The notes under the pieces were generated by a model. It saw only the letters and a program-made list of their open reading frames with translations, searched no databases and was not told where the DNA came from. Below, piece by piece: positions 1-27,982 of a stretch of DNA of 27,982 bases. The stretch is taken from IMG/VR virus record IMGVR_UViG_3300023172_000149, positions 1 to 27,982 of that record; one strand, written 5' to 3'. The first letter of the stretch is position 1. Each line of letters starts with the position of its first letter. The position numbers and the translations under genes are program-made. The stretch is from a virus.

Positions 1-6
1 TAGCAC

Positions 7-46
7 AAAAAAATCGGGGTGTCTATGGATTTTGCCATAGAACCCC
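7..46 (-). terminator. Rho-independent terminator at the left end
   Basis: Read on the minus strand, GGGGT and TCTATGG pair with CCATAGA and ACCCC, giving a 12-bp stem with one bulged C and a CAAAAT loop. The hairpin is followed by ATTTTTTT. The T tract exists only in the minus direction, so it ends transcripts coming from hsp20 and the 27-aa ORF. Confidence 0.88.
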
Positions 47-111
47 GTGCGACGACGATATTCAGTTTTATTTATGGGGTTGTTAGAAAGATTTCTGCTG
101 TGGGTGGTCCA

Positions 112-195
112 TTAGGGTAGTACACTGCCGAGGGCCCAACTACTAAAAAGAGTCATTGCGGTCCCAATAGTGAGAGTGGCGGCTGTTAGATTCAT
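112..195 (-). CDS. 27-aa predicted membrane miniprotein
   Basis: This very short ORF encodes a 27-residue peptide starting MNLTAATLTIGTAM, with one continuous hydrophobic stretch that could form a single transmembrane helix. The case for it being a gene is the strong Shine-Dalgarno GGAGG seven bases before the ATG, plus its place between hsp20 and a clear terminator. Marine T4-like phages carry many tiny one-helix proteins of unknown function, but I cannot name a family for this one. It has no charged residues, so an insoluble, inner-membrane location is the simplest inference. It could also be a leader peptide or a chance ORF. Confidence 0.5.
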   Translation of the reverse strand: MNLTAATLTIGTAMTLFSSWALGSVLP

Positions 196-234
196 AAGTC
201 GTCCTCCATAAGTACATAACTATCTATACTATAC

Positions 235-262
235 TGTATCACAGTGATACACTTCTGTATCA
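235..262. promoter_or_regulatory. Inverted repeat TGTATCAC-A-GTGATACA, candidate operator
   Basis: Eight-base arms at 235-242 and 244-251 are perfect reverse complements around one central base. A third half-site, TGTATCA, lies at 256-262, 21 bases from the first. On the minus strand TTGATA (263-258) followed 17 bases later by GATACA resembles a weak sigma70 promoter overlapping the repeat. It lies between the hsp20 stop codon and the 27-aa ORF. An operator role is inferred; a small hairpin in the mRNA is the alternative. Confidence 0.4.
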
Positions 263-286
263 ACCGCAGCAAAAATTAGTCAGGAT

Positions 287-721
287 TTACAAATAATCCT
301 TTCTTTGGTGGTGCTCTGGGACAATTTTTCCCAAAACAATACTCAGTAACCCATCCTCAAAAGTAACTGATCTAACTTCCGTTTCATCACTGAGTGTCCA
401 AGATCTGGTGAAAGATCTCTGAGCCACTCCTCGATGGACGTATTCTGTTCCAGTTTCTTTATCCTCTTTTTGTCCTTCAACAAAGAGTTTACCGTCTTGT
501 GTGTAGACATTGACTTCTGCTTTTTTGAATCCTGCTAGTGCGAGTTCTAGTCTCGATTCTACGTTGCTGACCGTGACTAGATTGTATGGAGGATAGTTTG
601 TCGTCGTTTCGTGCAATCTAAACAGACGATCAAAGTATTCGTCCATACCAATACTGTTTCTATTTATACGGTCCAACAGTTGATCCAAGTTGGCAGCATT
701 ATACTTCATGAGGTTAGTCAT
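287..721 (-). CDS. hsp20: Small heat shock protein Hsp20
   Basis: This is a 144-aa alpha-crystallin-type chaperone, a group of ATP-independent holdases that bind unfolding proteins. A divergent N-terminal arm (about residues 1-45) precedes a typical alpha-crystallin beta domain, with the ordered features LALAGFKKAEVNV, DGKLFVEGQKE and the closing FEDGLLSIVL strand. Hsp20 genes are a hallmark of marine T4-like cyanophages. An in-frame ATG at 775 would add 18 residues, but it sits at the expected start point of the late promoter at 779-786. The ATG at 721 has AAGGAG seven bases upstream, so I chose 721. The gene has its own promoter and is isolated from regA by a terminator, which suggests late expression, perhaps to assist capsid protein folding. 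Confidence 0.9.
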   Translation of the reverse strand: MTNLMKYNAANLDQLLDRINRNSIGMDEYFDRLFRLHETTTNYPPYNLVTVSNVESRLELALAGFKKAEVNVYTQDGKLFVEGQKEDKETGTEYVHRGVAQRSFTRSWTLSDETEVRSVTFEDGLLSIVLGKIVPEHHQRKDYL

Positions 722-728
722 TTTACTT

Positions 729-734
729 CTCCTT
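729..734 (-). promoter_or_regulatory. Shine-Dalgarno fixing the hsp20 start
   Basis: AAGGAG on the minus strand lies seven bases before the ATG at 721. It favours this start over the upstream in-frame ATG at 775. Confidence 0.8.
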
Positions 735-778
735 TTAAAGCGAGATTTGATTGTGTGGACCCCGAAGGCATCCATTAA

Positions 779-786
779 TATTTATA
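779..786 (-). promoter_or_regulatory. T4-type late promoter (exact TATAAATA) for hsp20
   Basis: The minus strand reads TATAAATA exactly, followed by TTAATGG. This is the -10-like element recognised in T4 by RNA polymerase carrying the gp55 sigma factor. Transcription should start near 773, about 50 bases before the hsp20 ATG. The motif lies in the short gap directly after the terminator at 796-829, the expected place for a fresh promoter. The phage encodes its own gp55 in this window. Confidence 0.75.
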
Positions 787-795
787 GCACAATAC

Positions 796-829
796 AAAAA
801 AAGAGGCAAGGTAAAAACCGAACCTCTTT
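796..829 (-). terminator. Terminator after regA
   Basis: On the minus strand AAAGAGG pairs with CCTCTTT around a loop of about 16 bases that contains a possible inner GGT/ACC pair. The stem is followed by a run of T. It lies about 50 bases beyond the regA stop and immediately before the hsp20 late promoter, separating the early replication operon from hsp20. Confidence 0.7.
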
Positions 830-878
830 ATGGGTTGTTCCGATTGTAGAGTGTGCCGCACGAAAAGCACGGAACTAT

Positions 879-1319
879 TTATGCTTCCTCTTGGGGTTTT
901 GACTTCTTACCGATGTTATACTTTTGCTCAAGAATCCACTCACCCTTTTCTTTGTAAGGAAGAACCTTGATTTGATTCAAAGGAGCAATGTCGCCAATAA
1001 GGTCTGGTTTTACAACATCAACCAGTCCCCAATCAAACAAGAGTTTGACGATACGGTTGCGTCTTTGAACATCGTTTACTGTAAGATTTGCTCTCTTACC
1101 ATCAAGAGCAAAAAGTTCTTTGAAATGAGTGATGTAGTATCTACCCTGCTTATGAAGGATGTGAGCACTTTGATAGAGTTTCTTTTCCTTTCTCGATGCA
1201 ACTCCTATGCGAGTCAAAGTCTCTCTTACTTTCAGAAAATCATCAGGTTCGCCAAGTGTAACCTCAACCATCATTTCTGGTGCCCACTGCACCTGTGCTT
1301 CAACAATTTGATTTGCCAT
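879..1319 (-). CDS. regA: RegA translational repressor
   Basis: RegA binds ribosome-binding regions of early phage mRNAs and blocks their translation, including those for replication proteins in T4. The 146-aa product matches the T4 RegA pattern closely: VEVTLGEPDDFLKVRETLTR, then LYQSAHILHKQGRYYI, HFKELFALDG, and the C-terminal EWILEQKYNIG. It carries a longer tail rich in Lys and Glu than T4 RegA (122 aa). A TTG at 1337 could extend the frame, but the ATG at 1319 has AGGTGG five bases upstream and is preferred. The start overlaps the end of gp62 by 20 bases, so the two are probably translationally coupled, as in the T4 44-62-regA order. Confidence 0.93.
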   Translation of the reverse strand: MANQIVEAQVQWAPEMMVEVTLGEPDDFLKVRETLTRIGVASRKEKKLYQSAHILHKQGRYYITHFKELFALDGKRANLTVNDVQRRNRIVKLLFDWGLVDVVKPDLIGDIAPLNQIKVLPYKEKGEWILEQKYNIGKKSKPQEEA

Positions 1320-1692
1320 TCTGTCCACCTTTTTCAAGTCGCTGTTTAATAAAATTAAGTTGTGTATTATTTAGGATTTTCAAAGCTTGAGTTGCTTTCT
1401 CATTGCCATAACCATAGTATTGTTTCACAATCTCAATGTCCTTAACCTTATCTTTGCGAATCCAAGGAGAGAACCTTTTCTTTTTCCTGATGCTATTTAG
1501 ATAGAAAGCATACTGCATGTCTTTGGAGAGATGAGGTTGCATGTTCATCTCATTCGCATAAAGAATACAATCGACATGACCAGACATACAGCGATTGATG
1601 ATGTAAGGTGGATAATCTTTTTTGTTTGATGGGTCTTCCATCAAGTTTTCTTTGGTATGATTAATTGAATTCAACCAGTCCTTCAGTTCCAT
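1300..1692 (-). CDS. 62: Clamp loader small subunit gp62
   Basis: gp62 is the single small subunit of the T4-type clamp loader (four gp44 to one gp62), which opens the gp45 ring and places it on DNA. The 130-aa protein has the pattern I associate with marine T4-like gp62: LKDWLNSIN near the start, INRCMSGHVDCILYANEMN in the middle, and RKKKRFSPW followed by YYGYGNEKA. It is shorter than T4 gp62 (187 aa) and shows little direct similarity to it, so the call rests on the marine phage family and on its position before regA. Its ATG overlaps the stop of the 47-aa gene (TAATG). It is unusual that it is not adjacent to gp44. Confidence 0.8.
   Translation of the reverse strand: MELKDWLNSINHTKENLMEDPSNKKDYPPYIINRCMSGHVDCILYANEMNMQPHLSKDMQYAFYLNSIRKKKRFSPWIRKDKVKDIEIVKQYYGYGNEKATQALKILNNTQLNFIKQRLEKGGQNGKSNC
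1325..1330 (-). promoter_or_regulatory. Shine-Dalgarno fixing the regA start
   Basis: AGGTGG on the minus strand lies five bases before the ATG at 1319, within the end of the gp62 coding region. It makes the TTG at 1337 unlikely as the start. Confidence 0.65.
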
Positions 1693-1835
1693 TATTTAAA
1701 TACAGCAGTAACACCAACAACTTTTGCACCAGGATTTCGTGCAAGAGCAACTTCTCTTGCATCCTGGTAATCTCTTGCAATCACACTTTCAGTAAAGACT
1801 TGACCTGCCTTATACAATTTCACTTCGCATTTCAT
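1692..1835 (-). CDS. 47-aa conserved-looking small protein
   Basis: The minus strand encodes a 47-residue protein starting MKCEVKLYKAGQVF and ending GVTAVFK, with a central segment containing ARDYQDAREVALARNPGA. The pattern (a beta strand, then a helix with alternating Ala and Arg/Glu, then NPGA and a final strand) looks like a small alpha/beta fold. I have the impression of similar small proteins next to gp62 in marine T4-like phages but cannot confirm it. The start lies inside the end of dam, in a different frame with a 26-base overlap, and the stop shares one base with the gp62 start. That coupling on both sides supports a real gene. The function is unknown. Confidence 0.72.
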   Translation of the reverse strand: MKCEVKLYKAGQVFTESVIARDYQDAREVALARNPGAKVVGVTAVFK

Positions 1836-2661
1836 AATTAAACAATAGCAATTCTTTTCTTTCTTTCTGGTCTCTCATGTATTCACCAACAGACCTCATG
1901 GTATAAGTAAGGTCAAACTCAGCAGCATTCCAATCAGTAAATCTTTCTTTGATTAGTTGCGACGAATTGTAAGAAATAAGTTGATGACCGATAAAACGAT
2001 CACAATCCCCAGCAAAGGTGTCGTGGTCAAATCCTTTGTGCATAGATCCCCTTCGACCATAAAGATTACTTCCGATCTCGTAGGGGGGATCAAGGTAGGT
2101 AAAGGTGTCCTTGTCGTCAGTAAGGAGTTGTTCATACGTCAGATTGGTTATTTTCCAGTCGGAAACAATCTTGGAGTAACCGGGCAGTTTTTCAATTCCA
2201 CGCAGAGTAAAATTATTTGATGACGCCTGCGCTGAGAAAGACGAACTCTCAGTGAGTCCACTGAACGAGCACTTATTAACGACATAGAAATGAACAGCGC
2301 GATCAATAGCAGATAAAGTCTGATCATTGACCTTCTCCTTTGACTGTAAGAACAATTCTTTCGCCAATTCTGGAGTATTATTTGATGTCTTTAGATCAAC
2401 CAGAGTATCTTTGAGTATATCCCCTCTATCTTGCAACTGTTGCCAAAAATTTACAAGTGGTTGATAAAGATCATTTACCCAAATATTTAGGTGTGGATAC
2501 TTCTTTGCGACATGAATTGCAACACTTCCACCACCAAGAAATGGTTCTCGGTATTCCTTATAGTCCCTAAGGTCTGGAAAGTATGGATCCATTTTGGCGA
2601 CTGCTCTGCTCTTACCGCCCGGATATCTTAAACAAGTTTTATAAGACTTCAGAGATTTCAT
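1810..2661 (-). CDS. dam: Dam-type DNA adenine-N6 methyltransferase
   Basis: The product transfers a methyl group from S-adenosylmethionine to adenine, probably within GATC-like sites as in the T4 Dam family. The 283-aa protein shows the D12/Dam layout: LRYPGGKSR near residue 12 to 19 (the FxGxK-like SAM motif), EPFLGGGS near residue 39 to 46, NKCSFSGL near residue 129, and the catalytic DPPY near residue 191 to 194. No restriction enzyme lies next to it, so protection of phage DNA from host nucleases or replication control are the likely roles. I chose ATG at 2661; GTG at 2667 overlapping the previous stop is an alternative. Its position between gp44 and gp62 is unusual. Confidence 0.87.
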   Translation of the reverse strand: MKSLKSYKTCLRYPGGKSRAVAKMDPYFPDLRDYKEYREPFLGGGSVAIHVAKKYPHLNIWVNDLYQPLVNFWQQLQDRGDILKDTLVDLKTSNNTPELAKELFLQSKEKVNDQTLSAIDRAVHFYVVNKCSFSGLTESSSFSAQASSNNFTLRGIEKLPGYSKIVSDWKITNLTYEQLLTDDKDTFTYLDPPYEIGSNLYGRRGSMHKGFDHDTFAGDCDRFIGHQLISYNSSQLIKERFTDWNAAEFDLTYTMRSVGEYMRDQKERKELLLFNYEMRSEIV

Positions 2662-2663
2662 AA

Positions 2664-2957
2664 TCACACAATAAGTTTCTTTTCGTCTGGAGTAATCAAC
2701 TTACTTCCATAAACTTCATTATACTTCTTGGTAATACCAGAATCAACTTCAGCAATGTATACAATGTGATTGCGAGACACTGTAATCTCAGGATTACTTC
2801 TATCAATCACAGTTGCCCAAGGAGCAAATCCAACAGAACCATTAGCAGTTGGAAGTACAACCAGACCATTCTGTACGGTCACAGTTGTTTCATCTTCAGT
2901 GAGAAGTTCTGCTACAACTTCTTCACCAGTTACGATACGAAATAGTTTTACGTTCAT
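2664..2957 (-). CDS. 97-aa protein with a possible Sm-like domain
   Basis: This 97-aa protein has no certain family. Its layout is a short beta-rich domain: a VKLFRIVTGEEVVAELL strand pair, TVTVQNGLVVLP, an APW motif at about residue 45 to 47 and NHIVYIAEV at about 63 to 71. The same order of TGEE, PW and a hydrophobic strand occurs in the 162-aa protein encoded at 13496-13984, and both resemble the bent beta strands of Sm/Hfq-like RNA-binding proteins. The RNA-binding idea is inference only. Its ATG overlaps the gp44 stop (ATGA), so it is made together with the clamp loader. Confidence 0.62.
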   Translation of the reverse strand: MNVKLFRIVTGEEVVAELLTEDETTVTVQNGLVVLPTANGSVGFAPWATVIDRSNPEITVSRNHIVYIAEVDSGITKKYNEVYGSKLITPDEKKLIV

Positions 2958-3901
2958 TTAAAGTTACACTCACACATTAGTTCGGTCAACGCCGCCAGAA
3001 GATTAATTTCTTGATCTGCGACGAACGCAATCTGATACTGATACTTAGCAATAATAAGCACAGCAGCAGGAATGCTATTGTTTTCAAGGGATGTAAGAAG
3101 AGCATCGTAAATACGACGCAAAAGTACGTCAGAGTCATTATCCAGATTACTAACAACCCACTTTCGGACTTCAGTAAAGTTTTTAGTTTTGAGATGCTTG
3201 ATAAGTTCATTTACAGAAACGTCAGAAAAAGTTGCAAGAATACCACTATCAATCTTTCCACCAACAGAATAACGTTGGCACTCATTTAGAACACGTCTCC
3301 AATCAGGGAAGTGCTTATTGATGAGTTCAATAATTACTTTATCTTCGTATTCAATGTTCCTTTCTTGTAGGATTTTTTGAAGGCGTTGATAAAAACCTGC
3401 AGCAAGTTTTGCTTTTTCTTTTCCTTTGATGTTGAAGTCAACGACTGCACATCTGGAGTGGAGGGGTTCAATGATTTTGTTTTTGTAGTTGCAGGTGAAG
3501 ATGAATCTACAGTTGTTATAAAACGTCTCAATATTAGCCCGTAAGAGGAGTTGTACATCGTTCCCTGTGTTATCTGCTTCATCAATGATGATAACTTTGT
3601 GTTTTCCATTGCCTTGAAGTGAGACGGTCGATGCAAAATTCTTTGCTTGGTTCCGTACCGTGTCCAGAAACCGTCCCTCGTCAGATCCGTTGATGACATA
3701 ACAATCAACTCCCAGTTCGTTACAAAGTGCCTTTGCTACTGTGGTCTTACCAATACCAGGAGGACCAGAAAGCAAAAGATTTGGAATCTCTCCTTTATTT
3801 AGAAAGTCCTTAAATGTCTTCTTGATGTGATCAGGAAGAATGCAATCATCAATAGTCTTTGGGCGATAAGATTCCACCCAAAGAAAGTCAGTGTTGTTCA
3901 T
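2954..3901 (-). CDS. 44: Clamp loader ATPase subunit gp44
   Basis: gp44 is the AAA+ motor of the clamp loader that loads the gp45 clamp for the replicative polymerase and late transcription. The 315-aa length matches T4 gp44 (319 aa). Visible motifs are the N-terminal WVESYRPKTIDD typical of clamp loaders, Walker A GPPGIGKT (46-53), Walker B VIIIDEAD (103-110) and the SRC motif with the arginine finger (149-151). The C-terminal part is the helical collar domain. It starts with ATG six bases after the preceding gene ends, and its stop overlaps the next gene. Confidence 0.96.
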   Translation of the reverse strand: MNNTDFLWVESYRPKTIDDCILPDHIKKTFKDFLNKGEIPNLLLSGPPGIGKTTVAKALCNELGVDCYVINGSDEGRFLDTVRNQAKNFASTVSLQGNGKHKVIIIDEADNTGNDVQLLLRANIETFYNNCRFIFTCNYKNKIIEPLHSRCAVVDFNIKGKEKAKLAAGFYQRLQKILQERNIEYEDKVIIELINKHFPDWRRVLNECQRYSVGGKIDSGILATFSDVSVNELIKHLKTKNFTEVRKWVVSNLDNDSDVLLRRIYDALLTSLENNSIPAAVLIIAKYQYQIAFVADQEINLLAALTELMCECNFK

Positions 3902-3907
3902 AATAAA

Positions 3908-4420
3908 TCATACCCATTCAGGTTTGCGGTCGGGATAACGAAGATAATTATCTTTTACCCAAGGTTTGGATGCAATGTACATCTTATAAGCATCAAAAGT
4001 TGAGATGCTTGTATCAAGTTTATATTCGTCAGGCATTGCCCGTGCGAATGGTGTGACTTCATCCACCTTACCTTTTGGAAAAAGATAAAAAGCATCTACA
4101 AGAGTCTTGTAGCAAGCATGTGTCTTATCATACCTTAAAGTGTATTCATCACACAAGTTGAGACCGTGCTTGATTAACCAGTAGGCATTATGAATAGACT
4201 CTGCTGCCCACTTGGTACATGGATGGTTTCTGAATGCTCCCTTGTCTGTCTTGTAGGGCGTGTGGTCTGCCTTATAGAGTTTTCCATACCCATGCCCCCA
4301 CTTGTCTGAAGCGACGATAGAGAGCATCTGACAGCACTCTAGAGGCATTTTGACGACGTGCTTATCTGGTAGACAGATAGCAGATTCAGCAGGCCAAGGA
4401 GAAGTCACAAAGATGTTCAT
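3908..4420 (-). CDS. Conserved phage protein, possibly pyrimidine-dimer glycosylase-like
   Basis: This 170-aa soluble protein has a pattern I recognise from many phages and some prokaryotes: PDKHVVKMPLECCQML (18-33), NHPCTKWAAES (65-75), LCDEYTLRY (89-97) and TPFARAMPDEYK (123-134). Conserved His21, Glu28, His66, Cys68 and Trp71 could form an active site. The arrangement faintly recalls T4 endonuclease V (DenV), which cuts UV-damaged DNA at pyrimidine dimers, and some relatives are annotated that way. DNA repair would suit a sunlit marine phage, but the link is remote and unproven. Its ATG overlaps the previous stop (ATGA). Confidence 0.6.
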   Translation of the reverse strand: MNIFVTSPWPAESAICLPDKHVVKMPLECCQMLSIVASDKWGHGYGKLYKADHTPYKTDKGAFRNHPCTKWAAESIHNAYWLIKHGLNLCDEYTLRYDKTHACYKTLVDAFYLFPKGKVDEVTPFARAMPDEYKLDTSISTFDAYKMYIASKPWVKDNYLRYPDRKPEWV

Positions 4421-4872
4421 TTAAAGAACTGCATAAGATACGCTACACCCCAGTGTAGTTTATCAGCAGGGATGTCGTCAATGTTTTCTTTCAAAATCTT
4501 TGCACCATTCATAATTCGTTCAAGACCAACAGCAACAGCAGTTGCCTCAGAAATCCTCATAAACTCTGCAAAGTCCTCGTCACTTCCATTCTTCACGCCA
4601 CTGATGTAATAGTTTCGTGCTTCACGGAGAAGTTCTTGTGTCTCAGGTTCAAATGTAATGGTCTCATCCTTCAGAGGAATCGCCAAATTTTTCATACAAG
4701 ACATACTGAACTTCATTGCCTTGCGGGTTTCCTCAATAGGCAGTGCCCATTCTTCATTGTCTCGGAAGGCATGTTGGATTACACCATTGGTACATTCCAT
4801 CACACGAAGAACGGCAATCTTATCCTTCTCGGTGTCAGGTAGATTGCCGTAGATTTCTTTCCAATCTTTCAT
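4417..4872 (-). CDS. 151-aa protein of unknown function
   Basis: I do not recognise a family. The 151-aa product looks entirely helical and soluble, acidic overall, with no signal peptide. It has a cluster of sulphur residues around residue 58 (FSMSCMKNLAIP) and a helix-rich end with HWGVAYLMQFF. The reading frame is well supported, because both ends overlap the neighbouring genes by four bases (ATGA at each junction). Lying between gp45 and gp44, it could be an accessory replication factor, but nothing in the sequence shows a catalytic motif. Confidence 0.75.
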   Translation of the reverse strand: MKDWKEIYGNLPDTEKDKIAVLRVMECTNGVIQHAFRDNEEWALPIEETRKAMKFSMSCMKNLAIPLKDETITFEPETQELLREARNYYISGVKNGSDEDFAEFMRISEATAVAVGLERIMNGAKILKENIDDIPADKLHWGVAYLMQFFK

Positions 4873-5081
4873 GATAATAGTTTACTAAAGCTAATTGCTA
4901 AGAGAAATCCTAGCATGATTACAATGTCCCATGATTTTGTTTTCACAAAAAATGGAATTGAGATTGTGTCTGCAATCACGTTCATAATAACCCCAGCGGT
5001 CAAATTAACGTGCAATACAACAAAATAGGCAGCAATAACCATAATGCTGCCTATCACTCTCATTACAGTGAATGTTTTCAT
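4869..5081 (-). CDS. 70-aa predicted membrane protein
   Basis: The 70-aa product is strongly hydrophobic. Likely transmembrane helices lie at about residues 6 to 25, a weaker one at about 28 to 45, and one at about 51 to 68. The few charges (Lys2, Arg8, Lys47, Lys49) suggest loops on the cytoplasmic side. It starts inside the gp45 stop (ATGA) and ends inside the next start (ATGA), so it is part of the same translationally coupled operon. I do not recognise a family; a membrane anchor or a host-directed small protein are possibilities. Confidence 0.7.
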   Translation of the reverse strand: MKTFTVMRVIGSIMVIAAYFVVLHVNLTAGVIMNVIADTISIPFFVKTKSWDIVIMLGFLLAISFSKLLS

Positions 5082-5749
5082 CCAAAAGAAGAATCAGGTT
5101 CGAGTGCAATGTAATAAGTCAATTTGTGATCTTTGCTCTGGAAGCGTGAAAGAAGTTGCTTGGAAATAACAACTTCATAAGAACCAGGAAGAATCTTCAT
5201 GTTTTCAACTTTGAAGTTGAATGTAAAGTTTTCTTCGGATTCACCAACCACAACAGAGAAATCATTGGATGTATCGTTTCTCTTATCACGAGCAACCAGT
5301 TTTACAACACCTGCCTCACCAACGACAGAAAGGTCAGGGAGTTGAAGAACTGCTGCTGCTTTAAGAACTTTTGCAAGTTGTTCAGTAGAAAGAACAAAGC
5401 AAACATCTTGAGAAGGAAGAGTGATTGATTTCTCGGGAGGAGTTACAATCACATTTGCATCAGCAAAGAAATACTTTGAGCGTGACTTACCTTCTTTAAT
5501 CAAAACATACTCATCAGTCTTGAAATCAAGTTCAGGATTCTGATGAAGGTCAATGTTTTGCAGAAACTGATTCAGATCATAAATTCCAAAATCCTTTGGG
5601 AAATATTCTTCAACTTCTGCTTCTGCAAGAATGTTCTTCATCACAGAAATAGTCCGAAGAGACTTTCCTTCCTTAAACAAAATAGATTGGTTAATAGCAG
5701 AAAAGTTCTTCAGAACAGAGAGAGTTTTATCAGACAGTTTCATGTTCAT
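5078..5749 (-). CDS. 45: Sliding clamp gp45
   Basis: gp45 forms the trimeric ring that tethers the polymerase to DNA and, in T4, also activates late promoters together with gp55 and gp33. The 223-aa product matches T4 gp45 (228 aa) in length and order: MKLSDKTLSVLKNFSAIN at the start, FGIYDLNQFL, ENFTFNFKVENMKILPGSYEV, and the closing YYIALEPDSSFG. ATG at 5749 overlaps the preceding stop; a second ATG at 5743 would match the T4 start more exactly. Neither has a clear Shine-Dalgarno, so translation is probably coupled to the upstream gene. Confidence 0.95.
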   Translation of the reverse strand: MNMKLSDKTLSVLKNFSAINQSILFKEGKSLRTISVMKNILAEAEVEEYFPKDFGIYDLNQFLQNIDLHQNPELDFKTDEYVLIKEGKSRSKYFFADANVIVTPPEKSITLPSQDVCFVLSTEQLAKVLKAAAVLQLPDLSVVGEAGVVKLVARDKRNDTSNDFSVVVGESEENFTFNFKVENMKILPGSYEVVISKQLLSRFQSKDHKLTYYIALEPDSSFG

Positions 5750-6207
5750 TGATTATAAGTTTCACGTTTTGCATTCTTGTTTCGGAAGAACTTCAGAAGA
5801 ACAGAGTAGTGCTGAATCTTCATGATGTCTCTATCGGCAGTTCCTTTCTTATCATACCGAGAAGTATACTTAAGAATGTTATCTCGACAGAATGCTTCAC
5901 CATCTTGATGTGCCGCTTCGATGAAGTCCAAGGTCTGGATATTTTCATCATTAGCAGCATAGTGTTGCTTGTATGTACCACGAATGTACTCAAGGAGTTC
6001 TTTTACAATCTCCTCTTCATTATACTTCCAGGGAATAGCAGGAGAATCTGCAATCAAACTATCAGAAACTACGTTCTCATCGCCCAGAGTTATCCTAAAA
6101 TCGTGTTGCCCAAAATCAATCACATCATCATCATAAGAACTAAAGATTGAAAGATTATCATTAAAACTGTTCATTTCATCAGAAAGCATAGACCAAGAAT
6201 TAATCAT
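5746..6207 (-). CDS. DUF3310-like protein
   Basis: The C-terminal half (about residues 90 to 145) has a pattern of the DUF3310 family found in many phages: TLDFIEAAHQDG, then CRDNILKYTSRYDKKG, then a helix with HYSVLLKFF. Phage relatives are sometimes labelled nucleotide kinase, but without solid evidence and with no P-loop here. The N-terminal 60 residues are acidic and unmatched. It sits 11 bases after the CobS-like gene and overlaps the gp45 start (ATGA), so it is expressed with the replication genes. A role in nucleotide metabolism is guesswork. Confidence 0.68.
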   Translation of the reverse strand: MINSWSMLSDEMNSFNDNLSIFSSYDDDVIDFGQHDFRITLGDENVVSDSLIADSPAIPWKYNEEEIVKELLEYIRGTYKQHYAANDENIQTLDFIEAAHQDGEAFCRDNILKYTSRYDKKGTADRDIMKIQHYSVLLKFFRNKNAKRETYNQ

Positions 6208-6218
6208 AAGTTATTTTA

Positions 6219-7319
6219 TCAGGAAAAGTTGTGAGAGTCAAGACATTCTTTCTGCTGTTCCTCAGAAGGCATCTGGAACTCAGCGTCTACTTTATCATAA
6301 AGTTCCATAAAAACTTGCTTGGTTTCATCATCAAAACGATTCAGACACACTTGCATTGCTTTTGCTTTATCACCAAAGATTTCAAATGCCTTGACGATGT
6401 GAACCAAACGGCGAGTGCTGATAATCTCATCAATACCACCATCGTAGAAGGTCTTACGGATAATGTCTGCCCAGTCAGAAAGACGCTTGCAGAACTCAGC
6501 ATCAGCACAGAGTTTGTTGAGAATCTTCTGCTCAATAGCAGGAGTTGGATACTCTTGCTCAAAAGTCACAGGGAAACGCTCAAGGAATGCCTCATTCAGA
6601 ACATTGGTGCCGATGAAACGACCATCATCAGAACCCTTACCTTTGGTGTTTGCAGTAGCAATCACTTGGAAACCAGCAGCAGGTTTGATGAACTTACCAA
6701 TCTTCTTCAGGAAGACACCTTTTCCTTCGAGAATTGATTGGAGGCAAAGAATCTTGTTGGAAGCAAGGTCAATCTCGTCAAGGAGCAAGATAGCTCCTCG
6801 TTGGAGTGCTTCAATGACTGGGCCATTGTGCCAGACGGTTGCACCATCAACAAGGCGGAAACCGCCAATAAGATCATCTTCATCAGTCTCAATAGTAATG
6901 TTTACACGGATGAGTTCTCGTCCGAGTTGGGCGCAAGCTTGCTCAACACCGAACGTTTTGCCGTTGCCAGAGAGACCCGTAATGAACGTTGGATAGAATA
7001 GACGGGACGAAATAATTTTCTTAACATCACCGAAATTGCCAAACTTGACGAAGGTATCATCTTTTTGGGGGATAAGGTTTTGTTCCACAGACGGAAGTGC
7101 TGCAGGAGCATTATACGTCACTTCAAGTTCTTGAACTGTCTCTTTTGTTACTTTCAGGTTCCACTTGCCACGGCCAACTTTACAATCAGCAAGTTTACCA
7201 GTAACGGTCTGATACCCATGTCCGTTCATCACACACCAAGCACGAACATCACCAGAGGTCACAGTTTCACCGTAGAGTGCTTGAAGGGAAGTACGGATGT
7301 AGTCGGCAGAGAGTGCCAT
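6219..7319 (-). CDS. cobS: CobS/MoxR-like AAA+ ATPase
   Basis: This 366-aa AAA+ ATPase is the protein usually called CobS in marine T4-like phages, after the ATPase subunit of aerobic cobaltochelatase. A helical N-terminal region (1-75) precedes the AAA+ core with Walker A GLSGNGKT (115-122), the ETDEDDLIGGFRLVDG segment (144-159) typical of MoxR/CobS, and Walker B ILLLDEID (177-184). The VWA partner is encoded just upstream, with a zinc-ribbon gene between. No CobN large subunit is visible, so a MoxR-type chaperone role is as plausible as cobalt insertion. It has a possible TATAAT promoter element at 7345-7350. Confidence 0.88.
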   Translation of the reverse strand: MALSADYIRTSLQALYGETVTSGDVRAWCVMNGHGYQTVTGKLADCKVGRGKWNLKVTKETVQELEVTYNAPAALPSVEQNLIPQKDDTFVKFGNFGDVKKIISSRLFYPTFITGLSGNGKTFGVEQACAQLGRELIRVNITIETDEDDLIGGFRLVDGATVWHNGPVIEALQRGAILLLDEIDLASNKILCLQSILEGKGVFLKKIGKFIKPAAGFQVIATANTKGKGSDDGRFIGTNVLNEAFLERFPVTFEQEYPTPAIEQKILNKLCADAEFCKRLSDWADIIRKTFYDGGIDEIISTRRLVHIVKAFEIFGDKAKAMQVCLNRFDDETKQVFMELYDKVDAEFQMPSEEQQKECLDSHNFS

Positions 7320-7344
7320 TGCTTTCTTTGTTTGAACTGAAGTT

Positions 7345-7350
7345 ATTATA
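7345..7350 (-). promoter_or_regulatory. Possible early promoter -10 for the cobS-like gene
   Basis: The minus strand reads TATAAT 25 bases before the ATG at 7319, in the short gap after the zinc-ribbon gene. No good -35 element is visible 16 to 18 bases upstream, so this is a weak call. Confidence 0.35.
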
Positions 7351-7528
7351 GATCAAAATCTAGGTCTTCAGACACTCGAACAGACGGTTCTTCTACTGGC
7401 ACACCATCATGCTTCTTACGACAAACAGCACGGGCATAAGCCCGTGCCAAACTTGTTATTTCGGAGCAAGGTTTATCCCTCTCCCCACAATAAGGACAAG
7501 TTTCATACTTGTCCGAAATCTTAGACAT
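7346..7528 (-). CDS. 60-aa zinc-ribbon protein
   Basis: The 60-aa product carries Cys11-Pro-Tyr-Cys14, followed by Cys21 and Cys36, a layout that can hold one zinc ion, and a very acidic C-terminal tail (SEDLDFDL). The CPYCGERD motif is like those in small nucleic-acid-binding or adaptor proteins. Its start overlaps the stop of the VWA gene (TAATG) and it is followed by the CobS-like ATPase, so it is part of that module. An adaptor between the two large proteins is possible but not shown by the sequence. Confidence 0.72.
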   Translation of the reverse strand: MSKISDKYETCPYCGERDKPCSEITSLARAYARAVCRKKHDGVPVEEPSVRVSEDLDFDL

Positions 7529-9654
7529 TAGGCAATCAACTCCACGAACTCGCCCAGTATTTTCTTATTTAGTTTCTTGGACTTCAAGCTTTTCATGAAA
7601 GCATTCTTGACTTGTGCTTTTGTTGCATCATCCTTTACAAAGAAATCAGTTTCGTTTGAAAGTGCAGAACCAGAAATACCAAAATACTTTTCATAAGCAC
7701 TAGAAGTGATAGAAATACACCTATCCTTCTTCCATCGCTTCATTGCATTATCATGATCATCTCCATAATAACCGCAGTGGCGACGAATAAAGGAACCACT
7801 ATTTCCATCAAGAATACGAATACCAATAAAGTTCACACCAGGAACTTCATCCTTCAAATCCTCAATCAAGATGTCTGTGAACTCCCACCATGCTTCAGGA
7901 ACCTTATAAGTGTTTCCAGTCTTACGATTGCGAAGATAGGTTCCAGTGCCCAACCTACGACATCCGATGTAAGGTTCAGAATAACCAGGATCAATCTGAA
8001 CGTGCCGAACAAGATGACTTGATTCACCATCAGTCAAAATAACACAATTGACTTTCTGAAGTTTATTCTGATTTTTGAACTGAGGAATAATTTTATGAAG
8101 TGCAAGAATACTCTCATTCAGAGGTGTTCCAGAGAGACTCAGACGACCAGGAATAGAGTATTCGACCCAATACTTCATTGAGTAAGCACAACGCCAAATG
8201 TTCTTCATCTGTTCCTCAAGTTCCTTATTGGAAACATCAGAAGTAAAGAACTCCATCAAAGAGAATCGATTATCAACATTAAGAAGACCATCTTTTGGTT
8301 CATAATGAGGTTTCAATGATTGTGGGCGATCATTCTCATCATAAGTTACAACATTGAACTCATAAGTGAAAGCATACACACGGAATGGAATAGATACTTT
8401 TTTACAGAACCATACAAGATTGTAGAGTTGCTTCATAGTGTCCATCAGAACATTGGACATTGAACCAGACCAGTCCAGAACAAACACAAGACCGTGATTC
8501 TTACCGTCAGGAATAACTGTTACTTTCTTGAACAGGTCTTCATTGTATCGATAAGTGTGTAACTTAGTTGTATCGAGAACTCCAGTCCTACTAGTAGTAG
8601 CACGAGAATAAGCGTCTGCAGATTTACGGCACTCGAATTCTTTGACAAGATAATTTACCTCTTTGTTTGCTGACTTTTTATACTTTTGATACTCAGTATC
8701 AGGACGCTCAAACAATTTGGAAGCATCCATAGTTCCATGCTCCACAAGAATACCAAAGTGGTCTTTGATTAGATCATGAACTTCCTCATTGCTGTTTACG
8801 ATTGTATCAAGACTCAAATCAGGTGCCTGAACATACTCATTGCTCAGTGAGTTGCTGATCAAATCTTTGAGTTTTTCATTCAGAACATCATCAGTTTTGA
8901 CTTCAGGATCTGTCCCACCATAAGATTCATCTTCATCCAGTTCTTCACTCTCAGTTCCTTGAGTATCTGGAATAGGTTCTCCACTAGAAGTCTGAGGAAC
9001 TTCAAATTCTGTTTGCTGTTCTTCTTCTTTTTTAGATTCTTCTTCTCCACCACCTTGCTCTTGCTGAGGAGTTTCTACATTAGAAACTTTCTCTTGCTTC
9101 TGTTCTTCTTGCTTTTTCTTACAATACTTGTAAAGAACTTCTGCTGCGTGTTGAGCATCATCAAAAGTTTCTGCGTCAGCAATCAGGTTGATGATTTCCA
9201 TTTCTTCACCACCCTCAATGTGAATGTCGATGAAGGAACCTACTTTGAACCACAGGTTTGCACGGTCAGCAAGGTTCATTGAAGGAATGTCTTCATCACC
9301 AATACAAAAGAAATCATCATCTTGAAGTTCTTTATATCCACGATAAAAAGTCTTGGGAAGACCAGCATACTTACGCTTCATCAGTTTCTCAATGCGAGCA
9401 TCCTCTACAACATTGATGAACTGCTGAGGAACTTTTACAGTCCAGTCTTCATTAGGAGTGAAGAGGGCGTGACCCACTTCGTGAGACACCAGCATGTCGT
9501 AAACATTATTGCTCGCTTTCTCCCACATAGGGAGCGTCAGGACGCGAGTATCTACATTGAATGAAGCAGTCTGTACTTTCTTGTTCTCAATAATCAGGTC
9601 CTCAGTCGCCAGCAACTTGGCGAGTTGACCTTTGATTTCTAGGTTGACCGTCAT
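7528..9654 (-). CDS. CobT-like VWA protein with an HEVGH motif
   Basis: The 708-aa product has an N-terminal domain with HEVGH (58-62), followed by NVVEDARIEKLMKRKY (81-96), a combination that looks like a metal-dependent peptidase core. A low-complexity Glu/Gln/Lys linker covers about 180 to 260. A von Willebrand A domain begins at about 385, with the metal-binding MIDAS motif DWSGSMS (394-400), SGTPLNES and TDGESS. VWA proteins partnered with MoxR/CobS ATPases, such as CobT, act with them as remodelling machines. Marine phage versions are often labelled cobalt chelatase or peptidase. The ATG at 9654 follows a short promoter-like gap. The role in infection is not known. Confidence 0.82.
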   Translation of the reverse strand: MTVNLEIKGQLAKLLATEDLIIENKKVQTASFNVDTRVLTLPMWEKASNNVYDMLVSHEVGHALFTPNEDWTVKVPQQFINVVEDARIEKLMKRKYAGLPKTFYRGYKELQDDDFFCIGDEDIPSMNLADRANLWFKVGSFIDIHIEGGEEMEIINLIADAETFDDAQHAAEVLYKYCKKKQEEQKQEKVSNVETPQQEQGGGEEESKKEEEQQTEFEVPQTSSGEPIPDTQGTESEELDEDESYGGTDPEVKTDDVLNEKLKDLISNSLSNEYVQAPDLSLDTIVNSNEEVHDLIKDHFGILVEHGTMDASKLFERPDTEYQKYKKSANKEVNYLVKEFECRKSADAYSRATTSRTGVLDTTKLHTYRYNEDLFKKVTVIPDGKNHGLVFVLDWSGSMSNVLMDTMKQLYNLVWFCKKVSIPFRVYAFTYEFNVVTYDENDRPQSLKPHYEPKDGLLNVDNRFSLMEFFTSDVSNKELEEQMKNIWRCAYSMKYWVEYSIPGRLSLSGTPLNESILALHKIIPQFKNQNKLQKVNCVILTDGESSHLVRHVQIDPGYSEPYIGCRRLGTGTYLRNRKTGNTYKVPEAWWEFTDILIEDLKDEVPGVNFIGIRILDGNSGSFIRRHCGYYGDDHDNAMKRWKKDRCISITSSAYEKYFGISGSALSNETDFFVKDDATKAQVKNAFMKSLKSKKLNKKILGEFVELIA

Positions 9655-9677
9655 GGTTCTTTGTTTCGTATGGAACT

Positions 9678-9683
9678 ATTATA
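9678..9683 (-). promoter_or_regulatory. Possible early promoter -10 for the VWA gene
   Basis: TATAAT on the minus strand lies 24 bases before the ATG at 9654 and overlaps the stop codon of the 48-aa gene. It comes directly after a terminator, where a new promoter is expected. The -35 region is poor (GCCTAA at the ideal distance). Confidence 0.42.
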
Positions 9684-9825
9684 CAAAAGAACCCTGCTGG
9701 TTAGGCAGGGTCATGTGGCGGTTCTTAAAGTGTCTGAGTGCCTCTTTTCGTGCCCTCATTGCTTGTGGTTTGAGTTTTCGTTTCTGCTCCTTCTTGGAGT
9801 GATGTTTCCAGTTTGGGACTTGCAT
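9679..9825 (-). CDS. 48-aa very basic protein
   Basis: This 48-residue ORF starts MQVPNWKHHSKKEQKRKLKP and continues with MRARKEALRHFKNRHM. About a third of the residues are Lys or Arg and several are His, so it should bind nucleic acid. It fills the gap between gp46 and the VWA gene on the coding strand. The first Met lies 14 bases after the gp46 stop, with only a weak Shine-Dalgarno (AAAGAA). I do not recognise a named family. The even helical spacing of basic residues and the tight fit between neighbours argue for a gene; absence of a strong ribosome site argues for caution. Confidence 0.6.
   Translation of the reverse strand: MQVPNWKHHSKKEQKRKLKPQAMRARKEALRHFKNRHMTLPNQQGSFV
9684..9711 (-). 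terminator. Terminator inside the end of the 48-aa gene
   Basis: On the minus strand ACCCTGC and GCAGGGT form a perfect 7-bp stem around a 7-base loop, followed by TCTTTTGT. The hairpin is made by the last codons of the 48-aa gene, so it would end transcripts of the gp55-gp47-gp46 group at the very end of that gene. Confidence 0.65.
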
Positions 9826-9839
9826 TGTTCTTTGGTGTA

Positions 9840-11552
9840 TCAGGACATCATACGGGAGAATCCTTTGACTTTCTCGAACCTTATGACACTTTGGAATTTG
9901 TCCTCAAGTCCAGTCTTATGAGAAATCACAAATACATTAGCATCTTTAATCACAAATCGAATAATCTTTAAGAACTCATCAGTTCCATAACCATCCAATG
10001 AACTATCAAATACCTCATCAAGAATCAAAAGATTAGTACTAGTTGAGTTTTTAAACTTGGCAACTTCCCTCCAAGTAAAGAGAAGTGCCAAGTCGATTCT
10101 TTGTTTTTCTCCTTCGCTAAATGAACTGTAAGAAAAATCCTCGTGGATTGGTGTTTGAATTGTTTCGTTGAACTCCTCGTCCAGAGTAAAGTTGATGTAA
10201 AAATCCATCATCTGAAGATACTTATTGACCTGCTGATTAATCAGAGGAAGATACTTTTTGATGATCTTTGTTTTTACACCTCCGTCTTTTAGAAGACTGT
10301 AAATGTAATCGTAGTAAGTAATATTCTCTTTTTGTTTGTAGAAGTCCTCAGTTAATGATTGGAGGTCTTCTTTAAATTTTGCTAACTTGTCATGCTCAAC
10401 ACTTCGGTTTGCAAGGTCTTCGGCAGTTCTTTGAATTTCATTTTGTAAATCTCTGATCTGTCGATGTATTGATGTAATCCGAGAATTGTTTTTAGAAATA
10501 CCATTCGTTAAGTTAGAAACATCCTTGGAAATCTGAAGGAAATGATCTTCTCTGATTTCTTCATCACGAATTGCCTGCTCAAGTTCTTTATAAGCATTTT
10601 GCAGTTCTTTTGCCTTTGATTTGGCTTCACTAATTTTATTTAACCTAAACTCTTCTTCTAGGTCTTGGGTGCAGGTGGGGCATACCGTATTTTCCTTAAA
10701 GAAACTATGCTCTTCAGTAATCGTCGCTACCTTCTGAGTCATCTTTCCTTTAAGGTTTCCTAACTTACGAAGTTTTTCTTTTGCTCCTTTGTAAGATTCT
10801 AGTTTCTTATTCAGGTCTTCAATCTCAGAACCAAGATTTTCTACTTCTTCTCCGAGAGAAGTTTCCTCATCACAAAGTTCATCAATCTTATCTTCCTTAT
10901 CCTTTATTGATTCCTTTCCCCTCTTTTCAATGTCCTCAATAAAGTTCTCCTGCATCTCAATCTTATCAGAAAGAGATTCTTTTTTAAGGTCAAGATTCTT
11001 AACTTGCTCTTTCAGAAAACGAATTTTATCTTTAACAATAGATGTCATTGAAGAAAAGATTTTGATGTCAAGTAAGTCTTCAATAACTTCTCTACGACTT
11101 GCAGCAGTCAACTGCATAAAAGGAACAAAGTTACTACTACCAAGAATCACAACCTGAGTGAATGACTTATAGTTCATCTTAAGAACATTTTGCTCAAGCC
11201 ATTTCTGCTGATCAATCGAAGATGCTTCTTGGTTTAATACCTCTCCATTCTTATGAATTTCAAAGACTGTTGGTTTAATTCCTCTACGAACTTTCCAGTC
11301 AATAGTTCCAATAGAAAAATCAATTTCAACCAAACAATCTTTTTCGTTTGTGGAGTTAATCAGTTGTGGTTTATTGATTCCACGAAAAGATTTACCAAAC
11401 AAAGAAAAAGTTAGTGCGTCAAGAACAGTACTCTTTCCTGCTCCATTCGTACCAACAATTAATGTAGTATTTGATTTATCAAACTCAATCTCATTAAACT
11501 GATTTCCAGTGGATAAAAAGTTTTTAAATTTAATTTTCTTAAACAGTATCAT
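9840..11552 (-). CDS. 46: Recombination nuclease subunit gp46 (Rad50-like)
   Basis: gp46 is the SMC/Rad50-type ATPase that works with gp47 to resect DNA ends for recombination-dependent replication. The 570-aa product (T4: 560 aa) has Walker A GTNGAGKST (34-42), long coiled coils from about 170 to 415 broken by the zinc-hook CPTC (291-294), the ABC signature SFSEGEKQR (477-485) and Walker B LLILDEVFD (508-516). It starts with ATG overlapping the DUF3110-like gene by 14 bases. Everything expected of an active enzyme is present. Confidence 0.96.
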   Translation of the reverse strand: MILFKKIKFKNFLSTGNQFNEIEFDKSNTTLIVGTNGAGKSTVLDALTFSLFGKSFRGINKPQLINSTNEKDCLVEIDFSIGTIDWKVRRGIKPTVFEIHKNGEVLNQEASSIDQQKWLEQNVLKMNYKSFTQVVILGSSNFVPFMQLTAASRREVIEDLLDIKIFSSMTSIVKDKIRFLKEQVKNLDLKKESLSDKIEMQENFIEDIEKRGKESIKDKEDKIDELCDEETSLGEEVENLGSEIEDLNKKLESYKGAKEKLRKLGNLKGKMTQKVATITEEHSFFKENTVCPTCTQDLEEEFRLNKISEAKSKAKELQNAYKELEQAIRDEEIREDHFLQISKDVSNLTNGISKNNSRITSIHRQIRDLQNEIQRTAEDLANRSVEHDKLAKFKEDLQSLTEDFYKQKENITYYDYIYSLLKDGGVKTKIIKKYLPLINQQVNKYLQMMDFYINFTLDEEFNETIQTPIHEDFSYSSFSEGEKQRIDLALLFTWREVAKFKNSTSTNLLILDEVFDSSLDGYGTDEFLKIIRFVIKDANVFVISHKTGLEDKFQSVIRFEKVKGFSRMMS

Positions 11553-11808
11553 TTTCAGTAGGAGGTATCACAATATCATTAGAATCAAAAACTATGTAAC
11601 TATGCCCGTGCATTTCACATACTTGTAAGATTAACTCTTTATCAACTTCAACTACGTTCATCTCTGGACTACCAGAATTTTCCAGCATCATAGCAAAACG
11701 TGTTGCATCATCTTCTTCTTCAAAGATGTAAAGAATTTGTTCCCCAAATTCATTTCTTACAGAATAAGCACCTTCCTCCTCTCTTCCGTCAATTGTGATT
11801 ATAAACAT
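11539..11808 (-). CDS. DUF3110-like protein between gp47 and gp46
   Basis: The 89-aa product starts MFIITIDGREEEGAYSV and continues with LYIFEEEDDATRFAMMLE and VVEVDKELILQVCEMHGH. This strand-helix-strand order with an acidic DDA.RFA helix matches my memory of DUF3110, a small family best known from cyanobacteria. That supports a cyanobacterial host link. The function is unknown. The ATG at 11808 shares its first base with the gp47 stop (TAATG), so the upstream non-ATG extension of the frame is rejected. It is co-translated with the gp46-gp47 nuclease. Confidence 0.7.
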   Translation of the reverse strand: MFIITIDGREEEGAYSVRNEFGEQILYIFEEEDDATRFAMMLENSGSPEMNVVEVDKELILQVCEMHGHSYIVFDSNDIVIPPTENDTV

Positions 11809-12839
11809 TAGAACACTTCGCAAGACTCCTGATAAACTTCCTGAATCATTTTCTTTAGGACTGATTTGTCCAATTCATTTTCTGATTCGGTAATGTATCT
11901 ATTCAAGATAGAAAGCGTGTTCTCAGACTCAATGTCTTCAGTCGTCTTTTCATCTTCTACTACCTGGAAGTTTTCTACAATTTTAACTTCAGCAGGATTT
12001 TGGGAATAGATGTACTCTAAGTATTTTTCAAACTTGAGATGATTTTTCTTTTCTCTAACAACAACCTTTACGATTTTATTCTCAAAGTCTTGTTCTTCAT
12101 CCAAGTCATCTTCAACATAATTGACTAGTTTGAAAATGCTGTAGGGATTGTTTATTGGAAAATGTTCCAGAGTTTCTGTATCAAAGATGGTGAATCCTCT
12201 CCGATCACCGACATCTGACCAGAACATTTCGTATGGATTTCCCAAGTAGTATATCCGTCCATCATCCGATCGAGTGTGATAGTGACCGCTGAAGACCTTG
12301 GTGAACTTTGAATATAACTTGCCATCATGACCATGGTCCATGACGATTTGTTTATTAACTCTAAATCCGTTGAGTTCAAGGTGCCCCATCGCGACTTTGC
12401 AAGTCGTACCTTTAATAAGTTTATAAGATTCTGTCTCATTGTTTTCATTAATCCAAGGTAAAAATAGTATATCTAGTCCTCCAATCTTGACCTCTGTTGG
12501 GGAAGAGTAAGTCTTAATGTTGGAATAAGAGTTAAGAAGCAGTTCAGGAGAGTTGACTTGACTGGTATTCTTGTAGTAAGTATCATGATTACCAATCATC
12601 ATGTGAACCTTGTACTTAGACAAAGGGTCAAAGACAACTCTTTTTGCCCATTCTAAACTTGCATAATCAATGGTTTTGCGAGCATCAAATGCATCACCCA
12701 TGTGGATGACTGTATCTATCCCGTACTGTTCCAGCGTCGGGAAAAAGACAGTTCTATAAAAGTTCTCAAAGTATTCTTCAAATACCTTAGAACCTTTCTT
12801 AAACCCATAATGAGTGTCGGTGATAATCGCGACTTTCAT
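11808..12839 (-). CDS. 47: Recombination nuclease subunit gp47 (Mre11-like)
   Basis: gp47 is the metal-dependent nuclease that pairs with gp46. The 343-aa length matches T4 gp47 (339 aa). The metallophosphoesterase signature is complete: DTHYG (8-12), GDAFDAR (48-54), GNHDTYY (83-89), GHLE (152-155) and SGHYH (184-188), which together supply the two-metal site. The C-terminal 100 residues are acidic and helical, the likely contact with gp46. It starts one base after the gp55 stop. Confidence 0.96.
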   Translation of the reverse strand: MKVAIITDTHYGFKKGSKVFEEYFENFYRTVFFPTLEQYGIDTVIHMGDAFDARKTIDYASLEWAKRVVFDPLSKYKVHMMIGNHDTYYKNTSQVNSPELLLNSYSNIKTYSSPTEVKIGGLDILFLPWINENNETESYKLIKGTTCKVAMGHLELNGFRVNKQIVMDHGHDGKLYSKFTKVFSGHYHTRSDDGRIYYLGNPYEMFWSDVGDRRGFTIFDTETLEHFPINNPYSIFKLVNYVEDDLDEEQDFENKIVKVVVREKKNHLKFEKYLEYIYSQNPAEVKIVENFQVVEDEKTTEDIESENTLSILNRYITESENELDKSVLKKMIQEVYQESCEVF

Positions 12840-13361
12840 TCAATAACGAAGTTTGATGTGAACGTTTTCCTTAATACTATTATAATCTGAATAGTTGGAT
12901 CCGTCAATAGTATTGTCGTCACAGAAGACTTCACTAAATCCAGTCTTTTCAAGAATTTTATTTTTGATTTCCAATTGTCTCTTTTCTTTTGCAATTCTTC
13001 TCAGAAAAGCATAAGTAATAACTTGGGTAAAATATGCAAATGGATTAGATGATTTCTCTGGATTGAAGTTCAATACACACTGAATGCAGTTTTCAATTCC
13101 ATCAGAAACCATTTCATCAATGAAGATGTAATTGATAAAATTTGTTTTGTATGATAAGTGAGTTGCCATCTTAATAAAGCAATCACCAATGTATCTTGGT
13201 ATTTGGGGTTTATTGGGACTTTTCCATTTCCTCAATTCCTCATTTGTAATCTCTGGATTTTCTTTGACTGCTTCTGCCATTACAACTCTTCTGTACTCAA
13301 TCAGTGCAGCAAGAAACTCTTTGTTGTTTACATAATGTTCCGACTTTTTTCTCTTAGGCAT
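12840..13361 (-). CDS. 55: Late-transcription sigma factor gp55
   Basis: gp55 replaces host sigma70 on RNA polymerase so that TATAAATA late promoters are read. The 173-aa product (T4: 185 aa) has the hallmark YVNNKEFLAALIEYRR near the start, then DEMVSDGIENCIQCVLNFNPEKSSNPFAYFTQV, the sigma region 2-like core, and AFLRRIAKEKRQ. In-frame ATGs at 13379 and 13361 and a GTG further up are possible; I chose 13361, which gives MPKRKKSEHY, although no good Shine-Dalgarno is seen at either. Late promoters matching its expected target occur in this window. Confidence 0.93.
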   Translation of the reverse strand: MPKRKKSEHYVNNKEFLAALIEYRRVVMAEAVKENPEITNEELRKWKSPNKPQIPRYIGDCFIKMATHLSYKTNFINYIFIDEMVSDGIENCIQCVLNFNPEKSSNPFAYFTQVITYAFLRRIAKEKRQLEIKNKILEKTGFSEVFCDDNTIDGSNYSDYNSIKENVHIKLRY

Positions 13362-13406
13362 TGTTCCAACAGTAATCATAAAATGTACTAATCTAACTAT
13401 GTAGAC

Positions 13407-13435
13407 ATTATACCATTTCACCTATCAATAATCAA
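13407..13435 (-). promoter_or_regulatory. Sigma70-type promoter for gp55
   Basis: On the minus strand TTGATT (13435-13430), a 17-base spacer and TATAAT (13412-13407) form a good sigma70 promoter. Transcription would start near 13400, shortly before the gp55 ATG. It should serve the gp55-gp47-DUF3110-gp46 group early in infection. Confidence 0.6.
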
Positions 13436-13438
13436 TAG

Positions 13439-13468
13439 TTGACAATACCTTTTGTTTCTGTGTATAAT
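13439..13468 (+). promoter_or_regulatory. Consensus sigma70 promoter facing antisense
   Basis: The plus strand has TTGACA (13439-13444), an 18-base spacer and TATAAT (13463-13468), a perfect match at both boxes. It points away from gp55 and into the 3' end of the 162-aa gene, opposite to every gene in the window. No open frame downstream looks real, so if used it would make an antisense or small RNA starting near 13475. Chance in AT-rich DNA is possible. Confidence 0.5.
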
Positions 13469-13495
13469 CTCTTTGTCAGGTTTGAAGAAACAGCT

Positions 13496-13984
13496 TTAGC
13501 TATTATTATAGAGTTTCTCTAGAGACTTCTTAGCATCATTAACATTAGATAGATAACCCATCTTTCTAGATGCAGTCTTTTTCATCTTCATTGATCCATC
13601 ACCAATATAATTATTAAATTGTTCATACATTGAAATCATTTCTAAATCTGTATTTTCAGATAGAGATAAGACATCATCAGTATCAATAATAAAAAGAGAA
13701 TTTTTAGTAGTCTTTAACCAAGGTTCTACTTTGTAACCACTTAGTCCTCTTCTATTTTTTAATTCAGTAATGGTGATAGGAGAACTCAAAAGTAACATGG
13801 TCTTATCTTCATCTTTTGAAGCCATTACTTTTGCAAAGATTTCTTCTCCAGTTTTAAGTTTGACTGTCGAATAAAAATCTTCTTCTAATGGTTTTCCACT
13901 AAAGAGAACTGTTTCTGTAACTGGTTCTTTTTTTTCTTCTTTCTTTCTGAAGAACTTACTGAATAAGTTTTTTATTTGCTTCAT
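13496..13984 (-). CDS. 162-aa protein with a possible Sm-like domain
   Basis: The product starts with a basic helix (KQIKNLFSKFFRKKEEKKE), followed by a beta-rich domain at about residues 38 to 110 with VKLKTGEEIFAKVM, TMLLLSSPITI, VEPW (86-89) and SLFIIDTDDVLSLSE, and a helical tail. The TGEE, PW and strand order is shared with the 97-aa protein at 2664-2957, which suggests a common Sm-like fold. The basic start may bind nucleic acid or membrane. It overlaps the uvsW stop by four bases (ATGA). I do not know its function. Confidence 0.68.
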   Translation of the reverse strand: MKQIKNLFSKFFRKKEEKKEPVTETVLFSGKPLEEDFYSTVKLKTGEEIFAKVMASKDEDKTMLLLSSPITITELKNRRGLSGYKVEPWLKTTKNSLFIIDTDDVLSLSENTDLEMISMYEQFNNYIGDGSMKMKKTASRKMGYLSNVNDAKKSLEKLYNNS

Positions 13985-15444
13985 GCTTTTATGTTGATAG
14001 GGATTATCTCATAGTTAAAGTTTTCTTCATTGTAGATTTTAATTCTTTCTATGAAATGATTTAAGGTATAATTTTTTCTCGAATTATAAGTACAATCATC
14101 AGCAATATCATAAAGAACTGCTTTGGTTTTATTTTTTCCTTTTCTCAGTACTCTACCGATTGATTGTAAATTACGAATACGTGATTTGCTTGGAGAAGCA
14201 AAAACTACATTGTGAAGGTTCTTAATGTTAATTCCTGTTGAGAAGACTCCATAAGAAGCAATAATAATAGCGTTATTTTCTCTTTCAGTAATCTCTCTTA
14301 TTTTTTCTCTTTCAACAGTATCTACACCACCATGAACAAAGAAAACTTTTCTATTGTCTTGGGCAGAATTATTTATCAGTTCAAATAAAGGCACACCATG
14401 TCCTTCTATTCGTGCAAACAGTACAAGAGTATTTCCATTCAGATCTAATACAAGATTACGAATAAACTTATTTCGTTTTTCATTTCCTATAATAAACTGA
14501 ATCTCATCTTCAAAGGTTTCAAACTTCTGAGGTTTGTGTTTGAGAGCAAGACATCGAATGTCTAATGTAGAAATGTGTCCTTTATCCATCAACTCTTTAG
14601 TTCTGGTTACTTTGTATGATGGACCAAACACTCCCTCTAAGACCCATTTATGCGTCTGTGTGCCGTCTAAAGTACCTGTGAACCCAAATCTATACTTACA
14701 TGAATGTAACTTAGTCATAATGTTAATAAGAGACTTACTCTTGAATAGATGTGCCTCATCACCAATCACTACTTCATAGTCATTGAAGAATTGTTTTTCT
14801 AACTTGTAAATAGATTGCCAGGTTGTTATAGTAACTTGATGCTCATTGGTCTTTTCCCTTCCACTATAAATCTTGTGACAGTATGACTCAGCGTCCCAAC
14901 CATAATCCTCAAAGTCCTTGTACATCTGCTCTACAAGAGATGTCGTCGGAACAACTAGAAGAATTTTTTTACCTTTATCCACATAGTATCGTACAACAGA
15001 ATAAATCATCAACGATTTGCCGCTTGCAGTGGGACTTATCAGCAATTTTCTGTTATACCTTAGAGCACCATATACTCCCTCAACTTGATAATCGCGGGGA
15101 GAAAAGGAACAAATAGAATGCATATAATCTTTCACACCTTCCATTGAGATTTCTTCATTCACCTCAAATGGAAGACCATAAAACTTATTCTCCACAAACT
15201 CATAAGTGTAATTGTGGATTTTTAATTTTGAAATAACCTTATCTAACAATCCAACATAAATTTCACCAGTATGAACTGAAAGAAGACGAATCATTCCGTC
15301 CCAATGCTTACTTCTCATTTGAGGCATGAACTTTGCCCCTGGAACTTCAAATGTAAAGTATTCCTGCAGTTCATACAAAATATGAGGTTCACATTCTAAC
15401 TTGATGTAAACCTCATTCTTTTTATGTATTCTTACGTCACACAT
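13981..15444 (-). CDS. uvsW: UvsW helicase
   Basis: UvsW is a superfamily 2 helicase that unwinds D-loops and R-loops and moves branch points; in T4 it switches replication from origins to recombination. The 487-aa product has an N-terminal domain (1-110) matching T4 UvsW (FTFEVPGAKFMPQMRSKHWDG), Walker A SPTASGKS (137-144), DEAH (229-232), FTGTLDG motif III and SIGRVLRKGK motif VI (about 428-437). A TTG at 15483 extends the frame by 13 codons, but the ATG at 15444 gives the T4-like start MCDVRIHK and has GGGAG ten bases upstream. Confidence 0.95.
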   Translation of the reverse strand: MCDVRIHKKNEVYIKLECEPHILYELQEYFTFEVPGAKFMPQMRSKHWDGMIRLLSVHTGEIYVGLLDKVISKLKIHNYTYEFVENKFYGLPFEVNEEISMEGVKDYMHSICSFSPRDYQVEGVYGALRYNRKLLISPTASGKSLMIYSVVRYYVDKGKKILLVVPTTSLVEQMYKDFEDYGWDAESYCHKIYSGREKTNEHQVTITTWQSIYKLEKQFFNDYEVVIGDEAHLFKSKSLINIMTKLHSCKYRFGFTGTLDGTQTHKWVLEGVFGPSYKVTRTKELMDKGHISTLDIRCLALKHKPQKFETFEDEIQFIIGNEKRNKFIRNLVLDLNGNTLVLFARIEGHGVPLFELINNSAQDNRKVFFVHGGVDTVEREKIREITERENNAIIIASYGVFSTGINIKNLHNVVFASPSKSRIRNLQSIGRVLRKGKNKTKAVLYDIADDCTYNSRKNYTLNHFIERIKIYNEENFNYEIIPINIKA

Positions 15445-15454
15445 AACAAAATTA

Positions 15455-15459
15455 CTCCC
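15455..15459 (-). promoter_or_regulatory. Shine-Dalgarno fixing the uvsW start
   Basis: GGGAG on the minus strand lies ten bases before the ATG at 15444. It supports that start over the in-frame TTG at 15483. Confidence 0.55.
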
Positions 15460-15470
15460 GTTACATGTAT

Positions 15471-15677
15471 TTATTCCATACAATTAAACTTGTAATCTAG
15501 TATTGCCTTGTACAGTTCACTCTTTAAATGATTTAAGTGTTCTTGTTCGAAAGGATGTCTTGATGGAAATCCTTCCCAAGTTTCAATTCTTTTACAAACA
15601 CAATGGTAAAGTAAATGAATGTCTTCTATGGAAAAGTCCATGTAAAATGGAACATTTTCATAGTTTTCTTCTTGCAT
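15471..15677 (-). CDS. 68-aa protein of unknown function
   Basis: This 68-aa product is helical and soluble, with FSIEDIHLLYHCVCKRIETW and a second helix EQEHLNHLKSELYKAILDYKF. The two-helix hairpin shape with Cys, His and Trp residues does not match a family I can name. It starts in the uvsY stop (TAATG) and ends 26 bases before uvsW, so it belongs to the recombination operon. An accessory role next to UvsY and UvsW is inferred from position only. Confidence 0.72.
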   Translation of the reverse strand: MQEENYENVPFYMDFSIEDIHLLYHCVCKRIETWEGFPSRHPFEQEHLNHLKSELYKAILDYKFNCME

Positions 15678-16114
15678 TAACCTAGTCCCGATTGAAATCT
15701 CATAAACTCAATAGAGTTTTTAATTTGATAGGTTCTATTATGTATTTGTTTGAGAATGTCTTCAATGTATTTTAGCATTACATCGTAATACTCCACCTTC
15801 AAAGTTACTTTGGAAAGTTTATCATCAGCATTCAAATACCTTTCCATATCGTTTTTATCGCGGATTTTCTTTTGAAAAGGTTCGTCAATGTAAACATCAG
15901 GGTCTGCTTTTCCAGAATAAAACTGATGCCTTTCGTGTCTTATTTTTCTCTTCTGTTGCTCTGCGTTCTTTCTAAGAAGAACTATAGTATTATAAAGATC
16001 AAAGTATTTTGCATGTAGGGATGGAATGTTCAAAGATTCTGTATGTAGATTATCAATGTCAATCTTGGAATCTTTTTCCCACATGCTTTGTATCATTTCA
16101 AGATCAAGTGCCAT
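15677..16114 (-). CDS. uvsY: Recombination mediator UvsY
   Basis: UvsY loads the UvsX recombinase onto single-stranded DNA coated with gp32. The 145-aa product (T4: 137 aa) matches the family order: KYFDLYNTIVLLRK, KIRHERHQFYSGKADPDVY (compare the T4 LDYYSGRGDGDE segment), ERYLNADDKLSKV and a helical end with IKNSIEFMRFQSG. The basic helix near residues 55 to 62 is the likely DNA contact. It starts three bases after the preceding gene. UvsX itself is not in the window. Confidence 0.92.
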   Translation of the reverse strand: MALDLEMIQSMWEKDSKIDIDNLHTESLNIPSLHAKYFDLYNTIVLLRKNAEQQKRKIRHERHQFYSGKADPDVYIDEPFQKKIRDKNDMERYLNADDKLSKVTLKVEYYDVMLKYIEDILKQIHNRTYQIKNSIEFMRFQSGLG

Positions 16115-16117
16115 AAA

Positions 16118-16705
16118 TTAGTCGTATCTCTTAGGTAAATAATTTCCTTTTGCGTCAAGTATATTATACATCATATATTTGAAACTGACTTCTGCAGTGA
16201 AGTACTCCTCATCAGTATTTGTTGCATCAAAGTTGAGAGCAGATAAACGATAAGGAAACATCCTTCTAAATGAAATCTGATAGTTCATAACATCATTGCT
16301 TGTATTAATCAATAAAGTACCATCAGAATACAAGTTCATTTCAGTCTTATCTGGTTGAGTAAACTCTTCATTTGAACTTTGAAATTCATAAATTTGCTGA
16401 AGAGATTCTGGAAATCCCAATCCTCTCATCCAGTTTTGGATTTCCATGTAGTTTTTTAAATCCTCATCTACAAGAAATCTAATAGTAAAATCTTCAAATT
16501 CCATCATGTCACCAGGAACAGGAACGTTATTGGTATATGTTGGTTGAACGGCAACACCCAATTCTATTCCAGGAACATTCACGGAGTTTGTTAAAAATGC
16601 AACTTTTGGTGCTCTGTTTAGAGTAAATCTAAACTTGACAGTTGATAAGAAATTTCTATTTTCTATCTGCCTGCTAGTACCATAAGTACCGTAACTCTCT
16701 GTCAT
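16118..16705 (-). CDS. Second tail-tube-fold (gp19-like) protein
   Basis: The 195-aa protein is a distant relative of the gp19 tail tube protein encoded at 22233-22874. Both have a VPG.E/VPF strand, then PVPGDMMEFEDFTIRFLVDEDLKNYMEIQNWM here against the DNWSVTIINDEDFAIRRVMEGWM pattern there, and a late FPYRLSALNFDATNTDEE strand-turn. Cyanophage annotations often place tail completion protein gp3 at this position between gp23 and uvsY, but the fold points to a tail tube, tube-initiator or tube-cap role. It has a GAGAG ribosome site and lies directly after the gp23 terminator, so it needs its own promoter. Confidence 0.78.
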   Translation of the reverse strand: MTESYGTYGTSRQIENRNFLSTVKFRFTLNRAPKVAFLTNSVNVPGIELGVAVQPTYTNNVPVPGDMMEFEDFTIRFLVDEDLKNYMEIQNWMRGLGFPESLQQIYEFQSSNEEFTQPDKTEMNLYSDGTLLINTSNDVMNYQISFRRMFPYRLSALNFDATNTDEEYFTAEVSFKYMMYNILDAKGNYLPKRYD

Positions 16706-16727
16706 CTCTCTTTTCTAATTATTTAGA

Positions 16728-16756
16728 CAAAAAAAGAGGGTTCCGAAGAACCCTCT
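16728..16756 (-). terminator. Strong UUCG terminator after gp23
   Basis: On the minus strand AGAGGGTTC and GAACCCTCT form a perfect 9-bp stem closed by a TTCG tetraloop, followed by TTTTTTG. UUCG is an unusually stable loop. It lies 28 bases after the gp23 stop and closes the head gene transcript. In the plus direction there is no T tract. Confidence 0.95.
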
Positions 16757-16783
16757 GAAAGAAAAATATGTGTACCTAATGGA

Positions 16784-18187
16784 TCACATGAGGTTCTTAA
16801 CCTGGACTCTTCTGTAGTAACGGTTGGTGTTAGCAACAAGTTGTCCGAGTGCAGTAGCAGCACCTGAAGCGAGACCGCCTTCAGCGAATGGGTTTGCGAC
16901 CATGCCGTAGCGGGTCTTAAAGCCAATCTTGGGCTGGAAGTTGTTCTCACCAACGGCACGAACCATTTGGAGAGGAACGTATGGGCAGTAGAACATACCA
17001 GCGTCATAAGGTGAAGTACCCTTATAACCAGCAACGTAGTACTGAGCTGCAGAACCATTTGCAGAATAAGGATCGATGTAGACGCGATACTTACCCATCA
17101 GAGTACCAGCAAAGGTGTTGCCGGTGTCATCAACGTTCAGGTTAGCGTTGAGTGCAGGGGTGTAATCAAGTACACCAGCCATGGTCAGTGCAGAAGCAAC
17201 GTCTGCAGAACACAGGATGATGTTGCCCTTTCCTCTACGAGTTCTTTGTGCGATTGCGTTAGCATCACGCTCGATTTGGAACAGGAGACCCTTGAACTTC
17301 TCAACAGACCAACGACCATTGGAGTCAACGTCGAGGTCGAATACGCCCTGGCTAGCAACGTTAGTCGATGCGCCTTGCTCAGCAGTCTTGTAGATAGTTC
17401 TGATGACTTCGCGGTTGATTTCAGCAAGAATTTCGCTAGACAGAATGTTAGCGAGTTCTGCTTCTGCATTCAGACCGTGAATTGCCTTCAGGTCTTGTGC
17501 AAGCTCAAGGCTGTACTCTGCTTTCAGTGCTCTTGACTTAGCAGTTACAGTGACCTTCTCGATCGAGAATGCCATTTCAGCGAATGCTGAAGTAGTGTCA
17601 TCTTCACCAAGAGTTTCAGCATCGCCGGTATTCATACCAGTACCGACGCTGTAGTCGTCACCAGTGTTCAGGAGACCAGGATTTTCGCCTACTTGGTCGG
17701 TGCTACCAATGCCAGCATTACCAGCATATGGATCGCCAACAACAAGGTCTCTCTGAGCATTCTGACCAGAGAATCCAGTATCTGCTTCGTCAAACAGTGC
17801 TTCAGCACCAGTTTGACTGGTGTAGCGTGAACGCATTGCGAAGATCAGTCCAGTAGGACCAGTCATTGGCTGAACGCCTGCGAGGTCATAAGCGACCAGG
17901 TTAGGCATAGAGCGTCTGATCAGGGAGATCAGAACGGGATCGAAACCAGCGACAGGACCACCTTCAGCAGATCCACCAGTGAAACCACCAGTGCCAGCAG
18001 CGTTAGTTGGTGCCTCAGTCAGGAATGAACCAGACTGTGAAAAAGCATTTTGCTCTTGTAAAAACTTTTCTTGGTTTTCCAGCAGTTGAGCGGTTACTGC
18101 CTTCTTGTGAGGGTCTGTGATTGAATCCAGACCTTCATGCTCCAGAAGGGGTGCCCACTTTTCCTGCAGATGTTCAGATTGAAACAT
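16784..18187 (-). CDS. 23: Major capsid protein gp23
   Basis: gp23 builds the hexamers of the head shell. The 467-aa precursor is somewhat shorter than T4 gp23 (521 aa). It has the expected N-terminal propeptide, helical and charged (1-58), ending in FLTE followed by APTN; LTE fits the gp21 cleavage rule (Leu or Ile, any, Glu). The HK97-type core has LVAYDLAGVQPMTGPTGLIFAMRSRY, TVTAKSRALKAEYSLELAQDLKAIHGL and the closing KTRYGMVANPF. It starts with ATG after AAGG and follows gp22. It is probably the most highly expressed gene here. Confidence 0.97.
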   Translation of the reverse strand: MFQSEHLQEKWAPLLEHEGLDSITDPHKKAVTAQLLENQEKFLQEQNAFSQSGSFLTEAPTNAAGTGGFTGGSAEGGPVAGFDPVLISLIRRSMPNLVAYDLAGVQPMTGPTGLIFAMRSRYTSQTGAEALFDEADTGFSGQNAQRDLVVGDPYAGNAGIGSTDQVGENPGLLNTGDDYSVGTGMNTGDAETLGEDDTTSAFAEMAFSIEKVTVTAKSRALKAEYSLELAQDLKAIHGLNAEAELANILSSEILAEINREVIRTIYKTAEQGASTNVASQGVFDLDVDSNGRWSVEKFKGLLFQIERDANAIAQRTRRGKGNIILCSADVASALTMAGVLDYTPALNANLNVDDTGNTFAGTLMGKYRVYIDPYSANGSAAQYYVAGYKGTSPYDAGMFYCPYVPLQMVRAVGENNFQPKIGFKTRYGMVANPFAEGGLASGAATALGQLVANTNRYYRRVQVKNLM

Positions 18188-18227
18188 TTGCGTTTACCTT
18201 TTTAGTGTGTTTGTTTTAATGTTAATT

Positions 18228-19337
18228 TCAGGACTTAGACATTCTGGTCAGCATCTGAGCGTATGTTGCAACTCTTGGATTAGAAATCTCTGGAGTAACA
18301 TCAGCACCCTCGGTCAGCGTCTCAGTTTTTGTCTGAGGAGCAGCAGTATTTGAAGGGAAATAAGATTCCTTCAGTGCTACTAACTTTTCACGATATTCGT
18401 TTTCACTTCCAAACTCAACACTTTCGGCAAGTGAAGCGAGCTTCTCTTTCTGGCTCAGGGCAAGACCCTCAGCGATTTCGTCAAAAATTCCATCTGCAAC
18501 CGACTCTGCGAGGCGCTTGTTAAGTGAAACGTTCTTCTCGATCTGCTCGTTGAGTTTTGATTCCATTTCATCAAGTTTTTCTACCATGCTATTGAGTACA
18601 TCATATTTTTCTTCAGGGATTGATACATAATGTTCTTCAAAAAGATTCTTCAGACCTGACATGAAGGACTCAGAGAGTTCTTCCTTCAGACCTTGCTCAA
18701 CTGAGAGTTGATTTTCAGAAATCCACTCATCAGCGACATACTCAAGATAAGAATCGACACGCTCAGTAAGTGCTGCTTTGATTTCAGCAACTTCCTCAGT
18801 GAGTCTTTCCTCATACTGAACTTCAAGTGCTTCCTTAATTTCGGAAACCTTGGTGTTCAGTGCTGCTTCGAATACGACCTTTGCTTTCTCTTTAAACTCT
18901 TCGGAGAGTTCTTCTTCTGTCTGAAGAATTGCATTTACGTCTTCTTCGACGCTATATGCTTCTTCTTCAACTACCTCTTCAGATTCTTCTACTTCTTCTT
19001 CAGAAACAACTTCAGTTGCTTCCTCTTCGGTTTCGACTTCCTCTTCTGCAACTACTTCACCTTCGACTTCTTCTTCTTCCTTAACGCCAGCAGGCATTGG
19101 ATCTGCCTTACCAGCATTTTTGGTTACAACATCACTGACAGTCTTCAATGAAGGCTCTTTCAGTTTTGCTGAATCGTCGTCTGCTTTGTAATTTTCTGGG
19201 GTAGGTCCGCCAAGATCTTCATAAGATCCTGCGATAGAAGTATCCATTGAATCTCCTGCCTTTGCACCAGCATTGACAGCAGTTTTGGATTGCGCTGTGC
19301 CTACTTCCATTTCGTGTAAATTTTCTCCACTAGACAT
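18228..19337 (-). CDS. 22: Prohead scaffold protein gp22
   Basis: gp22 is the main inner scaffold of the prohead, degraded by gp21 during head maturation. The 369-aa product (T4: 269 aa) is very acidic and helical. A run of Glu and Val covers about residues 84 to 130 (for example VEEEEVETEEEATEVV-type repeats), followed by coiled coil from about 130 to 325 and a basic end RVATYAQMLTRMSKS. Many LxE sites fit cleavage by the protease. ATG at 19337 has GGAG eight bases upstream and an exact late promoter about 40 bases away. The extra N-terminal length relative to T4 lies in the first 130 residues. Confidence 0.9.
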   Translation of the reverse strand: MSSGENLHEMEVGTAQSKTAVNAGAKAGDSMDTSIAGSYEDLGGPTPENYKADDDSAKLKEPSLKTVSDVVTKNAGKADPMPAGVKEEEEVEGEVVAEEEVETEEEATEVVSEEEVEESEEVVEEEAYSVEEDVNAILQTEEELSEEFKEKAKVVFEAALNTKVSEIKEALEVQYEERLTEEVAEIKAALTERVDSYLEYVADEWISENQLSVEQGLKEELSESFMSGLKNLFEEHYVSIPEEKYDVLNSMVEKLDEMESKLNEQIEKNVSLNKRLAESVADGIFDEIAEGLALSQKEKLASLAESVEFGSENEYREKLVALKESYFPSNTAAPQTKTETLTEGADVTPEISNPRVATYAQMLTRMSKS

Positions 19338-19375
19338 TTGAACTCTCCGATGTTACCGTTATTTAAAACTATATT

Positions 19376-19383
19376 TATTTATA
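19376..19383 (-). promoter_or_regulatory. T4-type late promoter (exact TATAAATA) for gp22-gp23
   Basis: TATAAATA on the minus strand lies in the 70-base gap between gp21 and gp22. Transcription would start near 19370, about 30 bases before the gp22 ATG, and continue through gp23 to the terminator at 16728-16756. Confidence 0.78.
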
Positions 19384-19407
19384 ATTTGCAAAGTTACACT
19401 ATATGTG

Positions 19408-20058
19408 CTATAATGAATTCAAGAACTGGTCAAACAGTTCTATCTTGTGTTCTTCTAACTGTCTCTGTGCAGTTAATTGATTGATCTGTCTACGAGTGTT
19501 TTCTGCAAGTCTTTCACGCAGAACTCCACCGTCCCAAATCCACTCTTTGCCTTCCATAATTCCTTGGACAAAAGCATCGGGTGCAGAAGGATCAGCAACA
19601 ATGTCTGCTGCTGTTGCAAGCATAAAGTCCTCACCGACTTGCTTGTATCCTTCTTTGGTTGCAGTTAGAGAACCAATACCACGAGAAGAAACGCCAAGGG
19701 TGACACCATCTTTGAGAAGAGATTCAGCAATCTTACCCATTGGTGTTGACAGAATCTGTGCCTTTCCTACAAAGTTGTTGCCTTCTCTCTGAAGATCAAC
19801 AATCTTATGTGAAACTCTATCGAGGTTTACAGTAGGACCATCGGGATGTCCGAGTTCTCCAAGAGCACGTCCTTTCTGAACATACTGTTCGTTGTAACGC
19901 TTAACCTCACGCTCCATAATTGCGCCAGGATAAAGTCTACCGTTACGATTGACTTGCTCTGCTTGTAAGAAGATTCCTTTGATATAAAGATTCTTCTTAC
20001 CATTAGATTCTTCTGTGAGAACCTCTACCTTTTCGATTTCTTCTCTAATTAGTTTCAT
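19408..20058 (-). CDS. 21: Prohead core protease gp21
   Basis: gp21 is the serine protease that cuts the scaffold and the gp23 propeptide after head assembly. The 216-aa product (T4: 212 aa) shows QVNRNGRLYP (35-44), GELGHPDGP (68-76) with the likely catalytic His71, and GVSSRGIGSL (122-131) with the likely nucleophile Ser124 or Ser125. NLDRVSHKIVDL between them is also typical of prohead proteases of this fold. The ATG lies four bases after the 89-aa gene. Confidence 0.94.
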   Translation of the reverse strand: MKLIREEIEKVEVLTEESNGKKNLYIKGIFLQAEQVNRNGRLYPGAIMEREVKRYNEQYVQKGRALGELGHPDGPTVNLDRVSHKIVDLQREGNNFVGKAQILSTPMGKIAESLLKDGVTLGVSSRGIGSLTATKEGYKQVGEDFMLATAADIVADPSAPDAFVQGIMEGKEWIWDGGVLRERLAENTRRQINQLTAQRQLEEHKIELFDQFLNSL

Positions 20059-20062
20059 TTTT

Positions 20063-20332
20063 TTATGCGGTAAATCCTACTTTTGCTGCTGTTACTAATG
20101 CAGAATCTGCCCAAACAACATAACTTGCAGTTTTCTCAAGGAATTCGACAGTATCTGCTGGCATACTAAAAGAAACAGTATCTGCAGCACCAACAGTGCT
20201 TGCCATACTTACAATCGCAGTTGTTCCTGCACCATTATGAAGTCTTACGCAAGTGGCACTAGAAATGCTAGTAGCAGTTCCAGCACTTGTCGCTAAAGCA
20301 ACTTCACCTACAATTATTTTGGTCCTTTGCAT
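20063..20332 (-). CDS. 89-aa beta-rich protein, candidate head component
   Basis: The 89-aa product is rich in Ala, Thr, Ser and Val with very few charges (for example EVALATSAGTATSISS and AIVSMASTVGAADTVSF), which fits a compact beta sandwich. Such sequences are common among phage decoration and structural proteins. Its place between portal, core protein and protease genes suggests a head role. I cannot name a family. A near-consensus late promoter AATAAATA sits at 20358-20365. Confidence 0.72.
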   Translation of the reverse strand: MQRTKIIVGEVALATSAGTATSISSATCVRLHNGAGTTAIVSMASTVGAADTVSFSMPADTVEFLEKTASYVVWADSALVTAAKVGFTA

Positions 20333-20357
20333 TTCTATAATAAAATACTTTAATAGT

Positions 20358-20365
20358 TATTTATT
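20358..20365 (-). promoter_or_regulatory. Near-consensus late promoter for the 89-aa gene and gp21
   Basis: AATAAATA on the minus strand differs from the T4-type consensus at the first base. It lies 25 bases before the ATG at 20332 and overlaps the stop codon of the gp67-like gene. Confidence 0.45.
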
Positions 20366-20531
20366 ATTCTTCAGTTTCTGCTTCTCCACCGTCAGAAAAT
20401 ACAGTATCAGATACTGAAGGTCTTAATCCATCCACTCTTTCCGATGCTTTTGCATAAAGAACATCTTTAATCTTGTCACTAATATTCGCTGGTGTTTCGT
20501 CACCAATAATCATATCCATTAAGTCATCCAT
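20364..20531 (-). CDS. 55-aa acidic protein, candidate prohead core gp67
   Basis: This small gene encodes a 55-residue acidic protein starting MDDLMDMIIGDETPANISDK and ending GGEAETEE. It sits directly after the portal gene, where T4 has the small acidic core protein gp67 (80 aa), and it shares the short, acidic, helical character. The middle KIKDVLYAKASERVDGLRP could be one amphipathic helix. Two Met codons at 20531 and 20519 are possible; I chose the first. The exact late promoter at 20553-20560 lies 22 bases ahead. The gp67 label is by position and composition, not by clear similarity. Confidence 0.75.
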   Translation of the reverse strand: MDDLMDMIIGDETPANISDKIKDVLYAKASERVDGLRPSVSDTVFSDGGEAETEE

Positions 20532-20552
20532 AATTTTTGATGTAATTTTTTT

Positions 20553-20560
20553 TATTTATA
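20553..20560 (-). promoter_or_regulatory. T4-type late promoter (exact TATAAATA) after gp20
   Basis: TATAAATA on the minus strand lies directly after the gp20 stop and 22 bases before the ATG of the 55-aa core gene. It is followed by AAAAAAATT. It would drive the core, 89-aa and gp21 genes. Confidence 0.75.
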
Positions 20561-20561
20561 C

Positions 20562-22196
20562 TTAGATTTCTCCACCTTCTGGTGCAGCAACTGGTTTTTC
20601 GTCAATCTCTGGTTCCAAAGGAACTTGACCCATCTCTCCATTTGTAGTATCGGCAGGCATTCCAGTTTGAGGATCTACCATCATTGCAGGATCAGGAATT
20701 TTACCCTCTTCAATTTCCTTTTCAATAATCTTATCTTGTTCGATAATTTCTTGATCAGTTTGACGAAGAATATGTCTTCTTACATAATCTTGAGAATAAT
20801 ACTTCCCAACATAAGGTTCTGCTGTAGCAACAAGATTCAATCTCTCATTCAATAACTCAGATTCCTTAAGTTCTGAGAAGTGATTATCATAAAGGAAATT
20901 ATACTGAATGTGCTCAGACATCTTATCCCAGTCTTCTGGAGTCACGATATTCTTCAGAATCAATTGAGTTTTAAGCATATCATTAAACATATTCGAGAAT
21001 CTCTTTCTCAAACGACCGACAAACTTAGTAAACTTAAGTTCGTCTCTTAAGATTTCAGAAGATCTGCCCAAGTTAAACCCACCTTCTCCATCCATTCTTG
21101 AGGGTGGAACATTGAGTGCTCTGTATAATTTTTTCTTAAAGTATTCAATATCAGTGATTTCTCCAAGGTTTTGGCCGCCTGGCAGAGTTGAGATTTCTGT
21201 TCCCCTTCCGCCTTCTCTGCGAGGCAACCAAAAATCTTCAAGCATTGACATGTATTTTTTGTCATCTCTAATCTCTCCTGTATTAGCATCATAAACTAAC
21301 TTGTTACGATAACGCATCATAACGTCACGCAGATATTGTTCTGCCTTGACCTTTGGAAGATTACCAACGTCAATGTAGAAAATTCTACGCTCTGGTGCTC
21401 TTGATAAACGATAGATCACCAAAGAGTCTTCAATCATTCTCAGTTGATTAACTGATTTAATTGACTTGTGGAGGTATGAAAGTACAGTATTCTTATTTCT
21501 ATCTACAAGACCTGAAGTGCAATAAGTAATTGCATCTTTTGCAATCTTAATTCCTCCAGTATTAGTATTTCCATAACCATTCTTCAGTTTTGGATTGTAT
21601 TGAAAATACTCTTCAATTTCAGGAAAATCCAAGTCCATTGGATTTTGTGACCTGTTATTAGCAATTATTTTATTTGGATCTGTCTTCTTTTGCTGTCTAA
21701 CATAACGCATCTTAAGCGCGTCAATGTATCTAAGTTCTTGAATCCCATCTTGAGGATTCTTTAAGTCAATTACCTTATGATAATAAAGTCTTCCGTCAAT
21801 ATACCAATTCCTATAAATCTCATGAGACTTTTTATCAAAGTCTAAAATTTCTAAGATATTTTTAAACTCTTCTCTAATCTTATTCTTAAGTCCATCGCTA
21901 GCGTTGAGATTAGATAACTCAACTTGAACGGGACTATCATAAGTATCAGAAACAATCGCTTCATTTACAATGTCTTCAATAGCACTATCCACTTCTGGAT
22001 GAAGTGCCATTTCACGATATCTACGAATTAAATCTTGTTCGTTCTTATAAACACCTTCAATATCAACCGAAGTACCAAAAAAACCACTCGTCAGATAATA
22101 GTCAACCCCATCCTCGTTATTTTCGGGGACGGGGGATACTACTGAGGGTGGTTTTTTATCAGTATCTTCTACTGAAAATCCAAATAATCTAGACAT
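20562..22196 (-). CDS. 20: Portal protein gp20
   Basis: gp20 forms the 12-fold ring at the head vertex through which DNA is packaged, and it starts head assembly. The 544-aa product (T4: 524 aa) carries strong family signatures: HPEVDSAIEDIVNEAIV (66-82), YRLSRAPERRIFYIDVGNLPK (262-282), MLEDFWLPRREGGRGTEISTLPGG (318-341) and YRALNVPPSRMDGEGGFNLGR (358-378). gp20 is a standard marker for cyanomyoviruses. The Pro- and Glu-rich tail (500-544) is not conserved. The ATG has no clear Shine-Dalgarno; a short hairpin lies just upstream. Confidence 0.97.
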   Translation of the reverse strand: MSRLFGFSVEDTDKKPPSVVSPVPENNEDGVDYYLTSGFFGTSVDIEGVYKNEQDLIRRYREMALHPEVDSAIEDIVNEAIVSDTYDSPVQVELSNLNASDGLKNKIREEFKNILEILDFDKKSHEIYRNWYIDGRLYYHKVIDLKNPQDGIQELRYIDALKMRYVRQQKKTDPNKIIANNRSQNPMDLDFPEIEEYFQYNPKLKNGYGNTNTGGIKIAKDAITYCTSGLVDRNKNTVLSYLHKSIKSVNQLRMIEDSLVIYRLSRAPERRIFYIDVGNLPKVKAEQYLRDVMMRYRNKLVYDANTGEIRDDKKYMSMLEDFWLPRREGGRGTEISTLPGGQNLGEITDIEYFKKKLYRALNVPPSRMDGEGGFNLGRSSEILRDELKFTKFVGRLRKRFSNMFNDMLKTQLILKNIVTPEDWDKMSEHIQYNFLYDNHFSELKESELLNERLNLVATAEPYVGKYYSQDYVRRHILRQTDQEIIEQDKIIEKEIEEGKIPDPAMMVDPQTGMPADTTNGEMGQVPLEPEIDEKPVAAPEGGEI

Positions 22197-22206
22197 TAAT
22201 ATAATT

Positions 22207-22225
22207 TAGAACTTTACTTGTTCTA
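22207..22225 (-). repeat. Small inverted repeat in the gp20 leader
   Basis: TAGAAC and GTTCTA form a 6-bp stem with a 7-base loop, ending 11 bases before the gp20 ATG. A near-consensus late element GATAAATA lies beside it at 22227-22234. No T tract follows, so it is not a typical terminator. It may shape the leader of the gp20 mRNA. Confidence 0.35.
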
Positions 22226-22232
22226 TTATTTA

Positions 22233-22874
22233 TCAAGCTTCAATTCCTGCTTCATTGACTTCATCCTCATTATTTGCATCAACTGGATACCAGAATTGTA
22301 CTGCAAAGTCAACAGTGAATTCTTCAATGGTATCTGTGTTATCATAAGAAAGGTCAATGGCAGAAATGTTAACTGGATAGATGTCAACAAATCTGTATTG
22401 TGCGAGAATGTTAGCAGAACCTGGAGTTCCAGCACCTTGCTCTCTAGTAACGTCACCTCTACCAAGTTGATAAACCTTGGCATTTCTCATGTAATCTTGT
22501 GGATCGGTGAATCCACTATGATCAGAGTATTGTGCGATTGACTGCATCCAACCTTCCATCACTCTTCTGATTGCAAAATCTTCATCGTTGATGATGGTTA
22601 CAGACCAATTATCGAAGGTTCTGTCTCCAGCAACCTTAAACTGTCTTCCTCTAAAAGGAACTTCAATTGCTGCAACATTAGATGCTGGAAGGGCAGCAGT
22701 TTTACATAAGAACTTGGAATCAAGTTGTACATCTGTGTTATTATTCCAAGAACCAAGACCTTGAGGGTCTCCAGGAATGTCTCCTGGAAGAACTACCTCA
22801 AACAGATTGGCGCGGGCACCGCCGCCGTTGAGTGACTTCTTAAAAGAAGATAAACTTCTAAATGGAATTGACAT
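22233..22874 (-). CDS. 19: Tail tube protein gp19
   Basis: gp19 forms the inner tube of the contractile tail. The 213-aa product (T4: 163 aa) has the family order VPFRGRQFKVAGDRTFDNW (about residues 72-90), TIINDEDFAIRRVMEGWM and, near the end, FVDIYPVNISAIDLSYDNTD followed by EEFTVDFAVQFWYPV. It follows the sheath gene as in T4. ATG at 22874 has an excellent AGGAGG site. The C-terminal 20 residues are acidic (NNEDEVNEAGIEA). Confidence 0.94.
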   Translation of the reverse strand: MSIPFRSLSSFKKSLNGGGARANLFEVVLPGDIPGDPQGLGSWNNNTDVQLDSKFLCKTAALPASNVAAIEVPFRGRQFKVAGDRTFDNWSVTIINDEDFAIRRVMEGWMQSIAQYSDHSGFTDPQDYMRNAKVYQLGRGDVTREQGAGTPGSANILAQYRFVDIYPVNISAIDLSYDNTDTIEEFTVDFAVQFWYPVDANNEDEVNEAGIEA

Positions 22875-22908
22875 TGTATTTTCCTCCTGATGGTTTTATT
22901 AGTTTAAA

Positions 22909-25476
22909 TCAAACAGATCCTGCAACTTCTTCAAAGGAAACTCCAGTTCGTGTTGCAACGAATGTGAGTGTTACATAGTTAATTGATTTGGCTGGCTTCA
23001 GGAAGATGTCAGCTCTAAACTCATTATTATCAATGATGTCTGGAGTGTTATTAGACTCATCACACTTAACCAGATAACCATAAAGACCTCTCTTGGCCTG
23101 AATGTCTCTGAGATAAGGTTCGACGATGTTTCTAAAGTTTGCTCTCGTGATTTCATCATTCAGTTCAAACAGAACGGTCTCTGCAGTTCTCTGAAGTGCT
23201 TGCTCAACGGTGAGGAACAAACGGCGAACGTTAATTCTATCAAACGCTGATGCGAAACCAAGAGCAGTCTTGTCACCAAAGAGTAAAATACCGTATCCAG
23301 GCTTATTAACGATTGCGTTAATTCTCTTAGGATAAAGTCTATCTCTTTGTGCCTTATTTGGGTTGTATGCAAGTTTAATTGCATTGTTCAGAACACCTCT
23401 TTGCTGTCCAGCAGGAGAGAACCAAGGATAAGCAAAGATTGAAGTTCTTACGCAAAGACCAGCAACGTCTGCATTACATGGGATGTAACGGAACTTGTTG
23501 TTGAATCTATCATAAGTGTACTTATAACCAGTATCAAGAATAGCGTAAGAAGATGAAGAAATTGGAGAGAAGAACTCAACAATGTTGTCAGTAATTTGCT
23601 CCGTTGTCAGGTATCTTGCTACTGATGGTGCAGAAGGATCTGGATCAGAAACAACATCGTATCTGTGAGGAGAAATGACGGCAATACAATCCTTTCTAGC
23701 ATCTGCAAGAGAAATCAGATAGTTTGCTTTTGCCTGAGACAGATACTTGGTGTCAAGACCAGGACCCATGATTAAGTAGTCAACTTCAACCTCTTCTTTG
23801 TTTTCAAAGAGTTGATAAGAAGATGTCAAATCTCCAAGAGTTGCTTTGAGACTTCCAGTCTTACCATTTTGACCAGCGAGGTAGTCAGTACCACCAGCAA
23901 GTTCATAAGTAACGTTACCCATTACACTGAACTTAGCATCTTGAGCTGCCAGGTTCCAGAGACCATCTGCTGCAGTATCATTTACATTCCAATCATCATA
24001 GATTGAAGATGTTGCATCAGTTTCGAAGAATGTTTGATAAACTCTCTCGGAGTTGCCGTTATCTGAAGGATTGTCTCCTGCATAAACAAAGGCAGAATAC
24101 TGTGCAAGATACTCTTTCCACCAAATTCTCAGTGCTGGGTCTACTGCAGAAATTGCATCAGTTGCTTTAGAGAGGAATAAGTGCTTCTCTAAGATGTTAC
24201 CCTGAATTCCAGTGATGTCTCCAGTGTCATCAACTACAACAACGTGAAGTGCGTCATGTCTTGCATTTCTATCATTTGCATACTGAGTATCAGTTGGTTT
24301 TGGTGCAATTGATCTCCAAGAAATTGTTGTATTATCAAGTGCCAAATTCTGACTATCATACCAATCAGAAACATCATCAGTGACTGTTGTAACTGATGTT
24401 AAAGCAACACCAGCAGAACTCATAAGTTGAACAGTATCTCCATCTCTGATGGAAGTTGCTCTGTTCTTTTCATCATAGGAAATTGCAGTAACAGTATCGG
24501 TAGAAGTATCTACTCTCTCAACAATCTTAACGTCGATAGAATCTTCGCTTTGACCTGTTACAATACCTTTGAGGTATCCAGTGAAAGATGAAGTTGTTCC
24601 TGCTCCAGGAAGAACTGCATCAGCAACTGCAACACTAACACCAAGACCAACTGCGGTTCCACCAGCACCAACTGCTTGAAGAACACTTGCTCCCAGTTTA
24701 ATTGTTTGGTCTGCTTTGTCGTCAATGAAGCAAACTTTCAGACCATTTGACCAAGAACCAGGGTTCTTTGCTGCAAAAACATAGTTCTTGCTGTCGTCAG
24801 AATGGTTTGCGTTGTAGTCGTCAAAGTTCTTAATCTTAAGTGAAGCATTACCTACAACAGAAGAACCTTCTTGGTTGTCGCTGTAAACTCCATTTACACT
24901 AAATGTAAGGTCATAATCTCCAGAACCTCCAAATGCAGTTCCGTCGATGATGATCTGTTCATCATCACCAAATCCAGTACCTCCATTAGTGACTGTGACT
25001 GCAACATCTGCAGTTGTGATGCCAGAAACTACAACTTGGAAAGTTGCATTTTCTCCAGAACCACCATAAGTTACTGATGCATCGCCGCTGGAAATTGAAT
25101 AAGTATCGGAAACAAAGTCTGAACTAGTTGTTCCAATTCCTACACCGTCAGCAGAAATAATTTCTCCACTGAGAACTCTCTTAGCATTAGCATTTACGAG
25201 GTCGTTTCCATCAGTTCTTACTACCTTCATTACTCCGCCATAGGAGAGGAAAGAAGAAGCACTCATCCAGTACTCATACTGACCATCTAAATTATTTGGT
25301 TTTCCAAATACATCAATTAACTGTTGCTCGGTAGAAATATTAATTGGTTCATCAACTGGTCCGATTGTAAATGGTCCAGCAATAGCACCGATGTTATCAA
25401 GTACATTATCAGCTCTTCCTATTGTTAGGTCAACCTCCCTGGTTAATACACCAGGAGATAATTGAGGAGTCGCCAT
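22909..25476 (-). CDS. 18: Tail sheath protein gp18
   Basis: gp18 is the contractile sheath around the tail tube. The 855-aa product is longer than T4 gp18 (659 aa). The N-terminal part (SPGVLTREVDLTIG, 7-20, and AIAGPFTIGPVDEP, 31-44) and the C-terminal part (FASAFDRINVRRLFLTVEQALQRTAETVLFELND and GVSFEEVAG) are typical sheath core. The middle holds additional domains; about 130 to 197 includes VTVTNGGTGFGDDEQIIIDG, a repeat-like beta motif common in marine phage structural proteins. ATG at 25476 has AAGGAG upstream and a near-consensus late promoter. Confidence 0.95.
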   Translation of the reverse strand: MATPQLSPGVLTREVDLTIGRADNVLDNIGAIAGPFTIGPVDEPINISTEQQLIDVFGKPNNLDGQYEYWMSASSFLSYGGVMKVVRTDGNDLVNANAKRVLSGEIISADGVGIGTTSSDFVSDTYSISSGDASVTYGGSGENATFQVVVSGITTADVAVTVTNGGTGFGDDEQIIIDGTAFGGSGDYDLTFSVNGVYSDNQEGSSVVGNASLKIKNFDDYNANHSDDSKNYVFAAKNPGSWSNGLKVCFIDDKADQTIKLGASVLQAVGAGGTAVGLGVSVAVADAVLPGAGTTSSFTGYLKGIVTGQSEDSIDVKIVERVDTSTDTVTAISYDEKNRATSIRDGDTVQLMSSAGVALTSVTTVTDDVSDWYDSQNLALDNTTISWRSIAPKPTDTQYANDRNARHDALHVVVVDDTGDITGIQGNILEKHLFLSKATDAISAVDPALRIWWKEYLAQYSAFVYAGDNPSDNGNSERVYQTFFETDATSSIYDDWNVNDTAADGLWNLAAQDAKFSVMGNVTYELAGGTDYLAGQNGKTGSLKATLGDLTSSYQLFENKEEVEVDYLIMGPGLDTKYLSQAKANYLISLADARKDCIAVISPHRYDVVSDPDPSAPSVARYLTTEQITDNIVEFFSPISSSSYAILDTGYKYTYDRFNNKFRYIPCNADVAGLCVRTSIFAYPWFSPAGQQRGVLNNAIKLAYNPNKAQRDRLYPKRINAIVNKPGYGILLFGDKTALGFASAFDRINVRRLFLTVEQALQRTAETVLFELNDEITRANFRNIVEPYLRDIQAKRGLYGYLVKCDESNNTPDIIDNNEFRADIFLKPAKSINYVTLTFVATRTGVSFEEVAGSV

Positions 25477-25511
25477 GTTTCTCTCCTTGTTGATCTCAGA
25501 TTAACTAAATT

Positions 25512-25519
25512 TATTTATT
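25512..25519 (-). promoter_or_regulatory. Near-consensus late promoter for gp18
   Basis: AATAAATA on the minus strand, one base off the T4-type late consensus, lies about 36 bases before the gp18 ATG in the 80-base gap after the small Cys4 gene. Strong expression of sheath and tube would fit a promoter here. Confidence 0.5.
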
Positions 25520-25556
25520 AAAAAGTACTATTTCAGGAGAGGAAACTGTGCGTGAA

Positions 25557-25796
25557 CTACCAATCTGGATATTCCCAGTTAGAATTTAAAGATTTTTTCT
25601 TTGGTCTTAATTTTCTAGTCTCCATAATCCTACTTATAGTACATTTTTTGCATTCGTAAGAATATGAAGATGCATTATAATTTTTCTTCTTAGTTCTATA
25701 AAATCCATCAATTAAATCTTTAGTTTCTCCACACACTCTACAAGTTCTTTCAGTGAGATAAAGATGCTCTAAATTAAAATGATCATTTACATCCAT
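25557..25796 (-). CDS. 79-aa Cys4 zinc-finger protein
   Basis: The 79-aa product has two CxxC pairs, Cys19-x2-Cys22 (CRVCGETKDLIDGFY) and Cys49-x2-Cys52 (YECKKC), and a basic C-terminal part (RKLRPKKK). This layout occurs at the start of phage HNH and endonuclease VII-like proteins, but the catalytic His residues of an HNH nuclease are not seen, so it is a zinc-binding protein at most. Its ATG at 25796 overlaps the terminase stop (TGATG); a GTG at 25811 is less likely. A role near terminase in DNA packaging is an inference from position. Confidence 0.72.
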   Translation of the reverse strand: MDVNDHFNLEHLYLTERTCRVCGETKDLIDGFYRTKKKNYNASSYSYECKKCTISRIMETRKLRPKKKSLNSNWEYPDW

Positions 25797-27439
25797 CACA
25801 AATACTCCCACATGTGAGACATGTCTCCATACTCATCGGTAAACCATCTATCTCCATCTTTATCAACAAAACTAGTATCTCCTAGACCATCATCCATAAA
25901 ACCGAATGGTGCCATGTCCTGCTCAATTTGATTCTTTTGCTCCTCATAAAGTCTCTTGCGAACATCTTGGTCAGTAAGTTCTTTGAAGTAGTCTTGAGCA
26001 ACTAACCAGGCATAAATGACCAGACACATTGCTAAGTCATCATTACATCCTTCTTCTGCTTCAAATGAATTATGCTTTTGAATGAAAGTGGTAAGTTCGG
26101 AGATAATTTCATAATCATTGAAGATGAGTTTATCTTCTTCAATCATCGTCTTGAGATTAAGAGAACCAACTTTCTTAACTGTCTTGGACATCTTGACGCC
26201 AAGTTGAGTTTTCTTTCCAGAAAAACCCTGCCCAACAATCTGACCAGCTCTACCTCTCATAGAGCACATAAGAAGGTTTTGATACTCCAAGTCATACTGA
26301 AGAATACTTGCTACTTGATCTCCAATGTCATTAACTTCACAAAGAATAAAGGCACTGTTATAACTTCTCGCCACCTCATAAATGATGTTTGGGAATAACA
26401 TTGGTTTTATTTCATTATTCCTATACTTCGCAACTATCTTATGGGGAAATTCTGTAATGTCTACCACAACAAAAGCAGAATAATCTTCACTAACTCCTCT
26501 TGCTACATCAACAGTAATTGCATAATCGTGATTTTGTTTTGATTCTTCATAAACATCTAATCCGGCATTGCGTTTAATTGGATTATCGTAAATAAGACTC
26601 CTGAGTTTTGATGGTGCAATCAGAGTATCGACAGAACCTAAGAACTCACATTCAAACTCAACCTTAAACTGTGCTTCTGATGTGTTTGCAATCGTAGTCT
26701 CTTTCCACTTCTCATCACGTCCAGGAACTTCTGACCAATGAACGTCAGTTGGAACGTATTCATTCTTTCCCTTCTCTGCATCATGCCAGTACCTATAAAA
26801 ATGGTTCATCCCGTGAGGGGTGGAAACCATAATTACTTTGGTGCTTTTACCAGAAGTAATAGTAGGATAAACAGATGCAAAGAACGAGTCAGCAATGTGA
26901 TTTGGGACGAACGCGAATTCGTCGAGAAAGAGGATGTTAAATGACATACCTCGGACAGCACTTGCAGACGTAGAAGCTGCCAATATCTTACTGCCATTTT
27001 CTAATTCGATAGAACCTTTATTCCATGATATAATACCCTGCTGCATCCATTTTGGTAAATTCTCATAAGCAGTTGCAAGTCTCTGTAACAATTCCCTTGC
27101 AGTCGCTGCTTTGTTTGCCAGAATACCAATATTGACGCTATCATTAAAAATAAGATAGTGAAGTAGATAAGATACAACAGTCGTAGATTTGCCAGTCTGA
27201 CGAGGCATCTTACAGATGTTAAATCTGTGCTCATGAAACCTATTAATTAGTTTCTCTTGGAAATCATAGGGATGAAACTGTGTCAGACCCTCATCCAAAG
27301 AAACAATTTTAATATAGTTATTTGCAAAGTAAACAGGATCTTCCTTACACTTGATGAATTCCTCAATTTGATCTTGAGTAAACTCAATAGGAGTATTTGC
27401 TTTTTTTAATAGTGGATTGCCAAGATATACGTCACTCAT
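25796..27439 (-). CDS. 17: Large terminase subunit gp17
   Basis: gp17 is the motor that pumps DNA into the prohead and cuts it. The 547-aa product (T4: 610 aa) has Walker A PRQTGKST (79-86), Walker B ILFLDEFAF (169-177), the coupling motif VSTPHG (205-210), and the RNase H-like nuclease with Asp311 (TVDVARGVSEDY), Glu368 (CEVNDIGDQ) and Asp467-Asp468 (CNDDLAM). All expected active residues are present. The N-terminal extension of T4 gp17 is shorter here. ATG at 27439 has an AAGGAG site upstream, and the end overlaps the zinc-finger gene. Confidence 0.97.
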   Translation of the reverse strand: MSDVYLGNPLLKKANTPIEFTQDQIEEFIKCKEDPVYFANNYIKIVSLDEGLTQFHPYDFQEKLINRFHEHRFNICKMPRQTGKSTTVVSYLLHYLIFNDSVNIGILANKAATARELLQRLATAYENLPKWMQQGIISWNKGSIELENGSKILAASTSASAVRGMSFNILFLDEFAFVPNHIADSFFASVYPTITSGKSTKVIMVSTPHGMNHFYRYWHDAEKGKNEYVPTDVHWSEVPGRDEKWKETTIANTSEAQFKVEFECEFLGSVDTLIAPSKLRSLIYDNPIKRNAGLDVYEESKQNHDYAITVDVARGVSEDYSAFVVVDITEFPHKIVAKYRNNEIKPMLFPNIIYEVARSYNSAFILCEVNDIGDQVASILQYDLEYQNLLMCSMRGRAGQIVGQGFSGKKTQLGVKMSKTVKKVGSLNLKTMIEEDKLIFNDYEIISELTTFIQKHNSFEAEEGCNDDLAMCLVIYAWLVAQDYFKELTDQDVRKRLYEEQKNQIEQDMAPFGFMDDGLGDTSFVDKDGDRWFTDEYGDMSHMWEYL

Positions 27440-27454
27440 AACGAAACTCCTTTT

Positions 27455-27982
27455 TTAATCTACTTCCCAAATTAAAGAAGTGTCCGTTCTATTTAATGCT
27501 GCTGAAGACTTAATAGCAACTGTAATAATACTTCCAGGAGAAATAACAATTCTATAATCGGTCAAATCTAGATTGATAGAACCATCTTGTGCAATTACAT
27601 AGGTTGCAATAGGAGTATTTGATGATTCACTTATTGTTCCAGTTTCTTTACATACAAGAGCAATCGAATTGCCGCCTGGTTGTGATTTGAAGATGTGTGC
27701 TCCTGTAGCAAGTGGAGCATCTAGGAATAATAAAATTTCTGCAGCAGAAACACCTGTATCAATTGCCGATGTCAATCCTTTAAGAATTATCTCTCTGGCA
27801 TTGATAACTCCATTATTTGTGATTGGATTTTTTACCGATATCAGATGATGTAAGTCATTTGCAGTTAATCCAGCAGTATTTTTAGATGTGGAACTCGTAT
27901 AAGAATTGGACACAATCTTACCTTCTACTCCCATCATCATAGAAGCACCACAAGCACTCGCAGTGGACGCAATTCCAACACC
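27455..27982 (-). CDS. Virion structural protein, 5' end beyond the window
   Basis: The frame is open from the right window edge to the stop at 27455 (175 residues visible). It continues past the internal MMMG without a stop, so the real start lies outside and this is a partial gene. The visible part is low in charge and rich in Ser, Thr, Ala and Ile (for example NNGVINAREIILKGL and VIAQDGSINLDLTDYRIVISPGS), with a beta-rich look and a jelly-roll-like end ALNRTDTSLIWEVD. Its position just ahead of terminase suggests a neck, head or fibre component. I cannot identify a family. Confidence 0.65.
   Translation of the reverse strand, partial: GVGIASTASACGASMMMGVEGKIVSNSYTSSTSKNTAGLTANDLHHLISVKNPITNNGVINAREIILKGLTSAIDTGVSAAEILLFLDAPLATGAHIFKSQPGGNSIALVCKETGTISESSNTPIATYVIAQDGSINLDLTDYRIVISPGSIITVAIKSSAALNRTDTSLIWEVD

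Follow-up and report, generated by a model that had tools for sequence, protein, structure and literature searches.

Several described systems join an AAA ATPase of the MoxR clade to a VWA protein, as the phage pair studied here does, and these include NorQ/NorD and midasin, although they were matched to the phage 708-aa protein in the VWA domain only, the fold matches being the MIDAS of midasin (Z 17.3) and the VWA domain of NorD in the NorQ-NorD complex (Z 15.4). CobS/CobT has in common with the phage pair both the AAA/VWA gene arrangement and a remotely homologous N-terminal domain, but CobT is without HExxH, the phage proteins score far below the CobS and CobT cut-offs, and the gene neighbours are different. 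Two papers (PMC3037559, PMC8651126) count the pair among the cobalamin genes that cyanophages and other viruses carry. The architecture itself is already in print: according to a 2021 survey, group 2.2 jumbo phages carry MoxR beside a vWA fused to an N-terminal metallopeptidase, an arrangement that we liken to ours by its published description, and a role in virion assembly was drawn there by analogy with the pair of the Acidianus two-tailed virus (PMC7824862). What is added here is the recombination context and the homology to CobT. Conservation of MoxR and VWA genes across conjugative plasmids and ICEs was likewise noted in PMC2642839. The MoxR-DUF3150-VWA elements (pCAR1 ORF101-103, R478, Rts1, SXT and R391) have AAA and VWA genes homologous to those of the phage in the plasmids tested, pCAR1, R478, SXT and R391 being likened to the phage pair by published description only; they differ in carrying RecT/Bet and lambda exonuclease where the phage carries gp46/47, and no DUF3150 was found among the window proteins tested.

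The gene pair and its surroundings

A preliminary description of this locus saw in it a compact module of three coupled genes. The corresponding ORFs (708, 60 and 366 aa) all lie on the minus strand of the window, that is, the whole 27,982-nt stretch of viral DNA analysed; the VWA stop overlaps the start of the 60-aa ORF (TAATG), and 26 nt separate the stop of the latter from the AAA start. The features are as follows.

11808..12839, minus strand: gp47-like recombination endonuclease subunit, context (phrog_100, E 1.2e-109)
9840..11552, minus strand: gp46-like recombination endonuclease subunit, context (phrog_77, E 4e-183)
7528..9654, minus strand: 708-aa HExxH-VWA protein (phrog_459 'peptidase', E 7.6e-263)
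9076..9654, minus strand: N-terminal zincin-like domain, aa 1-193, as predicted (AF2 model and zincin matches)
9469..9483, minus strand: HEVGH, aa 58-62 (H, E and H invariant, 158/158)
9388..9408, minus strand: VEDARIE, aa 83-89, including the third-ligand candidate E84 (E84, D85 and R87 invariant, 158/158)
8914..9078, minus strand: acidic low-confidence linker, about aa 193-247 (pLDDT <50)
7531..8505, minus strand: VWA domain and C-terminal helices, about aa 384-708 (midasin MIDAS and NorD VWA fold matches)
8458..8475, minus strand: MIDAS motif DWSGSM, aa 394-399 (motif position and conservation)
7346..7528, minus strand: 60-aa Cys4 protein (lineage-specific gene at a variable site)
6219..7319, minus strand: 366-aa MoxR/CobS-type AAA+ ATPase (AAA_5, E 2.1e-17; phrog_249, E 1.8e-137)
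6954..6977, minus strand: ATPase Walker A, GLSGNGKT (residue conservation)
6768..6788, minus strand: ATPase Walker B, LLLDEID (residue conservation)
5078..5749, minus strand: gp45-like sliding clamp, context (phrog_223, E 6e-86)

As had been described, the 708-aa protein contains both HEVGH and a VWA MIDAS motif, and the latter is complete, with its further parts at SGT 508-510 and LTDGE 540-544; D394, S396, S398, T510 and D542, which make up the DxSxS, T and D elements, are kept in all 158 phage proteins compared. The assignment of the third gene to the CobS/MoxR type of AAA+ ATPase also holds, its motifs being intact (Walker A at residue 115, LLLDEID at 178), with conservation of at least 95% across 201 proteins at G115, G118, G120, K121, E182, D184, N224, R248 and R303, and matches to midasin, CobS, NorQ and CbbQ in a sequence search. 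The AAA gene lies downstream of the VWA gene in 96 of 100 phage loci (at least 2.5 kb), and the VWA protein occurs in 463 records, the pair being found in hundreds of sequenced phages. Judged by sequence, the two would belong together as a MoxR-clade ATPase and a neighbouring VWA protein with a complete MIDAS.

The small gene between them is a different matter. Its product does have the four cysteines reported (positions 11, 14, 21 and 36); a homologue was present in only 8 of the 69 loci that hold both VWA and AAA genes, seven of these loci being close kin and one such relative 99.96% identical to the window across 9.3 kb, and a search of the phages collection at E 1 found it in one isolate phage. 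The VWA-AAA intergenic gap is in fact a variable site of about 100 to 3,000 nt. On the strength of this survey, in which the gene was mostly missing from between the two, we rejected a three-gene module with a zinc-ribbon adaptor, so that what stands of the proposed module is the conserved VWA/AAA pair.

The N-terminal domain and its kinship with CobT

In zincins, HExxH is followed further along by a glutamate. In the 708-aa protein, HEVGH and E84 reproduce an HExxH-x21-E spacing, and H58, E59, H62, N81, E84, D85 and R87 are invariant in all 158 phage relatives, which were retrieved without use of the HExxH motif. As shuffling of the first 200 residues rarely yields HExxH (0.65% of 20,000 shuffles) and the motif is invariant together with E84, HEVGH is not there by chance. 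Because VWA domains filled the match list when the whole protein was submitted to fold search, the N-terminal domain was folded alone (AF2, pLDDT 89.2, pTM 0.84), and the HExxH and E84 helices both fall within the confident portion of the model. Its best PDB structure alignments are ArdC (Z 7.5), ZMPSTE24 (Z 5.9) and abylysin (Z 5.7), with further zincin matches to selecase, IrrE, BlaR1 and Wss1. The upper rows of this search (VIA) are mostly zincins at Z 4.5-7.5, the best of these values being in the range where the fold tool cautions that there may be only a common arrangement, and a Foldseek search with the same model gave a weak best E of 0.031. With ArdC, ZMPSTE24, Wss1, IrrE and the minigluzincins abylysin, jannalysin and selecase the domain has in common HExxH and a later glutamate, and its predicted fold can be aligned with such zincins, but it differs from them in its fusion to VWA and in having an AAA+ partner gene, and neither the whole protein nor the whole alignment had a useful match among solved-structure sequences. 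The model supports, although it does not prove, a zincin-like fold. The structure prediction asked for in the preliminary description has given zincin matches, not the refuting outcome named there, in which the fold would match CobT and HEVGH would stand apart from any metal site, and the metallopeptidase look that it ascribed to HEVGH and VEDARIE is borne out as far as signature and predicted fold are concerned, peptidase activity itself being a prediction.

CobT chains were not among the matches in the N-domain fold searches. Such absence is no evidence of a differing fold, and sequence profiles do find CobT: alignment of the HExxH domain with 23 CobT N-termini (hhalign) gave E 1.9e-10 with a probability of 96.9, and CobT ranked first (E 0.0016 and 0.0046) when a profile of this domain was run against PDB sequences; the rows taken out of that profile by hand were the majority of those from cyanophages, a number of bacterial near-duplicates, and known HExxH-less relatives, which were ineligible for folding. 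By these profile comparisons the phage N-terminal domain is a remote homologue of that of CobT. HExxH is missing in all 23 CobT rows aligned, from 26 in total; L254, L263 and L271 were dropped for an upstream run-in frame or a cut start. The dropped row L254 has HExxH in the first 300 residues of an 865-aa open frame. Since the domain is common to CobT and the phage protein, and the zinc motif is missing in CobT, the choice between CobT and peptidase is a false one, and the conflict of labels can be put down to one cause.

The zinc motif is missing also in a few branches other than CobT. It is altered in ANB28 (REVST) and in an Acinetobacter plasmid (QEVAK), the genes being otherwise intact, and part of the role must therefore be independent of the zinc site. 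A tree made quickly from 45 rows chosen by hand, in which ICP2, L081, L239 and L240 form long branches, requires at least two changes of HExxH label, the direction of which depends on rooting.

Family models and the search for CobN weigh against cobalt chelation. The 708-aa protein had no NCBIfam match at E 1 (the CobT model TIGR01651 has a cut-off of 759.05 bits), and the ATPase scored 69.6 bits against CobS TIGR01650, below its cut-off of 558.55. CobN was found in none of 15 phage and plasmid records, other than the window, that carry a related pair, by a search whose control was positive in 5 of 14 genomes; at E 1e-10 it was not found in 19 of 32 genomes with a related pair. A cyanobacterial control genome does have CobN, and a host partner can therefore exist.

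Gene neighbourhoods in phages, plasmids and bacteria

In phages, gp46 is upstream of the VWA gene in 101 of 109 loci, and the annotated phages examined place the pair between gp46/47 and gp45, outside the head and tail genes. This neighbourhood is a single inherited gene order, and its many occurrences add little independent weight. The pair is present also in SSU5-like phages, ANB28 and ICP2, with, in their partial annotation, no recombination neighbours that were recognised.

Conjugative plasmids carry homologous HExxH-VWA/AAA pairs too, as do bacterial genomes, and there the neighbours are RecT/Bet, exonuclease and DUF3150 genes. A lambda-exonuclease or RecT/Bet (annealing) gene is beside the pair in 29 of 36 bacterial and plasmid loci with a full upstream flank, and in 12 of 16 after dereplication at 50%, in a sample biased by its retrieval, for which some of the query came from plasmids with a recombination link and the HEAAH motif itself was also used. 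Around true CobT, none of 20 loci had such a neighbour within about 8 kb on each side. The plasmid relatives were found through the ATPase, tblastn with the VWA protein of the window giving no match on plasmids; a scan of viral_contigs with a Citrobacter plasmid protein and an Ochrobactrum phage protein likewise returned no relatives. In Rts1, IS2 sits within the VWA gene and the adjoining recT and exonuclease genes are intact, and the machine is therefore dispensable there. Deletions of Rts1 Orf218 and SXT S063 reduce conjugation, according to PMC10838148. We set aside Orf218 as the Rts1 AAA gene, because its number is below that of the RecT gene (Orf223) while the Rts1 record lists recT, the exonuclease and then the MoxR ATPase, an argument that rests on orf numbering rather than on record coordinates.

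Candidate roles of the pair

The reading that we favour, at a probability of about 0.5, is that of a zincin-bearing MoxR-VWA remodeller of recombination or replication complexes. The 366-aa AAA+ protein would be the ATP-driven ring of a two-component MoxR-type machine, and the 708-aa protein its VWA partner, with the MIDAS gripping a client protein. Across a flexible acidic linker, the gluzincin-type N-terminal domain would bind zinc through HExxH and E84 and cut the client or a portion of it. Such client would most likely come from the element's own recombination or replication apparatus, the candidates being gp46/47 and the clamp in the phage and, in the relatives, the exonuclease and annealing protein. 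The pair would not be a cobaltochelatase, in spite of an ancestry in common with CobT. Of the MoxR-VWA machine with a built-in protease suggested earlier, the gene pair, the MIDAS and the zincin-like domain are thus retained, while complex formation and cleavage are predictions. More tentatively, the locus may represent the phage branch of a widespread class of mobile-element machines, in which a MoxR ring drives a VWA-tethered zincin that dismantles or processes recombination and replication nucleoprotein complexes, somewhat as the DNA-linked proteases Wss1/Spartan do together with their own AAA motor; CobT would then be a derived member, its zinc site erased at the takeover for metal insertion.

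A chaperone-protease that remodels and cleaves structural proteins during virion assembly, the role put forward for the jumbo-phage pair of the same anatomy (PMC7824862), seems unlikely, as the homologous pairs of plasmids and bacteria have RecT/Bet, exonuclease and DUF3150 genes for neighbours, and the annotated phages examined do not place theirs among head and tail genes; in contrast to that proposal, the phage, plasmid and bacterial contexts favour recombination or replication. Quite unlikely, in our view, is a MoxR-VWA chaperone with a non-catalytic HExxH domain, in which the zinc site has a structural or sensory function. Intact genes with a changed motif do persist, in ANB28, the Acinetobacter plasmid and also CobT, and the scaffold therefore works without the motif in some lineages; the catalytic E59, however, shows no more variation than the ligands do across the phage proteins, and a structural site would not require such constancy. 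That the pair replaces CobS/CobT and employs host CobN to raise cobalamin output, as PMC8651126 proposes in terming the peptidase label mistaken, is very unlikely despite the real remote homology to CobT and the CobN of the cyanobacterial control genome, given the family-model results, a zinc motif kept by phages and missing from CobT, the genomes with a related pair in which CobN was not found, and gene neighbours unlike those of CobT.

Neither a link between the pair and recombination nor CobT as a decayed zincin was found in the accessible portions of the open-licence literature searched. The 'vitamin B12' pair of many ocean viruses looks like an ATP-driven remodelling machine with a protein-cutting fold. 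If the link to recombination is true, the question could be put to the test by means of one mutant and a laboratory plasmid, and a pair present in hundreds of phages, with relatives on conjugative plasmids, would be assigned a new role.

Gene content and pairing

The window, a virus record of 27,982 bases, is T4-like, with Synechococcus myoviruses as its closest relatives, and the three ORFs reported in the preliminary description are all present on its minus strand:

7528-9654, minus strand: 708-aa HExxH-VWA protein, phrog_459 "peptidase" (E 7.6e-263)
7346-7528, minus strand: 60-aa Cys4 protein (zinc ribbon), no PHROG match
6219-7319, minus strand: 366-aa MoxR/CobS-type AAA+ ATPase, phrog_249 "porphyrin biosynthesis" (E 1.8e-137)

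Pfam placed the ATPase in AAA_5, and against NCBIfam CobS it scored 69.6 bits for a cut-off of 558.55, while the 708-aa protein gave nothing above cut-off in Pfam and no NCBIfam family. The anatomy of these genes and their pairing are firm. Of 100 phage loci whose flank extends 2.5 kb or more, 96 have the AAA gene downstream. The ATPase motif residues are conserved over 201 proteins, and VWA and AAA record counts in the phages collection are equal in the main groups (Synechococcus 365/365, Cyanophage 61/61, Prochlorococcus 24/24, Pelagibacter 3/3), these being totals by first word of the organism name and not record-by-record pairings. The zinc ribbon, which had been proposed as a third part of the module, does not belong to it, as only 8 of 69 loci holding both neighbours carry it (9 loci overall). 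Seven of these eight come from close relatives, at 73-100% identity, and one of the seven matches the window almost exactly across 9.3 kb; the eighth is phage S-SCSM1, at 41% identity. The VWA-AAA gap (7319-7528 in the window; same site in L001-L085, the collected phage relatives) is in fact a variable cargo site of about 100 to 3,000 nt that holds small genes, a methyltransferase, other genes or little, depending on the phage. Elsewhere in the window, G+C reaches 0.499 at 17001-18000, all other 1-kb blocks being in the range 0.31-0.42.

A predicted zinc peptidase domain related to CobT

Both H58, E59, H62, N81, E84, D85 and R87 and the MIDAS residues D394, S396, S398, T510 and D542 are kept in 158 of 158 phage proteins, a set made of two phage locus collections minus truncated members, plus five annotated phages, with near-duplicates included. 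HExxH was not part of the patterns that fetched this set, and in shuffled versions of residues 1-200 it arose by chance 0.65% of the time. The full-length model (65 sequences) reached a mean pLDDT of 77.8 with a weak N-terminus, and its C-terminal half matched VWA domains, midasin MIDAS first (Z 17.3; 223 residues aligned at rmsd 3.7); NorD VWA scored Z 15.4 (251 residues aligned at rmsd 5.6). Modelled alone from 66 diverse relatives, the N-domain (aa 1-193) reached pLDDT 89.2 and pTM 0.84. ArdC was its top solved structure in VIA (Z 7.5, rmsd 4.1, 120 aligned), followed by ZMPSTE24 (5.9), abylysin (5.7), a Mycobacterium transcriptional regulator (5.6), further rows for selecase, jannalysin, IrrE and BlaR1, and, lower, Wss1; Foldseek E-values were weak (best 0.031). 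The upper part of this list, which was not selected for zincins, is mostly known zincins, and these matches support, without proving, a zincin fold. Motif and model together suggest that the 708-aa protein is likely a zinc-dependent peptidase. Among its relatives, Vibrio phage ICP2_2011_A (L168 1982-3724) retains HECYH and its EDxRIE motif reads VVDHNIE, so that its third ligand may differ from that of the others. The unverified record of Pseudoalteromonas phage vB_Psh_XG4 (L166 6036-8278) divides the protein between two adjoining ORFs, one of 343 aa for the HExxH domain (HEVSH) and one of 399 aa for the VWA domain.

The peptidase and CobT labels each have a basis. In relatives from plasmids and phages, the HExxH domain matches Pfam CobT (PF06213): a Vibrio plasmid protein does so at E 7e-10 and also has a sub-threshold match to DUF2201_N, "putative metallopeptidase domain", and a Klebsiella phage protein carrying HEVGH does so at E 1.4e-22. 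When 177,635 PDB sequences were searched with a profile of the domain built without any CobT, the two CobT entries came out on top (E 0.0016 and 0.0046), and hhalign against 23 CobT N-domains gave E 1.9e-10; all 23 lack HExxH and retain counterparts of E84, R87 and G98. On a quick tree built from 45 proteins, the HExxH label changes at least twice, towards CobT and towards the Acinetobacter plasmid/ANB28 pair, both within one starred group that includes HExxH-bearing SSU5-like proteins. The simplest reading is that CobT lost its zinc site, a direction that is tentative given rooting and long branches. The statement in PMC8651126 that cyanophage cobT was "mistakenly annotated as a peptidase" thus looks half right, because CobT and the HExxH domain are homologous and the zinc motif is absent in CobT. 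The architecture was already known: PMC7824862 reports that group 2.2 jumbo phages have a MoxR-vWA pair that includes an N-terminal metallopeptidase, and PMC7159879 gives a general summary of MoxR-vWA pairs; the present analysis adds the CobT relationship.

Candidate clients of the pair

With regard to cobalamin synthesis, CobN was found in 0 of 15 phage and plasmid records, and at E 1e-10 it was not found in 19 of 32 host genomes with a related pair. A cyanobacterial control genome does carry CobN, and therefore absence alone does not decide against host-CobN use by cyanophages, whose pair may use it. The cyanophage core includes cobS (PMC3037559). Virion assembly was the role proposed for the jumbo-phage pair in PMC7824862.

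Gene context points elsewhere. Annotated phages, the Ochrobactrum phage and cyanophages alike, share the order gp47, gp46 (recombination endonuclease subunits), small genes, VWA, AAA, gp45 (sliding clamp), clamp loader; among testable phage loci, 101 of 109 have gp46 upstream and 27 of 32 have gp45 downstream. On the plasmid relatives (IncC, IncT Rts1, Vibrio p123, a Citrobacter plasmid), RecT or Bet annealing proteins, a lambda-type exonuclease, the MoxR ATPase, DUF3150 and HExxH-VWA lie within a few kb, with SSB on some. An alignment based on plasmid sequences retrieved 44 bacterial loci, in which a local phmmer search found AAA (38 loci), DUF3150 (35), exonuclease (30) and an annealing protein (27); the query set was drawn partly from recombination-linked plasmids, and HExxH in 43 of 43 bacterial loci is partly by construction (one of two patterns has HEAAH), the phage counts being unaffected. 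Of 36 bacterial or plasmid loci with full upstream flank, 29 have an exonuclease or annealing protein; once the set is dereplicated at 50% identity, the figure is 12 of 16. The same search of 20 CobT loci (about 8 kb each side) found AAA in all 20 and recombination genes in none.

Exceptions exist: L241, L242, L244 and L246 lack exonuclease and annealing genes, SSU5-like, ANB28 and ICP2 phages have no recognised recombination neighbour (close to its pair, ANB28 has a gene for the alpha subunit of DNA polymerase III), and none is listed beside the pair on the Aromatoleum plasmid. In Rts1 (L250 29030-32192), IS2 lies inside the HExxH-VWA gene, so that the HEAAH and VWA domains are separated; recT, exonuclease, MoxR and DUF3150 genes remain. 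DUF3150 (L176 5579-6856; homologues L206-L245), a highly regular companion of the bacterial pair, has no function from Pfam and no mention was found in the open-licence literature searched. Long stretches of two MAG loci, L230 (Oceanospirillaceae) and L232 (Dehalococcoidia), agree at about 99% identity, suggesting either mis-binning or a common mobile element, and the 8.5 kb around the pair that L240 (Propionibacterium MAG contig) shares with L171 (Aromatoleum aromaticum plasmid) at 88% DNA identity likewise points to a mobile element or mis-binning.

A pCAR1 transcriptome paper (PMC2642839) notes that R478, Rts1, SXT and R391 share conserved MoxR and VWA genes; no tie between the pair and recombination was found in the open-licence literature searched. 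The present analysis also adds the recombination context, and from it recombination or replication is the best supported reading of the pair's client, at about even odds.
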